In this document: positions 1 through 64,000 of the stretch, piece by piece
How positions within the stretch are numbered: the first letter of the stretch is position 1
How the letters are laid out: each line of letters opens with the position of its first letter
DNA from: Microbacterium sp. H83
GTDB taxonomy: Bacteria > Actinomycetota > Actinomycetes > Actinomycetales > Microbacteriaceae
Direction: 5' to 3'
NCBI RefSeq assembly: GCF_001650405.1
Contig: NZ_LWCU01000005.1
Location: 1 to 64,000, forward strand
DNA: 64,000 nt
The notes under the pieces: generated by a model
What the model saw: the letters and a program-made list of their open reading frames with translations, nothing else
Told to the model about the DNA's origin: nothing
The model's database searches: none
Position numbers and translations under genes: made by a program

Positions 1-25
1 GCTGTGCTCCCGCCCCGAGCTGTCC

Positions 26-110
26 GTGCACAATTCAGCATGCATGGCTGTGTGACCCCGCCCCGCGGCCGCCCAGGCCGTTCTCGGCCGTTCTCTGCTG
101 AATAGTGCAC
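26..110. repeat. REP-like inverted repeat, copy 1
   Basis: The left arm GTGCACAATTCAGC (26-39) and right arm GCTGAATAGTGCAC (97-110) are inverted copies with one mismatch, separated by a GC-rich spacer. The same arm pair recurs at several other intergenic places in the window (142-227, 1207-1291, 9720-9795, 32981-33070, 60343-60429). No open reading frame of convincing coding character covers it. Confidence 0.7.
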
Positions 111-141
111 CGGCTCTCCGGGTCGGTGCACGGACGCGCGC

Positions 142-227
142 GCAGGATTCAGCACGGACGGCTCGAAGTGAGCGCCAGGCACCGTTGCTACCCGTGCTCG
201 CCGGATTCATGCTGAATCGTGCACCGG
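142..227. repeat. REP-like inverted repeat, copy 2
   Basis: A GGATTCAGCAC arm near 145-155 faces ATGCTGAATCGTGCACCGG at 209-227. The pairing is less perfect than in copy 1, but the core TTCAGCA/TGCTGAA is the same. Bases 1-332 as a whole hold only these two palindromes and no gene I can support; a GTG- or ATG-started extension of the next gene into this repeat is possible but unlikely. Confidence 0.55.
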
Positions 228-332
228 TCCGCCGTGCGCCACTTCTCGTCCACAGCGCCGGGTGCCTGGACAGTTGTCGTGTTCTCCGCCTTCCCGCCGC
301 CGGGTACAGCTCAGGGTCCGCACACTGCTCTG

Positions 333-1235
333 ATGGATTCGGACAACAGGAGTGCTGCTCAACGCGCGACGGAGATCTACGCGCAGACGGTCTTCACCCT
401 GGCGGAGCTGATCTCGTCAGGCAGCACGCGGAGACAGGTGGCGGCGATGGTCCGTCACGGGACACTGGTACACGTGCGTCGCGACCGTTACGCGCTCGCG
501 TCCACCCCTCGCGAGGTGGTCGAGGCTGTGCGCATCGGCGGAGGGCTGTCGTGTCTGTCGCTGCTCACGCTGCTCGGCGTGTTCGTCCACCGCTGCGCGG
601 AGATCCACGTACTTGTGACTCCGGGTACCTCTCGGCTCCGTATGCCGACGGAGCGAGCGGTCCGGCTCCATTGGACGGTCGGACCGGGTCGTCAGCCGCG
701 CCTGCACGTGGCCCGATTCACCGATGCCGTCGCTCATGCCGTGCGGTGCCAGCCTCCTCGCGCCGCCCTCGCGCCGCTCGACAGTGTCCTTCATCACGGC
801 CTGATGAGTCTCGAACAGCTCGCCACGGTCTTCGCCCGCCTGCCCGCGCGATACGGACCGCTGCTGGCGCTCGTCGATCCGTCTGCGGCGTCCGGCCCGG
901 AGACGTACATGCGTCTGATCCTGCGCGCGATGGGCGTGCAGTTCGAGACGCAGGTGCACCTCGAGGGCGTCGGATACGTGGACTTCGTCGTCGACGGCTG
1001 GTTGGTCATCGAGTGCGATAGTCGTGAATTCCACCAGGGGTGGGACAAGCAGGTGGCGGACCGCGCTCGCGACATCGCCGCCGCCGGTCTCGGATACGTC
1101 ACCGTACGACCTCTGGCGAAGGACATCCTCGGCGATCAGCGGGCGGTGCGTCAGGCGCTGGAGCAGATCATCGTGGTGCTCGGGCCGCGGCTCGGGTCGT
1201 CCGCGCGTGCAGGATTCAGCAGAAAAGTCCGTTGA
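333..1235 (+). CDS. AbiEi-antitoxin-like / DUF559 endonuclease-like protein
   Basis: Protein of 300 aa. The N-terminal third (about residues 15-60) looks like the winged-helix AbiEi antitoxin domain (type IV toxin-antitoxin), and the C-terminal third (about 215-285) resembles the DUF559/Vsr-like nuclease fold, with a VDFVVDGWLVIECD strand pair and a following basic helix. Such fusions are common, multi-copy genes in Microbacterium; their role is unknown. I start at the ATG before DSDNRSA because the longer upstream ATG (219) lies inside a repeat arm and adds an atypical leader. No AbiEii-type nucleotidyltransferase toxin lies beside it. The last codons overlap the left arm of an inverted repeat. 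Confidence 0.7.
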   Translation: MDSDNRSAAQRATEIYAQTVFTLAELISSGSTRRQVAAMVRHGTLVHVRRDRYALASTPREVVEAVRIGGGLSCLSLLTLLGVFVHRCAEIHVLVTPGTSRLRMPTERAVRLHWTVGPGRQPRLHVARFTDAVAHAVRCQPPRAALAPLDSVLHHGLMSLEQLATVFARLPARYGPLLALVDPSAASGPETYMRLILRAMGVQFETQVHLEGVGYVDFVVDGWLVIECDSREFHQGWDKQVADRARDIAAAGLGYVTVRPLAKDILGDQRAVRQALEQIIVVLGPRLGSSARAGFSRKVR

Positions 1236-1291
1236 TCCGCCCATCTGGCGCGGATGCGACTGATCCGTCGGCGCCGTGCTGAATCCTGCAC
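1207..1291. repeat. Perfect 15-bp inverted repeat overlapping a gene end
   Basis: GTGCAGGATTCAGCA (1207-1221) is repeated exactly in inverse as TGCTGAATCCTGCAC (1277-1291). The left arm lies inside the last codons of the preceding gene, so the repeat supplies its C-terminus and stop codon. It belongs to the same family as the repeats at 26-110 and 9720-9795. Confidence 0.8.
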
Positions 1292-1331
1292 ACGCGGCGC
1301 GGCCGAGGCGCCCGCACCGCGGACGGCCGGC

Positions 1332-2093
1332 TCAGAGTCGGTCGGCGAAAGACTGGATCAGCCGTGCGGCGGGCTCGGAATCGCTGATGAGCGTGCCGTG
1401 GCCGTGGTCGGGGATGACCTGCAGGTCGGCCCCGGGGATCTCGTCGATGATCTCGCGGCACCAGCTCATGGGCGCCAGCGGGTCGTCCTCCCCGCGCAGC
1501 ACCAGCACCGGCGCCTCGATCCGCGCGAAGGCCCGCTCGGGTCGGTGCGCGATGGTGGCGCGCATCTTGCGGAGCAGGTGCGGGCCGCCGCGCAGGTACT
1601 CCCTGGCCCCGCGCCAGATCACGAGCGGCCGTTCGCCGACGAGGTCGGTGAGCAGGTAGCGGGCCTGGGCGCCGATGTTCCTGGCCGCCTTGTTCACGGT
1701 CGGACCGGCGAGCACGACCCCCTCGACGAGCGACGGATGCCGTGCCGCGAGCTCCGCGCCGATCTGGCTTCCCATCGAGTGCCCGATGACGACGACGGGA
1801 CCCGAGTCGACGTGACGGAGATAGGCGGCGACGAGATCGGCGTGACGCTCCATCGTGAGCGTGCGGGTCGGCTCGGGGGCTTCGCCGAAGCCGGGCAGAT
1901 CGAGCGCGATCACCCGTCCCTTCAGCCGCTGCACGACGTCGAGGTAGACGCTGCGGCCCATGCCGATCCCGTGCAGGAGCAGGAAGGTGTGCGCGCCCTC
2001 ACCGAACGTCTCGGCGATGAGGGTCGCACCGCCGTGCTCGAACTCCAGCAGGGTGACGGGGGTGCCCTTCGGCGCGAGATAACTGGAGACCAC
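1332..2093 (-). CDS. Alpha/beta hydrolase
   Basis: A 253-aa single-domain alpha/beta-hydrolase fold protein. The oxyanion HG pair is at residues 41-42, the nucleophile elbow GHSMG places Ser106, the acid is Asp203 or Asp204 in RGEDDPLAP, and the base is the histidine of DHGHGT near 230-232. There is no signal peptide, so it is cytoplasmic. Substrate cannot be told from sequence; the family includes esterases, lactonases and C-C hydrolases. It is transcribed alone, divergent from the MFS gene at 2207, with about 113 bp between them. Confidence 0.85.
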   Translation of the reverse strand: MVSSYLAPKGTPVTLLEFEHGGATLIAETFGEGAHTFLLLHGIGMGRSVYLDVVQRLKGRVIALDLPGFGEAPEPTRTLTMERHADLVAAYLRHVDSGPVVVIGHSMGSQIGAELAARHPSLVEGVVLAGPTVNKAARNIGAQARYLLTDLVGERPLVIWRGAREYLRGGPHLLRKMRATIAHRPERAFARIEAPVLVLRGEDDPLAPMSWCREIIDEIPGADLQVIPDHGHGTLISDSEPAARLIQSFADRL

Positions 2094-2206
2094 CCGCCAA
2101 CGCTAATCGAGCGGCGGCCGCGCGGCGAATCGGCGTCGCGCACCCACATACGGGACGGCTGTGGAGGGTGCGCGGGGCGGAGGGGCCGGACGTGTGAGGA
2201 TGGAGG

Positions 2207-3553
2207 GTGACTTCCGCCCGCCCCGACACCGACTCGAACGAGACGGCGACGCGACCGGGGCGGATCCGCGCACGACTCGCCTCCGCGCTGAGCGACCCGG
2301 TGCTGCGTGCGCTCTTCACCGCCACGGCGGTGTCGCGCATCGGCCGCGGCGTCTTCTTCGCGGTCACCGTGCTGTTCTTCACGCAGATCATCGGGCTCTC
2401 GGCGGCGCAGGCGGCCGTCGTCCTCGCGGTGTCGAGCGGATGCGGGGTCGTGGCGTCGTTCCTGGGCGGATGGCTGGCCGATCGGTGGAGCGCACGCCGC
2501 CTGTCCTTCGCGTTCGAGGCGACCGGCGGCCTCCTCCTCGCGGCCTATGCGTTCGTGGGCGACTTCGTGTCGGCGCTGGTGCTCGCGAGCCTCGCCGGGT
2601 TCTTCGACAGCATGGGCCACGCCTCGCGGTCGGCCATCATCGCCCGCGGCTTCGCCCCCGACCGCCGCGTCCACGCGCGGGCGGTGCTGCGCACGGTGAC
2701 GAACGTCTCGATCGCCGCCGGGTCGGGTCTCGGCGCCATCGCCCTCGCGCTCGGCACGGCAGAGGCGTACCGCATCGTCATCGCCTGCGCCGGACTCATC
2801 TGCGCCCTCGGCTCGCTGCCGCTGCTGCGCCTCACCGCGTCGGTCGACGCCCCGGCGCGCACGGGCATCCGACCGGTGCGCACGGAGACCGGATCGATCG
2901 ACACGGATGCCGCGGCGGCCGCCCTCGCCGAGCGCAGGGACTGGAACCGCCGCTCCCCGTGGCGAGACCCGCGTTACCTGGTGCTCAGCGGGCTGTCGGC
3001 GGTGTTCGGCATGCAGTTCGGCGTGGCCGAGTTCGGCGTGCCCCTGTGGATCACCGAGCGCACCGATGCGCCGGATGTGGTGGTGGCGGTGCTGCTGATC
3101 GTCAACACGACGCTGGTCGTGCTGCTCCAGGTCAGAGCGTCGCGCGGAACCCACGACGTCCGCGTCGCCGGGAGGGTGACGCTCACCGCGGGATGGCTCA
3201 TGGTCGCCGCCTGCATGGTCTACGCGCTCGCCGCGGGACTGCCGGTCTGGGCGGCGGTCGCGGTGCTGGTCGTCGGGATGATCGCCCACACCTTCGCCGA
3301 GATCCTGTCTCAGGCGGGTGCCTGGGGCCTGAGCTTCGAGCTCGCCGACCCGGTGCGCGCCGGCGCGTATCAGGGCGTGTTCGGCATGGGCTTCTCGCTC
3401 GGCGCGCTGGCATCGCCGATCGTGGTGAACGCGACGGCGATCACCTTCGGCCTCGCGGGGTGGGCGATGCTCGCCGGCATCTTCTTCGCCGCCGCGCTCG
3501 GGATCTGGCTGATCGCGCGTCGCGCCGCGGCATCCGTCGCCGCCTCGGCCTGA
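2207..3553 (+). CDS. MFS transporter
   Basis: A 448-aa protein with about 12 hydrophobic segments in two halves split by a basic, polar loop near residues 205-250. The N-terminal SRIGRGVFFAVTVLFF start and an Asp-Arg motif in the 2-3 loop (GGWLADRWSARR) mark a Major Facilitator Superfamily carrier. The GTG start is preceded by a GAGGA-type ribosome site. Substrate is unknown; the drug-exporter-like branch is the best guess. It is the only gene of its transcription unit and converges on the penicillin acylase gene. Confidence 0.85.
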   Translation: MTSARPDTDSNETATRPGRIRARLASALSDPVLRALFTATAVSRIGRGVFFAVTVLFFTQIIGLSAAQAAVVLAVSSGCGVVASFLGGWLADRWSARRLSFAFEATGGLLLAAYAFVGDFVSALVLASLAGFFDSMGHASRSAIIARGFAPDRRVHARAVLRTVTNVSIAAGSGLGAIALALGTAEAYRIVIACAGLICALGSLPLLRLTASVDAPARTGIRPVRTETGSIDTDAAAAALAERRDWNRRSPWRDPRYLVLSGLSAVFGMQFGVAEFGVPLWITERTDAPDVVVAVLLIVNTTLVVLLQVRASRGTHDVRVAGRVTLTAGWLMVAACMVYALAAGLPVWAAVAVLVVGMIAHTFAEILSQAGAWGLSFELADPVRAGAYQGVFGMGFSLGALASPIVVNATAITFGLAGWAMLAGIFFAAALGIWLIARRAAASVAASA

Positions 3554-3583
3554 CGGCGAGCCGCCTTCCGGCGGGGGCGGGAC

Positions 3584-6229
3584 TCACTCCGCCGGCGTCA
3601 GCACGAGCGTCTGCGTCGCCGCGGCATCCACCGCCTTCGCCGAGAACGCCCATGGTCTCTGCACCCCCGCGGCCCAGTCCTCGGTCTGGTCGATGTAGTG
3701 CTCGTGGAAGGCGTGGCCGGAGGCGCCGGTGAGATGGATCCACGTGGAGTCGTCGAAGTCGGCGAGGTCGACCACCATGCGCATCGACGGGACCGTGGTC
3801 GTCGCGTACGACGTGCCGAGCTCCCATCCGGTGGCGTTGACGATCGAGGCGCCGCCGCTCACCGGGAACGGTCCGCGGTTGAACAGCATCTCGATGGGAG
3901 CGATCCCCGACGTGCCCAGGGTGTCGCTGGTGAGGGTGATGGCGTGCAGATCCCCCCAGTTCCAGGCCGTGACGGCGCTGCCCTGCAGGGCGGAGAGCTC
4001 GTCGTACGCCTCCTCGGCCGAGAGCGCGAGCATCTCCTCCATTCCCGAGACGTCGATCGCGGAGTTCGACCACAGCGGATCGGACGGGTCGTCGAGCAGG
4101 GCGTCGACGGCCGTGAACAGGCGGCCCTGACCGTCGATCGGCAGCGGCTCCTCCCGTTCGGCGAACAGGTTCTGCACGAGGTTCGACCACAGGACGTTCG
4201 CGTAGGCGGCGCTCGCGGACGATGCGTCGTTCTGGGCGTCCCAGTCGCGCAGCAGGGCGACGGCATCCTGCGTGCCCGCCCCGTCGACGTCGATGTCCTC
4301 GAGCGCTGTCGCGAGACGCATGCCGATCCACATCTCGCCGTCCATCTGGATGTCGCGCATGTCCTGCGCCGTCAGGGATCCGGCCGCCGCCTTGCGCTCG
4401 ATCAGGTCCACGATGCGTGCGGCGCGGTAGCCGTAGTCCCAGTCGCGCGAGAGGAAGTAGTCGTAGTCGTCGGTCACGATGGCGTTGTTCGCGGTGACGA
4501 TGTACCCCGAACCCGGGTTGTACGAGACCGGCAGCTCGTCGAACGGGATGAACCCGGTCCAGTCGTAGGCGCTGTCCCACCCCGGCTGCGGCATCCAGCC
4601 GTCGCCGGCGCCGCGGATCGGCAGCCGTCCGGGCGTCTGGTACCCGATGTTGCCCTCGACGTCGGCATAGATCAGGTTCTGCGCGGGGACGTCGAACAGC
4701 GCGGAGGCCTGACGGAACTCCGCGAAGTCCTGCGCCGTCGACAGCGCGAACACGGCGGATGCCGCTGTGCCCGGGTCCAGGGCCGTCCAGCGCAGGCTCA
4801 CCGCGTACTCCGAGTCCTCGCCGACGGGCGGCGCCGTCGTCGCGCCGCCGGCCGCGAGCCCGGGCTCGGGGGCCTCGGCGATCGTGGTGACGTCGTCGGT
4901 CAGGCCCGAGATGATCGGCCCGTGTACGGTCGAGCGGATGGTGAGCTCGACGTCGTCGCCGCCGGCCACTTCGATCGTCTCCGTCCTCTCCTCGAGCGGC
5001 ACGAGCGCACCATCGCGCCAGTACTGGTCGCCGTCGATCCTCTCGACGTAGAGGTCGGTGACGTCGGTCGTGAGATTGGTGAAGCCCCAGGCGATGCTCT
5101 GGTTGTGGCCGATGACGATGCCCGGCAGGCCCGAGAACGAGAAGCCGCCCATGTCGAACGGGCATGCGTCCGTCACCTCGGCGCACTTCAGCTGAACCTG
5201 GTACCAGACCGAGGGGAGCGATGCTCCGAGGTGCGGGTCGTTGGCGAGCAGCGGCATCCCCGATGCGGTGAGATCGCCCGACACCACCCACGAGTTCGAC
5301 CCGACACCCTCGCCGACGTCGCCCACCAGGAGGCTCGCGGCCTCGATGACGCCGTCGGCCTCCTGCCAGTCGATCGTCGTCACCGCCTGCTGCAGCTCGC
5401 CGCCCGCGCCGCCCGAGAACGCCGCGGGCTCGGCATCCGTCTCCAGACCCGACAGGGTGGAGATCTTCGGGACGATCACCGGGTTCTCGTCGAAGGGATA
5501 GGCCGGATACAGCTGCTCGAGAGTGGCGGGCGTCGTGGCCGCGTCGCCCGCCTCGGCGAACTGCGCGGAGAGCAGCGCTCGCTCGGTCTCGTCCTCGAGG
5601 TTCGTGCGGAGGTCCCAGGCCATCGCCTTCAGCCAGGCCACGGAATCGGCCGGCTCCCAGGGCTCGGGAGCGTAGTCGGGGTTCTGGATGCCGAGCACCC
5701 CGTACTCCAGCGAGAGCTCCGCACCCGACCGCGAGGCCAGGTAGGCGTTGACGCCGTCGGCGTAGGCCTCGTAGTAGCTCAGAGTCGTGTCGTCCATCGC
5801 GGCGACCTCGTCCTCGGCGACCGCACGCCAGCCGAGAGTGCGCAGGAACGCGTCGGTGCCCGCCTGCGATTCGCCGAACATCTCGGCCACGCGGCCCGCG
5901 GTCACATGACGGCGGAAGTCCATCTCGAAGAAGCGGTCCTGCGCATGGACGAAGCCCTCCGCGAAGAACAGGTCGTCGGTGGACTCCGCGGTGATGGTCG
6001 GGATGCCGCGGTCGTCGCGCTGCACGGTGACCTCCGACTCCAGGCCGTCGAGCGCGAGCGTGCCGTCGGTCTGCGGGAACGAGCGCTGGATCGTCCAGGT
6101 CACGACGAACGCGGCGGCGACCGCGACGACGACCGCCGCGGCGACGACGAGGAAGGCGATGCGTCCGACGCGCGCGGCGAGCGAGGGGCGCGCGGGGTCG
6201 ACGATCGCGGGCGAATCGGTTGTCATCAT
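3584..6229 (-). CDS. Penicillin acylase family protein (Ntn hydrolase), membrane anchored
   Basis: About 881 aa, the usual length of a penicillin acylase precursor. One N-terminal membrane segment (about residues 22-46) suggests the enzyme faces outside. The alpha-chain shows the family motif YYEAYADGVNAYLA and the beta-chain would start at Ser311 in GSNSWVVSG, the autocatalytic cleavage point and nucleophile. Conserved LLANDPHLG follows. Family members cleave amides such as beta-lactams, acyl-homoserine lactones or N-acyl amino acids; the true substrate here is unknown. I prefer the ATG at 6229, which has a GAAAG site upstream; a GTG at 6238 or the ATG at 6226 is possible. Confidence 0.9.
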   Translation of the reverse strand: MMTTDSPAIVDPARPSLAARVGRIAFLVVAAAVVVAVAAAFVVTWTIQRSFPQTDGTLALDGLESEVTVQRDDRGIPTITAESTDDLFFAEGFVHAQDRFFEMDFRRHVTAGRVAEMFGESQAGTDAFLRTLGWRAVAEDEVAAMDDTTLSYYEAYADGVNAYLASRSGAELSLEYGVLGIQNPDYAPEPWEPADSVAWLKAMAWDLRTNLEDETERALLSAQFAEAGDAATTPATLEQLYPAYPFDENPVIVPKISTLSGLETDAEPAAFSGGAGGELQQAVTTIDWQEADGVIEAASLLVGDVGEGVGSNSWVVSGDLTASGMPLLANDPHLGASLPSVWYQVQLKCAEVTDACPFDMGGFSFSGLPGIVIGHNQSIAWGFTNLTTDVTDLYVERIDGDQYWRDGALVPLEERTETIEVAGGDDVELTIRSTVHGPIISGLTDDVTTIAEAPEPGLAAGGATTAPPVGEDSEYAVSLRWTALDPGTAASAVFALSTAQDFAEFRQASALFDVPAQNLIYADVEGNIGYQTPGRLPIRGAGDGWMPQPGWDSAYDWTGFIPFDELPVSYNPGSGYIVTANNAIVTDDYDYFLSRDWDYGYRAARIVDLIERKAAAGSLTAQDMRDIQMDGEMWIGMRLATALEDIDVDGAGTQDAVALLRDWDAQNDASSASAAYANVLWSNLVQNLFAEREEPLPIDGQGRLFTAVDALLDDPSDPLWSNSAIDVSGMEEMLALSAEEAYDELSALQGSAVTAWNWGDLHAITLTSDTLGTSGIAPIEMLFNRGPFPVSGGASIVNATGWELGTSYATTTVPSMRMVVDLADFDDSTWIHLTGASGHAFHEHYIDQTEDWAAGVQRPWAFSAKAVDAAATQTLVLTPAE

Positions 6230-6325
6230 CGAGAACACTTTCGGCGGACACGGTGGGACTCAGTCCCAGCGAGCCCCAGAGCGCGTCTCAGAGACGCACT
6301 TCCGGCATCCTACCCACAGCGGCGT

Positions 6326-6356
6326 GCGTGCGGGGAGCGATGTGCCCCCCGCACGC
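6326..6356 (-). terminator. Terminator-like hairpin after YhgE/Pip gene
   Basis: GCGTGCGGGG (6326-6335) pairs perfectly with CCCCGCACGC (6347-6356) around an 11-nt loop, directly after the stop codon of the 6358-8193 gene on the minus strand. No U-tract follows, as is usual for actinobacterial terminators. Confidence 0.55.
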
Positions 6357-6357
6357 C

Positions 6358-8193
6358 TCACCCGATGAGGCTCGGCTGCAGATCGCGGAGCGTGCGCCGA
6401 TGCGTCATGCGCGTGACGCCGATCGCCGCGAGGGTCAGCGCCCCGGCGAGCCAGATCCCGAGCACCGCGAGATCCCAGCCGGCGCGGGCCAGGTCGCCGC
6501 CGTACATCAGCTGCCTCATCGCGTCGACGACGTATCCGAGCGGCAGCACATGGTGCAGCGCCGCGAGCGGAGCCGGCAGCGTCTGCCAGGGGAACGTGCC
6601 GCCCGCCGTGACGAGCTGGAGCACCATGAGCACGAGTCCGATGAACTGTCCCACCGAGCCCAGCCACACGTTCAGGGCGAGGATGATCGCCGCGAACGTG
6701 GCGGACGCCACGATCATCACTCCGAGAGTCCCGATCGGGTTGTCGAAGGTGAAGCCGAGGGTGATCGCGAGGATGCCCATGAGGCCGAGCATCTGCACCG
6801 CGCCCAGCATCGCGGGCGTCAGCCAGCCCGCGAGCGTCACCCGGATCGGGGAGTGCAGGGCGGTGATGGCGCGGCGCGATATCGGCTTGACGATGAGGAA
6901 CAGCGCGTAGATGCCGATCCACGCCGAGAGCGCGGCGAAGAAGGGCGCGAGCCCGGCACCGTAATCCTCGGCCGATGCCACCTTGTCGCTCGACACCTGC
7001 ACGGGATCCGCGATGGTGTCGGCCTGCAGCGAGCGGAGATCGGGGGTGGATGCCGGGATCGCGTCGACCCCGCTCGACAGGCCGTCGCGGAGCTCCGCGG
7101 TCCCGCTCGCGAGGGTGCCGAGGCCGTCGCGCAGCTGCGCGGCGCCGTCGTTCGCCGCCGCAGCGCCTGTCGCGGCGGACTCAGCGCCCGACGCGAGCTG
7201 CGACGCCCCGGATGCGAGCGAGGCGGCGCCGTCCGCGAGCCTGTCGACCTTGCCGACGGCATCCTGCACCGTCGCGTTGCCCTCTTGCAGGCGGGTCGCG
7301 AGCGGATCGAGGCGCGCCAGCACCTGATCGATCTCGTCCTGCGCGAGGCCCTGATCGGTGAGGAGGGCGGTGATGTCGGCGCGCACCTGGGGGAGGGCGT
7401 TCGTGGCCTGCTGGACGACGGAGCCCGCGCGGTCGGCCACGTCGGCGAGCTGCCGGTTGCCGTCGCTCACCTGCTGCGCTCCGGCGGCCAGGGTGCTCGC
7501 GCCGTCGGCGAGCTGAGCCGTTCCGGTCGCCAGCTGCGCGGTGCCGTCGGCGAGGGACGCGCTGCCGGATGCCGCCGTGTTCGCGCCGTCCGAGAGCCTG
7601 GTGGCGCCGTCGACCGCCGACACCAGGCTGTCGCGCACATCGCTGAGTCCGGTCAGCAGCCGCTCGGCCGCCTCGCTCCCGACCATCTCGGCGACGGAGC
7701 TGCGGATCTTCTCCACCGCCTGGGTGCCCATCGACGACGCGAGGTAGTTGTTCGCGTCGTTGGTCTCGAGCTCGATGCGCGCCTGCCGGGGGTCGTCGCC
7801 CGCGGCCGAGGTGAGTGCGGCGGAGAAATCGGCGGGGATCGTCACGGTGAAGTCGACCGATCCGTCGCGCAGCGCGTCCGCCGCCTCGTCGGCCGTCATC
7901 CGCTGCCAGTCGAAGGCGTTGCCGTCGATCAGGTTGTCGGCGACGTCCTCGCCGTAGTTGACGGTCTCGCCGGTCGCGGCCTCGGTGCCGGTCGTGGGTT
8001 CGGGGGCTCCCTCGTCGTCGACCACGAGTGCCACCGGCACGTCGGGGAACTTGGCGTACGGGTCCTGATTCGCCCACAGGTACAGCCCCCCGTAGAGGAT
8101 GGGCACGCAGACGAGCGCGATCAGGGCGATGACGCCCATCCGGCTCGCGGTGAGGCGTCGCAGCTCGGCGGCGATCATCGCGGGGACCTTCAT
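6358..8193 (-). CDS. YhgE/Pip domain membrane protein
   Basis: A 611-aa protein with one N-terminal membrane helix (about 17-40), a roughly 380-residue extracytoplasmic region, and about five C-terminal helices (430-600). The middle (about 195-400) is built of heptad-like repeats rich in ASG, LADG and QLA units, as in YhgE/phage-infection-protein (Pip) relatives that act as phage receptors or as ABC-2-like membrane proteins (e.g. the EsaA relatives). Its start overlaps the upstream gene by 4 bp (ATGA), so it is translationally coupled to the ABC-like protein, with the TetR repressor first in the operon. Function in this organism is unknown. Confidence 0.9.
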   Translation of the reverse strand: MKVPAMIAAELRRLTASRMGVIALIALVCVPILYGGLYLWANQDPYAKFPDVPVALVVDDEGAPEPTTGTEAATGETVNYGEDVADNLIDGNAFDWQRMTADEAADALRDGSVDFTVTIPADFSAALTSAAGDDPRQARIELETNDANNYLASSMGTQAVEKIRSSVAEMVGSEAAERLLTGLSDVRDSLVSAVDGATRLSDGANTAASGSASLADGTAQLATGTAQLADGASTLAAGAQQVSDGNRQLADVADRAGSVVQQATNALPQVRADITALLTDQGLAQDEIDQVLARLDPLATRLQEGNATVQDAVGKVDRLADGAASLASGASQLASGAESAATGAAAANDGAAQLRDGLGTLASGTAELRDGLSSGVDAIPASTPDLRSLQADTIADPVQVSSDKVASAEDYGAGLAPFFAALSAWIGIYALFLIVKPISRRAITALHSPIRVTLAGWLTPAMLGAVQMLGLMGILAITLGFTFDNPIGTLGVMIVASATFAAIILALNVWLGSVGQFIGLVLMVLQLVTAGGTFPWQTLPAPLAALHHVLPLGYVVDAMRQLMYGGDLARAGWDLAVLGIWLAGALTLAAIGVTRMTHRRTLRDLQPSLIG

Positions 8194-9011
8194 CGATCGG
8201 CTCCGTTCTGCGTGCGGTCGGGGATGTCCTGCGGGGTGTCGTGGGCGGGCTCGGGCTCATGGTCCGGCTCCGGCTCGGGCTCCGACTCGAGTTCCGGCTC
8301 GAGCTCGGGCTCCGGCTCGAGGTCCGGCTCGAGTTCCGGCTCACGGTCCGGTTCCGGCTCGGGCTCCGGCTCGAGGACCAGCGGCTCGATAGGGCCGGAG
8401 GCGTTGACCGCGTCGAACTCGTGCATCCGCTCGAGAGCGACCGCGGCGGACCCGCCGACGATGACGAGCATCGCGTACCCCCGGTCGGCGAATTCGGCTG
8501 CGATGCGCCACCATCCGTCGGGGCTGCCGCCGTGCCTGTCGGGCGACACCAGGACGATGCCCTCGGTCCCCTCGCGGAGGATGGCCAGCTCGCACAGGAT
8601 CCGCACGCGCGCGGCGGGGTCGACAGTGCCGATCGGCGCGCCGGCGAGCTCGCCGAACCCCAGCTGGTTCAGCCACCGGCGCGCGTGCAGGGGGGTGGCC
8701 CCCATCCCGGCGAACATGAGCTCCTCGCCGACGACGCCGGCGAGCGCGATGTCCGAGTGCGGGTCGCTGACGTCAGGGGCGTCGACGAGTGCGACGGTGC
8801 GGCGCAGCCGGCGGTTGTCAGTCGAGCCGTCGATCGTCACGCGTCCGGTCTCGGGCTTCATCCGGCCGCTCGCGATGAGTCCGAGCACCGTGGGACGCTG
8901 CTCGGTCTCGGCGATGGCGAAGCGCACCGCGCCGGAGTGGAACTCGAGGCTCGTCGACGGGAGCGCCTGGCCGCCGCGTCCCTTGCTGACGTCGTGCAGC
9001 GTCACCCTCAT
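8190..9011 (-). CDS. Degenerate ABC-type ATPase-like protein with Glu-Pro repeat tail
   Basis: A 273-aa protein that follows an ABC ATPase layout (N-terminal DVSKGRGG strand, VLGLIASGRMKPETGRVTIDG after where Walker A should be, a helical middle, then RVRILCELAILREG and GIVLVSPDR). The Walker A loop reads AETEQRPT, without the GxGK(S/T) core, no LSGGQ is visible and the Walker B glutamate is absent, so ATP hydrolysis is unlikely. Residues 213-258 are an acidic Glu-Pro repeat (positions about 8240-8375), encoded by a tandem hexamer. It overlaps its neighbours by 4 bp on each side. I infer a regulatory or structural partner of the YhgE protein. Confidence 0.7.
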   Translation of the reverse strand: MRVTLHDVSKGRGGQALPSTSLEFHSGAVRFAIAETEQRPTVLGLIASGRMKPETGRVTIDGSTDNRRLRRTVALVDAPDVSDPHSDIALAGVVGEELMFAGMGATPLHARRWLNQLGFGELAGAPIGTVDPAARVRILCELAILREGTEGIVLVSPDRHGGSPDGWWRIAAEFADRGYAMLVIVGGSAAVALERMHEFDAVNASGPIEPLVLEPEPEPEPDREPELEPDLEPEPELEPELESEPEPEPDHEPEPAHDTPQDIPDRTQNGADR

Positions 9012-9631
9012 CCGCGGTCCTCCGCGATGTCGACGATGTCGGGGTGCGCGGCCAGGAGCTGGTCGGCCTCGCGCCAGGAGAGCCCGGCGATGCTGAGGAG
9101 CGTGCGGACGGCGAGGCTCGCGGCGCCGGCACTGCCTGCGTCCGTGCGTGCCACGACCGTGCGGGCGATCTCCTCGATGAGGCGTGCGAGCGTGGGGGCG
9201 GCGAGGTCGGTGCGGAAGCTGCCGTCGTCCTGTCCGCGGCGGACGAGGGCGGCGACCGATCGGCGCAGCGGCGCGAGCGCGTCTGCGGTGTGCTCGACGT
9301 GCGCCTCGTCGAGCGCGAGCGCGGCGGCGACCTGCACGTGCGCCGCCTCCTGCCACAGGCGCGCGGCGAGGCGGGCGAGCGCGAGGCGTGCGTCGTCGTC
9401 GGTCACCGATTCCGCGATCGCGTTGAAGCGCTGAGCGCCCGACGAGATGAGCTCGCGGATCAGCGCTTCCCGGTCGTCGAAGTGCCCGTAGAGCGTCCGG
9501 CGCGAGAGGCCGGCGCTGCGGGCGATGACGTCGATCGACGCGCGAGGGTCGTGCGCGAGGGTCGAGCGCGCCGCATCGAGGATGCCGGCACGGTTCTCGA
9601 CGGAATCGCGGCGGGGTGCACGGGAGGTCAT
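9008..9631 (-). CDS. TetR/AcrR family transcriptional regulator
   Basis: A 207-aa repressor-type protein. The N-terminal helix-turn-helix spans about residues 15-60 (ASIDVIARSAGLSRRTLYGHFDDREALI), followed by an all-helical ligand-binding domain. First gene of an operon with the degenerate ABC protein and YhgE/Pip gene, overlapping the former by 4 bp. An inverted repeat at 9645-9672 immediately upstream is a strong candidate for its own operator, so the operon is probably autoregulated. I use the ATG at 9631; an ATG at 9667 would lie inside the operator. Confidence 0.9.
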   Translation of the reverse strand: MTSRAPRRDSVENRAGILDAARSTLAHDPRASIDVIARSAGLSRRTLYGHFDDREALIRELISSGAQRFNAIAESVTDDDARLALARLAARLWQEAAHVQVAAALALDEAHVEHTADALAPLRRSVAALVRRGQDDGSFRTDLAAPTLARLIEEIARTVVARTDAGSAGAASLAVRTLLSIAGLSWREADQLLAAHPDIVDIAEDRG

Positions 9632-9644
9632 GCCTCCATCGTAC

Positions 9645-9672
9645 TTATCATGCACATCTGTGTGCAAGATAA
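9645..9672. promoter_or_regulatory. TetR operator candidate
   Basis: TTATCATGCACA (9645-9656) and TGTGCAAGATAA (9661-9672) form an inverted repeat with a single mismatch and a 4-nt centre, 14 bp upstream of the TetR start codon. Size, symmetry and place fit an autoregulatory TetR-family operator. Its low GC stands out from the surroundings. Confidence 0.75.
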
Positions 9673-9719
9673 CTCGGCGAACTCACAGAGATGGGGCGGT
9701 GCCCGGTCGGCGGCGGTCG

Positions 9720-9795
9720 CAACTCAGCACGGATGGCGGCGGAGCGGTGCGCTGTCGCCCGATCTGGCGTCGTGCCGGGCGTTCGTGCTGAGTTG
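9720..9795. repeat. REP-like inverted repeat, copy 4
   Basis: CAACTCAGCACG (9720-9731) and CGTGCTGAGTTG (9784-9795) are perfect inverse copies, with further partial pairing outward (right flank GTGCACGGG). Same family as the repeats near the start of the window. It lies between the divergent/convergent ends of the TetR operon and argG. Confidence 0.75.
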
Positions 9796-9843
9796 TGCAC
9801 GGGCTCTCGCGTTCATGTCTCCGGACGCGCTGCGACCGAGCTC

Positions 9844-9891
9844 GCACGACAGAGGGGGCGGAGGCCGCAGCATCCGCCCCCTCTGTCGTGC
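9844..9891 (-). terminator. Strong argG terminator hairpin
   Basis: A perfect 19-bp stem: bases 9844-9862 (GCACGACAGAGG...) pair with 9873-9891 around a 10-nt loop, starting 8 bp past the argG stop codon on the minus strand. It is the longest perfect stem seen in the window and is symmetric, so it could act on both strands. Confidence 0.8.
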
Positions 9892-9898
9892 GACGAGG

Positions 9899-11763
<1,865 letters not shown>

Positions 11764-11862
11764 GGGATCCGCCTTCCGTCGCCCCCATGGTATCTGATCC
11801 GTCAGTATGTACCAGGAATGACCGTACTTGTCGGGAGCGTACCTCCCGGGAAGACTGGCGTG
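11764..11862. promoter_or_regulatory. Divergent promoter region of the hxlR / MFS genes
   Basis: This 99-bp spacer separates the divergent HxlR and MFS genes. It is AT-rich for the window and contains GGTATCTGATC and TCAGTATGTACC, which form an interrupted inverted repeat (11789-11813), plus GTAC pairs at 11808, 11823 and 11838. These are plausible HxlR half-sites, but I cannot assign exact -10/-35 boxes. Confidence 0.4.
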
Positions 11863-13239
11863 GTGACCGTCCCCGCACTCTCGACTCCGCGCACGCGCCG
11901 CCCACTGCATCCCTGGCTCGCCATGGTGCCGCTGCTCCTCGGCATCCTGATCGGAGCGCTCGCCATCAGCAGCGTCTCCACCGCGCTGCCGGCGATACGC
12001 GGCGATCTCACGCTGTCCGACAGCGGTGCGCTGTGGCTCGTCGATGTCTACGCGCTGTCGCTCGCGGCGACCCTCATCCTCGCGGCGCGAATCGGCGACG
12101 TGTTCGGCCGCAAGCGGATCGTGCTGATCGGTCTGGCCGGCTTCGCGGGCCTCAACCTGGTCGGCGGACTCGCAGACGACGGTCTGCTGCTCATCGTCGT
12201 CCGTGCCCTGCTGGGCGTCGCGGAGGCGTTCGTGGTCGCCGGGGTCGTCGCGACGATCGGCGCGCACTACCAGGCGCGCCAGCGAGTGCTCGCCTACGGC
12301 CTGTGGACGGCGACGTTCGGCACCGGGAGCGCGCTCGGTCCGGTGCTGGGCGGTCTCGTGACCGAGGGGCCGGGGTGGCGCTGGCTGCTGCTCGGCAGTG
12401 TCCCTCTCGCGATGCTCGCCGGAGCGCTCGCGATCTGGCTCGTGCCCGATTCCCGCAGCTCCCGCCCCTCCTCGTGGGACGTGCTCAGCATCGTGTCGTC
12501 GATCGTCGCCCTCGGTGCGCTGGTGTTCGCCCTGCACGAGGTGCTCGCCGCGCCGATCCCGGCCGCGATCGCCGGGGTGGCGGCCGTCGCCACCCTCGTC
12601 TTCTTCGTGCGCCGCCAGCGCCGGCTGCGCGATCCGCTCATCGACATGGCGCTGTTCCGCGTACCCGGCTTCAGCCCCGCGATCGTCCGCATCCTGGCGA
12701 GCAGCGGCGTCTCATCGGCATCCGTCCTGCTCGTGAGCCTGCAGCTGCAGGATGTGCGGGGGCACAGCGCGGCCGAGGCCGGGATCGCGATCCTGCCGCA
12801 GGCGGTCGCGATCGCTCTCGGCGGGGTGCTGGCACCGGTCCTCCTGCGCTGGATGAGCTCGCCGGCCCTGACCGCGGTCGCGCTCGTCGTGCAGGGCGTC
12901 GGGCTCGCCTGGCTGGCCGTGGGGACGGACCTCGTCGCGATCCCCCTCGTGCTCGTCGGAGCAGGATTCGGCGTCGCCGCCACTCTCGCCGCGACGACCC
13001 TCTTCGACGTCACGACCGAAGACGACGCCGGCCAGGTCGGAGCCGTGCAGGAGGTCGGCTTCGCGCTCGGCGGCGGTCTCGGCATCGCCGTGCTGGGAAC
13101 CGTCTCGTCGATCGTCGGCGCCGGAGGCTTCGTCGCGGCGATGGTCGTCGCGGCAGTGGCCGTGGTCGCCGCCGCGCTCGTGCCGCTGTGGAGCCGATCC
13201 GCCGGGCGCTCCGCGATCCAGACCCCCGTCGTCCGATGA
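11863..13239 (+). CDS. MFS drug-exporter-like transporter (DHA2/EmrB type)
   Basis: A 458-aa membrane protein with about 14 hydrophobic segments. The first-loop motif ARIGDVFGRKRI and WRWLLLGSVPLAMLAG in the middle are typical of the 14-TM DHA2 drug:proton antiporter family. It overlaps the quinone reductase gene by 4 bp and is divergent from the HxlR regulator, so a role in exporting the compound that HxlR senses is likely. I chose the GTG at 11863 with GGGAAG upstream; the ATG at 11818 has no ribosome site. Confidence 0.85.
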   Translation: MTVPALSTPRTRRPLHPWLAMVPLLLGILIGALAISSVSTALPAIRGDLTLSDSGALWLVDVYALSLAATLILAARIGDVFGRKRIVLIGLAGFAGLNLVGGLADDGLLLIVVRALLGVAEAFVVAGVVATIGAHYQARQRVLAYGLWTATFGTGSALGPVLGGLVTEGPGWRWLLLGSVPLAMLAGALAIWLVPDSRSSRPSSWDVLSIVSSIVALGALVFALHEVLAAPIPAAIAGVAAVATLVFFVRRQRRLRDPLIDMALFRVPGFSPAIVRILASSGVSSASVLLVSLQLQDVRGHSAAEAGIAILPQAVAIALGGVLAPVLLRWMSSPALTAVALVVQGVGLAWLAVGTDLVAIPLVLVGAGFGVAATLAATTLFDVTTEDDAGQVGAVQEVGFALGGGLGIAVLGTVSSIVGAGGFVAAMVVAAVAVVAAALVPLWSRSAGRSAIQTPVVR

Positions 13240-14039
13240 GAGAGAGCACATCCGTGTCAGACCCCCGCCCGACCGCGCACTGGATCGTCGCGCACCCGCA
13301 GCCGTCGTCGTTCAACACTCGTCTGTTCCATGACGGCGTCGAGGCGCTGAGCCGCACGCACGACGTCGAGATCACCGATCTGCACGCCCAGGGCTTCGAC
13401 CCGGTGCTGGCGGCTCGGGATCTCGGGCTCCCGCTCGGCCGCGCGGGGAACGTGGTCGACCTCATGGCCGAGACCCGTGCGGAGCAGCAGGTCCCGGACG
13501 ACGTGCTCGAGGAGCAGCGCAAGCTCGCGAGCGCCGATCTCGTCGTGCTGCAGTTCCCGCTCTGGTGGTACGGTCCGCCGGCGATCCTCAAGGGGTGGTT
13601 CGACCGGGTGCTCACCAACGGCTTCGCGTACGGCACCGTCGACCCCGACACCGGCATCCCGCTCCGCTACGGCGACGGTCCGCTGGCAGGTCGCCGCGCA
13701 CTCGTGATCGTCACCGCAGGGGAGGACGACCGGTCGGTCGGCAGCCGCGGGGTGAGCGGCGACCTCGACTCGCTGCTGTTCCCGGTGACGCACGGAACGC
13801 TCTGGTACACGGGCATCGAGCCGCTCGACCTGCACGTCGTGCACGATGCCGACGGCCTCGCCGCGGCGGACATCGACCGCGAGAGCGATCGCCTGGTGCA
13901 GCGCCTCGCGGCGATCGGGAGCGAGTCCCCGAGTCGTCCGTTCCGCCGCCTCCGCGACGGGGACTACCGGGGCACCCGCGCGCTGCGCACGGACCTCCTC
14001 CCCGGCCGCACCGACCTCGACATCCACCGCGTGAGCTGA
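13236..14039 (+). CDS. Flavodoxin-fold NAD(P)H dehydrogenase (quinone)
   Basis: A 267-aa NQO1/ModaB-type flavoenzyme. Residues WIVAHPQPSSFNTRLFHDGV hold the phosphate loop for FAD/FMN; FPLWWYGPPAILKGWFDRVL and the later TAGED and SRGV parts match the NAD(P)H:quinone oxidoreductase signature. It would reduce quinones by two electrons, in line with its HxlR regulator. The ATG shares four bases with the MFS stop codon; a GTG at 13254 behind AGAGAG is an alternative start and would give 261 aa. Confidence 0.9.
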   Translation: MRESTSVSDPRPTAHWIVAHPQPSSFNTRLFHDGVEALSRTHDVEITDLHAQGFDPVLAARDLGLPLGRAGNVVDLMAETRAEQQVPDDVLEEQRKLASADLVVLQFPLWWYGPPAILKGWFDRVLTNGFAYGTVDPDTGIPLRYGDGPLAGRRALVIVTAGEDDRSVGSRGVSGDLDSLLFPVTHGTLWYTGIEPLDLHVVHDADGLAAADIDRESDRLVQRLAAIGSESPSRPFRRLRDGDYRGTRALRTDLLPGRTDLDIHRVS

Positions 14040-14193
14040 GGCCCGCCGGTTCGACCCCATCCCGCCGGCGGCGGACGACGGAGAGCGGATGCCGTCGCCA
14101 CGGCGTGTCCCACGGCGGCGCTCCGACAGCATCCGCATGGCTCTGGGCTGTCCCGCGCCGAGAGTGGCAGAGTGGCCACGACGGAGGTGCGAC

Positions 14194-14901
14194 ATGGGCG
14201 ATGCGGTGCTGTGGGGTGTGGTGGCGGCGACCCCGCTGTTCGTGGGCGCCGTGCTCGCGCTGCTCCGCACGTGGCCGCCGCGATGGCTGGGGATCGTCCT
14301 CGGCTTCGGCGCCGGAGCGCTCATGGCGTCGATCGCCTTCGAGCTCTGGGAGGAGGGGCTCGATCTCGCGGGCCCGATCCCGCTCGTGGTGGGCGTCGCC
14401 CTCGGGGCGCTGAGCTACTACATCGCCGACCGGATCCTCGACGCGCGCGCCAGGAAGGCGAAGAGTGCGGCCGGCGGCGGTCAGTTGGCGGTCGGGGCGC
14501 TGCTCGACGGCATCCCGGAGCAGCTCGTGCTGGGCATCGGGCTGGCATCCGGCGAGCCCGTCAGCGTCGCCCTCGTGGTGGCGATCCTGGTCTCCAACCT
14601 TCCCGAGTCGATCGGCTCGGCCGCCGACCTCCTGCAGGGCGGCATGGCGAAGTCGCGCGTCCTCCTGCTGTGGGCGGGTGTCGCGGTCGTGTGCGCGCTC
14701 GCGACCGTCGCCGGCTTCGCGCTCGCGAGCGTCACCGGCGACGGATTCCGCTCGGCAGCCAGCGGATTCGCCGCCGGAGCTCTGCTCGTCATGCTCGTCG
14801 ACTCGATGGTGCCCGAGGCGCAGTCCAAGGCCAAGGAGTCGACCGGGCTGGCGACGGTGCTCGGCTTCGCGCTCGCCGCGGGACTCGCCCTCGCCTCCTG
14901 A
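14194..14901 (+). CDS. ZIP family metal transporter
   Basis: A 235-aa protein with about seven to eight membrane helices. The helix 4-5 signature of ZIP metal carriers is visible as LDGIPEQLVLGIGLASG and VSNLPESIG, where family members carry the metal-binding His/Glu pair (HSxxEG); here the histidine is replaced by Asp-Gly, so it belongs to the divergent ZupT-like branch common in actinobacteria and its metal is uncertain. The ATG at 14194 follows GGAGG. Transcribed alone. Confidence 0.75.
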   Translation: MGDAVLWGVVAATPLFVGAVLALLRTWPPRWLGIVLGFGAGALMASIAFELWEEGLDLAGPIPLVVGVALGALSYYIADRILDARARKAKSAAGGGQLAVGALLDGIPEQLVLGIGLASGEPVSVALVVAILVSNLPESIGSAADLLQGGMAKSRVLLLWAGVAVVCALATVAGFALASVTGDGFRSAASGFAAGALLVMLVDSMVPEAQSKAKESTGLATVLGFALAAGLALAS

Positions 14902-15071
14902 CCGCACCGGTCTGCCGCTGTGCGTCTGCAGGTCGAGATCGCTCGCGCATGCCGGATTCTGCATTTCGAGCATGCACCAGCTTTCTGAGCATGCACACGG
15001 CGATGAATGACGGATGCTGACGGCGGCCGGAATCCGTCCGAGCGAAGTGGATCCGCCCGAGGGAGTGGCCA

Positions 15072-16195
<1,124 letters not shown>

Positions 16196-16196
<1 letters not shown>

Positions 16197-16963
16197 CACC
16201 ATGGCTTGTCCGTTCCCGACCCGCCGCCGTCGTCGCCCTGCTGCTGATCGCGCTCCTGGGTGCCCTGTTCCAGCTGCTCCTTGAGGTCGTCGAGCTGCTG
16301 CTCCGACGGCTGGGGCTCGTCCTCCTGGGGCTGCTCCGGCTCCTCGGAAGGCGTCTGCTCCTGCTGCTGCTTCTGCTTGAGACGGTCCTCGAGGTCCTCC
16401 CGGCTCTGCTGCATGTCGCGGTCGGGGTCGGAGGACTGCTCCTGCGCCTCCTCGCTGTCGCACTCCGCGGGCATCTCCGTCGTGATCGTGAGCGCCTCCC
16501 CGTACAGCTCCGCCGCCGCGGCGCCGTCGCCGTCGCTGCGCGCGGCATCCCCCATCCGCTCGATCACGAGGGCCAGGTTGATCCGCACGCCGCAGACCTC
16601 GAGTCCCGTCGCGAGGCTCAGCGCCTCCTCGAGTTCGGTGCGGGCCTCGGGAAGCCGCTCAGCCCCGGCCAGCGCGGTGCCCACGTTGAAGGGCGCCTTG
16701 TACGGCTCGAACCAGTTCAGGAAGCCCTGGCCCCGTGCCGACGCCTCGGCTCCCGCGAAGTCGTCGACCACATACGCGGTGATCGACTGGTGCGCGAAGG
16801 CGTACATGCTCAGCAGCTTGCCGACGAACAGCAGCGCAGCGAGCGTCAGGGGGAGGGTCGCGATCGCGATCCAGCGGCGGATGCGGCGTCGACGGCGGTT
16901 CGACGCGAGCAGCGCGGCCGCGGCGGCGGCCCTGAGGTCGTCGGTCGTGCGGAGGTCGGTCAC
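16196..16963 (-). CDS. Membrane-anchored TPR-like protein (BatC/E-like)
   Basis: A 255-aa protein with one membrane helix (about 29-52), a helical repeat region (70-165) in which RLPEARTELEEALSLA and AAAAELYGEALTIT look like TPR units, and a highly charged Gln/Glu/Pro/Asp tail (170-255). This is the layout of BatC/BatE tetratricopeptide proteins that follow von Willebrand genes in Bat operons. It overlaps the upstream VWA gene by 4 bp. The acidic, low-complexity tail is probably disordered. Confidence 0.75.
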
Positions 16964-17982
16964 CGGGCGCCTCCGTCGGTCGGCGTCGCCCGGGAAGCGG
17001 GCCGGACGCGAAGATGACGCAGCCGGGCGATGAGCATGCTCGCCCGCACGAGTTCGACGCCGAGCAGGGCCACCACGATGAGGGCGGCGATCCAGTACAG
17101 CTCGGTGACGGTGCCGACCGAGCCCGACTCGGCGTAGCCGACGGTCGTCGACGGAGCCTCGGGCAGCGCCGGCTCGGCATCCGCGGACCGATGCTGGTAC
17201 TCCACGCCGAGGTCTGCGGCGATCGCCTCGAGATTCTGCTCGTCGATCGTCGACAGCGCGTTCGCGCCCTGGTACTCGATGTATCCGCCCTGGTCCGACG
17301 GGTCGACGGAGCCGGTCGTCAGCTTCATCGGACCGCCCTCCGCGGTGCCGTATCCGAACACGGCGCCGGCGTCGGTCAGGCTCGCACCGCCGTCGAAGGG
17401 CTCGGGCGGCGAGGTCACCGTCTGCTCGCCGTCTCCGAAGTAGAACACCATGCGCGAGCGGTCGTCCGCGTTCTGCGCGGCGTTCGACAGCGTCTCCTGC
17501 AGCAGCGGAGCGGCGATGCCGATCGAGCTTCCCCGCGACTGGCTCGTCACCTCGGGGCGCAGCACGTCGAGCGACGAGATGAGCGACGTGGTGTCGGTGG
17601 TCAACGGCATCCGCAGATCGGCGGTGGCGTCGAACGTGATCAGGGCGAACCGGGCGCCGGGGTACTCCTCGACGATCCGCTGCACGTCGGCGCGCACTCC
17701 GTCGAGGCGCGGCTCCGCCCCGTTCCAGTCCTCCGCGACGATGCTCGCGGTCGTGTCGACGACGAGCACGATGTCCGTGTCGGTCGCGAGCGTCTCGGTC
17801 GCCCCTCCCGGGATTCCGGGTCGCAGGAACATGGTGAAGCAGGCGACGAGCATCACGAGCCGCAGAGCCCAGAGCGCCCTGCCGCGACCGGTGGCCTTCG
17901 TCAGCGCGATGACCGCGAGCGCCGCGACGGGCGCGCAGAGCAGCACCAGGAGGAGCACGTTGAGGACGGGCTGGAAGATCAC
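16960..17982 (-). CDS. VWA domain membrane protein (BatB-like)
   Basis: A 340-aa protein: two N-terminal membrane helices (about 5-27 and 36-56), a von Willebrand factor A domain (about 68-260) and a C-terminal helix (about 290-312). The metal site (MIDAS) reads VVDTTAS, i.e. the DxSxS motif with Thr at the middle place. A GTG start overlaps the stop of the first VWA gene (GTGA), showing tight coupling. It likely forms a complex with the adjacent VWA, TPR and DUF58 proteins that the MoxR ATPase remodels. Confidence 0.85.
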   Translation of the reverse strand: MIFQPVLNVLLLVLLCAPVAALAVIALTKATGRGRALWALRLVMLVACFTMFLRPGIPGGATETLATDTDIVLVVDTTASIVAEDWNGAEPRLDGVRADVQRIVEEYPGARFALITFDATADLRMPLTTDTTSLISSLDVLRPEVTSQSRGSSIGIAAPLLQETLSNAAQNADDRSRMVFYFGDGEQTVTSPPEPFDGGASLTDAGAVFGYGTAEGGPMKLTTGSVDPSDQGGYIEYQGANALSTIDEQNLEAIAADLGVEYQHRSADAEPALPEAPSTTVGYAESGSVGTVTELYWIAALIVVALLGVELVRASMLIARLRHLRVRPASRATPTDGGAR

Positions 17983-18965
17983 AGTCTCACCCTCCACAGC
18001 ACCACGATGAAGGACAGCATCGACACCAGGAGCACGACGATCCACAGGTTCGGGTCGTCGGTCCAGACGACCTGCGCCTGTCCCTTCAGCTCCGTGGCCT
18101 CCTGCTCCTGCACCTGAGCGACGATGTCGGCGACGGTCGTGGTGTCGCGCAGCCCGTATGCCGCGCCGCCGGTCGTCTCGGCGGCGTCGGACAGCTCGGC
18201 GCTCACGTCGGCGTCCTTGCCCTGCACGGGGTTCAGCGCGAACACCCGCACCCCGATCGACTTCGCGTACGCTGCGGCCTCGGGGAGAGCGACGATCGAG
18301 GCTCCGTTGATCTCGTTGTCCGTGGCGAAGATGATCGACCGCGAACGCTCGTCGTCGGGGTGGTCGAAGGCCATGGCGCACGCGGCGAGGCCGTCGCCGA
18401 TCAGTGAGGCGCCGTTGCCGTTCAGCGTCCCGACCCAGTGCTCCGGCACCGGCTCCTCGAACAGGAAGCTCTCGCGAATGCTCTGCAGATGACCGCGGAT
18501 GAAGTCGTAGTCGTCGGTGAGCGGGAAGATCTGCACGGGCGAGCTGTTGAAGATGGTCAGTCCGATCCGCTCGCCCTCGAAGTCCTCGAGCAGCTCCTCG
18601 AACACCGTGAGCACCTCGACGTCGACCTCGCTCATGGAGCCGGAGACGTCGAGGCACAGCATGATGTCGCGACTCGTGTTCACCGGCTGGATCGTCTGCG
18701 ACGACATGGGCCGAGCGGCGACGACGCCGGCCGACAGCGTCGCGACGACGCCGATCAGCAGGATCGCCGACAGGGCCAGGATGCGACGGGTGAGCGCCTG
18801 GCGGAAGGTCGGCAGGGTGCGAAGGCGCTCCGCGCGAGCGATCCGAGCTCGTTCATGCGCCTCCGTGCGAGCGGTCCGACGGATGCCGAGCACGACGCCG
18901 AGCGCGATCGCGACGAGCGCCACGCCCGCGGCGACCAGGATCAGCCAGCCGTTCGCTAGTGCCAT
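17979..18965 (-). CDS. VWA domain membrane protein (BatA-like)
   Basis: A 328-aa protein with helices at about 7-28 and 63-85, a VWA domain (about 98-285) with an intact MIDAS motif LDVSGSM, and a C-terminal helix at 305-325. Matches BatA of bacterial aerotolerance-type operons; in such loci the VWA proteins are inner-membrane chaperone-like partners of a MoxR ATPase. Starts 10 bp before the stop of the preceding gene. Confidence 0.88.
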   Translation of the reverse strand: MALANGWLILVAAGVALVAIALGVVLGIRRTARTEAHERARIARAERLRTLPTFRQALTRRILALSAILLIGVVATLSAGVVAARPMSSQTIQPVNTSRDIMLCLDVSGSMSEVDVEVLTVFEELLEDFEGERIGLTIFNSSPVQIFPLTDDYDFIRGHLQSIRESFLFEEPVPEHWVGTLNGNGASLIGDGLAACAMAFDHPDDERSRSIIFATDNEINGASIVALPEAAAYAKSIGVRVFALNPVQGKDADVSAELSDAAETTGGAAYGLRDTTTVADIVAQVQEQEATELKGQAQVVWTDDPNLWIVVLLVSMLSFIVVLWRVRL

Positions 18966-19447
18966 GTGCGCACCACCGTCCTCGCCGCCTCGGCCCCGGC
19001 GAGGGGATCGATCGACGGGCCCTGGCGGAAGATGCTCGGGTAGTAGTGGCGGTGCATCGCATCGATGAGCGCCGGATGCACGCCGCGGGCGACGAGGTCG
19101 TCGAGCGCCAGCACGGGCGCCTCGAGTCCGCTGTACTCGTTCACGAAGGTGCGCACGACGCGGCTCAGCTCGAGATTCGCGTGCCGTGCCGAGAGGGTGC
19201 GCGCGCGATAGTCGTCCTCGATGCGCTGGATGCGCTCCATGTACTCCACGCGCAGCTGCGACAGCACGTCCACCGTCTGCAGCACCGCGCCCTGCGCCTC
19301 TCCGGCGAGGTTCAGGTCTCGGCGGGGCCTGGTGAGGAGCACCACGACCCACGCGGCGACGATCAGCAGCATCAGGATGCCGAAGGCGAGGAGGATCCAC
19401 CCCCACCCGTACTGCGCCGGCGGGTAGAGCTCATCGGGGGCGGGCAT
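18956..19447 (-). CDS. Small membrane protein of the MoxR/VWA operon (DUF4381-like position)
   Basis: A 163-aa protein with a single N-terminal membrane helix (about 15-38) and a helical cytoplasmic part. It sits between DUF58 and the first VWA gene, where DUF4381 proteins occur in Bat operons; the sequence resemblance is weak, so this rests mainly on position and size. The ATG at 19447 follows GGGAGG and lies inside the end of the DUF58 gene (17-bp overlap). Confidence 0.75.
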   Translation of the reverse strand: MPAPDELYPPAQYGWGWILLAFGILMLLIVAAWVVVLLTRPRRDLNLAGEAQGAVLQTVDVLSQLRVEYMERIQRIEDDYRARTLSARHANLELSRVVRTFVNEYSGLEAPVLALDDLVARGVHPALIDAMHRHYYPSIFRQGPSIDPLAGAEAARTVVRTWH

Positions 19448-20378
19448 CCGACCTCCCACCCTGCGATCGGCTCGAGGCTCCGCCGGCGGTGGCGGCCGAT
19501 CCGTATCGACGCGTGGCGAGCAGCTGCAGCAGCTGCGCGACGGCGTCGTCCTGATCGGCGAGCACGCTGTGGCTGATCTCCAGACGCCGGAGCAGGTCGG
19601 CGAGGCGCGCCGCATCGGCGGCCGCCTGCGCGGTGAGCTCGCGGACGATGTCGAGGTCGCCCTGCACGAAGTCCGGCACCTCCCACATGCTGTCGACGTC
19701 GGCGCGGATCGTCGCGGTGCTGTGGTCGAGCACGGGGTCGGCGTCGCGCACGGTGAGCCACAGCACGTCGTGCTGCACGCGCAGTCGGCGCAGCATCCGC
19801 TCGGTCTCCGTCGTGACGGGAGCCTCGTCGCTGATGACGACGACGATCATCCGGCGCGAGATCGTGCGGGTCACATACGAGAGAAGGGCGTCGCGGTCGC
19901 TCGGGGCCGTGCTCGTGTCGATCGCGTGCTCGATCGTGCGCAGCGCGTGTTCGAGCGCTCCCTCGCTGCGCCCCGGAGCTCGACGACGCACGCGATCCGC
20001 GTCTCCGTAGACGAGCGTGAAGTCGTCGCCGTGGCGCAGGGCGAGGACGCCCAGGACCCCCGTCGCGAGGATCGCGAGGTCCTTCTTCGACCTCTCGTCG
20101 TGCGCGAGGGCGCCCATCGATCGCCCGGTGTCCACGACGAACAGGATGGTGTGCATGCGCAGAGCCCGGTGCCGCTTGACCAGCGGCGTGCCCAGGCGTG
20201 CCGTCGCCCGCCAGTCGATGTCGCGCACCTGATCCCCGTACTCGTACTTGCGCAAGTCCTCGAAGTCGAGGCTGCGGCCGTGCAGCAGCGACGCGTAGGC
20301 GCCGTCGAGCGCGTGCAGCGACTTGCGCGACGAGTGGATGAAGAGCTTGCTCTTCACCTGGGTGATCAGGCTCGGCAT
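19431..20378 (-). CDS. DUF58 domain protein
   Basis: A 315-aa protein with the DUF58 core (YGDQVRDIDWRATARLGTPLVKRHR, about residues 47-71) followed by a VWA-like fold with VVDTGRSM at the metal-site position. No membrane helix. DUF58 proteins are constant partners of MoxR ATPases; their biochemical role is not settled. The start lies 4 bp after the MoxR stop codon. The last 30 residues are Ser/Arg/Gly-rich and overlap the next gene. Confidence 0.9.
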   Translation of the reverse strand: MPSLITQVKSKLFIHSSRKSLHALDGAYASLLHGRSLDFEDLRKYEYGDQVRDIDWRATARLGTPLVKRHRALRMHTILFVVDTGRSMGALAHDERSKKDLAILATGVLGVLALRHGDDFTLVYGDADRVRRRAPGRSEGALEHALRTIEHAIDTSTAPSDRDALLSYVTRTISRRMIVVVISDEAPVTTETERMLRRLRVQHDVLWLTVRDADPVLDHSTATIRADVDSMWEVPDFVQGDLDIVRELTAQAAADAARLADLLRRLEISHSVLADQDDAVAQLLQLLATRRYGSAATAGGASSRSQGGRSDARPR

Positions 20379-20382
20379 GGGG

Positions 20383-21495
20383 TCAGGGAGTGGGCACGGC
20401 GGCGAAGATCTGGTCGATGATCTCCTCGCTGCGGATGCCCTCGGCGTCGGCCTCGAACGTGAGCAGCACGCGGTGCCGGAGCACGAGGTGGCGGAGGGCG
20501 CGGATGTCCTCGGGGAGGACATGGCTGCGGCCCTGGAGCAGTGCCAGAGCGCGGGACGCCTGCAGGAAGGCGATGCTCGCACGGGGGCTCGCGCCGTACT
20601 TGATGTAGCGGGCTCGCTCCTCGCCGATGTAGGGCGCGGGGTTCCGCGTGACGTACGCGATCGAGACGATGTAGTTGCGGATCGCCCGGTCGACGTAGAT
20701 GCGGCTCGCGACGTCCTGCAGCATGTGCACGTCGTCGAGGGTGATGGCGCTCTCGACATGGCGGTCGGGATCGAGCACGCCCGAGTCGATGCGCCCGAGG
20801 ATCTCGAACTCCTCGGCGGGGCTCGGGTACTCGACGATCTCCTTGAGCAGGAACCTGTCCATCTGCGCCTCCGGCAGCTCGTACGTGCCCTCCTGCTCGA
20901 TGGGGTTCTGCGTCGCGATCACGAGGAACGGCTTCGGCAGGTGGTGGATCTCGCCGCCGATCGTGGTCTGATGCTCCTGCATCGCCTCGAGCATCGCGCT
21001 CTGCGTCTTCGCGCTCGAGCGGTTGATCTCGTCGAGCAGCACGAAGTTCGCGTGAACCGGGCCGAGCACGGTGCGGAACGACCCGGTGGCGGTGTCGTAG
21101 ATCTGGTTGCCGGTGATGTCGCTGGGCAGCAGGTCGGGCGTGCACTGGATGCGCTTGAACTGGGCCTTCACGGTGTCGGCGAGGGTGCTCGCCGCCGTCG
21201 TCTTGGCGAGACCGGGCACGCTCTCGAGCAGGATGTGGCCGCCGGCGATCAGCGAGATCAGCAGGCTGGTGCGCAACCGCTCCTGGCCGACCATCTTCGC
21301 CGAGTACGCGTCGGAGACCGTCTTCAGCACGGCGCTCGCACGGCGCAGCTCGGCCTCGGACGGCGCCTCGGAGGTCGTGGACGCCGTCGGCGGGGCGGTG
21401 GCGGCAGGGGCGCTCGCGGCAGCCTCGGCGCGGGTCGCGGGCGGGGGCGGCGGCACCGACTGCCCGCCGGTCGACGCAGGGTATGGCTGACTCAT
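20383..21495 (-). CDS. MoxR family AAA+ ATPase
   Basis: A 370-aa AAA+ ATPase. A Pro/Ala-rich leader (1-45) precedes the ATPase core: Walker A variant [10 protein letters not shown], Walker [19 protein letters not shown], sensor 1 [22 protein letters not shown], and the lid domain. This is the RavA/MoxR clade, a chaperone that activates or remodels VWA-domain partners, which follow directly downstream. First gene of the operon; the ATG at 21495 is preceded by GAGGAGAC. Confidence 0.93.
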
Positions 21496-21584
21496 GGATG
21501 TCTCCTCGCTTGCGCGTGGGAGGCGCGTGACGCTGATCCCCCGGAGACAGCGTAACCGCATCCGCCGACAGCGCTCCCGGCGTG

Positions 21585-21909
21585 GTCGGTAGGCGTCCAC
21601 CGTGCGTTCGAATCGCGCACCTGGTGGCTAGTGGGGCCCTATTTCTGCACAGTGCGCGATTCGAAGGGGCTGCGGGAGGAGGCGGATGCCGCGCGGCGGC
21701 GCCCCACCCAGACCACCAGCGCCGCGACGCCGATGATCGCCACGGCGATGCCGATGATGTAGCCCGAGACGCCGAGGTATCCGCCGGGCACGATGTTCGG
21801 GTTGAGGAACGGGTACGGGTACCACCAGGCGTCGCCGGTGGCCGGCGCGATCACGAGGTTGGCGCGGATCATCGTGTACACCGCCCAGACGAGCGGGAAG
21901 ATCGCCGCG
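21585..21909. repeat. 325-bp direct repeat, left copy
   Basis: Bases 21585-21909 match 24723-25047 with only four differences (at 21596, 21599, 21888 and 21893). The copy carries the terminator hairpin and the last roughly 90 codons of a Pr6Pr membrane protein gene whose complete version follows the right copy. The match stops abruptly at 21909/25047, marking a junction. The two copies bracket the WXG island 22008-24730. Confidence 0.95.
21639..21909 (-). pseudogene. 3' fragment of a Pr6Pr membrane protein gene
   Basis: Encodes the last 90 residues of the protein made by 24777-25508, with nearly identical DNA, but has lost everything upstream of base 21909, including start codon and first membrane helices. 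A remaining internal ATG at 21881 has no good ribosome site. It is a non-functional duplicate made when the adjacent island arrived or was rearranged. Confidence 0.9.
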
Positions 21910-22007
21910 CGTGCCCCTCGCTTTCAGGTGTTGGGGAAACGTGCGCGCCCGAGGCGGGGGGAGCCCGTGGTTAGCTGGAATCTCGTGTAACGAGACGAGG
22001 AACGATC

Positions 22008-22328
22008 ATGGTGCAAGCGAGCGAGCTGCCCCCGGTGCTCTATGTGCCACTGGCCGAGGAGACGTCGAATGCGGCCGAGGCTCAGCTGGAGTACCGATTG
22101 ACGAAGGACGGTCGCAAGGCCCTCCTGGCGTATTCCGCCCTCGACAGGCTGCATCGCGGTATGGGTGCGGAGCAGCCGTGGGCTGCCGTCCCGACCGTCC
22201 AGCTCGAGCGCTTCCGTGAGATCGATCGGTTCGACACAGTCGTCATCGACATCGTCATGCCGACGCGCCTGCGGCGGGGAGCCGATGGCGACGCCGCGCG
22301 AGACGCCGAAGCGCGCGGGCAGGCATGA
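22008..22328 (+). CDS. SAV_915 family protein
   Basis: A 106-aa protein with the pattern LPPVLYVPLAEE, LTKDGRKALLAYSALDRLHRGMGAEQPWAAV and FDTVVIDIVMP seen in the actinobacterial SAV_915 family, which usually lies beside WXG/ESX-type genes. Function unknown. First gene of the island; GAGGAACG lies before the ATG. Its stop overlaps the start of the next gene (ATGA). Confidence 0.8.
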   Translation: MVQASELPPVLYVPLAEETSNAAEAQLEYRLTKDGRKALLAYSALDRLHRGMGAEQPWAAVPTVQLERFREIDRFDTVVIDIVMPTRLRRGADGDAARDAEARGQA

Positions 22329-22612
22329 TCCGGGTCGACGGCGAGGCGACCGCCAGCGGGATCGCCGCGGTTCGCGTCGGGATCGAGGACTTCGACGCGA
22401 CGATCGCCGCAGCGAATCCCGGCAAGGGCGACCTGGGTGCGGCCGTCGGCGTCCTCGCAGACGTGCTCGCGCTGACAACGGACATCGCGCTGAGACTGGT
22501 CGTCGAGGTCGACACCATCGCGGGAGCGGCCGAGGCCGCCGTGGGCGACCTTGGCGCGATGGAAGATTTCGCAAGGGAGCGGGTTTCGGAGCTGCAGGCG
22601 GGTCTCGAATGA
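22325..22612 (+). CDS. Small WXG100-like helical protein
   Basis: A 95-aa, almost wholly helical, Ala-rich acidic protein without a membrane segment or a clear WxG turn. Size, composition and its place between a SAV_915 gene and a large WXG-type protein suggest the partner that forms the helical hairpin pair in type VII secretion substrates (inference). It overlaps both neighbours by 4 bp. Confidence 0.65.
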   Translation: MIRVDGEATASGIAAVRVGIEDFDATIAAANPGKGDLGAAVGVLADVLALTTDIALRLVVEVDTIAGAAEAAVGDLGAMEDFARERVSELQAGLE

Positions 22613-23841
22613 GCATGGTCCAGGAGACGAGGATCGACGGATTGCCCGACGACATCGAGACGATCGCGATCTTCCTGAAGAACAAGGTTGCCGGGGCGGC
22701 TGAGAACCTCTCGAGCGACCTCTCCTCCGCGCGGACGGCGACAGTGGACGGATGGACGGGGTCGGGAGCGGAGGCCTTTGCGGACACCGCGACGACCGCA
22801 ACCACTTCCGTCACGACGTACGGCACCGAGGCGGCGGGTGTGGGAAGGTCGGTCCTCGTGCTTGCCGACGCGCTGCGGGATGCTCAGAGCCGGATGGCCG
22901 GCGCGCGGGCCATCGCGACCGATGCCGGCCTCACCGTGTCGGGAACACAGGTACATCGACCAGGCAGCGCTCCGGTGCGCGAATACGAGGCCGACGCGCC
23001 GGGCACCGAGACGGCGTCGAGCGTTGCGGCGACCGCGTCCCACGCGGCCCAGGTGCAGACCTGGAACACGGTCGTGTCGGAGGCCGAGGCGGCGAACACT
23101 CAGTGGCAGGACGCCCTTGACACCTTCGCGACCGCGTGGGCGGCGTCCGGGGCGAACATGCTCACCGTCCTGACGGGGCTGCTCACCGGGGCGATCACGG
23201 GCGGAGCTCTCGCGAACGCGGCGTTCCGACTGACGAGCACGAAGGTGACGAACGCCGAACGCCTGGCGTCGCTGACCAAGTCGCTGGACAGCGTCGGAAC
23301 TCCTTCGGGCGCGATCAACGGGCCGAAGTCGAACTTCTATAGCCTCCTCGACGAGGCCGACGACGTGACCAGGCTCCTGTCGAAGACCGAAGATCTGCTC
23401 GCCGGAGGCGAGAAGGGGCTCATGGGCACCCTGCGGGCCGGAGCGGCGATCAGCAAGGGGCTCCTCGTGCTCGGAGTCGCAGGAACGGGCTATGCGATCT
23501 ACGACGACATCGCCAACGGCGGCGAGTCCTGGCAGCAGGCCGCCGCGTCGAACATCGGGGGCATGGCCGCGGGCATCGGAGCCGGGGCGGGAACGGGCGC
23601 GATCATCGGCTCGTTCATCGTGCCGCCCGCCGGCACGACCGTCGGTGCCGCCGCAGGGGCCGTGGTCGGCGGTGTCGTCGGCGTCTTCACGTCAGGGATG
23701 ATCGACGGCATGTTCGAGGGGGCGGGGAACGTTCTCGAGTCCGGATGGAACGAGCTCGTCGACACCGGCGAGGCGATGGGCGATGCGACCGGCGCCGTCG
23801 GCGATGCGGTGGGCGGCGCCTGGAATTCGATCTTCGGGTGA
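22609..23841 (+). CDS. WXG-type protein with glycine-zipper C-terminus (putative effector)
   Basis: A 410-aa protein. The N-terminal 100 residues are a helical hairpin with a WTGSGAEAF turn near residue 49, typical of WXG100/LXG-type secretion domains. A helical middle follows, then residues about 320-380 form a long Gly/Ala zipper (GGMAAGIGAGAGTGAIIGSF and VGAAAGAVVGGVVGVFTSG) with two membrane-prone segments. No nuclease or other enzyme motif is visible; a membrane-active toxin fits best, but this is inference. Next to it lies a polytopic membrane protein that could be its immunity factor. Start at ATGAGCATG, overlapping the previous stop. Confidence 0.75.
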   Translation: MSMVQETRIDGLPDDIETIAIFLKNKVAGAAENLSSDLSSARTATVDGWTGSGAEAFADTATTATTSVTTYGTEAAGVGRSVLVLADALRDAQSRMAGARAIATDAGLTVSGTQVHRPGSAPVREYEADAPGTETASSVAATASHAAQVQTWNTVVSEAEAANTQWQDALDTFATAWAASGANMLTVLTGLLTGAITGGALANAAFRLTSTKVTNAERLASLTKSLDSVGTPSGAINGPKSNFYSLLDEADDVTRLLSKTEDLLAGGEKGLMGTLRAGAAISKGLLVLGVAGTGYAIYDDIANGGESWQQAAASNIGGMAAGIGAGAGTGAIIGSFIVPPAGTTVGAAAGAVVGGVVGVFTSGMIDGMFEGAGNVLESGWNELVDTGEAMGDATGAVGDAVGGAWNSIFG

Positions 23842-23851
23842 CACGGCGACG

Positions 23852-24730
23852 ATGAAGACACTCCGAACGATGCCGCGAACCGCGCTCGAGTACGCCATCG
23901 GACGCCCACTGTGGGTGGGGGTCGTCGTGCTGAACGTCATCCTCGCGGCGGCTGCCGCGGCGGTGTGCGCAGCGGCGTATCTGCAGGACACCACATCCAT
24001 GCGGTCGATCGTCGGCGTACTGGTCGCCGTCCCCGTGCTGTGGTCGGTCTTCGCGGTGACCCTCTGGCTCACCACACTCTCTCGCCGCCGCGTCAGCGCC
24101 GACGATATCCGCCGTTCGAGCGCGACCGTCTCGGGCGGCGTCCTCCTGGCCGGATCAAAGCTGGTGCCGACGATGACGATGATCTCGGCGCTCGCCGCGG
24201 CGGCGACCCTCGCTGTCGTTGCCGTGACCGTCGGCGGTGGGTGGCGGATCCTCTGGGCACTGCTCGCCGTTCTCCTGCTCGGTCCGGTCATCAGCCATCT
24301 GATCTCGCTGAGACAGCCGCGCCGACTGTTCTTGCATCCGCGCGGCCTCGGCTCCGCGACCTTTCACCTCGACGCCGAGGTGCACTGGGACGACATCCAG
24401 AGCATTGACATCGGCGTCGGCATGAACAACTCGATGGTGCTCAAGGTCGCCGTGCGTCCTGGGGCGCCCAGCTATCGGGAGAGATGGCGCCATCCGTTCT
24501 CGCGCAGGCGCGGTGTGATCGACGTCGACCCGTCAGCGCTGGGCGTGGACGGCACGCTGCTCTGGCTCGCGCTCCGTCTCTACCGGCTCGAGCCCTCGAC
24601 GAGAGAGGAGCTCCGTGGTGACGGTGTGCCGGGTCGGCTTCTCGATGCGAGTGAGGCGCTCGCATCGACGCCTCAGCATGTGAGCGCGCCCGTGCTCTCG
24701 GTGTTCAGCCCTGAGGGCGCGCGTCGGTAG
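23852..24730 (+). CDS. Polytopic membrane protein, putative immunity factor
   Basis: A 292-aa protein with four membrane helices (about 21-44, 54-74, 104-130, 138-156) and a soluble C-terminal domain (160-292) with a beta-rich stretch (FHLDAEVHWDDIQSIDIGVG) like a bacterial PH-type domain. Placed 10 bp after the glycine-zipper effector and last in the island. Its role as immunity protein is inferred from order and topology. Its 3' end runs into the right-hand 325-bp repeat. An in-frame ATG at 23783 inside the previous gene is less likely. Confidence 0.7.
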   Translation: MKTLRTMPRTALEYAIGRPLWVGVVVLNVILAAAAAAVCAAAYLQDTTSMRSIVGVLVAVPVLWSVFAVTLWLTTLSRRRVSADDIRRSSATVSGGVLLAGSKLVPTMTMISALAAAATLAVVAVTVGGGWRILWALLAVLLLGPVISHLISLRQPRRLFLHPRGLGSATFHLDAEVHWDDIQSIDIGVGMNNSMVLKVAVRPGAPSYRERWRHPFSRRRGVIDVDPSALGVDGTLLWLALRLYRLEPSTREELRGDGVPGRLLDASEALASTPQHVSAPVLSVFSPEGARR

Positions 24731-25047
24731 GCGGCCGCCGTGCGTTCGAATCGCGCACCTGGTGGCTAGTGGGGCCCTATTTCTGCACAGTGCGCGATTC
24801 GAAGGGGCTGCGGGAGGAGGCGGATGCCGCGCGGCGGCGCCCCACCCAGACCACCAGCGCCGCGACGCCGATGATCGCCACGGCGATGCCGATGATGTAG
24901 CCCGAGACGCCGAGGTATCCGCCGGGCACGATGTTCGGGTTGAGGAACGGGTACGGGTACCACCAGGCGTCGCCGGTGGCCGGCGCGATCACGAGGTTGG
25001 CGCGGATCATCGTGTACACCGCCCACACGATCGGGAAGATCGCCGCG
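24723..25047. repeat. 325-bp direct repeat, right copy
   Basis: Intact partner of 21585-21909 (98.8% identical). It includes the last 8 bases of the island gene, the hairpin at 24745-24803 and the 3' third of the functional Pr6Pr gene. Because this copy is continuous with the full gene, it is probably the original 3' end; the left copy is the scar. Confidence 0.95.
24745..24803 (-). terminator. Terminator-like hairpin at the Pr6Pr gene end
   Basis: TTCGAATCGCGCAC (24745-24758) pairs perfectly with GTGCGCGATTCGAA (24790-24803). The stop codon of the Pr6Pr gene lies in the loop and the second arm encodes its last residues. The same structure is present in the duplicated copy at 21607-21665. 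Confidence 0.6.
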
Positions 25048-25508
25048 ATGAAGATCGTGCTCCAGGGCAGCGCTCGGCGACGCGGAGCGAGCAGCACGTC
25101 GAGCAGCAGCACGATCGGGAAGACGACGTGCAGCACCTCGTTCGACCACGGGACGGTCGATCCCTGCGGGAGGGCGTAGCCGCGCAGCAGCGTGTTGTAG
25201 ACGATGCCGGTGACGATCATGTACGTGCTCGCGCACACCAGAAGCACGGCGAACCAGTGCGGCTCGGGCTCGCTGTCGCGGCGGTGGCGGATCGCCCAGA
25301 TCGCGCCGGTGATCAGCACGACCGCGGCCAGGATGTTCGAGTCGATGGTGAAGAAGCTGAAGAAATTCCACCACACCGTCGGCAGATGGCTGCCCCACGG
25401 GGTCGTATCGGCGGCGGCGATCTGGAGCGTGAGCGAGAGCTGGGCGATCACGGCTGCGAGGCTCAGCGCTGCCGCGGCCAGTCGGGCGTAGGGCCACCAG
25501 GTCGTCAT
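24777..25508 (-). CDS. Pr6Pr family membrane protein
   Basis: A 243-aa protein with six to seven membrane helices and conserved features of the Pr6Pr family: FFSFFTIDSNILAAVV in the second helix, STYMIVTGIVYN in the third, and the tryptophan/tyrosine-rich loop GDAWWYPYPFLNP before the last helix. The family is widespread in actinobacteria without a known function. The ATG at 25508 follows GGAGG; upstream ATGs (25556, 25526) lack one. Its 3' end is duplicated at 21639-21909. Confidence 0.88.
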   Translation of the reverse strand: MTTWWPYARLAAAALSLAAVIAQLSLTLQIAAADTTPWGSHLPTVWWNFFSFFTIDSNILAAVVLITGAIWAIRHRRDSEPEPHWFAVLLVCASTYMIVTGIVYNTLLRGYALPQGSTVPWSNEVLHVVFPIVLLLDVLLAPRRRALPWSTIFIAAIFPIVWAVYTMIRANLVIAPATGDAWWYPYPFLNPNIVPGGYLGVSGYIIGIAVAIIGVAALVVWVGRRRAASASSRSPFESRTVQK

Positions 25509-25639
25509 GTTCGCCTCCGGGAGCATAGTGACGTTCGCGCACACTTTATCGGTCACGATGCATCTCAGGCATAGACCGACATATCAATATGTCGATACTG
25601 TCTCCCCGAGAGACGACGGTGCACCCCGGGGGATGGCTC

Positions 25640-27793
25640 ATGAGCGACGGCACGGCAGGATCGATCGGCACGGAGAAGCGACGACGGACCTGGAAGTGGC
25701 GCGGCGGCCTCAGCATCCAGTCGAAACTGCTCATCATGCTGCTGGCCGTCAGCCTGACGTCGTCGGCGATCGTCGGCATCATCGGCTTCGTGAACGGTCG
25801 GGATTCCCTGCGAGACTCGGCGATCGATCAGCTCACCACGATCCGCGAGCTGCGGGCGACCGCCATCGAGAACGAGTTCGCCGCCATCCAGCGCGGAGTG
25901 ATGCTGGACTCCCGCAATGCCAGCGCGGTCGAGGGCGCCACCGCCTTCGTGGACGCATTCGCCGAACTGCAGTCGGCCGAACTTGCGCCGGAGGCGACGG
26001 CGACCCTCGAGAGCTACTACGCCGACTCCTTCGTTCCCGCGCTCGAAGAGCGCAGCGGTCTCGAGTACGAGCCATCGGCGTTCATCCCCGCATCGCCGGC
26101 CGGCAGGTACATCCAGTCCCTGTACACCGCCGGTCGCGACTACGACGATTACGACGCCGGGCTCGCACTGGCGGATGCCGGTGACGACAGCGCCTGGACG
26201 AGAGCGAACGTGGAGTACGGTCCGTACTTCACCGGACTCGTCGACACGCTCGACTATGAGGACGTGCTGATCCTCGACACCGATGCGAACGTCGTCTTCA
26301 GTGCATACAAGAGCGTCGACCTGGGTGTGAACGTGCAGGCCGAGCCCTACGCGAACTCCACGCTGACCGCGGCGTACGAGCAGGTCATGCGCAACGGGTC
26401 GCTCGACGAGGTCGCGACGACCGACTTCGAAAGGTACCTTCCGTCGCTCAACGTGCCGACGGCGTGGGTGCTGTCTCCGATCGGCACGGCGACGAACATC
26501 ATCGGCGTCATCGCCGTGCAGGTGCCGGTTGACCAGATCAACAGGGTCATGACCGGCGGCGAGCAGTGGGAGGAGCAGGGTCTCGGAGATACCGGTGAGG
26601 TATATCTCGCCGCCGCCGACCAGCTCATGCGCTCGACCTCACGGCTTCTCGCTGAGGACCCCGAGCGGTACGAGGAAGTCGTCGTCGAGAACGGCACCGC
26701 ACCGGGGGTCGCGGCCCGGATCCTGCAGGTCGACGGCACCGTGCAGCTGCAGCCGGTGGACGGCGAGGCGGTCACCGAGGCGCTCAAGGGCCGCACCGGC
26801 ACGGCGATCGCCGCCGAGTACACGAACGCGCAGAGCCTCGTCGCGTATGCACCCCTCGAGATCGACGGACTCAACTGGGTCATCGTGGCGCACATGGACC
26901 AGGACGAAGCCTTCGCCCCGGTCAGTGATTTCACCCGCACGCTGCTGCTGTCGCTGCTCGGCATCCTGCTCGGCGTCTCGCTGCTGTCTCTGCTGCTCGC
27001 ACAGGTGTTCACGCGACCCGTGCACCGACTCGTCGGGGCCGTGCACCGCGTCGCCGAGGGCGACCTCGACGTGCAGGTGCCCCAGGGTTCGCGCGACGAG
27101 TTCGGCGACCTCGGCAGCGCCTTCAACGACATGGCGTCGAGTCTGCGCATCAAGCAGGAGCTCATCGACGAGCAGCAGGTCGAGAACGAGAAGCTGCTGC
27201 TCACGCTCATGCCCGAGCGTGTCGCCGAGCGGTACAAGAAGGGCGACGAGGCGATCTCCGAGGCGCACGAGAACGTGTCGGTGGTGTTCGCCGAGCTCAT
27301 CGGCTTCGACGACTACGCTCGCGGGCTCTCTCCCGAACAGGAGATCCAGCACCTCAACACGCTCATGCGGGGCTTCGACGAGGCCGCTGAGAAGGCCGGC
27401 GTCGAGAAGGTGCGCACGCTGCGCGGCGGCTACCTCGCCTCCTCCGGGCTCATCGTCCCCCGGGTCGACAACGTGCGCCGCAGCGTCGACTTCGCGAAGA
27501 ACCTGCTCGGCGTGGTCGAGCGCTTCAATGCGCAGAACGGGGCGTCCATCGGCATCCGCGCGGGCGTCGACACCGGCACGGTCACGAGCGGTCTCGTCGC
27601 CAGGACGAGCCTCGCCTACGACCTGTGGGGCGACGCCGTGAATCTCGCGTACCGCGTGCGGTCGGTGACCGGCGAGCCGGGTGTGTACGTCAGCCAGACG
27701 GTCTACGACCGCACGCGGGAGATCTTCACCTTCCACGAAGCGGGGACCGTCGAGGCGCACGGCACGACCGAGACCGTCTGGAAGGTGGCCTGA
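25640..27793 (+). CDS. Receptor-type class III nucleotidyl cyclase homologue with altered active site
   Basis: A 717-aa membrane receptor. TM1 at about 28-50, an extracytoplasmic Cache-like sensor (55-430), TM2 at about 433-457, a HAMP linker (458-510, TRPVHRLVGAVHRVAEGDLDV), and a class III cyclase homology domain (540-717). In that domain the first metal Asp is Glu552 (VFAELIGF) and the second is Gly596 (TLRGGYLAS instead of TxGDxYMA); the usual base-selecting Lys is Arg592. Asp661, Asn668 and Arg672 (YDLWGDAVNLAYR) are kept. So cAMP synthesis by the standard two-metal route is doubtful. It lies 1 bp before a cNMP-domain channel. The ATG at 25640 follows GGGGGA; the one at 25589 lacks a site. 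Confidence 0.85.
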   Translation: MSDGTAGSIGTEKRRRTWKWRGGLSIQSKLLIMLLAVSLTSSAIVGIIGFVNGRDSLRDSAIDQLTTIRELRATAIENEFAAIQRGVMLDSRNASAVEGATAFVDAFAELQSAELAPEATATLESYYADSFVPALEERSGLEYEPSAFIPASPAGRYIQSLYTAGRDYDDYDAGLALADAGDDSAWTRANVEYGPYFTGLVDTLDYEDVLILDTDANVVFSAYKSVDLGVNVQAEPYANSTLTAAYEQVMRNGSLDEVATTDFERYLPSLNVPTAWVLSPIGTATNIIGVIAVQVPVDQINRVMTGGEQWEEQGLGDTGEVYLAAADQLMRSTSRLLAEDPERYEEVVVENGTAPGVAARILQVDGTVQLQPVDGEAVTEALKGRTGTAIAAEYTNAQSLVAYAPLEIDGLNWVIVAHMDQDEAFAPVSDFTRTLLLSLLGILLGVSLLSLLLAQVFTRPVHRLVGAVHRVAEGDLDVQVPQGSRDEFGDLGSAFNDMASSLRIKQELIDEQQVENEKLLLTLMPERVAERYKKGDEAISEAHENVSVVFAELIGFDDYARGLSPEQEIQHLNTLMRGFDEAAEKAGVEKVRTLRGGYLASSGLIVPRVDNVRRSVDFAKNLLGVVERFNAQNGASIGIRAGVDTGTVTSGLVARTSLAYDLWGDAVNLAYRVRSVTGEPGVYVSQTVYDRTREIFTFHEAGTVEAHGTTETVWKVA

Positions 27794-27794
27794 G

Positions 27795-29240
27795 ATGGTC
27801 GAGGACGCGTTCCGCGACGGCTGGGGATGGTGGGTCATCGCGCTCGCCGTCGGGGTTCCGGTGCTGCTCGTCGTCCTCACCGAGCTGATCAACGGCCTGC
27901 GCCGACGCAACAACCCCGCCGCAGGCCCCCTGAGGCTGCTGCGGAACGCTGTCATCCCCGTCGGGGCGCTGTTCGCTCTGCTGGCCTTCGCGATCCAGTC
28001 GCCCGCCGATCAGGTGTGGACGCGAGTCGTCGCGACGGTGTTCGGGTTCCTCGTCATCCTGCTGCTGCTGTCGTCGTTCAACGTGGCTCTCTTCGCGAAC
28101 GCCGCGGACGACTCGTGGCGCAAGCGCATCCCCACGATCTTCATCGAGATCGCACGGCTCGTGCTTGTCGCGCTCGGTCTCGCGCTCCTCTTCTCCTGGG
28201 TGTGGGATGCCGACGTCGGCGGCCTCTTCACGGCGCTCAGCGTCGGGTCGATCGTCATCGGCCTCGCACTGCAGAACGCCGTCGGCGGTGTGATCTCGGG
28301 CCTGCTCCTGCTGTTCGAGCAGCCGTTCAAGATCGGCGACTTCCTCGACGCCGCCGGCGTCAGAGGTCGCGTCGTCGAGGTCAACTGGCGTGCCGTGCAC
28401 ATCGACACCGGCTCGGGCATCCAGATCGTGCCGAACTCGAGCCTGTCCGGGGCGTCGTTCACGAACCTGTCTGAGCCGGAAGGGCCGTTCTCTGCCGACG
28501 CCTCGGTGAAGTTCGCGACCGACGACCCGCCGCACGAGGTCATGGCTCTGCTGATCGAGGTCGCCGACGCGCTGCCCATGCGGGTCGCCGGCGAGCGGGC
28601 CTCGGTGAGCTACACGGGGGCGGGCGCGTTCAACGTGTCGATCCCGGTGGCCGGACCGTCGGATGCCGGTCGGGCGCTGTCGACGTACCTCTCGTGGCTC
28701 TGGTACGCCGCCCGTCGCCGAGGCTTCGCGCTCGACGGCGACTCGTCGGATCCGATCGCCGAGCCGGGCCGTCTTGCCGAGGCGCTCGCCGAGATCGCCG
28801 GGACACTGCACCTGCACGACGACGACCGTGAGGCCCTCCTGCAGTCATCGCACCTGGAGCGTTACGGCGTCGGAGAGGTCGTGCTGCCGAGCGGGGTCGT
28901 GCCCGATGAGGTGCGGGTGGTCGTGTCGGGACGCGCGGTGCTGACGGTGGAGGTCGACGGCGGACGGATCGAGTTCGCCAGCGCGGAGCGTGGTGATCTC
29001 ATCGGGCAGACCGCCCTGACCCGTGAGCGCACGCAGGCCGTGACGGTGGCGGGTGAGATCCTGACCGTCGTCGTGCTGCCGCTCGCGACGGTGGACGAGC
29101 TCATCCGCACCCGTCCTCGACTCGCGGCGGAGATCGGCGAGTCCCTGGAACTCAAGCGCAAGCTCGCCGGAGAGATGCTCGCCAGCCTCGAGACGCAGCG
29201 GGGATCGGACCTGCGGCGAGGGGCCGTGTCTCCGCGCTGA
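27795..29240 (+). CDS. MscS-type mechanosensitive channel with C-terminal cNMP-binding-like domain
   Basis: A 481-aa protein. Four membrane helices (about 13-35, 50-68, 75-98, 113-140); the last with GSIVIGLALQNAVGGVISGLLLLFEQPFKIGDF is the pore helix and beta-domain entry of MscS channels. The MscS alpha/beta domain ends near 320, and residues about 350-465 resemble a cyclic-nucleotide-binding domain (ERYGVGEVVLPSGVVPDEVRVVVSG... GDLIGQTALTRERTQAV). In the phosphate cassette the usual Glu of GE(L/I)AL is Gln, so classical cAMP binding is uncertain. It starts 1 bp after the cyclase-like receptor stop, strongly suggesting that the receptor gates the channel. Confidence 0.88.
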   Translation: MVEDAFRDGWGWWVIALAVGVPVLLVVLTELINGLRRRNNPAAGPLRLLRNAVIPVGALFALLAFAIQSPADQVWTRVVATVFGFLVILLLLSSFNVALFANAADDSWRKRIPTIFIEIARLVLVALGLALLFSWVWDADVGGLFTALSVGSIVIGLALQNAVGGVISGLLLLFEQPFKIGDFLDAAGVRGRVVEVNWRAVHIDTGSGIQIVPNSSLSGASFTNLSEPEGPFSADASVKFATDDPPHEVMALLIEVADALPMRVAGERASVSYTGAGAFNVSIPVAGPSDAGRALSTYLSWLWYAARRRGFALDGDSSDPIAEPGRLAEALAEIAGTLHLHDDDREALLQSSHLERYGVGEVVLPSGVVPDEVRVVVSGRAVLTVEVDGGRIEFASAERGDLIGQTALTRERTQAVTVAGEILTVVVLPLATVDELIRTRPRLAAEIGESLELKRKLAGEMLASLETQRGSDLRRGAVSPR

Positions 29241-29309
29241 CGCGGTGCGAGGCGGTGAGCCGATGCATCGCGCTGAACCGGTGCGGGGCCGAATGGCATC
29301 GGCCGCACG

Positions 29310-29397
29310 GTGCGGGGTCAGGAACGCACCTTCGGCGTGGTGCGGGGTCAGGAACGCATCGGAGAGTGCCGTGCGCGCTGCTTTCCTGACCCCGCAC
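29310..29397. repeat. Direct and inverted repeats of a GTGCGGGGTCAGGAA unit
   Basis: The 19-mer GTGCGGGGTCAGGAACGCA occurs at 29310-29328 and again exactly 30 bp later at 29340-29358; the inverse TTCCTGACCCCGCAC follows at 29383-29397. A GGTGCGGGGCCGAATGGC relative lies just before. The block sits between two convergent genes and could form a large hairpin acting as a bidirectional terminator. Confidence 0.75.
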
Positions 29398-29415
29398 GAC
29401 TCGCGACACGGGTCG

Positions 29416-30342
29416 TCAGGCGCGACGGCCCCAGCGCATGCGGGTGACGAGCACGCCGAGCAGGCACAGTGCGCCCCCGACGAACATGAGCAGCGTCGGC
29501 ACCTCCCCCAGGATCGCCCACGACATCAGGATCGCGATGGCCGGCACCACGTAGGTGGTCGCCGAGGTCTGGCCTGCGGTGCTGCGCTGCAGCACGTACG
29601 CCCAGGTCGTGAAGGCGATCGCCGTGGGGAAGATCCCGAGGTAGACCACCCACAGCGTCGCATCGAGGGGCGCCGTCTGCAGCGCGCCGACGAGGCTGCC
29701 CGACCACGGCAGCAGCGCGACCGTCCCGGTCACGGCGCCGAGGAAGGTGAGCGTCGTCGCGTCGGAACCGGCGCTCAGCAGGTGCTTCTGCAGCAGCGTG
29801 CATCCGGCGTACATGACGGCGGCGAGCAGCGCGAGCAGCAGGCCGGTGATGTCGGGGCCGGCAGTGGTCGAGGAGTTCATGCCGATCAGCACGACGCCGA
29901 GGAACGCGATCGGCGCCCCGACGAGCAGCGGCTGGGGGAAGCCCTCGCGCAGGAAGAGGCCGCTGAAGACCACGACCATGAGCGGTGCGAGGTTCACGAC
30001 CATCGCCGCGGTGCCGGCGTCGAGCGTGCGCTCGGCCGCGTTGAGCGCGAGGTTGTACACGCAGAACCAGCCGACGCCCCACACGGCGACGAGCCGCCAG
30101 TGCCGGCGCTCGGGAAGACGGATGCCGTGTCGCATCGCGATGATCGCGAGCACCGCACTGCCCACGGCCATGCGCAGCAGCGCGAGTGCGCCGGGGTCGA
30201 AGTGCGGGCCCGCCCCACGGATGCCGATGAACGCCGAGGCCCAGAGGACGACCGTGACGAGGGCGGCGACGAGGACGAGCGGCCCCTGGCGGCGCGGCGC
30301 GTCCGCGGTGGCGGCGCTCATGGTGCGATCGGTCTTCGGCAT
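29416..30342 (-). CDS. DMT/EamA family transporter
   Basis: A 308-aa protein with ten membrane helices in two EamA repeats (about 20-150 and 165-300). Motifs WASAFIGIR in helix 1, [22 protein letters not shown] and [21 protein letters not shown] in the repeat ends mark the drug/metabolite transporter superfamily. Likely a metabolite or amino-acid exporter; substrate unknown. The ATG at 30342 has GGAGG directly against it, so the ATG at 30321 is a fair alternative. Single-gene unit, divergent from purA. Confidence 0.88.
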
Positions 30343-30477
30343 CCTCCGATGGTGGCACCTGCCACCGACATCGCGCGATGCGCAGAAGCGTCAGCATCCG
30401 TTGTATTCCGGTCAGCATCCGGCGCACCCGGTGTGCGAGCGTCGCGAGCGGCGGAAACGGCCCCGAAACCGCCCTTC

Positions 30478-30550
30478 GATAGGATGGACCTGCCCGCAGA
30501 GGGCCAGCTCATCAGCCGGTGCAAACCCGGCGACAGCAAGGGGGACACCC
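30478..30550 (+). promoter_or_regulatory. purA promoter and short structured leader
   Basis: A likely -10 box, TAGGAT, lies at 30479-30484. Downstream, GCCC-loop-GGGC and GCCGG-TGCAAAC-CCGGC can fold as two small consecutive hairpins, followed by the ribosome site AAGGGGGA before the purA ATG. The leader is only about 65 nt, so a known riboswitch class is not evident. Confidence 0.35.
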
Positions 30551-31837
30551 ATGCCAGGAATCGTTATCGTCGGCGTCCAGTGGGGCGATGAGGGCAAGGG
30601 CAAGGCCACCGACCTGCTCGGCGAGCGCACCGACTGGGTCGTGAAGTTCAACGGCGGCAACAACGCCGGGCACACGGTCGTGGTCGGCAACGAGAAGTAC
30701 GCGCTGCACCTGCTCCCCTCCGGCATCCTCTCGCCCGGCGTGACGCCGGTCATCGGCAACGGCGTCGTGATCGACCTCGAGGTGCTGTTCCACGAGCTCG
30801 AGGCGCTCGGCGCCCGCGGCATCGACGTCTCCCGCCTCAAGGTGAGCGCCAACGCGCACATCATCACCCAATACCACCGCACGCTCGACAAGGTCACCGA
30901 GCGCTTCCTGGGCAAGCGCAACATCGGCACCACCGGTCGCGGCATCGGGCCGGCGTACGCCGACAAGATCAACCGCGTCGGCATCCGCGTGCAGGACCTC
31001 TTCGACGAGAACATCCTGCGTCAGAAGGTCGAGGGCGCCCTCGACCAGAAGAACCACCTGCTGGTGAAGGTCTTCAACCGTCGTGCGGTCACCGTCGACG
31101 AGATCGTCGAGGAGCTCCTCTCCTACGCCGAGCGCCTGCGGCCGATGGTCGCCGACACCGGCTACCTCATCGCCGAGGCGCTCGACCGCGGCGAGGTCGT
31201 CGTGTTCGAGGGCGGTCAGGCGACCATGCTCGACATCGACCACGGCACCTACCCCTTCGTCACGTCGTCGACCGCGACGGCGGCGGGGGCGGCATCCGGC
31301 TCCGGCGTCGGTCCCGGCGCTCTCGACCGCATCGTCGGCATCGTCAAGGCCTACACGACCCGCGTCGGATCCGGTCCGTTCCCCACGGAGCTGTTCGACG
31401 AGAGCGGCGAATGGCTGCGCTCCCGCGGCTTCGAGTTCGGCACCACCACCGGACGCCCTCGCCGGGTCGGCTGGTACGACGCCCCCATCACGCGCTACGC
31501 CACCAGGGTCAACGGCATCACCGATCTCGTGCTGACGAAGCTCGACATCCTCACCGGGCTCGAGCAGATCCCGGTGTGCGTCGCCTACGACGTCGACGGC
31601 GAGCGCTTCGACGAGGTGCCCGTCAACCAGACCGACTTCCATCACGCGACGCCCGTCCTCGAGTACTTCCCCGGCTGGTCGGAGGACATCTCGACGGCGC
31701 GGACGTTCGACGATCTGCCGAAGAACGCGCAGCACTACGTGCTCGCGCTCGAGTCGATGAGCAACACGCGCATCTCGGTGATCGGCGTCGGACCGGAGCG
31801 CGACCAGGTCGTCGTGCGCCACGACCTCCTCGACTGA
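30551..31837 (+). CDS. purA: Adenylosuccinate synthetase
   Basis: A 428-aa cytoplasmic enzyme that condenses IMP and aspartate with GTP, the first committed step to AMP. All family motifs are present: GTP loop [12 protein letters not shown] (residues 6-17), NNAGHT with catalytic His41, [13 protein letters not shown] (IMP site), and VGSGPFPTE and [11 protein letters not shown]. Length is standard. The ATG follows a strong AAGGGGGA site. A lactonase-type gene follows after 3 bp, so they are probably co-transcribed. Confidence 0.98.
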
Positions 31838-31840
31838 GCC

Positions 31841-32950
31841 GTGACCCGATTCTGGCTCGGCGGCTACGGCGCCCCGATGGACGGGACCGCTGAGGGCATC
31901 GGCCTGCTCGCCGGCGACGAGGGCGCGCCGACGGCGCTCTCGTACCGCGGCGCCGTCACCCGGACGCCGTCCCCGTCGTGGCTCGCGCAGCACCCCGCTC
32001 TCGACGTCGTCTACGCGGCGCTCGAGGGGGATGCCGTAGTGCAGGCCTTCGTGCGCACCGGCGAATCGACGCTGCGTCCTCTGGGCGAGCCGGTCGAGGC
32101 GGGGGACTCCGTCTGCCACGTGGCGGTCTCGCCGCGCGGCGACTTCGTCGTCGCGAGCTGCTACGGCGACGGGCGCGTCGTGCGCATCGGCGTCGACGCC
32201 GACGGGCGACTGATCCCGGATGCCGCCAACAAGGCCGCCGAGCTTCGTGCGGCGCTCCTCGGCGAACCCCTCGAGACGTCGGCGCCCGCGGGTGTCGCCG
32301 CCGCGGCATCCGACCCGTACACCGGATCGCGGACCGCATCCGGCGACGAGCGGACCTCGCACGCCCATGCCGCCGCATTCCTCCGCGACGGACGCATCGC
32401 GACCACCGACCTGGGGTTCGACCTCGTGCGGATCTGGCGGCCCGGCCCCGCAGGCCTCGCGCTCGACCACGAGGTCGTCCTGCCGCAGGGCACCGGACCG
32501 CGCCACATGGTGGTGCACCCGAGCGGCCACCTCCACGTCGTGACGGAGTACTCGTGCGAGGTGTTCACGCTCGCCGCGGGCCGCGACGGGACCTGGGCCG
32601 TCGTCTCCTCGGTGCTGTCGAGCCCGATCGCCGAGATCGGGACCGACTCCCCCGCCGAGCTCGCGCGGAGCCGTGACGGGCAGTTCCTGTACACCGCGCT
32701 GCGCGGGAGCAACACGATCGCCGCGCTGCGGGTGCGGGGTGCGGGCGAGGGCCTCGAGCCGTTCGCGCTCGCCGACTCGGGAGTCGACTGGCCCCGGCAC
32801 CATCTGGTGCACGAGGGCAAGCTGCTGGTCGCCGGGCAGCGGTCCGAGACGATCGCGCTGCTCGACCTCGACGAGCGGACGGGCGCGCCGCTCGGCATCC
32901 GCCATCAGGCTCCCGCGCCGACGCCGACGCACTTCCTGCTCGTCCGCTGA
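31841..32950 (+). CDS. Lactonase family beta-propeller protein (6-phosphogluconolactonase-like)
   Basis: A 369-aa protein of the seven-bladed propeller lactonase family. The hallmark segments are present: SWLAQHPALDVVYAALEGD, VCHVAVSPRGDFVVASCYGDG, HAHAAAFLRDGRIATTDLGFDLVRIW, GTGPRHMVVHPSGHLHVVTEY and a final DWPRHHLV. Relatives hydrolyse 6-phosphogluconolactone or similar lactones, though many members are uncharacterised. A GTG start 3 bp after the purA stop implies one transcript. Confidence 0.88.
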   Translation: MTRFWLGGYGAPMDGTAEGIGLLAGDEGAPTALSYRGAVTRTPSPSWLAQHPALDVVYAALEGDAVVQAFVRTGESTLRPLGEPVEAGDSVCHVAVSPRGDFVVASCYGDGRVVRIGVDADGRLIPDAANKAAELRAALLGEPLETSAPAGVAAAASDPYTGSRTASGDERTSHAHAAAFLRDGRIATTDLGFDLVRIWRPGPAGLALDHEVVLPQGTGPRHMVVHPSGHLHVVTEYSCEVFTLAAGRDGTWAVVSSVLSSPIAEIGTDSPAELARSRDGQFLYTALRGSNTIAALRVRGAGEGLEPFALADSGVDWPRHHLVHEGKLLVAGQRSETIALLDLDERTGAPLGIRHQAPAPTPTHFLLVR

Positions 32951-32980
32951 CGCGTCGGCGCGACCGGGATCGGATGCCCG

Positions 32981-33070
32981 CGGTTCACGATTCAGCATGG
33001 ATGCCCGGCCGCGGCGCGGACAACCGCTTTCCGGGCTCGTCCAACGCCCTCCGTGCTGAGTTGTGAACCG
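32981..33070. repeat. REP-like inverted repeat, copy 5
   Basis: CGGTTCACGATTCAGCA (32981-32997) faces TGCTGAGTTGTGAACCG (33054-33070); 15 of 17 positions pair. The 319-bp gap between the lactonase gene and the oxidoreductase gene holds this repeat and a second, different one just after it, and nothing else I can name except a promoter for the downstream gene. Confidence 0.75.
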
Positions 33071-33076
33071 CGCTGC

Positions 33077-33162
33077 GTTCACAACTCCGGAGATCCGGCC
33101 CCGAAACGGCCGCCCGCCCCTCGTCGGCACCGTTTCGCCGCAGGATCTCCGGAGTCATGAAC
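33077..33162. repeat. Long nested inverted repeat
   Basis: GTTCACAACTCCGGAGATCC (33077-33096) pairs with its inverse at 33143-33162, with 18 of 20 matches, and an inner pair CGAAACGG / CCGTTTCG continues the stem. The element abuts the REP-like repeat at 32981-33070 and shares its GTTCACAACTC outer sequence, so the two may be related units. Confidence 0.75.
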
Positions 33163-33269
33163 CGGCACCGCCGGAGAGCCGACCCGCCCGGCCGCATCCC
33201 CGCGGAACAACACACCCGTGACTCGACGTTGCTGATAGGCAAGACTGGACGACGGAGAGGTGCGACGCG

Positions 33270-34703
33270 ATGACTGCTGAGAAGACCGACGAATACGACC
33301 TGATCGTGCTGGGCGGAGGTCCGGTCGGCGAGAACGTCGCGGACCGCGCCGTGCAGGGCGGGCTGACCGCGATCATCGTGGAGAGCGAGCTCGTCGGCGG
33401 CGAGTGCTCGTACTGGGCCTGCATGCCGTCGAAGGCGCTGCTCCGCTCGGCCCAGGCGCTGCGTGCCGCGCAGCACGTGGCCGGCGCCAAGGAGGCGGTG
33501 ACCGGGACGCTCGACGTGCGCGCCGTCTTCGATCGCCGCGACGGCTTCACGAGCAACTGGTCGGACGACGGCCAGGTGAAGTGGCTCGACTCGGCGGGCA
33601 TCGACCTGGCTCGCGGCCACGGGCGGCTCTCCGGCGAGCGCGAGGTGACGGTGACGGATGCCGACGGCGGCACGCGTGTGCTCCGCGCCCGGCACGCCGT
33701 CGCCGTGAGCACGGGATCGGATGCCGTCATCCCGCCGATCGACGGTCTGCGCGAGGCGTCGCCCTGGACCAGTCGCGAGGCCACGAGCGCCGAGGAGCTG
33801 CCCGAGTCGCTCGCCGTGATCGGCGGCGGCGTCGTCGCGGTCGAGATGGCCACCGCCTACGCGGCGCTCGGCTCGACGGTGACGCTGATCGCCCGCAGCG
33901 GCCTGCTCGGGTCGATGGAGCCGTTCGCCGGAGAGCGGGTGGCCGCCGGGCTGAAGGAGCTCGGCGTCGACGTGCGCACCGACACCGGCACGACGAGCGT
34001 GACGCGCACGGACGGCGGGGTCGAGATCGTCCTCGACGACGGCTCGACGATCACGGCCGCCGAGGTGCTCGCCGCGACCGGCCGGTCGCCCCGCAGCGGC
34101 GACATCGGTCTCGACGCGGTCGGGCTCGAGCCCGGACGGTGGATCGAGGTCGACGACACGATGCGCGTCCCGGGGTCGGACTGGCTGTACGCGGTCGGCG
34201 ACGTCAACGGCCGGGTGCTGCTGACGCACCAGGGCAAGTACCAGGGGCGCGCCGCCGGCGACGTGATCGCCGCCCGCGCGAAGGGCGACGACGTCGACGA
34301 TGCTCCGTGGGGTCGCCATGTCGCGACCGCCGACCACGCCGGCGCGCCGCAGGTGACGTTCTCGATTCCCGAGGTCGCCTCCGTCGGCCTGACCGAGGCC
34401 GCCGCGCGCGAGGCCGGTCACGAGGTCGCGGTCGTGGACTACGACCTCGGCGGGGTCGCGGGGGCGAGTCTGTACGAGGACGGCTTCGACGGTCAGGCGC
34501 GACTCGTGATCGACGCGGATCGGGACGTGATCCTGGGAGCGACGTTCGTCGGACCCGAGGTCGCCGAGCTCGTGCAGACCGCCACCGTCGCGATCGTCGG
34601 CGAGGTCCCCCTGTCGCGGCTGTGGCACGCGGTCCCGGCCTACCCGACCGTCAGCGAGGTCTGGCTGCGACTGCTCGAGGGCTACGGGCGGCAGTCCGCA
34701 TGA
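33270..34703 (+). CDS. FAD-dependent pyridine nucleotide-disulfide oxidoreductase
   Basis: A 477-aa flavoenzyme of the dihydrolipoamide dehydrogenase/mercuric reductase group. FAD-binding GGGPVGENVA (15-24), redox CxxxxC pair Cys46/Cys51 in GGECSYWACMPSK, NAD(P) loop VIGGGVVAVEMA (about 190-201), FAD motif LYAVGDVNG, and a C-terminal dimer domain. The C-terminal His of the HPTxSE motif is Tyr (AYPTVSE), as in mercuric reductases and soluble transhydrogenases, so it is probably not a true Lpd. Physiological acceptor unknown. It is not beside any 2-oxoacid dehydrogenase gene. Confidence 0.88.
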   Translation: MTAEKTDEYDLIVLGGGPVGENVADRAVQGGLTAIIVESELVGGECSYWACMPSKALLRSAQALRAAQHVAGAKEAVTGTLDVRAVFDRRDGFTSNWSDDGQVKWLDSAGIDLARGHGRLSGEREVTVTDADGGTRVLRARHAVAVSTGSDAVIPPIDGLREASPWTSREATSAEELPESLAVIGGGVVAVEMATAYAALGSTVTLIARSGLLGSMEPFAGERVAAGLKELGVDVRTDTGTTSVTRTDGGVEIVLDDGSTITAAEVLAATGRSPRSGDIGLDAVGLEPGRWIEVDDTMRVPGSDWLYAVGDVNGRVLLTHQGKYQGRAAGDVIAARAKGDDVDDAPWGRHVATADHAGAPQVTFSIPEVASVGLTEAAAREAGHEVAVVDYDLGGVAGASLYEDGFDGQARLVIDADRDVILGATFVGPEVAELVQTATVAIVGEVPLSRLWHAVPAYPTVSEVWLRLLEGYGRQSA

Positions 34704-34823
34704 CCATTCGGGGCGGGATGCCGGGAGGGAGGGCGCGCGGCGCCATCCGATCCCGCATCCGCTCCGAACACCCATCACCGACTCGGACGCGTCCGGCGCG
34801 CTCGGGGACGGATTGTTTCCCAC

Positions 34824-34874
34824 ATTGACACCCTCGAGCGCAAGTGTTCGGCCGATGTCGGACACCTCTTATAC
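34824..34874 (+). promoter_or_regulatory. Putative promoter/operator before the DUF427 gene
   Basis: A TTATAC box at 34869-34874 is a good -10 element about 28 bp upstream of the start codon. Upstream lies an imperfect inverted repeat, GTGTTCGG and TCGGACAC, around 34842-34864, and a TTGACA at about 34830. TTGACA is too far from TTATAC to form one promoter. The inverted repeat may be an operator. Confidence 0.4.
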
Positions 34875-34901
34875 GCTCGAACCCACCGAGGAGGCAGGAC
34901 C

Positions 34902-35204
34902 ATGAAGGCTGTACTCGCAGGAACCGTCATCGCCGAGGCCGATGAGAAGGATCTCATCGAGATCGAGGGGAACTGGTACTTCCCTCCGGCATCCGTCGCG
35001 CCCGGTGCGCTCGTCGAGAGCCCCACCCCGTACACGTGTCCCTGGAAGGGCGTGTGCCAGTACTACTCCATCGACGACGGCCAGGGCGTGCACAAGGATC
35101 TCGCCTGGTCCTACCCGAACCCCTACCCGAGCGCCTTCGACCGCGTCGGCAAGGACTTCTCCGGCTACGTGGCCTTCGCGCCCGGCGTCGACGTCACACC
35201 GTAG
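34902..35204 (+). CDS. DUF427 domain protein
   Basis: A 100-aa protein matching DUF427: MKAVLAGTVIAEADEKDLIEIEGNWYFPP at the start, then ESPTPYTCPWKGVCQYYSI and AWSYPNPYPSAFDRVGKDFSGYVAF. Small single-domain beta-rich cytoplasmic protein, widespread and of unknown function. GGAGG lies before the ATG. It is 55 bp upstream of the osmoprotectant transporter ATPase gene. Confidence 0.92.
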   Translation: MKAVLAGTVIAEADEKDLIEIEGNWYFPPASVAPGALVESPTPYTCPWKGVCQYYSIDDGQGVHKDLAWSYPNPYPSAFDRVGKDFSGYVAFAPGVDVTP

Positions 35205-35258
35205 CCGTCGGCCGCCTCAGCCCCGCTTCGAGCCGCCCCACCGTCTGGAGACGCGCCC

Positions 35259-36146
35259 ATGATCGAGTTCCGCAACGTCACGAAGCGGTTCCCCGACGGC
35301 ACCCTCGCCGTGAACGACTTCAGCCTCGTGCTGCCGTCGCGCAAGACCACCGTGTTCGTCGGGTCGTCCGGCTGCGGCAAGACCACGCTGCTGCGCATGA
35401 TCAACCGCATGGTCGAGCCGACCTCCGGCGAGGTCGAGATCGACGGCGAGGACGTGCTCGGCGGCGACCCGGTGCAGCTGCGCCGCCGCATCGGGTACGT
35501 GATGCAGAACTCCGGGCTGATGCCGCACTTCACCGTCATCGACAACGTCGCCACGGTGCTGCGTCTGACCGGGGTCAAGAAGGCCGCGGCGCACGAGCGC
35601 GCGCGTGAGCTGCTCGGCACGGTCGGCCTCGACCAGTCGCTCGCCGAGCGGTATCCCAGCCAGCTGTCCGGTGGTCAGCAGCAGCGCGTGGGCGTGGCGC
35701 GCGGACTCGCCGCCGACCCCAACATCCTCCTGATGGACGAGCCGTTCGGCGCGGTGGACCCGATCGTCCGCGCCGACCTGCAGCAGGAGACCCTGCGCCT
35801 GCAGCGCGAGCTCGACAAGACCGTCGTCTTCGTCACGCACGACATCGACGAGGCGTTCCTGCTCGGCGACCAGGTCGTGATCCTCGACAAGGGCGCCCGG
35901 GTCGTGCAGGTCGGCAGCCCGAGCGAGATCATCGAGAACCCGGCGGACGACTTCGTGGCGTCGTTCATCGGCGCCGACCGCGGTCGTCGCGCGCTGCACC
36001 TGAAGGAGACGCCGAACGGCACCGTCGTCGTCGATTCCGAGGGGCGCACGCAGGGCGCGATCGTGGCGGGCGCGGAGAGGTCCGACGGGCCGCTGGCGGG
36101 TCCGGATGCGGCGGCGCTGGGCGCCGTCCAGGGCGGACTCACGTGA
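35259..36146 (+). CDS. Osmoprotectant ABC transporter ATP-binding protein (OpuC/ProV type)
   Basis: A 295-aa ATPase. Walker A GSSGCGKTT (38-46), Q-loop VMQNSG, signature LSGGQQQRV, Walker B ILLMDEPFGAVDP and H-loop THD are all intact. The sequence is closest in pattern to OpuCA/EgtU-type glycine betaine/choline importers, though without clear CBS domains; the last 60 residues are variable. Overlaps the first permease gene by 4 bp (GTGA). With the two permeases and the binding protein it forms a complete importer. Confidence 0.92.
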   Translation: MIEFRNVTKRFPDGTLAVNDFSLVLPSRKTTVFVGSSGCGKTTLLRMINRMVEPTSGEVEIDGEDVLGGDPVQLRRRIGYVMQNSGLMPHFTVIDNVATVLRLTGVKKAAAHERARELLGTVGLDQSLAERYPSQLSGGQQQRVGVARGLAADPNILLMDEPFGAVDPIVRADLQQETLRLQRELDKTVVFVTHDIDEAFLLGDQVVILDKGARVVQVGSPSEIIENPADDFVASFIGADRGRRALHLKETPNGTVVVDSEGRTQGAIVAGAERSDGPLAGPDAAALGAVQGGLT

Positions 36147-36823
36147 ACTGGGTCACGGACAACCTCGACCTCATCCTCGAGCTGACGCCCGTGCACCTGC
36201 GCCAGAGCATCATCCCGATCGTGCTCGGCTTCGTGCTGTCGCTGCCGCTCGGGTGGGTGGCGTGGCGATTCCGCCTCGTGCGCGGGCCGATCATCGTGCT
36301 CACCGGCCTCCTCTACACGATCCCCTCGCTGGCGCTCCTGATCCTGCTGCCGTCGGTCGTCGGGTACTCCCCGCGCAGCGAGGCCAACCTCATCGTCGCG
36401 CTGACGATCTACGCGATCGCGATCCTCGTGCGCGGGGTGTCCGACGGTCTCGACTCCGTCGACGACGACATCCGCCAGGCGGCGACGGCCACCGGCTTCG
36501 GGTCCTTCCGACGCTTCTGGGCGGTCGAGTTCCCGCTCGCCGGTCCCGTGATCCTGGCCAGTCTCCGGGTCACCGCGGTGAGCACCATCTCGCTGGCGAC
36601 CGTCGGCATCCTCATCGGCATCAGGAACCTGGGATACCTCTTCACGAACGGCCTCGACCGCCGGATCATCGCCGAGGTGTTCGCCGGCATCATCGCCGTC
36701 GTCGTGATCGCGCTCGTGATCGACCTGCTGCTCCTGCTCGCCGGCCGGGCGCTCATGCCCTGGACCCGTGCCGCGACGAAGACGACCGCAGCCCAGCCGG
36801 TCGCCGTGGGGGCTCCCGCATGA
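36143..36823 (+). CDS. Osmoprotectant ABC transporter permease (OpuCB/ProW type)
   Basis: A 226-aa permease with about five membrane helices. The cytoplasmic EAA loop reads DDIRQAATATGFGSFRRFWAVEFPLAGPVI, the contact site for the ATPase. GTG start overlapping the ATPase stop; its own stop overlaps the second permease (ATGA). Two different permeases point to a heterodimeric channel as in OpuC. Confidence 0.92.
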   Translation: MNWVTDNLDLILELTPVHLRQSIIPIVLGFVLSLPLGWVAWRFRLVRGPIIVLTGLLYTIPSLALLILLPSVVGYSPRSEANLIVALTIYAIAILVRGVSDGLDSVDDDIRQAATATGFGSFRRFWAVEFPLAGPVILASLRVTAVSTISLATVGILIGIRNLGYLFTNGLDRRIIAEVFAGIIAVVVIALVIDLLLLLAGRALMPWTRAATKTTAAQPVAVGAPA

Positions 36824-37596
36824 ACCTCTTCCTCGAGGCCTTCGCCTGGATGATCGCCCCGGCCCAGTGGACCGGCAACTACGCGCTGCCGAAGCTGCTG
36901 GGCGAGCACCTGACCCTCACGGCGATCTCGGTCGTGATCGCGGCGGTCATCGCGGTCCCGCTCGGCTGGCTCATCGGCCACACCGGCAAGGGACGCGAGA
37001 TCGCGGTGGCGGTGTCGGGTGCGGCGCGCGCGGTCCCGGCCTTCGGCCTGATGATCCTGCTCGTGCTGCTGCTCGGCGTGCTGCGCATCCCCGAGGCCGC
37101 CATCACGACGTTCGTGCTGCTGGCGATCCCGTCGCTCCTCGCCGGGGCGTACACGGGCCTCGAGGCGATCGACCGTCGGGTGATCGATGCCGCGAAGGCC
37201 ATGGGGATGACGGGCTGGCAGGTCTTCTGGAAGGTCGAGGTGCCGCTCGGCCTCCCGCTGCTCGTCGGCGGCCTCCGTGCGGCTCTGCTGCAGGTCATCG
37301 CGACCGTCACGATCGCCGCCTACGTCGGACTCGGCGGACTCGGCTACCCGATCATCCAGGGCATCCCGCTCCAGCGCTTCGACCAGGTGGTCGCGGGCGC
37401 GATCCTCGTCGCCGTGCTCGCGCTGCTGGTCGACCTGCTGCTCGGCGTCGCCCAGCACCTGGCCGTGCCGAGAGGCCTGCGCACGGGCGGCCGTTCCTCC
37501 GGCCGTCGCGCACGCGCCCTCGCACCCGCGGCCGAACCCTCCACGTCCGAGCACGCCTCGGAGCACGGCTCGACGCCCGAGCCCGCCACAGCCTGA
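36820..37596 (+). CDS. Osmoprotectant ABC transporter permease (OpuCD/ProW type)
   Basis: A 258-aa permease with five to six membrane helices and the EAA loop DRRVIDAAKAMGMTGWQVFWKVEVPLGLPLL. The helix pattern and TIAAYVGLGGLGYPIIQGI motif match OpuCD. The last 45 residues are a hydrophilic Ala/Ser/Glu/Pro tail not needed for the fold. ATGA overlap with the first permease. Confidence 0.92.
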   Translation: MNLFLEAFAWMIAPAQWTGNYALPKLLGEHLTLTAISVVIAAVIAVPLGWLIGHTGKGREIAVAVSGAARAVPAFGLMILLVLLLGVLRIPEAAITTFVLLAIPSLLAGAYTGLEAIDRRVIDAAKAMGMTGWQVFWKVEVPLGLPLLVGGLRAALLQVIATVTIAAYVGLGGLGYPIIQGIPLQRFDQVVAGAILVAVLALLVDLLLGVAQHLAVPRGLRTGGRSSGRRARALAPAAEPSTSEHASEHGSTPEPATA

Positions 37597-37646
37597 GTCC
37601 ACAGCACACGCAGTCCCAGAAGTCCCCCCAGAGAAGAGGAAGTCCC

Positions 37647-38570
37647 ATGTTCACAGCACGAGGCAAGCGCTCCGTCTTCGCCGTCGGTCTCGTCGCCGCG
37701 GCGGCACTCGCCCTGACGGCCTGCGGATCGAGCGAGTCGCTCGGCGAGCCGGCCGACTCGGGTGAGAGCTCGGGCGGCGGCGACACGATCGTCGTCGGCT
37801 CGCAGGCGTACTACTCCAACGAGATCATTGCCGAGATCTACGCCCAGGCGCTCGAGGCCGACGGGCACACGGTCGACCGTCAGTTCAGCATCGGCCAGCG
37901 CGACGCGTACATGCCGGACGTCGAGTCCGGCGACATCGACGTCTTCCCCGAGTACACGGGCAGCCTGCTCGAGTACATCTCGGAGGACGAGGTCGACGTC
38001 ACGAGCCCGGAGGACGTCTTCGCGGCCCTGCAGGAGGCACTGCCCGAGAGCCTCACGGCGCTCGACTTCGCCGAGGCGTCCGACCAGGACTCCTACACGG
38101 TACTGAAGAGCTTCGCCGAGGAGAACGACCTGACCACCATCGGCGACCTCTCGAAGGTCACGTCGCCGGTCACGATCGGCGCGGCCCCCGAGTTCGAGCA
38201 GCGTCCGTACAGCCCGGCCGCCGCCAAGGAGGTCTACGGCGTCGACCTCGCGTTCTCTGCCACCGGCCCGACGACGCTCGAGTCGCTGCTCGCCGGCGAG
38301 ATCCAGGTCGCGGACATCTACACCGCCGACCCGGCCTTCGAGACCGAGGACATCGTCGCTCTCGAGGACCCGGAGAACCTGATCATCTCGTCGAACGTGG
38401 TGCCGATCGTCTCGAGCGAGATCGCCGACGACGTCGCCGACGTGCTCAACGCGATCAGCGCCAAGCTCACGGCGGAGGAGCTCGTCTCGCTCAACGTGCT
38501 GAGCACCGTCGACCAGCAGTCGTCGGAGGACATCGCGAAGAAGTGGCTCGAGGACAACGACCTCGTCTGA
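37647..38570 (+). CDS. Osmoprotectant ABC transporter substrate-binding lipoprotein
   Basis: A 307-aa lipoprotein: signal peptide with lipobox LTAC (Cys about residue 29), a short Ser/Gly linker, then an OpuAC-type domain starting TIVVGSQAYYSNEIIAEIYAQALEADGHTV and containing DVFPEYTGSLLEYI. Members bind glycine betaine, choline, proline betaine or, in EgtU relatives, ergothioneine; the aromatic cage cannot be judged by eye. Last gene of the importer operon, ended by a strong hairpin. Confidence 0.92.
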   Translation: MFTARGKRSVFAVGLVAAAALALTACGSSESLGEPADSGESSGGGDTIVVGSQAYYSNEIIAEIYAQALEADGHTVDRQFSIGQRDAYMPDVESGDIDVFPEYTGSLLEYISEDEVDVTSPEDVFAALQEALPESLTALDFAEASDQDSYTVLKSFAEENDLTTIGDLSKVTSPVTIGAAPEFEQRPYSPAAAKEVYGVDLAFSATGPTTLESLLAGEIQVADIYTADPAFETEDIVALEDPENLIISSNVVPIVSSEIADDVADVLNAISAKLTAEELVSLNVLSTVDQQSSEDIAKKWLEDNDLV

Positions 38571-38584
38571 GTCGCGAGAACAGG

Positions 38585-38616
38585 GAGATGCCCGGGTCTG
38601 CGGACCCGGGCATCTC
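38585..38616 (+). terminator. Terminator of the osmoprotectant operon
   Basis: A perfect 14-bp stem (GAGATGCCCGGGTC at 38585-38598 with its inverse at 38603-38616) and a TGCG tetraloop, 15 bp after the stop codon, followed by TGCGTTTC. Confidence 0.85.
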
Positions 38617-38694
38617 TGCGTTTCGGCCGCCTCAGGCCGTGCGTTCCGGCCGCCCCGCGGGCGTGCGTTCCGGTCGTCGGCGAGGCCGCGCGCG

Positions 38695-39891
38695 CTAGAC
38701 CCGCGCGTCCTGCCTGGGGATCCAGACCTGCTTGACGATGATCAGGATGGAGGCCGCGACCGGCACCGCGACGAGCGCGCCGAGGAGGCCGAGCAGCGTG
38801 CCGCCGGCGAGGGCGCCGATCACGACGAGCGATCCCGGCACCGCCACCGCCTTGTTCATCACGCGCGGAGTGATGACGTAGGCCTCGATCTGCATGTACA
38901 CGAGGTACACGATCGCGAAGATCAGCGCGGCGATCGGGTTCGTGAACAGCGCGAGGCTCGTGCCGATGATCCAGAAGATCACGGATCCGACCAGCGGGAT
39001 GAGCGTGATGCAGAACGCCACCGTGGCCATCAGCGGCGGGAACGGCAGATCGAGGAACAGGTAGAGGAGGAACGCGAGCACGGCGTTGCAGAAGGCGAGC
39101 ACAACCATGCCCATCACGTAGCCGCCGACCGAGTCCGTGATCTGGTCGGTGATGTCGGCGGCGCGGGCTCGATCGCGAGCCGGGGCGAGACGCAGCAGGC
39201 CCGTCTTCATCGCCGGCAGCGTCGCGAGGAAGTACAGCGTGAGCACGAGCACGACGATCACGCCGGAGATGGCGTTTGCGATCGAGGCGCCGATCTGCAG
39301 GGCACCGCCCCCGATCGCCGCGATGTTGCCCGGGTCGACGAGGAACTTCTGGACGTCGGCGACGAGGTCCTGGAACTGGTCGCCGAACTGGTCGTCGAGG
39401 GTCGCGTAGATGTCGGAGCGCGTGAACTCCTGGATCATGCCGGGCACGGATCGGACGAAGCTCGCGATCTGGTCGATGACGATCGGCAGCACCATCCAGA
39501 GGATCAGACCGACGACGACGATGAGTCCGAGGATGACGACGACGACCGACAGGGCCCGGGAGAGGCCGCGGCGCTCCAGGAAGCGCACGGACGGGTCGAG
39601 GCCCAGTGCGGCGAACAGGGCGAGCGCGATGTAGATCAGCACGGTCGACAGGCTCGTGAAGGCCAGGCCCAGCACCACGGCCGCCAGCCCGCCGAGCGTG
39701 AGCAGGAAGCCGAACACGAAGGGACGATCGATCCGCGTCCAGAACGAGCGGCTGGGCGTCATCGGCTCGATGATCACCGGGCGCGGCGCGGCCGCATGCT
39801 CGGTCTCGACCGCAGCCGTCTGCCCCGCGAACGGCGGCGTGGCAGCGGCATCCGGCAGTGAGGAGTCCTCGGACTGCTCTTCTTCGCTCAT
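38695..39891 (-). CDS. AI-2E family (TqsA/PerM-like) membrane protein
   Basis: A 398-aa protein: acidic disordered N-terminus (1-50), then about eight membrane helices in the AI-2E/PerM layout, with a helical cytoplasmic or amphipathic insertion (about 150-210) and the family end motif ITPRVMNKAVAVPGSLVVIGALAGGTLLGLLGALVAVPVAA. The name comes from E. coli TqsA, an AI-2 exporter; most actinobacterial members are of unknown role, with some acting as sodium/proton antiporters. Single-gene unit, divergent from the chorismate mutase gene. Confidence 0.9.
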   Translation of the reverse strand: MSEEEQSEDSSLPDAAATPPFAGQTAAVETEHAAAPRPVIIEPMTPSRSFWTRIDRPFVFGFLLTLGGLAAVVLGLAFTSLSTVLIYIALALFAALGLDPSVRFLERRGLSRALSVVVVILGLIVVVGLILWMVLPIVIDQIASFVRSVPGMIQEFTRSDIYATLDDQFGDQFQDLVADVQKFLVDPGNIAAIGGGALQIGASIANAISGVIVVLVLTLYFLATLPAMKTGLLRLAPARDRARAADITDQITDSVGGYVMGMVVLAFCNAVLAFLLYLFLDLPFPPLMATVAFCITLIPLVGSVIFWIIGTSLALFTNPIAALIFAIVYLVYMQIEAYVITPRVMNKAVAVPGSLVVIGALAGGTLLGLLGALVAVPVAASILIIVKQVWIPRQDARV

Positions 39892-39983
39892 GTGCTCACG
39901 ATAGCGTCCGCGCCGTCTGCGGCACCGGGGCGATCGTCGACGCATCGGACGACGGCGACCCGCGTTTCCGTAGAGTAGGGGGC

Positions 39984-40283
39984 ATGACCGCCGCCGAAGA
40001 TCCCCGGGCTGAACTCCTCCGACTGCGCGCCAGCATCGACAACATCGACGCCGCCCTCATCTTCATGCTCGCCGAGCGATTCCGCGCCACGCAGCAGGTG
40101 GGTCACCTCAAGGCCGCGCACGAGATGCCGGCGTCCGACCCGGGCCGCGAGGAGCAGCAGGTCGCGCGGCTGCGCGCCCTCGCGGAGGTCGCGCATCTCG
40201 ACCCCGAGTTCGCGGAGAAGTGGTTCAACTTCGTGGTCGCCGAGGTGATCCGTCACCACACGGAAGCCGCAGAGGGCCGATGA
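39984..40283 (+). CDS. Chorismate mutase (AroQ type)
   Basis: A 99-aa all-helical protein with the AroQ pattern LRASIDNIDAALIFMLAERFRATQQVGHLKAAHEMPASDPGRE, including the conserved Arg, Lys (VGHLKA) and Asp-Arg contacts for chorismate. It converts chorismate to prephenate for Phe/Tyr synthesis. Stand-alone form, no fused prephenate dehydratase and no signal peptide. The ATG follows GTAGGGGGC. Ended by a hairpin at 40293-40331. Confidence 0.92.
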   Translation: MTAAEDPRAELLRLRASIDNIDAALIFMLAERFRATQQVGHLKAAHEMPASDPGREEQQVARLRALAEVAHLDPEFAEKWFNFVVAEVIRHHTEAAEGR

Positions 40284-40292
40284 GCCGGCCTT

Positions 40293-40331
40293 CCGGGCGA
40301 GCGACGGTGTGTGCAGCACTCGCTCGCCCGG
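40293..40331 (+). terminator. Terminator after chorismate mutase gene
   Basis: CCGGGCGAGCG (40293-40303) pairs perfectly with CGCTCGCCCGG (40321-40331) with a 17-nt loop, ten bases past the stop codon. Confidence 0.75.
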
Positions 40332-40342
40332 GGGCCGAACTA

Positions 40343-40359
40343 AGTTTATTGAATAAACT
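40343..40359. promoter_or_regulatory. ROK regulator operator candidate
   Basis: A perfect 17-bp palindrome, AGTTTATTGAATAAACT, 35 bp upstream of the ROK regulator start. It is strikingly AT-rich against about 70% GC surroundings. The half-site GTTTATT recurs in the promoter of the sugar ABC importer (45868-45876 region), so the ROK protein probably controls both itself and that operon. Confidence 0.75.
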
Positions 40360-40394
40360 ATGACCGAGAGTACGCACGACGTACCGGTCTGTCA

Positions 40395-41585
40395 ATGGAA
40401 TCCGACCTCGGGAACCGCATGCTGAACGGCGACGACGCCCATGACACCCAGTCCTCCGTCCGGCGGGCCAACCTCCGTCGAGCGCTGCAGCTGGTGTTCC
40501 GCAGCCCGGGAGTCGAGACGCGCGCGGGCATCTCCCGCGCGACGGGACTCACCGCCGCCACGGCATCGTCGCTGGTCGCAGAGCTGATCGACAGCCGGCT
40601 CATCGTCGACGGAGCCCAGGCTCGGAGCACCGGAGGCAAGAGGGCGACGACGCTGACCATCGACGCCGAGCACCACCTCATCCTCGTGATGGTCCTCCGA
40701 CCCACGGATGCGCGGATCGCCCTGGTCGCGCTCGACGGCACGGAGGTCGCCTCGCGCCGTATCGCCTACAGCGAGGGCACCAGGGATCGGACGCTCGAGG
40801 AGGCCGTCGCCGACATCGCCGCGGCATACGTCGACCGCCTGCTGATCGCCGGCATCCAGATCCCCGGTACCACCGACGGGCGCCGTGTGTTCGAGAGCGT
40901 GCAGCTGGGGTGGACGGACGTCGCCCTCGCCGATCGACTCGAGGCGCTGGTGAAGGCGCCGGTGCTGCTCGTCAACGACGTGGATGCCGAGGCGATCGCC
41001 GAGTCCGCGACCGAGGACGAGCCGTCGGGCTACCGGCTGTTCATCCACATCGGGACCGGGATCGGCGCCGCCGTCACGCTCGACGGCGAGCTCGCACCGG
41101 GGCCTCGCGACCGGGCGGGGGAGATCGGGCATGTGCAGGTGCAGTTCGGGGAGCATGCGCGGGTGTGCCGCTGCGGTCGACGGGGATGCCTCGAGTCGGC
41201 GTCGTCCATGACCGCCATGCTCGGGGACGGGTTCGACGACTCCCTCGACGACGAGGCGATCGCGGCGCTCGCCGCTGCGGCCGACGTAGACCGGCTGGCC
41301 GAGGGAGCGCGAGCCCTGGCGCGCACGATCAAGCTCATCGCGGCGGTGCTCGATGCGGCCGAGGTCGTGATCGGCGGCCCTGCGCGCGTTCTCGGGGACC
41401 GCTTCCTCCGCCTCGTGCAGGACGAGATGGACTACACCGCCACGGGCACGGCGAACGTGCCGGTCCGCTTCGCGGACGCCGATGCCTCGATCGCGACGGG
41501 TGTCGCCCAGGTGGCGCTGTCCAGTGCGCTCGGGGTCAGGTGGAGTCCGGCGCAGCTGCGCGCCGCATCCGTTCCCCGCGCCTGA
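40395..41585 (+). CDS. ROK family transcriptional regulator
   Basis: A 396-aa NagC/XylR-type repressor. The N-terminal winged helix (about 22-75; ETRAGISRATGLTAATASSLVAELIDSRLI) binds DNA; residues 85-390 form the ROK sugar-binding fold with HIGTGIGAAVTLDGELAPGPRDRAGEIGHVQV and the zinc motif CRCGRRGCLES. It lacks a convincing kinase DxGGT site at the start of the ROK domain, so it acts as a sensor only. Beside a sugar ABC importer and amino-sugar genes, it is most likely their repressor, released by a phosphorylated or free amino sugar. Confidence 0.9.
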   Translation: MESDLGNRMLNGDDAHDTQSSVRRANLRRALQLVFRSPGVETRAGISRATGLTAATASSLVAELIDSRLIVDGAQARSTGGKRATTLTIDAEHHLILVMVLRPTDARIALVALDGTEVASRRIAYSEGTRDRTLEEAVADIAAAYVDRLLIAGIQIPGTTDGRRVFESVQLGWTDVALADRLEALVKAPVLLVNDVDAEAIAESATEDEPSGYRLFIHIGTGIGAAVTLDGELAPGPRDRAGEIGHVQVQFGEHARVCRCGRRGCLESASSMTAMLGDGFDDSLDDEAIAALAAAADVDRLAEGARALARTIKLIAAVLDAAEVVIGGPARVLGDRFLRLVQDEMDYTATGTANVPVRFADADASIATGVAQVALSSALGVRWSPAQLRAASVPRA

Positions 41586-41604
41586 TCACGCGTTGCATCC
41601 CGGG

Positions 41605-42378
41605 TCAGCCGCCGAACTCGGCGTTGACCACCATCGGGGTGTGATTGACGCCGCAGGCGTCGCCGATGAGGTCGTTCAGGATCACGCCGGTCGAGATCTC
41701 ACCGGGGATCCGCTCCGGGCTGCGCATCATCTCCAGCAGCTGGGTGAACCCCGGCGCCATGCTCGTCTCGGACGACGCGGCGAGCTCGTCGAGGTCGGCG
41801 GCCGCGGCATCGACGCGCGCGGTCCATTCGTCGAGGCCGAACGCCTGATAGGTCCCATAGCCCTGATCGGCGTTCATCAGGGCGCTGTAGATCTCGCCGA
41901 AGGCCGCGCATTCGGCGGCGATCGTCTCGTCGGTCTCGAACTCGTCGGCGGAGAAGTGCGGGGTCACGGTCCAGGCGACGCCATCGGGCACCCAGATGTA
42001 CAGAGTGGGCGACGCGCTCTTCGCCACCGGCCAGTCCAGGGACTGGAGGCCGGTGCAGGTGCGCGCGAGCTGCACGTTGTCGAGCGACATCGCGGTCAAC
42101 ACACCGATCTCGAAACGCTCGCCGCCGGTGCACTCGACGTCGAGGGTCACGGAGCGCGCGCCCTCGGGGACGGGGAAGGGGACTCCCGGATGCGGCCACG
42201 TGGGTCCCACGCCCGAGATCGGCTCCGCAGAGAGATCCACGGCGACCGCCTCGGCCGTCACGGTCGGCGTGGGAGTGGCGTCGGCCGTCGGCCCGTCGCT
42301 CGCAGCCCCGCATCCGCTCAGTGCGATCGCGAGCGCCGCGATCCCCCCGGCCAGCATGATTCCGCGTCCAGCACGCAT
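41605..42378 (-). CDS. Putative lipoprotein, unknown function
   Basis: A 257-aa secreted protein with signal peptide and lipobox LSGC (Cys about 23), a Thr/Pro/Ala linker, and a beta-rich domain (60-135) followed by a helical C-terminal part (145-257). Cysteines at about 81, 106, 164 and 244 could form two disulfides. No family recognised. It is 68 bp downstream of the sugar ABC permease, so probably the last gene of that operon, converging on the ROK gene. The ATG at 42378 follows GAGGGGG. Confidence 0.8.
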   Translation of the reverse strand: MRAGRGIMLAGGIAALAIALSGCGAASDGPTADATPTPTVTAEAVAVDLSAEPISGVGPTWPHPGVPFPVPEGARSVTLDVECTGGERFEIGVLTAMSLDNVQLARTCTGLQSLDWPVAKSASPTLYIWVPDGVAWTVTPHFSADEFETDETIAAECAAFGEIYSALMNADQGYGTYQAFGLDEWTARVDAAAADLDELAASSETSMAPGFTQLLEMMRSPERIPGEISTGVILNDLIGDACGVNHTPMVVNAEFGG

Positions 42379-42446
42379 CGATCCCCCTCGGTCGTCTGCG
42401 ACCTGTCTACCACTCGTGCGGACGTCTCCGGCGCCGAGCCGACGAC

Positions 42447-43367
42447 CTACTTCACGCTGCCGGCCGTGAGACCTCCGACGAGACGCTTCTCGATGAGCAT
42501 GAACAGGATGACGACGGGCAGGATCGCGACGATCGAGACGCCGAACACATACTGCCAGCTGGTCTCGTACTGCCCGACGAACTTCGTCAGGGCGACGGAG
42601 AGGGGCTGGTTCTTGTCGGTCGACAGGATCACGAGCGAGGCCGCGAACTCGTTCCAGCACGCGACGAACGTGAAGACGATCGCGGTCACGATGCCGGGCC
42701 ACACGAGCGGCAGGTTGATCTTGAAGAGCACGGTGAAGCGCCCGGCGCCGTCGATCTGGGCGGCCTCGTCGACCTCCTTCGGGATGCCGGCGAAGAAGGA
42801 GTGCATGATCCACACCGCGAACGACAGGTTGAACGCCGCGTTGATGAAAATCATCGCCGCCCAGGTGTCGCCGAGTCCCAGCACCGTGAACTGGCGGAAA
42901 AGGCCCGACGTCAGTACGGCGGGCTGCAGCATCTGCGTGACGATCACGAGGAACAGGAACACCATGCGCCCGGGGAACTTGAACCGCGCCGTGTAGTACG
43001 CCGCGGGCAGGGAGACCAGCAGCACGAGGAGCGTCGCGAAGACCGCGATGACGATGGTCGAGACGAGGTTGTAGGGCAGAGGCGTCTCGGGGGTCGACCA
43101 CATCGAGATGTAGTTCTCCCAGTGCCATTCGATCGGCAGGTAGGTCGGGTCGACGGATCGGATCTGCGGCTTCGTCTTCACGGAGCCGAAGAACATGATC
43201 ACGTACGGCAGCACGAAGATCGCGAGCACCAGGATGCCGGCGGCGGTGCGCAGGATCACCCGCGGCAGCGTGACCTGGTCCTCCGTGTAGCGGCGCGTGC
43301 GTCCCGGGATGCGGGGGGCGGCGTCGTCCCCCGCGGTGGTGACGAGGGCGGTCTCGGTCATGGTCAC
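42447..43367 (-). CDS. Carbohydrate ABC transporter permease (MalG type)
   Basis: A 306-aa permease with six membrane helices. The EAA loop PKEVDEAAQIDGAGRFTVLFKINLPLVWPGI places it in the CUT1 MalG family of oligosaccharide/sugar importers. GTG start at 43367 with AAGGAGG six bases upstream; the in-frame ATG at 43361 is less well placed. Second permease of the operon, starting 2 bp after its partner ends. Confidence 0.92.
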   Translation of the reverse strand: MTMTETALVTTAGDDAAPRIPGRTRRYTEDQVTLPRVILRTAAGILVLAIFVLPYVIMFFGSVKTKPQIRSVDPTYLPIEWHWENYISMWSTPETPLPYNLVSTIVIAVFATLLVLLVSLPAAYYTARFKFPGRMVFLFLVIVTQMLQPAVLTSGLFRQFTVLGLGDTWAAMIFINAAFNLSFAVWIMHSFFAGIPKEVDEAAQIDGAGRFTVLFKINLPLVWPGIVTAIVFTFVACWNEFAASLVILSTDKNQPLSVALTKFVGQYETSWQYVFGVSIVAILPVVILFMLIEKRLVGGLTAGSVK

Positions 43368-43369
43368 GA

Positions 43370-44350
43370 TCAGACCTCCTTCATGGGCTTGACGGCCTTG
43401 ACGTAGATCGCGACGATCACGATCACGATGAGGAAGGCGACGACGGACAGCGCGCTCGCGACGTCGACCTTCTTCTGCAGCTCGATGTACTTGAAGATCA
43501 TCGTCATGATCGTGTCGGCCCCGTAGCCGGGGATCGAGCCGGTCATGACCTTGAGGATCGGCAGCGAGTTGAAGACGTTGATGATGTTGATGAGCACGGC
43601 GACCGCGAGGGCGCTGCGCAGCTGGGGCAGGATGATCGTCCAGTACGTGCGCATCGCGCCGGCGCCGTCCATCTTCGCGGCCTCGAGGGTGTCGGAGGGC
43701 ACCGTCTGGAGTCCGGCGAGGATCGTGTAGGTCGTGAAGGGGAGTGAGACGAAGATCGCGATCACGATCGACCAGGCGAACGCGGTGGCCGGATTCTTCG
43801 TCCAGCCGTACCCCACGGCGTCGTCGGAGAGTCCGATGTCGTAGAGGAACTTGTTGAACACCCCGAAGTACGGCTCGAGGCTGTAGTAGAAGACCATCGT
43901 CGTCATCACGACGGATGCCGCCCAGGGCACGATCACCGCCATGCGCACGATCTGACGCCCGGGGAACGCCTTGTTGAGGATCTGAGCGAGTCCCAGCGAG
44001 ATGATCACGGTGAACCCGACGACCACGACGACCCAGACGATCGTGCGGAACAGGATCGGCCAGAACTCCGCGAACGTGAAGACCGTCACGAAGTTGTCGA
44101 AGCCGACCGACCCCTTGTCGAGCCCGGACAGCGAGATGTCGCGCGTGGAGTTGAAGAACATGACTCCGGCGGGGAACAGCACGACGCCGATGATGAGGAG
44201 GAGTGCGGGGGCGATCCAGGGGAGGGCCTGGAGCAGGTCCTTCCCGCCGGGCCGACCCCTCGAGGCCCGTGCGCTGCGCGCGGTGCCCGGGGTGCGGGGG
44301 CGGCCGGTGGCCGCCCCCGCGAGGTTCGAGGATTCTCTGGTCTGGCTCAT
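43370..44350 (-). CDS. Carbohydrate ABC transporter permease (MalF type)
   Basis: A 326-aa permease; a polar N-terminus (1-42), then six helices and the EAA loop PSDTLEAAKMDGAGAMRTYWTIILPQLRSAL. Pairs with the MalG-type permease to form a CUT1 channel. As usual in actinobacteria, no ATPase gene is in the operon; a shared MsiK-type ATPase encoded elsewhere probably energises it (inference). Confidence 0.92.
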   Translation of the reverse strand: MSQTRESSNLAGAATGRPRTPGTARSARASRGRPGGKDLLQALPWIAPALLLIIGVVLFPAGVMFFNSTRDISLSGLDKGSVGFDNFVTVFTFAEFWPILFRTIVWVVVVVGFTVIISLGLAQILNKAFPGRQIVRMAVIVPWAASVVMTTMVFYYSLEPYFGVFNKFLYDIGLSDDAVGYGWTKNPATAFAWSIVIAIFVSLPFTTYTILAGLQTVPSDTLEAAKMDGAGAMRTYWTIILPQLRSALAVAVLINIINVFNSLPILKVMTGSIPGYGADTIMTMIFKYIELQKKVDVASALSVVAFLIVIVIVAIYVKAVKPMKEV

Positions 44351-44398
44351 GGGAACTCCCGAACCTTTCCGTCGCGTGGTGTCAGCAGGGTCGACGGG

Positions 44399-45646
44399 TC
44401 AGCCCGCGTCGACCTGCGCCTGGATCTCGGTGAGCACGTCCTGGGCCGGCTTCGTCTGCAGCTGGCCGAAGAGCGACTTGAACGCGCCGTCGGTGGCCGA
44501 CCACTTCGGGTTCGTCGACGGGTAGAACTGCGCGTCGGGCAGGACCTCGAGGAACGGCGCGAGCGCCTCCTCGCCCGAGAGCTGCTCGGCACCGGACTTG
44601 GTGACGGGCAGGAAGCCCTCGGCCTGCACCCACGGCACGTACACGTCGGCGGAGTAGTAGTAGTCGAAGAAGGCCGTGATCGCCTCCTGCTTGTCCCCGT
44701 CGTTCTGGAACGCCATCAGCTGGTCCATGACGCCCAGGGTGAAGGGCGAGCCGTCCTTCGTGGGGATCGGGACGATGGAGTAGTCGAGCTCCGGGTTGCC
44801 GTCGGCGATCTGGCCCACCGTCGGCGGGAGGCCCACCTGCATGCCGATCTTGCCCTGGATGAAGATGTCCATCAGGGGCGAGCGCTGCGTCGAGCCCGGG
44901 TCGGCCTGGGTGGCGCCCGCGTCGATCATCTTCTTGATCTGCTCGGCGCCGGCGAGGTTCTCCGGGGTGTCGATCGTGATCTCCGACGCATCGCCGAACG
45001 ATCCGCCGCCGCCCCAGAGCCACACGGCCGCCTCGGCCTGAGCCTCCTCGGAGCCGAGCGGCATCCCGTATCCGGAGACGCCGCCGCCGAGGGCGGACAC
45101 CTTGGTCGCGGCATCCAGAAGCTCGTCCCAGGTCTTCGGGGCCTCGACGCCCGCCTGCTGCAGCAGCGCGTTGTTGACGAACAGCGCGCGAGCCGACGCG
45201 ATCAGGGGCAGCGCGTAGGCGGTGCCGTCGACCTCGGCGTTCGCGAGGAAGGCGTCCTGGAAGTCGGAGTACGTCTCCTCCGAGACGACGTCCTCGACCG
45301 GGTAGAGCAGCTCATCGCCGACGAAGCCCGCGAACGGACCTCCGTTGTAGATGTCGGGAGCCTCGCCCGCCTGGATCTTGGTGGAGACGACCTTCTCGAG
45401 GTTGTCCCACGACTGCACCTCGAGCTCGACGGTGATGTCCGGGTTCTCCTTCTCGAATCCCTCGATCACGTCCTCCCACAGACCCTTGGTCGCGTCGGAG
45501 TAGCTCGGGACGAGGAGGTCGAGCGTCGTGCCGCCGTCAGCGTCGCCGCTGTCGCCGCCGGTCGAGCCTCCGAACCCGCACGAAGCGAGCGTGAGCGTGG
45601 CGGTGGCCGCGAGAGCGACCGCGCCGAATCGCAGTGACTTCTTCAT
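44399..45646 (-). CDS. Carbohydrate ABC transporter substrate-binding lipoprotein
   Basis: A 415-aa extracellular solute-binding protein family 1 member. Signal peptide and lipobox LASC (Cys about 23), Gly/Asp-rich linker, then a two-lobe domain with NPDITVELEVQSWDNLEKVVSTKIQAGEAPDIYNGG and WDELLDAATKVSALGGGVSGYGMPLG. The ligand is a sugar; linkage with SIS and kinase genes points to an amino sugar or its glycoside. First gene of the importer operon. Confidence 0.92.
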   Translation of the reverse strand: MKKSLRFGAVALAATATLTLASCGFGGSTGGDSGDADGGTTLDLLVPSYSDATKGLWEDVIEGFEKENPDITVELEVQSWDNLEKVVSTKIQAGEAPDIYNGGPFAGFVGDELLYPVEDVVSEETYSDFQDAFLANAEVDGTAYALPLIASARALFVNNALLQQAGVEAPKTWDELLDAATKVSALGGGVSGYGMPLGSEEAQAEAAVWLWGGGGSFGDASEITIDTPENLAGAEQIKKMIDAGATQADPGSTQRSPLMDIFIQGKIGMQVGLPPTVGQIADGNPELDYSIVPIPTKDGSPFTLGVMDQLMAFQNDGDKQEAITAFFDYYYSADVYVPWVQAEGFLPVTKSGAEQLSGEEALAPFLEVLPDAQFYPSTNPKWSATDGAFKSLFGQLQTKPAQDVLTEIQAQVDAG

Positions 45647-45855
45647 AGGTGGTGCATTCCTCACTGTGTCGGGAGCTGCTCCGCAGAGCAGCGGGGGTGC
45701 CGTCCAGCGGATCGGCGGTCGTGCACAGTCGCGAACACTTCACGCGACGGTGCGTGCGGTCCTCGCCTTCCGCGGGCGGTGACCGGGTGAGCCTGTTCGG
45801 GCCCGGAGGTGCAGTCCGCGCCCGAGGGCGGCGGATCGGGGTGAAACTTGTTCGA

Positions 45856-45883
45856 TTATTTGTCAGGAGAATAAACAAATCAA
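45856..45883 (-). promoter_or_regulatory. Promoter and ROK-type operator of the sugar ABC operon
   Basis: On the minus strand TTGATT (45878-45883) and AATAAT (45856-45861) make a -35/-10 pair with a 16-bp spacer. The spacer contains GTTTATT, and the region reads GTTTATT-N8-AAATAATC, a looser copy of the palindrome before the ROK regulator gene (40343-40359). Binding there would block this promoter. The 335-bp gap 45647-45981 holds this site and the divergent promoter at 45892-45921; the rest (45650-45845) is GC-rich leader with no feature I can name. Confidence 0.55.
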
Positions 45884-45891
45884 GGAGAACC

Positions 45892-45921
45892 TTGCGGAGA
45901 TTCTCGATGCCGAAATACTAT
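45892..45921 (+). promoter_or_regulatory. Promoter of the SIS/kinase/aldolase operon
   Basis: TTGCGG (45892-45897) and TACTAT (45916-45921) with an 18-bp spacer make a plausible plus-strand promoter, just beyond the ROK-type operator of the divergent ABC operon. A single bound repressor could affect both directions. Confidence 0.45.
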
Positions 45922-45981
45922 GATCGAATCAGTGTCTAAACAATCACAAACTTGCAACTTCTGGTCCGGAGGGCCCTCGTC

Positions 45982-46881
45982 ATGACTGAACTTCTGCCCG
46001 GCGCGCACATGCGCGAAGAACTGCACTCGCAGCCCGAGACCTGGGCGAGGGCGGCGGACCTCCGTGACGCGCAGGCCCTTCTGCCGGCATCCGGCGCTCG
46101 CATCGCGGTCGTGGGCTGCGGCACCTCCTGGTTCATCGCCCAGTCGTATGCCGCGCTGCGCGAGTCCTCCGGCCACGGCGAGACCGACGCCTTCGCGGCG
46201 TCGGAGGCGTTCGTCGACCGCGGCTACGACGCCGTCGTCGCGCTGACGCGGTCGGGCACCACGACGGAGGTGCTCGAGCTCGTCGACCGCGTCAAGGGGC
46301 GCATCCCCACCGTCGGCGTGATCGGCGACCCGAGCTCTCCGCTCGTGTCGCTCGTCGATGACGCCGCGCTGCTGCCGTTCGCCGACGAGCAGTCCGTCGT
46401 GCAGACGCGGTTCGCCACCACCGCTCTCGCGCTCTTCCGTGCCTCTCTGGGCGAAGACCTCACGACCGCGATCGACGATGCGGCCGCCGTGCTCCGCGAG
46501 GAGGACGACGACGCCGGGCTCCGCGACGCCGAGCAGTACTCGTTCCTCGGACGCGGCTGGACCATCGGGCTCGCGCACGAGGCGGCTCTGAAGCTGCGCG
46601 AGTCCTCGCAGTCGTGGACGGAGTCGTATCCGTCGATGGATTACCGCCACGGTCCGATCGCGATCGCCGCGCCCGGGCGCGTGACCTGGCAGTTCGGCGA
46701 GGCGCCGGAGGGGCTGAGGGAGCAGGTCGAGGCGACCGGGGCCCGTTTCGTGCAGCATCCGGTCGACCCGATGGCCGACCTCGTGCGGCTGCATCGCGTC
46801 GCCCTCGATCGAGCCGTCGCTCGCGGTCTCGACCCCGACCAGCCCCGCAACCTCACCCGGTCCGTCATCCTGGACGCATGA
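45982..46881 (+). CDS. SIS domain sugar isomerase (AgaS/GlmS-like)
   Basis: A 299-aa protein with two SIS domains (about 30-160 and 185-285) like the isomerase half of GlmS, without the glutaminase half. VVGCGTSWFIAQSYAAL and ALTRSGTTTEVLELV form the sugar-phosphate site; GRGWTIGLAHEAALKLRESSQSWTESYPSMDYRHGPIA is the second-domain signature of AgaS/GlmS. Such stand-alone proteins deaminate/isomerise galactosamine-6-P or glucosamine-6-P, giving tagatose-6-P or fructose-6-P. First gene of the catabolic operon; the ATG at 45982 follows GGAGGG. Confidence 0.85.
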   Translation: MTELLPGAHMREELHSQPETWARAADLRDAQALLPASGARIAVVGCGTSWFIAQSYAALRESSGHGETDAFAASEAFVDRGYDAVVALTRSGTTTEVLELVDRVKGRIPTVGVIGDPSSPLVSLVDDAALLPFADEQSVVQTRFATTALALFRASLGEDLTTAIDDAAAVLREEDDDAGLRDAEQYSFLGRGWTIGLAHEAALKLRESSQSWTESYPSMDYRHGPIAIAAPGRVTWQFGEAPEGLREQVEATGARFVQHPVDPMADLVRLHRVALDRAVARGLDPDQPRNLTRSVILDA

Positions 46882-46903
46882 CACGACCCGCACGGAGCAC
46901 CCG

Positions 46904-47896
46904 ATGACGAGTCCCGACGAGACGACGCGCATCCCCGACGTCGTCCGCGACGCCTCGGGAGAGCGGCTGGCCGCCGCGCGCGCGATCGGCCCGGGGGCGC
47001 CCGTCCTGGCCTTCGACGTGGGCGGCACCGACATCAAGTCCGCGCTCTTCGACGCCGACGGCAGGGCGCTCGGCCTGCGCCGTACGCCGACGCCGACCGC
47101 CGACGGCGACCGCACCGAGGCGCTGATCGCGCGTCTCGGCGTGCTCGCCGGCGAGCTGCGCGCGGCTCATCCCGACGTGACCCCGCGAGCGGCGGGCCTC
47201 GTCGTGCCGGGCATCGTCGACGCGGAGGCGGGACTCGGCGTCTTCGCGAGCAACCTCGGGTGGACGAACGCCCCGCTGCGCGAGCTGGCCGCTGCGGAGC
47301 TCGGACTCCCCGTCGCCTTCGACCACGACGTGCGGGCCGCGAGCTGGGCCGAACACGTGCTCGGCGGAGCGCGCGCGTATGAGAATTCGGTCGTGCTGGT
47401 GATCGGCACCGGCATCGCGGGGGCGCTGCTGGTCGGCGGCCGGCCGTACACGGCGGGCGGCTACGCGGGCGAGATCGGCCACTCGCCCATCGCCGACGGG
47501 CCCGTCTGCGCGTGCGGAGCCCGCGGATGCCTCGAGGCCGTAGCCTCCGCAGGAGCCATCGCCCGCCGCTACCGCGATGCGACCGGCGTGACGCCCGACG
47601 GCGCGAAGGACGTGATCGCCCGCGCGGCCGCCGGCGATCCGATCGCCGCCGACATCTGGGACTCGGCCCTCGACGCGCTCACCCTGTCGCTGGCACAGCT
47701 CACCGCGGTGGTCGCCCCCGAGGCCGTGGTCATCGGCGGCGGTCTCTCCCGCGCCGGGGGAGCGCTGTTCGACGAGCTGCGGACCCGTCTGGCGGCACGG
47801 CTGAGCTTCCACCGCATCCCCGACCTCGTGCCGGCCGAGCTGTCCGGCAACGCCGGCATCCTCGGCGCCGCGCTCCGCGCGAGGGAGGTCGCATGA
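46904..47896 (+). CDS. ROK family sugar kinase
   Basis: A 330-aa kinase. The ATP/phosphate site FDVGGTDIKSALF (about 37-49), the catalytic-base region ASNLGWTNAPL...AFDHDVRAASWAE, and the ROK signature GGYAGEIGHSPIADGPVCACGARGCLEA with a zinc-binding His/Cys set are complete. It would phosphorylate an imported hexose or hexosamine at C6, feeding the SIS isomerase. The stop overlaps the next start (ATGA). Confidence 0.88.
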   Translation: MTSPDETTRIPDVVRDASGERLAAARAIGPGAPVLAFDVGGTDIKSALFDADGRALGLRRTPTPTADGDRTEALIARLGVLAGELRAAHPDVTPRAAGLVVPGIVDAEAGLGVFASNLGWTNAPLRELAAAELGLPVAFDHDVRAASWAEHVLGGARAYENSVVLVIGTGIAGALLVGGRPYTAGGYAGEIGHSPIADGPVCACGARGCLEAVASAGAIARRYRDATGVTPDGAKDVIARAAAGDPIAADIWDSALDALTLSLAQLTAVVAPEAVVIGGGLSRAGGALFDELRTRLAARLSFHRIPDLVPAELSGNAGILGAALRAREVA

Positions 47897-48819
47897 TCGT
47901 CACCGTCACCCCGAATCCCGCGCTCGACCTGACCTGGCGCGTCGACCGGCTGACCGTCGGCGAGACGCACCGAGCGGATGCCGGCGCGGTGCGGGCCGGC
48001 GGGAAGGGCCTCAACGTCGCCAGGGTCCTGCATGCCGAGGGCGCCTCGGTGCTCGCGATCTCCACCGCGGGAGGGCGCACCGGGATCGAACTCGCGGCCG
48101 AGCTCGCCGCGAGCGGCGTTCCGCATCGTCTCGTCCAGGTCGGGGGCGCCACGCGCCGGAGCGTCGCCATCGTGGACGAGCACCTCGGCGACACGACCGT
48201 CGTCAACGAGCGCGGGATCAATCCGACGGATGCCGAGTGGGCGGCGCTGTTCGGCGAGGTCGTCGACGCGCTGCCCGGCGCCCGCGTGCTCGTGGTGTCG
48301 GGCAGTCTGCCGCCGGGCGCCCCCGACACTCTCGTGCCGCTGCTGATCGGCACCGCGCGGGATGCCGGTGTGCCGGCGATCGTCGACACCTCGGGTGACG
48401 CGCTTCTGCGCGCGGCGGACGCCGGAGCATCCGTCCTCAAGCCCAATGCGGCCGAACTCCTCGACGCCACCGGGATACCCGATCCCGTCGACGGCGCCCG
48501 CTCGCTGATCGACCGCGGCGCGGAGCTCGTGCTGGTGTCGCTCGGCGCTGACGGGATGCTCGCCGTCACCGCGTCCGAGGTCGTCCACGCGCGACTCGAC
48601 TCCGCGCTCTCGGGCAATCCGACCGGCGCCGGAGACGCCGCGGTGGCCGCATGTGCCGCCCTGCTCGCCGACGGCATCCGGTCTCCCGAGGCGCTCCTGC
48701 GCCGCGCCACCGCATGGTCGGCGGCCGCCGTGCTGATGCCGCTCGCCGGCGAGATCTCCGACGAGTGGACGACGCTCGAGCGGCGTCTCGTCGTCGGCCC
48801 CCGCACCACCGACGTCTGA
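47893..48819 (+). CDS. PfkB family 1-phosphofructokinase / tagatose-6-phosphate kinase
   Basis: A 308-aa ribokinase-fold kinase. The start MIVTVTPNPALDLTWRVDRL, the GGKGLNVARVL substrate motif (about 37-47) and the C-terminal NPTGAGDAAVAA ATP/anion-hole motif with catalytic Asp define the FruK/LacC group. In this operon, between an amino-sugar isomerase and a class II aldolase, tagatose-6-P (or fructose-6-P) to the 1,6-bisphosphate is the likely reaction. Confidence 0.87.
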   Translation: MIVTVTPNPALDLTWRVDRLTVGETHRADAGAVRAGGKGLNVARVLHAEGASVLAISTAGGRTGIELAAELAASGVPHRLVQVGGATRRSVAIVDEHLGDTTVVNERGINPTDAEWAALFGEVVDALPGARVLVVSGSLPPGAPDTLVPLLIGTARDAGVPAIVDTSGDALLRAADAGASVLKPNAAELLDATGIPDPVDGARSLIDRGAELVLVSLGADGMLAVTASEVVHARLDSALSGNPTGAGDAAVAACAALLADGIRSPEALLRRATAWSAAAVLMPLAGEISDEWTTLERRLVVGPRTTDV

Positions 48820-48829
48820 GAGGACACCC

Positions 48830-49669
48830 GTGACACTCGTCCCCGCTCGTGAGCTGGTGACCGACGCCGCGCGCCGCGGCACCGGCATCGGCGCCTTCAA
48901 CGTGATCCACCTCGAGACCGCGGAGGCGCTCGTCCGCGCCTCCGCGCAGGCGCAGCTGCCGGTGATCCTGCAGATCTCGCAGAACTGCGCCGACTACCAC
49001 GGGGGCCTCGAGCCGATCGCGCTCGCGACTCTGGCGGTGGCCCGTCGGGCGGAGACCCCCGTCGCCGTGCACCTCGACCATGCCGAGCGTCCCGACCTCG
49101 TCGACGAGGCGATCGGGCTCGGGTTCGGCTCGGTGATGTTCGATGGCGGAGCGCTGCCGTACGACGAGAACGTCGCTCTCACCGCCGCCGTGACCGAGCG
49201 CGCACATGCCGCGGGCGTGTACGTCGAGGGTGAGCTCGGCGAGGTCGGCGGCAAGGACGGGGCGCACGCTCCCGGCGTCCGCACCGACCCCGCCGAGGCG
49301 CGCGCCTTCGTCGAGGCGACCGGCGTCGACGCCCTCGCCGTCGCGGTGGGATCGTCGCACGCGATGACCGACCGCACCGCCTCCCTCGACCTGTCCCTGA
49401 TCGCTCGGCTGCGCGACGCGCTGGCGGTGCCCCTCGTCCTCCACGGGTCGTCCGGCGTCGCCGACGACGTGCTCGCCGACGCCGTGCGCGCCGGGATGAC
49501 GAAGATCAACGTCTCGACGCACCTCAACGGCTTCTTCACGCGCGCGATCCGGTCGGCCCTCGACGCCGACCATCGGCTGGTCGACTCGCGGAAGTACCTG
49601 GCCCCTGCACGCGAGGCGCTCGCCGACGAGGCCGCGCGGATGCTGCGCCTGTTCGCGCTGGCAGGATGA
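48830..49669 (+). CDS. Class II fructose/tagatose-bisphosphate aldolase
   Basis: A 279-aa zinc aldolase similar in size and pattern to GatY/KbaY. GAFNVIHLETAEALVRA at the start, VAVHLDHAERPDLVDEAI with the catalytic Asp and first zinc His, EGELGEVGGKDG, and the later VGSSHAM and LVLHGSSGV zinc histidines. It splits the bisphosphate to dihydroxyacetone-P and glyceraldehyde-3-P. GTG start with AGAGGACA upstream, 10 bp after the kinase gene. Confidence 0.9.
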   Translation: MTLVPARELVTDAARRGTGIGAFNVIHLETAEALVRASAQAQLPVILQISQNCADYHGGLEPIALATLAVARRAETPVAVHLDHAERPDLVDEAIGLGFGSVMFDGGALPYDENVALTAAVTERAHAAGVYVEGELGEVGGKDGAHAPGVRTDPAEARAFVEATGVDALAVAVGSSHAMTDRTASLDLSLIARLRDALAVPLVLHGSSGVADDVLADAVRAGMTKINVSTHLNGFFTRAIRSALDADHRLVDSRKYLAPAREALADEAARMLRLFALAG

Positions 49670-49673
49670 GCAC

Positions 49674-50450
49674 ATGAAGCGCGCCGCCCGACTCCACGCG
49701 ATCCTCGACCTGCTGGCCGCGGACGGCGAGGTGACCGTCGACGACCTGGTCGAGCGGTTCGGGGCGTCGGCGGCGACGACGAGGCGCGACCTCGACTCCC
49801 TCGCCGAGCAGCGGCTGCTCACCCGCACGCACGGCGGCGCCGTGGCGCACTCGGTCGCGTACGAGCTGCCGATCCGGTACAAGAGCCATCTCCGCTCGCA
49901 GCAGAAGGAGAGCATCGCCCAGGCCGCCGCCGCGCTGGTCACTCCCGGCATGGTGGTGGGGCTGTCGGGCGGCACGACGACGACGGCCATCGCGGCCGCG
50001 CTCGCCGCCCGTGACGATCTCGCGGCGGGACCGGGCATCACGGTCGTGACGAACGCGGTCAACATCGCCGCGCAGCTCGCGACCCGCCCCGACATCAAGG
50101 TGGTCGTGACGGGCGGCGTGATCCACTCGCGCAGCTACGAGCTGGTCGGCCCCTTCGTCGAGCAGCTGCTGAGAGGCGTGCGCCTCGACGTGGCGTTCAT
50201 CGGCGTCAACGGCATCGATGCCGCCGCCGGCGCGAGCACGCAGGACGAGCGGGAGGCCGCGGTGAACCGGATGATGGCCGAGCGCGCACGCCGCGCGATC
50301 GTCGTCACCGACAGCAGCAAGATCGGGGTCGTCGCCTTCGCGGCCGTCGGCGGCGCGGAGCTGTTCCCCGTGCTCCTCACCGACGACGGGGCGGATGCCG
50401 CGGCCCTCGCCGACCTGCGCGCGGCCGGCTTCGAGGTCGTCGTCGCCTGA
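49674..50450 (+). CDS. DeoR family transcriptional regulator
   Basis: A 258-aa repressor: N-terminal helix-turn-helix (about 5-58; GEVTVDDLVERFGASAATTRRDLDSLAEQRLLTRTHGGAV) and a C-terminal DeoR sensor domain with the phosphosugar-binding features GLSGGTTTTAIAAAL and DVAFIGVNGID. Starting 4 bp after the aldolase stop, it is co-transcribed with the pathway and probably senses a phosphorylated intermediate; the cluster thus has two regulators, ROK and DeoR. Confidence 0.92.
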   Translation: MKRAARLHAILDLLAADGEVTVDDLVERFGASAATTRRDLDSLAEQRLLTRTHGGAVAHSVAYELPIRYKSHLRSQQKESIAQAAAALVTPGMVVGLSGGTTTTAIAAALAARDDLAAGPGITVVTNAVNIAAQLATRPDIKVVVTGGVIHSRSYELVGPFVEQLLRGVRLDVAFIGVNGIDAAAGASTQDEREAAVNRMMAERARRAIVVTDSSKIGVVAFAAVGGAELFPVLLTDDGADAAALADLRAAGFEVVVA

Positions 50451-50489
50451 GGACTGAGCGCTTCGAAACGCGCCGGGCGAACTCCTTAT

Positions 50490-50521
50490 GGGGATGCCGC
50501 GACCCCTCTCGCGACATCCCC
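50490..50521. terminator. Hairpin between convergent deoR and CHAT genes
   Basis: GGGGATGCCGCGA (50490-50502) pairs with TCGCGACATCCCC (50509-50521), one mismatch, 6-nt loop. It lies between the ends of two convergent operons and can serve both. The remaining gap to 50686 shows no other feature. Confidence 0.65.
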
Positions 50522-50686
50522 GGAGCAGATGGTGTCCGTCGTGCCTCACACTCCCCAGTGCACGAGGCTTTCCCCAGAATCCGACTGCGCCTCCCTCGCG
50601 CTTCGTCACCGAAGCCCTCCGCATGGCACCTTCTGCAGATAAGGAGCACGGTGCCGATGGTCTGATACACCGACTGGAGAAAAGTG

Positions 50687-53119
50687 TCAGAATCCGCTGC
50701 CGTGGCAGTGGAACGGCGCGCGAAGACCGGTCGAGTCGGATGCCGCGGCGAGGGCGAGCGCGGGAGCGGCCCCCTTCGCGAGCTCGTCGTGCACCGCGCC
50801 GAGCAGCTCGCACGCGACGTCGTCGGGCACCACGACGGGAGCGGCGATGACGCACCGCGTGCCGGCGTGCAGCCAGACCCTGGTCATGCCGAGAGCCTCC
50901 TCGCCCCAGCGCACCGACGACCGGCCGAGCTCGCAGGCCGAGAGCACGACGGTCTCGGGGGCGTGCGGGATCAGGTCGACGTCGTAGCCGAAGAGCGTTC
51001 CGTCGACGAGCTCGAATCCGGAGAACAGCGGGTTGTCGACGGCGTGCCGTCCGTGGGCGGCGATGTGCAGCACGTCGACCCGTTCGGCGAGCTCCGTGAC
51101 GGCGGACACACGGGCGGATCCGCCGACGAGGACCTCGGCGTCGCTCCACGCGGCGGCCGCGGTGCGCACCTCCTCCTCGGCCCTGGCCACGCGTGGCCCC
51201 GCGGCGAACCCGGCGGTGCGCGGCGACCGGCCCGCACGCGCATCGCGATCGGCGAGCCACCGGGAGACGGAGGTCGCGAGTGTGAACGGCGTGCGGGCCA
51301 TGCCGGGGAGCATGGCCCACGGGATCCCGGCGAGGATGCCGGGGATGGTGAGCACGAGGCGGCTCGCGTCGCCTGCCGCGGCGCGGACGGGGGCGAGCAG
51401 GGCGTCGTCGATCGAGGTCAGCCGGTCGTCGAGCGAGCGGGCGACGACCCGGGCCATGGGACCGCCGTGTGTGAGCGCGGCGACGTCGAGGTCGGCGCGG
51501 AGGCCGTCGAGGGCGGCCTCGACCCGCGGCCACGACAGCGTCACGATCGACGAGCCGGATGCCGTGACGACGACGCACAGCAGCTCGGCGCGCGTGTAGA
51601 CGTAGGCGAGCACCGCGGTGTCCGCATCGAGGCGCGAGGCGGCGTCCCGCAGATCCACGCGTCCGCGATTGCCGCCGGCACCGGTCGACGACCACTGCCG
51701 CTCGCGCACCCGGTCGCGCAGCTCGCGCACCCGTGGATCGGTCGTCCAGTCCGAGCCCGCGAGGTCGGCGCGCAGCATCCGCAGCTCGGCGAGGTCGGCG
51801 GCGAGGTCGTCGTCGGGCGGAGGGCGCACCGGCGCGACCTGCTGACTCAGGTGGCGGGCGCGTTCCGACCACTCGAACATCACCTCGGGGTCGCGCGACC
51901 GTGCCGCCGCGCGCAGACCGGCGAACATCAGCTCCGTGCCGTGCATCGCGACGGACGCCTGCAGGTCGAGCGCGCCGAACGACTGCTGCCAGGAGGTGAG
52001 CAGGTCCAGCCCCTCGGCGGCGGCGCGGCGGGCCTCGCCATCCCTGCCGGCCGCGGCCGCCCGGAGCGCGCGCACCTCGTGGGCGCGCAGGCGCAGCGGC
52101 GTCGGGGCGTCGGCGGTGAGCCGCGGCATCCGTCCGCCGTCGGCGAGCCGGGCGGTCAGCGTGAGCGCCGCGGCCTCGGTGCGGAAGCCGCCGGCGGTGA
52201 GCGCACGCGCGGTGCGGCGGAGCGCCTCGGCGTCCTGCGGCGCCTGCGGTCGGGCGAGCGCCCTGGCCTCGAGGCGGACGGCCTCGGAGCGTGCGGCCCA
52301 GCCGTCGCTGCCGAGGTCCGCGAACCGGCGGGACGCGGTCGCCGCCGCCCGTTCGGCCGCCCGAGGATCATGGCGCAGCAGAGAGCGGGCGAGGTGGAAC
52401 TCGGCCTCGCCGCGCGCCTGGCGCATGCGCTGTGCGCCGAACTGCACGGCGACGGCGCCGAGGAGCTCCTCCGCCTCGGTCGAGAGCCCGGCGTCGCGCA
52501 GCACCTCGGCCCGATCGAGGTCGCTGATCGCGGCGGCGAGGTCGCTCGAGGCCGCGAGGATCGGTCGGGACCCGGTCATGAGGGCCAGGGCCGTGACGAG
52601 GTCGCCGGCGAGCAGCGCGGCGTACCCGAGGTTGTGGCGCGCCTCGGCGAGGGGCTCCTGCTGGCCGTGCGCCTCGAACGCGGCGATGGCACGCTCGAGG
52701 TCGGTGCGGCAGTCGTCGAGGAGGTGCCGCTGCATGCTCACGATCGACCGGCTCATCAGGAGGTTGGCCTGTTCGACCGAGCCCTCCTCGAGGGCGTCGA
52801 TGGCCGACGAGAGGTGCTCGTCGGCCTCGTGGAGACGGCCGCCGTGCATGAGCAGCGTTCCCAGCTGTCCGTGGAGGATCGCGAGGGTCTCGCCGCTCAG
52901 GCCGGGGCGCGCGAGGGCGCTGCGGGACAGTCGTTCGGCCTCGGCGGGCTCACCCGTCTGGGCCAGCACGTACGAGAGGGTGCCGTCGATGCGTGCGCGG
53001 AGGTCGTCGTCGTCCGTGCGGGCGGCCGCCGACGCGAGGGCGCGCCGCGCCTGCGCGAACCGCCGCGAGTTGGCCGCTTCGACACCGCGCCGATGCAGCT
53101 CGCGCGCAGACAGGGGCAT
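50687..53119 (-). CDS. TPR-CHAT protein (caspase-like protease)
   Basis: An 810-aa cytoplasmic protein. Residues 1-about 400 are Ala/Leu/Arg-rich helical TPR-type repeats; the C-terminal about 300 residues are a CHAT (caspase HetF-associated with TPR) domain with the catalytic dyad His689 (VDVLHIAAHG) and Cys729 (VVLSACELG) both intact. CHAT proteases cleave a specific partner on activation, as in TPR-CHAT/Csx29 that is switched on by type III-E CRISPR. Here it ends an operon with a subtilase, a small unknown protein and a sigma factor; 65 bp separate it from the subtilase gene. No CRISPR or gasdermin gene is nearby. Confidence 0.88.
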   Translation of the reverse strand: MPLSARELHRRGVEAANSRRFAQARRALASAAARTDDDDLRARIDGTLSYVLAQTGEPAEAERLSRSALARPGLSGETLAILHGQLGTLLMHGGRLHEADEHLSSAIDALEEGSVEQANLLMSRSIVSMQRHLLDDCRTDLERAIAAFEAHGQQEPLAEARHNLGYAALLAGDLVTALALMTGSRPILAASSDLAAAISDLDRAEVLRDAGLSTEAEELLGAVAVQFGAQRMRQARGEAEFHLARSLLRHDPRAAERAAATASRRFADLGSDGWAARSEAVRLEARALARPQAPQDAEALRRTARALTAGGFRTEAAALTLTARLADGGRMPRLTADAPTPLRLRAHEVRALRAAAAGRDGEARRAAAEGLDLLTSWQQSFGALDLQASVAMHGTELMFAGLRAAARSRDPEVMFEWSERARHLSQQVAPVRPPPDDDLAADLAELRMLRADLAGSDWTTDPRVRELRDRVRERQWSSTGAGGNRGRVDLRDAASRLDADTAVLAYVYTRAELLCVVVTASGSSIVTLSWPRVEAALDGLRADLDVAALTHGGPMARVVARSLDDRLTSIDDALLAPVRAAAGDASRLVLTIPGILAGIPWAMLPGMARTPFTLATSVSRWLADRDARAGRSPRTAGFAAGPRVARAEEEVRTAAAAWSDAEVLVGGSARVSAVTELAERVDVLHIAAHGRHAVDNPLFSGFELVDGTLFGYDVDLIPHAPETVVLSACELGRSSVRWGEEALGMTRVWLHAGTRCVIAAPVVVPDDVACELLGAVHDELAKGAAPALALAAASDSTGLRAPFHCHGSGF

Positions 53120-53184
53120 CCACCCAGAATGCCGGGATGCGGCGCGGGAGGGAAGCCCGGCATCCGATCGGCCGTCTCCCGCCG

Positions 53185-54750
53185 CTAGCCGACCCGCGGG
53201 GTGGGCAGCGTCGCCAGCACGGCGGCGACCGCCTTGGCGACGCCCCCCGGTGCCAGGCCGCTCGTCGGAACCGCGCCCAGCTGAGCGGCGATGCGCCCGG
53301 CGACGAAGGGCGCCGAGAACGAGGTGCCGCTCCACGTCGCGAATCCGCCCCGGTAGTCGTCGGGGTCGATCGTCTCCCGATGCAGCCCGTCGACGTCGGC
53401 CCGCGTCGCGGCCTGTTCGCCGCCGACGAATGCCGGCGAGGTGCTGAGCACGGCGGCGCCCGGCGCGAAGACCCGCACCCAGGGACCGACGTTCGAGAAC
53501 AGGGCGACGGAGTGCCCCGAGGGGTTCAGGGCGCCGACCGAGACGAGCGGGGCGTGGCGGTCGGCGGGGATGCCGTTGTCCGCCCCGGGCCAGGGCCAGA
53601 GCGAGGCGGGGAACGAGGGCCGGTCGATCGCGTCGTTGCCCGCCGAGCAGACCACGACGCAGCCCAGCTCCCGCGCCTTCGTGAGGATCGCCTCGAGCGT
53701 GCGACTGAAGAATCCGTCCTCGGGGGTCTCGTGGTAGTACCCGAGCGAGAGGTTGAGCACGTCGATCGGGTGGCCGGTCTTCGGGTCCTCCCGATGGCGA
53801 CGCAGGAGCTCGACCACCTGCGCGACCGTGAGCAGGAACGTGCTCTCGTCGATCACGCCCAGCGCCCCCGCCATCCGGATCGACAGGATGTCGGCATCCG
53901 GGGCCGTCTGTCGGATGATGCCCGCGATGAACGTCCCGTGCCCGGCGACCGCGTCGATCTCCCCGTCGAGCTGCCCGTACAGATCGGGGTACTTCTCGGG
54001 GTCGGCATCGTCGGTGAGCCCGATCGGCATGCCGTCGATCTCGGCGTGGCGCGTGACGACGTCGTCGGGGAGCCACTCGTGCACCCCGCATCCGGTGTCG
54101 AGCACCGCCACGACCGGCCGCCGGCCGCGCTTCGGAGCCGCACCCCGCAGCGGAGCGGGTCCCACCCAGGTCACGGGCTGCCGGGCTCCGCGTCCCGGCT
54201 CGAGGTAGTCGTCGCTGCCTCCGGCCCCGGCGCCGCGCACCGGGTTGGTGCGGCTGAACGGGTTGGTGCGGCTGAAGGGGTTCGTACGGCTGAACGGATT
54301 GAGACCCACCGGGTCGATCGACAGCACGTGCTCGAGGCTCGTCCGCGGCATCGTGCTGCGGGTGCTGCGACGCGCGCGCTGCAGCACGCGCCAGGCGTCG
54401 GGCGGCACCGGAGATTCGCCGCGTTCAGGGGCGTCGGGGGTGGTGAGGTGCGCGCGCAGGAACCCGGGGACGCCCGGAAGCAGCGGGCCGGCCGCGAGGC
54501 GGGATTCCGGCGACTCGATGTCGAGGCTCCAGCCGAAGGACGCGGCGGCCTCGCGGAGCGCGAGGATCTCCCGGTCATAGCCCTCGTCGTCGCTGTCGCG
54601 GTCGTCGGTGATCAGGAGTCGCTGCGGCAGATACGCGGTCGGGAACGCACGGATGCCGTCGACCGGCTCGACCGTCGGATCGAGTGCGGTTCCTCGCCGG
54701 ATCGACCCCTCTGCGCGATCCTGCCAGCTCCATCCCCTGGGCTGCTCCAT
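53185..54750 (-). CDS. S8 family serine peptidase (subtilase) without signal peptide
   Basis: A 521-aa subtilase. Catalytic triad Asp218 (VAVLDTGCG), His271 (GHGTFIAG) and Ser477 (GTSFSAPF), oxyanion Asn372. No signal peptide or C-terminal membrane helix, so it acts in the cytoplasm, unlike mycosins. Residues 1-200 are an unusual extension holding a linker of NPFSRT units at 151-168. The extension may work as inhibitory prodomain or docking site. Between a small unknown protein and a CHAT protease in one operon; GAGGAGAGGA lies before the ATG, downstream of an array of small hairpins. Confidence 0.9.
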   Translation of the reverse strand: MEQPRGWSWQDRAEGSIRRGTALDPTVEPVDGIRAFPTAYLPQRLLITDDRDSDDEGYDREILALREAAASFGWSLDIESPESRLAAGPLLPGVPGFLRAHLTTPDAPERGESPVPPDAWRVLQRARRSTRSTMPRTSLEHVLSIDPVGLNPFSRTNPFSRTNPFSRTNPVRGAGAGGSDDYLEPGRGARQPVTWVGPAPLRGAAPKRGRRPVVAVLDTGCGVHEWLPDDVVTRHAEIDGMPIGLTDDADPEKYPDLYGQLDGEIDAVAGHGTFIAGIIRQTAPDADILSIRMAGALGVIDESTFLLTVAQVVELLRRHREDPKTGHPIDVLNLSLGYYHETPEDGFFSRTLEAILTKARELGCVVVCSAGNDAIDRPSFPASLWPWPGADNGIPADRHAPLVSVGALNPSGHSVALFSNVGPWVRVFAPGAAVLSTSPAFVGGEQAATRADVDGLHRETIDPDDYRGGFATWSGTSFSAPFVAGRIAAQLGAVPTSGLAPGGVAKAVAAVLATLPTPRVG

Positions 54751-54766
54751 CGTCGGTCCTCTCCTC

Positions 54767-54848
54767 GCGGGCGGACCCGCGTCCTGTGCGGGCGGACCCG
54801 CGTCCTGTGCGGGGCGTCCCGCGGTGTGTGCGGGCGGACCCGCGGTGG
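54767..54848 (-). repeat. Tandem array of 19-21 bp GC hairpins
   Basis: Four tandem units start at 54767, 54788, 54109+700 (54809) and 54830; the first two are identical 21-mers beginning GCGGGCGGACCCGC, each able to form a small GCGGG/CCCGC hairpin. The array fills the gap between the small unknown gene and the subtilase start, immediately upstream of its ribosome site. Confidence 0.8.
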
Positions 54849-54849
54849 A

Positions 54850-55311
54850 TCACAACTCGAACTGCGGCGTCGTCAGGATGCGGTCCTCATCGCCCACGGT
54901 GGTGGCGAGGCGCACGAGCGTGAGCCCGTGAGGAACGTCGTCGAACACGAACCGACCCGTCTCGCTCGACGTCGTCGATCGCGTGCGCTCCCCCTGCACG
55001 AGGTCGATCACGGCGGCGCTCGTGTCGACCCAGCCGTCGACGCGATGGCGACCTCCGGCCGTCTGCGTGACGTGCAGCAGGATGCTGGTCGTGCCGTCGC
55101 TGAACTGGAGGGTCAACGCGTCCGCTTCGCCGCGCACCAGGCCGAGCGGCTGCTCGACGAGCGTCAGCAGGGCGTATTCCTGGGAGAGCCCTTCGGTCGC
55201 GACGGCCGCGATCATGCGGTCGATCAGCGTGGCCGGCACCGGGTCGACGTCGCGCCACAGCGATCGAAGCTGTGCGAACAGGGCGGCATCCTCGCGGTCG
55301 TGCGCGCTCAT
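54850..55311 (-). CDS. Unknown small protein of the sigma/subtilase/CHAT operon
   Basis: A 153-aa protein. The first 45 residues are helical (LFAQLRSLWRDVDPVPATLIDRMIAAVATE), like the N-terminal part of regulators paired with sigma factors; the rest is beta-rich (LTLQFSDGTTSILLHV, HRVDGWVDTSAAVIDLV, GRFVFDDVPHGLTLVRLAT), which looks like a transthyretin/carboxypeptidase-regulatory-like beta sandwich. No membrane segment or zinc motif, so it is not a typical anti-sigma factor. ATGA overlap with the sigma gene implies stoichiometric production. Confidence 0.8.
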   Translation of the reverse strand: MSAHDREDAALFAQLRSLWRDVDPVPATLIDRMIAAVATEGLSQEYALLTLVEQPLGLVRGEADALTLQFSDGTTSILLHVTQTAGGRHRVDGWVDTSAAVIDLVQGERTRSTTSSETGRFVFDDVPHGLTLVRLATTVGDEDRILTTPQFEL

Positions 55312-55934
55312 GATGTTCCCTCCGTCCGGGATGTCGGCGCGTCGAGGAGCGCACGGAGCTTCGCGAGGCAGCGCTGTCTGGTGGGTCCGATGCTCCCCAC
55401 GGGCATGGCGAGATCCGCGGCGAGACGGGCGTAGTCCGGTCGCTCCTCGAACGCGATCACGCGCAGCAGTCGCTGGCAGCGTTCGGGAAGAAGCGTCACG
55501 GCCGACCACAGGCGCCGCTGCTCGTCGCGGACCGCCGCATGATGCTCGGCCGACTCCTGTTCGGGGAGGAGCGTGTCGAGAGCATCCGTCTCGGTCGTGT
55601 CGACCCGGTTCTGCGCCTTGCTCGCGCGCCAGGCCTCGCGCCGTGCCGTCGTGGTCAGCCACGCCGAGACGGCGCGCGGCTCGCTGATCGACCGCTGTCC
55701 GCGGACGAGCTGCAGCCACGCGGTCTGGATGACGTCCTCTGTCAGTGTGCGGTCGAGGCCGTACGCGCGAACGACGTGCCAGAGCACAGGCGTCATCAGC
55801 CGCACGAGGTCGTCCATCGCGCGGCTGTCGCCGTCCCGCCATGCGTCGAAGAGAGCGGCGGCGCGTCTCCAGCGAGCCGCGCCGTCATCCGGTGCAGGAT
55901 CGAGAGCGGCGCCGCCGGGTGCGCCGTCGATCAT
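55308..55934 (-). CDS. ECF-like sigma-70 family RNA polymerase sigma factor
   Basis: A 208-aa sigma factor with region 2 (about 35-100; LTEDVIQTAWLQLVRG...PRAVSAWLTTTARREAWR) and region 4 (about 135-195; LPERCQRLLRVIAFEERPDYARLAADLAMPVGSIGPTRQRCLAKLRALL). First gene of the operon with the small unknown protein, the subtilase and the CHAT protease. It may control this operon or a wider response. I start at the ATG 55934 (GGGAC just upstream); ATG 55943 or GTG/ATG further up to 55988 would add a short hydrophobic leader. Confidence 0.88.
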   Translation of the reverse strand: MIDGAPGGAALDPAPDDGAARWRRAAALFDAWRDGDSRAMDDLVRLMTPVLWHVVRAYGLDRTLTEDVIQTAWLQLVRGQRSISEPRAVSAWLTTTARREAWRASKAQNRVDTTETDALDTLLPEQESAEHHAAVRDEQRRLWSAVTLLPERCQRLLRVIAFEERPDYARLAADLAMPVGSIGPTRQRCLAKLRALLDAPTSRTEGTS

Positions 55935-56028
55935 GAGTCCCATTGTGATCACACAGATCAGGAGCACGGCAAGAGCCGCGTGATACATGGACGCGGTCGA
56001 TCTGTCAGACGGGCGTTAGCGTGGAGGA

Positions 56029-56247
56029 GTGATCGCCCTCGCCGTCGTCCTCTTTCTCAACGCCGCCTTCAACGTGCTCGTCTGGCCGCGGTTCTACACG
56101 CGGGTCGCGAACGATCCCCGTGCGCGGGATGCCGACGGCAGGGCCACGACGTTCCTGAAGGTCCACGCCGTGCTCATCGCGATCGCGCTGGTGCTCGCCG
56201 TCGTGTCGGTCGCGGTCGGCGTCGCCGCGCTCGCCGGGGCGCTCTGA
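56029..56247 (+). CDS. SCO4848-like small membrane protein
   Basis: A 72-aa protein with two membrane helices (about 2-20 and 45-70) joined by a loop with LVWPRFYTRVANDPRARDADGRATTFLKVHA, matching the small actinobacterial SCO4848-like family. GTG start after GGAGGA. Function unknown. Divergent from the sigma operon. Confidence 0.8.
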   Translation: MIALAVVLFLNAAFNVLVWPRFYTRVANDPRARDADGRATTFLKVHAVLIAIALVLAVVSVAVGVAALAGAL

Positions 56248-56253
56248 CCGCTC

Positions 56254-56715
56254 TCACTCGGTGGCGATCGGCTGCTGCAGCTCGGTGACCCAGGTCGACT
56301 GGTCGTCGGATCCGGACTCCAGGTACACCTCGCGGCAGGCGCCCTGAGCGCGGACGCCTCGCTCTTCGATCGCCTGGTGGATCGCGTGCCAGCTGTCGTC
56401 GATCGTCGCCATCGCGCCGAGGTGCGTGCCGGTGACCGCGGATTCGACGGCGGGCAGCTCGAGGATGTCGACCCCGTCGATGGCCGGCCCGTCGTACGTG
56501 AACCCGACGCGGACGCGCACCCCGTGCTTGTTCATGTCGTACACGGCGATCGGCAGGCCCGGCTCGCCGCCCGATGCGACGATGGCGTCGGCCACCCGGT
56601 CGAACAGCGGGCCGACCACGGCCGACACCTCGGGCTGCGAGCCCACGGTCTCGGTCAGGGCGGCGAGGCGCACGAACGGCAGGGGCTTCTCTGTGATCTT
56701 CAGGTCGGACATCAT
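56254..56715 (-). CDS. GyrI-like / MerR-effector-binding domain protein
   Basis: A 153-aa single-domain protein of the SRPBCC-like GyrI fold: ITEKPLPFVRLAALTETVGSQPEVSAVVGPLFDRV at the start, LPIAVYDMNKHGVRVRVGFTYD in the middle, TGTHLGAMATIDDSWHAIHQAIEERG and REVYLESGSDDQSTWVTELQQPI at the end. Such stand-alone domains bind small molecules or act on gyrase; role unknown. Two successive ATGs (56715, 56712) follow GGAGA; the second has better spacing. Confidence 0.88.
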   Translation of the reverse strand: MMSDLKITEKPLPFVRLAALTETVGSQPEVSAVVGPLFDRVADAIVASGGEPGLPIAVYDMNKHGVRVRVGFTYDGPAIDGVDILELPAVESAVTGTHLGAMATIDDSWHAIHQAIEERGVRAQGACREVYLESGSDDQSTWVTELQQPIATE

Positions 56716-56799
56716 CGTCTCCAGATCGAGGGGCGGATGCCGCTGATCCTACGCGCGGGGTCCGACGCCGTCACCCGTCGCTCTCCTGTCTCGGGCCCG

Positions 56800-56846
56800 T
56801 TCAGTCCTCGGGCCCCTTCAGTCCTCGGGCCCGTTCAGTCCTCGGG
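56800..56846. repeat. 17-bp tandem repeat at the end of the FUSC gene
   Basis: TTCAGTCCTCGGGCCC(C/G) occurs at 56800-56816 and 56817-56833, and a third partial copy (56834-56846) is the last codons and stop of the FUSC-family gene. The stop codon is therefore repeated downstream, giving a short array with potential hairpins. Confidence 0.8.
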
Positions 56847-57974
56847 ATCCGATTCGTCCCGGGCCTCGTCGTCCGGCTCGTGCGCGGGCGCGCTGAGGAT
56901 CAGGATGCGGCGCAGGTGCATGGCCGTCAGCACTCCCGGGCCCATGGAGCGTCGGGCGTCGATCGTGCGGTCGTCGACCTTCTCGAGCAGCAGCCGGATC
57001 GCCCGCGCGGCCTCGCCGCGGACCCGATGCGCATCGGCCGAGTCCGGATCCCCCCGGCTGATGACGTCGGCGACGGCATGGCAGGCGGCCGCGAGAGGCT
57101 CGGGAAGCTCCGGATCGAGTGCGATCGCTCCGGGGCGCTCCCAGATCGTGTCGGCGGTGGCGTCCGAGATGTCGCGGATGAGGTGTGCGATCCGGTCGAG
57201 CCGTCCGAGCTCCTCGTGGATGTGCTGCGTCTCCCCGCGACGTCCGCGGGCGCGCGGATTGGCTCGACGGCTGTCGTCCGCCTCCGACAGGGCGACGCGC
57301 AGGGATGCGGTCGTGTCGGCGAGCTGTGCCGCATCCTCCGCCCACTGCTCGTGCTCCGGCGGCCACGACTCGGTCACCGCATATCCGATCGCGTGGAGGT
57401 GGTCGCCGAGCTGCTCGCGGAACGCCTCCACGCGCGCAGCGGCGACGAGAGTGAGCGGGGCCGGTGCGATCGCGAGATTCACGACGAGGCCGATGATGAC
57501 GCCCACAGCCATCTGGGCGAGATAGCCGACCGAGTACTCGTCGGCGTTCTGTCCGCCGATGATCAGCACGAACAGGGCGGCCATCGGGACGTACTCGCGG
57601 CCGACGCCGAACCAGCCGGTTCCCGACACCAGGACTCCGATGCCGACGACGGCCGGGATGGTCCACCAGTTCGGCCCCACGGTCAGCACGACCACGGAGG
57701 CGAGCGCGATGCCGGTCGCGAGGCCGAGTAGCGTCTGCAGTCCCGACCGGACCGAGCCCATGAGCGTCGGGTACATGCTCACGAGCGCGCCGAGCGGGGC
57801 GTAGTACGGGTACTCGTCGGTGACGCCGGGCATGTGCGGCGCGATCGTCCAGGCGAGGCCCACTGCGAGCGCCGTCTTCGCGACGAGAAGCAGACGGGCG
57901 GGACGCACGGCGTCGACCGCGGATCGCACGATCGCCGGTCGGCGTTCGCTGATCCGGGTGCGGATGTTCGTCAC
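56835..57974 (-). CDS. FUSC family membrane protein
   Basis: A 379-aa protein. About six N-terminal membrane helices (28-175; YPYYAPLGALVSMYPTLMGSVRSGLQTLLGLATGI is the FUSC/aromatic acid exporter (ArAE) signature) and a long helical cytoplasmic domain (190-370). Related to AaeB/YccS-type half-transporters. Substrate unknown. GTG start at 57974 behind GAGAGGA. Single gene. Confidence 0.85.
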   Translation of the reverse strand: MTNIRTRISERRPAIVRSAVDAVRPARLLLVAKTALAVGLAWTIAPHMPGVTDEYPYYAPLGALVSMYPTLMGSVRSGLQTLLGLATGIALASVVVLTVGPNWWTIPAVVGIGVLVSGTGWFGVGREYVPMAALFVLIIGGQNADEYSVGYLAQMAVGVIIGLVVNLAIAPAPLTLVAAARVEAFREQLGDHLHAIGYAVTESWPPEHEQWAEDAAQLADTTASLRVALSEADDSRRANPRARGRRGETQHIHEELGRLDRIAHLIRDISDATADTIWERPGAIALDPELPEPLAAACHAVADVISRGDPDSADAHRVRGEAARAIRLLLEKVDDRTIDARRSMGPGVLTAMHLRRILILSAPAHEPDDEARDESDPED

Positions 57975-58141
57975 GGCATCCTCTCTGTCGGTCGTCTCCC
58001 CGAGCGCGAGAGTAGCCCGCTCGCCTCCGTGGCGCACACAGGGTTGCGCTTCGGGCCCCGGCCGTGATGCGCGGGGCGCCGCGCGGCCTTCGCGGGCCGT
58101 GGTCGGCGGCCGGGCCTCGGGGCGCGGTGCGCGCGCAGAAC

Positions 58142-58208
58142 GGGGGCCGACACACCGGACGAAGGACCGATGCGGTGACGCGGTCCGACGAGTGGTGTGC
58201 CGGCCCCC
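58142..58208 (-). terminator. Terminator-like stem after the ABC-2 operon
   Basis: GGGGGCCGACACACC (58142-58156) pairs with GGTGTGCCGGCCCCC (58194-58208), one mismatch, with an inner GGACC/GGTCC stem, 24 bp after the permease stop on the minus strand. The rest of the 257-bp gap up to the FUSC gene is GC-rich without other features. Confidence 0.6.
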
Positions 58209-58231
58209 GGAGCAGGCGCCGACGGAGCGGC

Positions 58232-58918
58232 CTACGGAGTGACCCTGCGGAAGGCGAGGAACGAGACGGCGCTCAGCACGGCCGCGACCACGAGTCCCCA
58301 GAGTGCGAGTCCGAGGGCGCCGAGGTCGCCGACGCTCCGCCAGACCTGGAGCCACAGCTCGAGTCGGGTCGCCAGGAACACGAGGCCGAGCAGCACCAGC
58401 GTCAGGCCGACTCCGACGATGGTGAGGACGGTCGGGCCCCAGCTCTTGTAGATCGTGGCTCCCGTGAAGCCGATCAGGAAGAGCAGCAGCGCGAGCGTGA
58501 AGTACACGGTGAAGGCGCCGAGGGGTCCGGCCTCCCACAGCCAGGGCAGGTAGAAGACGTAGCCGTTGACGCCGTATCCGTTCGTCAGGGTCTCGATGCC
58601 GCCACCGATCAGGAAGATGATCCCGAGGAAGGCACTGCCGAGGACGGCGGTGATGAGAGTCCCGACGAAGAAGTCGCGTCGCGTGATGCTCATCGCCTGC
58701 GAGAACGGGAACGTGTAGGTCATCGCGCCCATGCCGATCGCGAAGAAGTACCAGAGCGGGGCCTGTCCGCCGCCGCCGTACTTCGGGGTGTCGACGGGGA
58801 TCATCGCGTAGATCAGCACCGAGATGACCACGGCGGATCCGAGGATGATCAGCGGCACCCAGACGAAGGTCTGGCGGTTGATGAGCTGCAGGCGGATGAC
58901 GTTCAGTGTGCGTCGCAT
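58232..58918 (-). CDS. ABC-2 type permease
   Basis: A 228-aa protein with six membrane helices and no large domain (NRQTFVWVPLIILGSAVVISVLIYAM in helix 1; AMSITRRDFFVGTLITAVLGSAFLG in the middle), as in YtrC/YtrD-type partners of GntR-linked export systems. Stop of the ATPase gene and this start share one base. Third gene of the GntR-ATPase-permease operon, probably responding to cell-wall antibiotics or similar stress (inference from the Ytr analogy). Confidence 0.87.
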   Translation of the reverse strand: MRRTLNVIRLQLINRQTFVWVPLIILGSAVVISVLIYAMIPVDTPKYGGGGQAPLWYFFAIGMGAMTYTFPFSQAMSITRRDFFVGTLITAVLGSAFLGIIFLIGGGIETLTNGYGVNGYVFYLPWLWEAGPLGAFTVYFTLALLLFLIGFTGATIYKSWGPTVLTIVGVGLTLVLLGLVFLATRLELWLQVWRSVGDLGALGLALWGLVVAAVLSAVSFLAFRRVTP

Positions 58919-59835
58919 CAGCGCACCTCCTCGTTCGCGAAGGACTCTCTCGTGGGAGACTGCGCCTCGGCCTTCTGCGTGAGGCGCACGATGAGCTGCT
59001 GCAGGGACACGGGGGCCAGGTCGAGACCGGATGCCGTGACCTCGCCGCGCTCGTCGGCGGTCAGCGCCCCGAGCACGGTGACGGAGGCGACGCGGCCGAG
59101 GGCCTCGCGGTGCAGCACCTCGCGTCCAGAGGCCCAGGCATCGACCTTCGCGGCGTCGCCGACCACGGTGACGGCGCGGTCGCGCACGGCATCCGTGTCC
59201 TCGTTCAGGAGGATCCGGCCGTTGTCGATGACGACGACCTTCTCGATGAGGTTCGAGACCTCGTCGATGAGGTGCGACGAGAGGACGATCGTGCGGGGGT
59301 GCTCGGCGTAGTCCTCGAGCAGGCGGTCGTAGAAGATCTGCCGCGCGACGGCATCCAAGCCGAGGTAGGGCTCGTCGAAGAAGGTCAGGTCGGCGCGCGA
59401 GGCGAGTCCGATGATGACTCCGACGGCCGAGAGCTGTCCGCGCGAGAGCTTCTTGATGGTCTGCTTCATCGGCAGCTGGAACTCCTCGATGAGCTCCTCT
59501 GCGAAGGCCTGGTCCCAGTTCTCGAAGAACAGGCTCGCCGCCTTGAACGCGTGGCGCGGGTAGGCGTCGTCCGGGTACTTCTGACTCTCGCGCACGAAGC
59601 AGACGCGATTGAGGACCCGCGTGTTCTCGTAGGGGTGCTCGCCGAAGACCCGCACGGTGCCGGAGCTCTCGAAGTTCTGCGCCGTGAGGATCGACATGAG
59701 CGTGGTCTTGCCGGCGCCGTTGCGGCCGAGCAGGCCGTAGATCGAGCCGGCCTCGAGGCTGAGCGACACGTTGTCGAGCGCGCGCTTGTCCTTGAAGCGC
59801 TTGGTGAGGTTCTGCACCTCGATGACGGCGGTCAT
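58918..59835 (-). CDS. ABC transporter ATP-binding protein (YtrB type)
   Basis: A 305-aa ATPase with Walker A GRNGAGKTT (35-43), a variant signature LSRGQLSAVG, Walker B ADLTFFDEPYLGLD and H-loop LSSHLIDE. The last 80 residues form the small extra domain seen in ABC-2 ATPases. Starts 4 bp inside the end of the GntR gene. All catalytic residues are present. Confidence 0.92.
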   Translation of the reverse strand: MTAVIEVQNLTKRFKDKRALDNVSLSLEAGSIYGLLGRNGAGKTTLMSILTAQNFESSGTVRVFGEHPYENTRVLNRVCFVRESQKYPDDAYPRHAFKAASLFFENWDQAFAEELIEEFQLPMKQTIKKLSRGQLSAVGVIIGLASRADLTFFDEPYLGLDAVARQIFYDRLLEDYAEHPRTIVLSSHLIDEVSNLIEKVVVIDNGRILLNEDTDAVRDRAVTVVGDAAKVDAWASGREVLHREALGRVASVTVLGALTADERGEVTASGLDLAPVSLQQLIVRLTQKAEAQSPTRESFANEEVR

Positions 59836-60227
59836 GCGGGGTTCTTCCCTTCTGTCTGTGCTGCGTCTGCGTGTGCCGCCCGCTCGGTGAGCAGGGCCGC
59901 GAGGTCTGCGGCGGAGAGGCCCAGCGTGCGGGCCTCGGCGAGGAGCGGATCGATGTATCGGTCGGCGAACGCCGAGCGGCGCTCTCCGAGGACGAGGTCC
60001 CGCGCGCCCGCGGCGACGAACATGCCGATGCCGCGGCGCTTGTACAGCACTCCCTTGTCGGTGAGCATGGCGACTCCCTTCGCTGCCGTCGCGGGGTTGA
60101 TCCGGTAGAAGCCGGACAGCTCGTTGGTCGAAGGCGCCTGCGTCTCCTCCTCGAGCGAGCCGTCGATGATCGAGTCCTCGATCTGCTCGGCGATCTGGAG
60201 GAAGAGCGGCTTGCCTTCTTCGATCAC
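59832..60227 (-). CDS. GntR family transcriptional regulator (YtrA type)
   Basis: A 131-aa short GntR protein: winged helix (about 5-70; PLFLQIAEQIEDSIIDGSL...QAPSTNELSGFYRINPATAAKGVAMLTDKGVLYKRRGIGMFVA) and a short helical dimerisation tail, the YtrA subgroup without a large effector domain. First gene of the ABC-2 operon and likely its repressor. The GTG at 60227 with GGAGG five bases upstream is the best start; ATG 60299 lies within the promoter region. Confidence 0.9.
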   Translation of the reverse strand: MIEEGKPLFLQIAEQIEDSIIDGSLEEETQAPSTNELSGFYRINPATAAKGVAMLTDKGVLYKRRGIGMFVAAGARDLVLGERRSAFADRYIDPLLAEARTLGLSAADLAALLTERAAHADAAQTEGKNPA

Positions 60228-60252
60228 GAGTCCTCCGCGGGTTTGTGGGTTA

Positions 60253-60292
60253 GTTACTCGACTAGGTAACCACTGAACCTTGGTCATGTCAA
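60253..60292 (-). promoter_or_regulatory. Promoter and operator of the GntR/ABC-2 operon
   Basis: On the minus strand a consensus -35 box TTGACA lies at 60287-60292; about 17 bp further, TTACCT (60264-60269) is the best -10. The inverted pair GTTAC (60253-60257) and GTAAC (60266-60270), 8 bp apart, overlaps the -10 and is a good GntR operator candidate. Confidence 0.5.
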
Positions 60293-60342
60293 TGGGCATT
60301 CTCCGCCCGGTTCTGTCGGTCGACGCGTGCGCTTCGGGTGCC

Positions 60343-60429
60343 GGGTCGATTCAGCATCCCGGGCGGGATGGGCGGTCGGATTCGCCCGCGCAGAGTCGAT
60401 TCGGATGCTGTTGTGACCCCGCACGGTTC
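60343..60429. repeat. REP-like inverted repeat, divergent copy
   Basis: GGGTCGATTCAGCATCC (60343-60359) faces GGATGCTGTTGTGACCC (60413-60429); outer 5 and inner 8 positions pair, the middle 4 do not. The core CAGCATCC and the spacing of about 85 bp match the other repeats. It separates the GntR operon from the WXG toxin operon. Confidence 0.6.
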
Positions 60430-60496
60430 GGGAGATGCGATATCGACCCCGCGAGGTGCGCGGGCGCGGGTGGGGGAGGCGGCGCGGTGGCTGTCG

Positions 60497-60781
60497 TCAG
60501 CGCCAGAGGGTGGCGACGCGCGCTTCGGCCTCGCGGGTGCGCGCCTGTGCGCGAGCGGCGGCGATCGCTGCGTCGGTCAGAGCGGACTGCATGGCGGCGG
60601 CGCAGGCGGTCCACTTCCGCTGGGCGCGCTCGTATGCCTCGCGCGCACGTCCCGCCCAGAGTCCGTCCAGCCCGGCGATCTCAGCGTCGAGGTCATCGAG
60701 GAGGGCGCGGATGCATCGCGCCGAATCCGCCAGCGCCGCGATGGACTGGGCGAGGGGCTCGTGCTCGACGCGGATGCGCAT
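60497..60781 (-). CDS. WXG100-type protein
   Basis: A 94-aa helical-hairpin protein with a clear WxG turn (Trp42-Ala-Gly44 in LDGLWAGRAREAYERA), the mark of ESX/type VII-linked small proteins. Last gene of the toxin-immunity operon. Its ATG shares a base with the stop of the second immunity gene (TGATG). The beginning of this gene is also present as a remnant at 61272-61316. Confidence 0.82.
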   Translation of the reverse strand: MRIRVEHEPLAQSIAALADSARCIRALLDDLDAEIAGLDGLWAGRAREAYERAQRKWTACAAAMQSALTDAAIAAARAQARTREAEARVATLWR

Positions 60782-61275
60782 CAGGGTTCCTCGGTGTCGG
60801 GCTTCGGCCAGCTCATGTCGAGCTCGCGGAGTGTGTAGGGCTGGGAGACCTTGTCGGTGAGGAAGTAGGTGTAGAAGATGACTGCGGCCTCGTCGGCGGT
60901 GAACACTTCGTTCGGGTGGACGAAGACGCTGTGCCGGCCTTCGTCCCAGTGGATCTCCTCGGTCGGATCGCCGGTGTGGTCGCCGCCGGGTTTGCCGACC
61001 GCGTACTGGTGGGCGGTGCCGTCGGGGTCGACACAACGGACCTCGATCGCCATGGCCCCGGCGGTGCCGGCGCACTGGATGTACTCGTCGTTGAACGGGA
61101 TGCTGTGCAGGAGGTCGGCGCCCTCGGGCGCGCGCCACAGGCTGTATGCCCAGAAGGTGGAAGCGTTCATGCGGTTCAGCGAGAACCTGATCTCCTCGGG
61201 GTATGACCGGAGGTCATCGAGCAGAGCGCCTCGCGTAGAGCCGTTGATTTGATCGATGTGTGTGGGCTTGCTCAC
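60781..61275 (-). CDS. Imm1-like immunity protein, copy B
   Basis: A 164-aa protein nearly identical in its centre (residues about 33-150) to the product of 61316-61807, with different residues at 8-31 and at the C-terminus. Pattern FNDEYIQCAGTAGAMAIEVR, GTAHQYAVGKPGG, EEIHWDEGRHSV and NEVFTADEAAVIFYTYF fits Imm1-like immunity proteins found after WXG toxins. GTG start overlapping the remnant stop. Copy B differs enough at the ends that it may protect against a different toxin tail. Confidence 0.8.
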   Translation of the reverse strand: MSKPTHIDQINGSTRGALLDDLRSYPEEIRFSLNRMNASTFWAYSLWRAPEGADLLHSIPFNDEYIQCAGTAGAMAIEVRCVDPDGTAHQYAVGKPGGDHTGDPTEEIHWDEGRHSVFVHPNEVFTADEAAVIFYTYFLTDKVSQPYTLRELDMSWPKPDTEEP

Positions 61276-61316
61276 TTGGCTGCTTTCGGGCGCATCCGAA
61301 TGAGTCGGATGCGCAT
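61272..61316 (-). pseudogene. Remnant of the WXG gene start between immunity copies
   Basis: A 14-codon reading frame starting MRIR, the same four codons in the same place (overlapping the immunity-gene stop) as the intact WXG gene at 60497-60781. It ends at a stop that overlaps the next immunity gene. It marks the join of a tandem duplication of immunity gene plus WXG start. Confidence 0.75.
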
Positions 61317-61807
61317 CAGTCGTCGCCTGCGGGTTCCGGCCGGCTCATGTCGAGCTCGCGGAGCCCGTAGGGCTGGGAGACCTTGTCGGTGAGGAAGTAG
61401 GTGTAGAAGATGACTGCGGCTTCGTCGGCGGTGAATACTTCGTTCGGGTGGACGAGGACGCTGTGCCGGCCTTCGTCCCAGTGGATCTCCTCGGTCGGAT
61501 CGTCGGTGTGGTCGCCGCCGGGTTTGCCGACCGCGTACTGGTGGGCGGTGCCGTCGGGGTCGACGTAGCGGACCTCGATCGCCATGGCCCCGGCGGTGCC
61601 GGCGCACTGGATGTACTCGTCGTTGAACGGGATGCTGTCCAGGAGGTCGGCGCCCTCGGGCGCGCGCCACAGGCTGTATGCCCAGAAGGTGGAGGCGTTC
61701 ATGCGGTTCAGCGAGACGCGCAACTGCTCCGGATACGGGCGCGCGTAGTCGACAAACGGGCCACGGCTCTGGCCGTTGATCTGCGTGATGTGTGTGGGCT
61801 TGCTCAT
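61316..61807 (-). CDS. Imm1-like immunity protein, copy A
   Basis: A 163-aa protein, the copy directly after the toxin gene (ATGA overlap). Shares the central about 115 residues with copy B almost unchanged (single changes such as Tyr/Cys and Asp/Gly), and differs at residues 8-31 and in the last 12. As the gene coupled to the toxin, it is the likely cognate antidote. Confidence 0.82.
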   Translation of the reverse strand: MSKPTHITQINGQSRGPFVDYARPYPEQLRVSLNRMNASTFWAYSLWRAPEGADLLDSIPFNDEYIQCAGTAGAMAIEVRYVDPDGTAHQYAVGKPGGDHTDDPTEEIHWDEGRHSVLVHPNEVFTADEAAVIFYTYFLTDKVSQPYGLRELDMSRPEPAGDD

Positions 61808-63114
61808 TTCACGGTCTCCAGAATCACCTTCGTAATCTTGATCTTCTCGCCATTAAGGGTGGCGGTGGCCGGTCTTTCCGGGCTGACGAGGCTGTCGAAG
61901 GCTCGCTGCGCGGCCTCGCCGGTCCCAGTTCCACCCTTGACCTCGATGCCGGTGTAGGTGCCGTCCGAGTTCCTGAACAGGCCGTCGTAATAGCGGTGCT
62001 GATCCCAGCCTGCGTCTGGGCGGTAGTGATATCCGTCGATCGTCGCACGCACTTTGTCGCGGATGACATCTGTGTGTGTCCTCTCCGCGAAAGCATCGAG
62101 CCCGATCTTCTCCGTATTGACCCATGGTCGCTGACCATCACCGTTGTACTTGCCTTCGATATCTCGTCCGCCGTGCACGGGATGCGGCAACCGCTGAACG
62201 ACATCGACCGCATCGTCGCCGGTCGCCTCGTTCATCCACCGTCCGGCGGCGTGACCGGCGGCGGCCAGCCCCGCAGCCGCGATGCCCACTCCTGCCCACG
62301 CCACACCGCCACCGGGAGCCGCGCCCACGCCGGTGAGCGCGAGTGCGCCACCGCCGCCGATCATCGTTCCGCCGACGATCACCGACGCGACCCCGCCCAG
62401 CAGTTCGAGCAGGATGTCCGGGTGATTGATGAGCGCGTTGCCCATCGAGGCGATGAAGTTCAGCTGATCGATCGCCGGGTTGAGCACGACCGTCTCGAAG
62501 GCGATCGAGCCGATCGCTCCCGCCGTCGCCCAGTTCTTCGTGCTCTCGGTCCGGTCCGGCGTCTCGACGGGAGCGGCATCGGCCGCATCGTGGATGGCGT
62601 TCGCGGCATCCACCGCATACGTCTCCAGCACGCCCCGCGCGTTGGTCAGTACATCGAGCGCCTGCATGCGCAGGTCCGCCCCGCCATCGACGAACGGCAT
62701 GTCCAGTTCGACGTGCCGCAGGCCGAGCTCGCGCTCCAGCCGACGAACCTCCCGTCGGTGCGCCGCCTGCGACGCGATGGTCGCCGCCTCCGCCTGCTCC
62801 CACAGGTCGATGGCGCGCGCAGCTTCGTCCTGCGCCCAGCGCAGCGCGTCGCCGTACGCCGACAGGGCGGCAGCGCCGTCCATCAGGAGCCCGCCGGTCT
62901 TCTCCCACGACGAGCGCAGGTGCTCCGCCCGCTCGAGGTACTTCTCGTACGGATATCCCTGCCACGCGGAGTCGACCTCGAGTCTGCGCAGCCCGTCGCG
63001 GAGCTCGGTCGACGCCTCCGATCGCGATCGCCACGTCGAGGCCACGGTGTGCGCGGCGGCATACGAGCCCGGTATCAACGCGACCGGGTCCGTCGTCATG
63101 CCCAGCTCGAGCAT
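61804..63114 (-). CDS. WXG/LXG-type polymorphic toxin with PD-(D/E)xK-like nuclease tail
   Basis: A 436-aa secreted-type toxin. The N-terminal 190 residues are a long helical hairpin domain (WQGYPYEKYLERAEHLRSSWEKT near 50-75) as in type VII polymorphic toxins; residues about 235-295 are Gly/Ala-rich and hydrophobic; the C-terminal about 90 residues hold YYDGLFRNSDGTYTGIEVKGG, giving Asp377 and Glu391-Val-Lys393, the D...ExK core of the restriction-endonuclease fold. DNase activity is inferred. Followed by two immunity genes and preceded by a WXG partner (TGATG overlap). Confidence 0.82.
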   Translation of the reverse strand: MLELGMTTDPVALIPGSYAAAHTVASTWRSRSEASTELRDGLRRLEVDSAWQGYPYEKYLERAEHLRSSWEKTGGLLMDGAAALSAYGDALRWAQDEAARAIDLWEQAEAATIASQAAHRREVRRLERELGLRHVELDMPFVDGGADLRMQALDVLTNARGVLETYAVDAANAIHDAADAAPVETPDRTESTKNWATAGAIGSIAFETVVLNPAIDQLNFIASMGNALINHPDILLELLGGVASVIVGGTMIGGGGALALTGVGAAPGGGVAWAGVGIAAAGLAAAGHAAGRWMNEATGDDAVDVVQRLPHPVHGGRDIEGKYNGDGQRPWVNTEKIGLDAFAERTHTDVIRDKVRATIDGYHYRPDAGWDQHRYYDGLFRNSDGTYTGIEVKGGTGTGEAAQRAFDSLVSPERPATATLNGEKIKITKVILETVK

Positions 63115-63404
63115 CAGCCGTCGCTCTCCGACCAGATCATCTGGTCGAGTTCGCTCCTCGACGCGTCGTCGCCGCGATCGAAGACATCAGCGGTCTGTCG
63201 CAGGTTCTCCGCGAACGTGTCGACGTCGTCCAGGCGGCGGCTCAGCGCCAGCGACCAGCTCTCGCCGAATCGTGCCACGGCCTCATCGACCCACTCCGTC
63301 CCGAGGCCCGAGGACTTCGCGACCACCACTGACCCGAAGTCCGCCCGCACCGCGTCGGCCTTTCTCGCCCACTCCCGGAGCTCGTCGGTCTCCACATCTG
63401 CCAT
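63114..63404 (-). CDS. WXG100-like partner protein
   Basis: A 96-aa helical protein (DELREWARKADAVRADFGSVV...TEWVDEAVARFGESWSLALSRRLDDVDTFAENLRQTADVF) with the size and two-helix pattern of WXG100/ESX proteins, though the turn lacks a strict WxG. First gene of the toxin operon; probably co-folds with the toxin N-terminus for secretion. ESX machinery genes (EccB-E, MycP) are not in the window. Confidence 0.8.
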   Translation of the reverse strand: MADVETDELREWARKADAVRADFGSVVVAKSSGLGTEWVDEAVARFGESWSLALSRRLDDVDTFAENLRQTADVFDRGDDASRSELDQMIWSESDG

Positions 63405-63430
63405 GTCGCCCCCCAGTGACGAATGACAAC

Positions 63431-63449
63431 ATTATGTCCTCATATGAGG
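63431..63449 (-). promoter_or_regulatory. Promoter region and palindrome of the toxin operon
   Basis: A CATAAT box (63431-63436, minus strand) lies 27 bp upstream of the first start codon, directly beside a perfect 12-bp palindrome CCTCATATGAGG (63438-63449), a possible operator. The region is AT-rich. The 318-bp gap 63405-63722 holds this site, the hairpin at 63545-63600 and otherwise nothing I can name. Confidence 0.5.
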
Positions 63450-63544
63450 CGTTGCGAGACTCAGTACGGCTATATTCCAATGTTCAGCAGGGCGAGTCGT
63501 CTTGACCGACGACCGGAGGCGGATGCCGTTCCGGCAGCGCGGCA

Positions 63545-63600
63545 GGATGGATGGAAAACGTCGCGCAGCGCGCCTCCGCAGGGGCGTTTTCCATCCATCC
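63545..63600 (-). terminator. Hairpin downstream of the ABC-2 permease gene
   Basis: GGATGGATGGAAAACG (63545-63560) pairs perfectly with CGTTTTCCATCCATCC (63585-63600) around a 24-nt loop. It lies about 120 bp past the stop of the permease gene on the minus strand. Confidence 0.65.
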
Positions 63601-63722
63601 CGGCGCCGAACGGGCGCGTGGGGCCGCAAGACCGTCGAGGGCCGGTCCGCGGGCGAATTCGACCCCCGCAGCACGGACAAACCCGGCGCGCGACCCCGGA
63701 ACCCGCCGCCGCCGGCGCGGAG

Positions 63723-64000
63723 TCAGCCGCGGAGGTCGCGGGCGCGCAGCGCCAGGGCCGACCCGGCGGCGAGCAGGAGTGCCAGGCCCCACGTGAGCGC
63801 GAGTCCGCCGGCATCCACGCCCTCGGCGAGCGGCGACTGCCGATAGACCCACGCGTAGGGGGACAGCGCGTTAAGCCAGTCGAGGTCGTCGGACTGCTTC
63901 GCGAGGGCCTGCAGGATGTACCCGAGCACGGCGATCCCGGCGCCGACGCCGGTCGCCCAGACGCGTCGCCCCGTGGCTGCACCGGCGAAGAGAGCGGCGG
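63723..64000 (-). CDS. ABC-2 permease, C-terminal part (gene runs off the window)
   Basis: The last 92 residues of a membrane protein open to the window edge. Two hydrophobic segments, RVWATGVGAGIAVLGYILQAL and ALTWGLALLLAAGSALALRARDLRG, flank DDLDWLNALSPYAWVYRQSPLAEGVD, the typical end of large actinobacterial export permeases (polyketide/antibiotic exporter type). Family assignment is from this tail only. Confidence 0.7.
   Translation of the reverse strand, partial: AALFAGAATGRRVWATGVGAGIAVLGYILQALAKQSDDLDWLNALSPYAWVYRQSPLAEGVDAGGLALTWGLALLLAAGSALALRARDLRG

Follow-up and report, generated by a model that had tools for sequence, protein, structure and literature searches.

Gene content and organization of the locus

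The window analysed here is a stretch of 64,000 nt from Microbacterium sp. H83 (NZ_LWCU01000005.1), and all coordinates refer to positions in it. Four open reading frames lie together on the minus strand, as the preliminary description had stated: an ECF-type sigma factor of 208 aa (SIG; 55308–55934), a 153-aa protein (MID; 54850–55311), a subtilase of 521 aa (S8; 53185–54750), and a TPR-CHAT protease of 810 aa (CHAT; 50687–53119). MID and SIG overlap by 4 nt, and the remaining gaps fall in the described range of 65–99 nt (99 nt between MID and S8, 65 nt between S8 and CHAT). A tandem peptide array within S8, two promoter-like elements, and a predicted RNA behind CHAT, all absent from the preliminary description, are also present at the locus; neither these three features nor the covariation of the array with the TPR domain of CHAT turned up in the literature searched on this operon and its components.

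SIG matches Sigma70_r2 of Pfam (E 2e-8) and the NCBIfam model sigma70-ECF (63.6 bits, cut-off 42.9), S8 matches Peptidase_S8 (E 2.9e-25), and the TPR-CHAT protein matches the CHAT family (E 4.6e-28). The catalytic residues assigned earlier from the sequence proved sound for both proteases: Asp218, His271, and Ser477 of S8 are invariant in 65 aligned subtilases, and of 115 aligned CHAT proteins, 114 retain the dyad of His689 and Cys729, the remaining one being a fragment with gaps at both positions. When the CHAT profile was compared with the PDB, positions 4 to approximately 350 matched TPR proteins, including a Rap-type phosphatase (E 4.6e-5).

MID is modelled as two N-terminal helices followed by a beta-sandwich. 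The best structural matches of the model (Z 8.9 and 8.3) are both CBM56 beta-sandwich domains and cover residues 63–153 only; the Pfam family CarboxypepD_reg scores 16.2 bits, under its cut-off of 32.3. A fold search gave no confident match (best E 0.027), and the MID profile, compared with the PDB, hit five entries with E <= 1 (best E 0.015), none of them Csx30. MID may hold SIG inactive in a putative anti-sigma role, and it is proposed as a sigma-holding partner or substrate.

Conservation and spread of the gene set

All four genes occur together in 74 of 80 actinobacterial loci reached via S8, which answers positively whether the same set exists elsewhere, and at 20 of 23 loci of relatives fetched through MID; the cluster is therefore conserved beyond chance. 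The loci were collected with S8 alignment A2, since alignment A1 held no stretch conserved enough for the scan. MID matches were obtained in 34 of 396 sampled genomes (its own included), and the set is spread over Actinomycetota. Of 12 genomes lacking CHAT or S8 next to SIG-MID, 11 nevertheless encode CHAT, at the SIG-MID locus itself in two of them (G032 and G237), and an S8 relative lay within a few kb of CHAT in five of the 10 such genomes searched. One of these two, the single-contig genome G032 (L043), carries SIG-MID-CHAT and yielded no S8 match. MID has also multiplied together with the protease modules, with three MID, two S8, two CHAT, and one SIG on what, judging by its length, is a single contig (L081/L182).

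A predicted subtilase zymogen with a peptide array at its modelled processing junction

The structural model of S8 (pLDDT 88.5, pTM 0.92) resembles pro-subtilisins over residues 42–521, matching 3wiu (Pro-S324A/L349A in its listing) with Z 26.3, pro-subtilisin E in unprocessed form (3whi) with Z 26.2, and pro-Tk-subtilisin (2e1p) with Z 26.1. Judging from the model and the alignment, a subtilisin-type prodomain, the catalytic fold, and the Asp/His/Ser triad are all present, and on this modelled structure S8 would be synthesized as a zymogen. No hydrophobic stretch or signal peptide was seen at its N-terminus, either by eye or in the model.

Between the N-terminal prodomain and the catalytic domain lie three tandem copies of NPFSRT (S8 residues 151–168; 54247–54300, minus strand), within the sole S8 stretch of at least three residues modelled with pLDDT < 50. 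Units are alike within a gene and different between species (HPFWGG and NPAYQG are examples of units foreign to this locus); they measure 4–9 residues, mostly six (one unit counted as 10 residues is two units of five), and are present in about 2 to 12 copies. A repeat score of 10 was reached by 93 of 115 S8 N-terminal parts, but by none of the 115 C-terminal parts and none of 120 shuffled sequences. Among 94 arrays examined, 69 are perfect at the protein level, and all 69 contain synonymous differences; because the copies differ in this way while the crude dN/dS is ~0.08, the units appear to be kept alike within each gene through selection. Some four-gene loci have an absent, single, or degenerate array (L100–L106, L173, L177, L184, and L186), and no array was visible in five S8 linkers inspected from split genomes; thus, the array is not essential. 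Another protein bearing the motif was considered as a target and rejected, as the NPFSRT pattern matches only the three array units in the organism's own genome.

Covariation of the array unit with the TPR domain

Across 80 loci, change in the array unit was compared with change in each domain, giving a partial r of 0.356 for the TPR domain and −0.034 for the CHAT protease half. In 38 disjoint nearest pairs, the TPR domain gave rho 0.52 (p 0.0008; this and the other covariation p values come from permutations that ignore the tree), the S8 catalytic domain was at least as strong (rho 0.60), and the CHAT protease half and MID gave rho −0.16 and −0.24, respectively. Random disjoint pairings returned 0.329 for the TPR domain, 0.316 for the S8 catalytic domain, and 0.213 for the CHAT protease half. 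Where the gene order is S8-SIG-MID-CHAT (16 loci), the TPR domain scored 0.113, which is not significant, and the CHAT protease half 0.225 (p 0.014). For MID, partial correlations were small (0.10–0.12) and reached p 0.028 in one subset and 0.008 in another. Overall, unit changes follow the TPR domain better than SIG, MID, and, in the majority of tests, the protease domain of CHAT.

Intragenic linkage could be the source of the S8 catalytic domain's covariation. The strongest covarying S8 windows are located at about residues 332–391, a region which we take to cover the strands that form substrate subsites in subtilisin. The array sequence seems to have co-evolved with CHAT, and from this covariation we infer that it is a ligand of the CHAT TPR domain. 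If this pairing holds, peptide recognition by TPR domains would extend from quorum sensing to the control of a caspase-like protease, and the pairing would hint at what activates other TPR-CHAT proteins.

Promoter-like elements and a predicted structured RNA

Two copies of the pattern TGTATCA-N16-CTC flank the operon on the minus strand, one upstream of SIG (55962–55987) and one directly behind the CHAT stop codon (50644–50669). Of 50 SIG upstream regions, 44 contain GTATCA (1.2 expected), and a pattern match lies within 10 kb of MID in all 29 genus genomes that have MID; 30 genomes without MID hold 0.83 matches each, compared to ~1.1 for the reversed control. Besides the two copies at the locus, the organism's own genome contains three more matches (control, 2). 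The element behind CHAT occurs in only 45 of 110 loci, and five of these 45 lack TGGGG behind it. Both elements are presumably used by SIG.

Behind the second element, folding predicts a structured RNA (50478–50643, minus strand; model R1) with a GGGG-loop hairpin at ~50549–50560 and a terminator-like hairpin at ~50490–50521. Over the 45 loci, 58 GGGG-loop hairpins were counted, against 9.8 in shuffles, and 11 of the loci have none in the minimum-energy fold. Of the 38 pairs in the RNA consensus, 13 have both partners altered in one or more of the 15 sequences. Model R1 has a single match in its own genome, and its confident matches occur only near its own clade. The second promoter copy probably drives a small structured RNA. 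Two other ideas about this region were discarded: pairing of the GGGG loops with a 6C RNA, of which the genome holds no match, and a small ORF behind the second promoter, whose ATG is missing in five of 15 clade members (L028, L110, L111, L112, and L114).

Proposed mechanism and alternative explanations

Our tentatively favoured reading, to which we give somewhat less than an even chance, is an ECF54-type sigma operon under proteolytic control, in which the array is the TPR ligand and the output consists of autoregulation and the RNA. MID would keep SIG inactive, and the subtilase would be a zymogen whose modelled prodomain is joined to the catalytic domain through the observed array of identical peptides. 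The CHAT TPR domain would recognize this species-specific peptide, as the covariation suggests, and the two proteases would therefore act as one unit. A trigger would activate this unit, whereupon CHAT, or S8 on its own, would cut the array and MID would be destroyed, much as Csx29 cuts Csx30 to free CASP-sigma. Free SIG would transcribe its own operon and the GGGG-loop RNA, each from its copy of the same promoter, and the RNA may carry part of the response. The interpretation given earlier from the sequence is upheld in part. Its coupling of two proteases in one system whose output is the sigma factor is supported: gene linkage, the proximity of CHAT and S8 in half of the partner-missing genomes searched, a prodomain-bearing subtilase, and array-TPR covariation speak for it, and maturation of one protease by the other is plausible only. 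Each array may represent a private peptide-receptor pair of its species, with the conserved promoter and RNA as a reporter of activity.

Several other explanations deserve consideration. The array may be a docking or activation site only, acting as a multivalent docking motif or as several redundant CHAT cleavage sites whose use frees S8 from its prodomain, with no free peptide serving as a signal. This account, possible though doubtful, gains from the modelled position of the array in a linker whose cutting would free the prodomain, from the covariation of the CHAT protease half in the 16 S8-first loci, and from the nonconserved site that Craspase orthologs cut in Csx30 (PMC11106740), a precedent for a variable cleavage site; it is at odds with the lack of covariation of that half in the main 80 loci and in the nearest pairs.

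Rather unlikely, in our judgement, is a peptide second messenger, whereby S8 would cut its own array and the free peptides, sensed by the CHAT TPR domain, would switch on the caspase as in RRNPPA systems, within the producer or between siblings. The units are of the size of RRNPPA pheromones (5–10 aa), whose propeptides may also hold repeated pheromones (PMC11343458). The array would, according to the model, sit at the zymogen processing junction, and covariation with the unit is seen for the TPR domain and for the catalytic domain of S8 alike, in the latter most strongly near the putative substrate subsites. Against these points, no export signal was seen in S8, the four-gene set contains no importer, and docking by the uncut array accounts for the same covariation. 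We likewise hold unlikely the full peptide-messenger system, in which the zymogen linker encodes species-private peptide copies, the TPR domain of the caspase-like protease is the receptor, and the freed ECF sigma factor drives the operon and the RNA.

Tandem repeats slip easily, and the array could be a neutral linker of low complexity that arose in this way, its covariation with CHAT reflecting linkage or shared ancestry. The variable copy number, the absence of the array from some lineages, and permutations that are not tree-aware all fit this explanation, but the units differ at synonymous sites and rarely in protein, and MID, which in the window is nearer to the array than CHAT (~0.55 vs. 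1.1 kb), shows no covariation in the nearest pairs; we regard this explanation as distinctly improbable.

A triggered anti-phage or cell-death system with the two proteases as its killing arm is very unlikely: Csx30 cleavage in the Csx30-Csx31-RpoE complex is described in PMC11106740 as bringing about cellular suicide against phage, but no defence gene occurs among the nine neighbouring ORFs (three lack a Pfam family, and the other six have metabolic, transport, or regulatory roles), PADLOC returned weak subtilase matches only (best 27.7 bits), and plasmid-collection matches were scarce (CHAT gave three records, with no match spanning more than 80% of the query, and MID gave one, of chromosome size at 11.85 Mb). 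A mobile or defence island was rejected on these grounds, and the phage link suggested earlier found no support here. IetAS defence was also dismissed, as S8 scored 21.8 bits against the anti-phage peptidase model (IteS/IetS; cut-off 900).

Comparison with known systems

A 2022 review (PMC8999054) describes this neighbourhood as the context of sigma group ECF54, for which it cites Huang 2015 and Casas-Pastor 2021, and notes that proteolytic control has been proposed. ECF54 sigma factors have carboxypeptidase-domain, subtilase, and CHAT neighbours, and the subtilase, CHAT, and ECF sigma factor match here; for the carboxypeptidase-domain neighbour, the candidate is MID with its below-cut-off match to CarboxypepD_reg. 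The earlier statement that no function had been described for the gene set was thus half right, with this context and proposed control in print; the ECF54 passages of the review name neither trigger nor output and mention no array, promoter, or RNA (PMC8999054).

Pro-subtilisin E and pro-Tk-subtilisin share the prodomain and catalytic fold with S8 (Z ~26); unlike them, S8 carries an array-bearing linker of ~50 residues at the processing junction. Type III-E CASP/Craspase systems (Csx29, Csx30, and CASP-sigma) likewise combine a TPR-CHAT protease, a partner protein, and an ECF sigma factor in one locus, and Csx29 cuts an inhibitor of the ECF sigma factor (PMC10028731). TPR and CHAT domains with the His/Cys dyad are common to both, whereas the operon described here has an additional subtilase with a peptide array; Craspase has Cas7-11/gRAMP and CRISPR beside its TPR-CHAT gene, and here Pfam detected no cas family among the nine neighbouring window ORFs. 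In RRNPPA systems (PMC11343458), a TPR protein is encoded together with a short peptide that is repeated and specific to its lineage, as is the case here. However, the RRNPPA propeptide is a separate secreted protein of 50–120 aa, whereas here the peptide forms part of a 521-aa protease that shows no visible export signal, and the candidate receptor is a caspase-like protease.

The Four-Gene Set and Its Distribution

All four genes occupy the minus strand at the positions given in the preliminary description, whose observation is confirmed: SIG, which encodes an ECF sigma factor (55308–55934), overlaps by 4 nt with MID, the gene for a 153-aa protein (54850–55311), and both are accompanied by the subtilase gene S8 (53185–54750) and by TPR-CHAT (50687–53119), whose product is a caspase-like protease with a TPR half and a protease half. 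SIG, S8, and TPR-CHAT gave clear family matches, while MID gave a sub-threshold carboxypeptidase-regulatory match and no other family. The S8 catalytic triad does not vary among 65 aligned proteins, and the CHAT dyad is present in 114 of 115 (the remaining one is a gapped fragment); the closest S8 relatives among the matches listed are from Microbacterium. By eye, imperfect tandem GC-rich repeats of ~20–25 bp lie in the gap between MID and S8 (54770–54850).

MID was matched in 24 of 58 genomes, that of strain H83 counted, and phylum-wide in 34 of 396, part of these matches being partial. The expectation that the same four genes recur in other actinobacterial genomes in the same order held for their co-occurrence; order and strand vary between loci. 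All four genes were present in 20 of the 23 loci retrieved from other MID-bearing genomes, the exceptions being L043 (no S8), L046 (neither S8 nor CHAT), and L048 (a 3-kb contig); L040, counted as complete, has its CHAT gene 4 kb off and truncated by the end of the stretch. In this last locus, ~4 kb of other ORFs separate S8 from CHAT (L040:8437-12560). Among loci found through S8, 74 of 80 contained the full set (75 of 81 with the window), a fraction valid for near relatives since these are the best 80 of at least 413 confirmed matches; the CHAT match in L118 is a stub at a contig end, and those in L135, L142, L178, and L187 are partial. L134 and L148 hold S8 and CHAT with no other set member, L155 is a 3-kb contig, L157 has S8 alone on a contig ending behind it, and L159 and L165 lack CHAT within the stretch, each having a copy elsewhere in its genome. 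The four-gene set is a real association.

A CHAT gene was also found in 11 of the 12 genomes whose SIG-MID pair had no CHAT or no S8 next to it. In ten such split genomes searched for S8, a relative lies within a few kb of CHAT in five (G140, G172, G370, G098, and G216), three match elsewhere, and G032 and G439 gave no match. The G032 locus (L043; the genome is a single contig) still has SIG, MID, and CHAT, with the promoter pattern behind the last of these, and is a natural S8-less variant. Multiplied modules with two S8, two CHAT, two to three MID, and a single SIG were seen on what is, judging by length, one contig each of a Nitriliruptorales MAG (L081:4404-16400/L182) and of Salsipaludibacter albus (L082/L172).

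A Peptide Array in the Subtilase Linker

A short peptide is tandemly repeated between the prodomain and catalytic domain of S8 (NPFSRT ×3 in the window), forming an array at an identical position across the listings inspected. Units elsewhere include NPFTRT, NPYGST, NPFKA, HPFWGG, HPLYDG, NPAYQG, GYGDGV, PYWDPV, and GWSDGI, among others. In 94 arrays from S8 proteins of distinct sequence, 74 unit strings occur (61 in 80 loci once rotations are merged) and the period is six in 77; 69 are perfect across all full units, and every one of these 69 has synonymous differences between units (pooled crude dN/dS ~0.08, from non-independent pair counts). Array scores of at least 10 were reached by 93 of 115 S8 N-terminal parts vs. 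0 of 115 C-terminal parts, and by 0/127 SIG, 0/129 MID, 1/122 CHAT, and 0/120 shuffled sequences. In some S8 proteins the copies are interspersed, single, or absent; no array was visible in the five split-genome linkers inspected, and the NPFSRT pattern had no match outside the array in the strain's genome. The two S8 copies of the multiplied loci bear unlike units (HPLYDG and GPFTSG in L081; HPMYDG and GPFTSG in L082).

A zymogen architecture is seen for S8 in sequence or model. In its AlphaFold2 model (pLDDT 88.5, pTM 0.92), residues 38–144 form a beta-alpha-beta-beta-alpha-beta prodomain, and residues 151–171 are the sole run of three or more with pLDDT <50. Residues 42–521 align (VIA-align) with 3wiu, listed as Pro-S324A/L349A (Z 26.3, rmsd 4.4, 323 aligned), with unprocessed pro-subtilisin E (Z 26.2), and with pro-Tk-subtilisin (Z 26.1). 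Because residue 1 of mature subtilisin falls near S8 194–196 in these alignments, the array is placed within the linker at which processing of subtilisin zymogens occurs. In the MID model (pLDDT 82.7, pTM 0.59), a beta-sandwich accompanies two helices.

Covariation of the Array With Partner Proteins

Partial rank correlations with unit distance were computed for the 80 loci in which every part was present and a unit could be detected, using permutations that ignore phylogeny. The CHAT TPR half gave 0.356 (null sd 0.058), followed by the S8 N-terminal part (0.175), MID (0.124), the S8 catalytic domain (0.02), the CHAT protease half (−0.034), and SIG (−0.142). The TPR half is not the fastest part, as median distances are 0.73 for the S8 N-terminal part, 0.68 for TPR, and 0.66 for MID. 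With one locus per unit (n = 61), TPR gave 0.334 (p 0.002) and MID 0.098 (p 0.028); with the NPFxRT clade removed (n = 65), 0.319 (p 0.002) and 0.10 (p 0.008).

Linkage is a poor account of the TPR signal in the main gene order, since MID lies nearer the array than CHAT does; it may explain the covariation of the S8 catalytic domain, which led in 38 disjoint nearest pairs (0.60), ahead of TPR (0.52, p 0.0008), the S8 N-terminal part (0.37), SIG (0.05), the CHAT protease half (−0.16), and MID (−0.24). Random disjoint pairings gave 0.33 for TPR, 0.32 for S8 catalytic, and 0.21 for CHAT protease, and in 16 S8-first loci the CHAT protease half reached 0.225 (p 0.014) with TPR non-significant. Covariation of the unit with the CHAT protein is suggestive, more firmly for CHAT as a whole than for TPR alone.

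Promoter-Like Elements and a Predicted Structured RNA

A promoter-like pair is conserved at these loci, as judged from sequence. Of 50 regions preceding SIG in the Microbacterium group, 44 contain GTATCA (vs. 1.2 expected), and 39 aligned regions share TGTATCA followed ~16 nt later by CTC. TGTATCA-N15-17-CTC occurs 139 times in 132 dereplicated loci: 72 before SIG, MID, or S8, 45 no more than 600 nt behind CHAT and in its orientation (promoter 2), 3 within SIG, and 19 elsewhere. Control patterns gave 1 (N25-27), 1 (reversed), and 0 and 1 (scrambled) matches, and N5-7 gave 27, mostly the same conserved sites. Across 59 genus genomes, the N16 form matched 100 times in the 29 bearing MID, 52 of these lying no farther than 10 kb from MID (one or more in 29/29, two or more in 22/29); the 30 genomes without MID, with which G471 (weak partial MID matches only) was grouped, gave 25, or 0.83 each, comparable to the reversed control (~1.1). 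Matches away from MID number 1.66 per MID genome, so a few additional targets are possible. Other TGTATCA-N15/16-CTC sites in the strain's genome (G000:C1:282631, G000:C2:46485, and G000:C24:7481) are about the chance number.

The stretch behind promoter 2 appears structured. Its 45 loci contain 58 predicted GGGG-exposing hairpins vs. 9.8 in dinucleotide shuffles; 11 loci have none, and 5 lack TGGGG, three of which (L133, L151, and L171) have an ORF-like start instead, by eye. The RNAalifold prediction for 15 close relatives has 38 pairs, both partners having changed in 13 of them, and includes a terminator-like stem as well as a hairpin with a GGGG loop; its covariation term is small (−1.58 of −51.07 kcal/mol). 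Pairing of the 5′ end with its own 3′ segment was predicted at −18.6 kcal/mol vs. −16.2 with those of dissimilar RNAs (40 RNAs, p 3e-4) and −16.4 with shuffled segments, an advantage absent in several loci. A model of this RNA (R1) matched once in the strain's genome and, when 46 sources were searched with it, recovered L029, outside the training set, 1.5 kb behind CHAT (E 9.7e-33). Weak matches where the RNA would be expected, in L038 (E 0.013), L136 (0.032), and L121 (0.049, partial), count little because matches at other positions in L130, L146, and L127, and on the opposite strand of the window, were at least as strong. Rfam at gathering thresholds gave no match across the window. In L098 (6984, minus), a SIG-MID locus without nearby CHAT or S8, a GGGGG-rich stretch was seen by eye to accompany the promoter pattern, convergent to MID; the RNA may therefore follow SIG-MID rather than CHAT.

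Proposed Mechanism and Comparison With Known Systems

We propose that MID would hold SIG, that the TPR domain of CHAT would bind the S8 array, and that a protease would cut array and MID; SIG would then use both promoters, and the RNA behind promoter 2 would act. The earlier interpretation of a two-protease cascade with sigma output is partly supported. No experiment on this neighbourhood was found in the literature searched for the gene set and its parts; as far as that literature could be searched, the array, its covariation with CHAT, and the RNA output are new. The neighbourhood itself is already known as the context of the ECF54 group, whose carboxypeptidase-domain, subtilase, and CHAT neighbours figure in a review (PMC8999054) that also names proteolytic control as a proposal. 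Proteolytic release of an ECF sigma factor has its model analogy in type III-E CRISPR, where the protease Csx29 is described as cleaving Csx30, an inhibitor of such a factor (PMC10028731), at sites that lack conservation across orthologs (PMC11106740). For short repeated peptides recognised by TPR domains, the RRNPPA systems (PMC11343458) offer a parallel.
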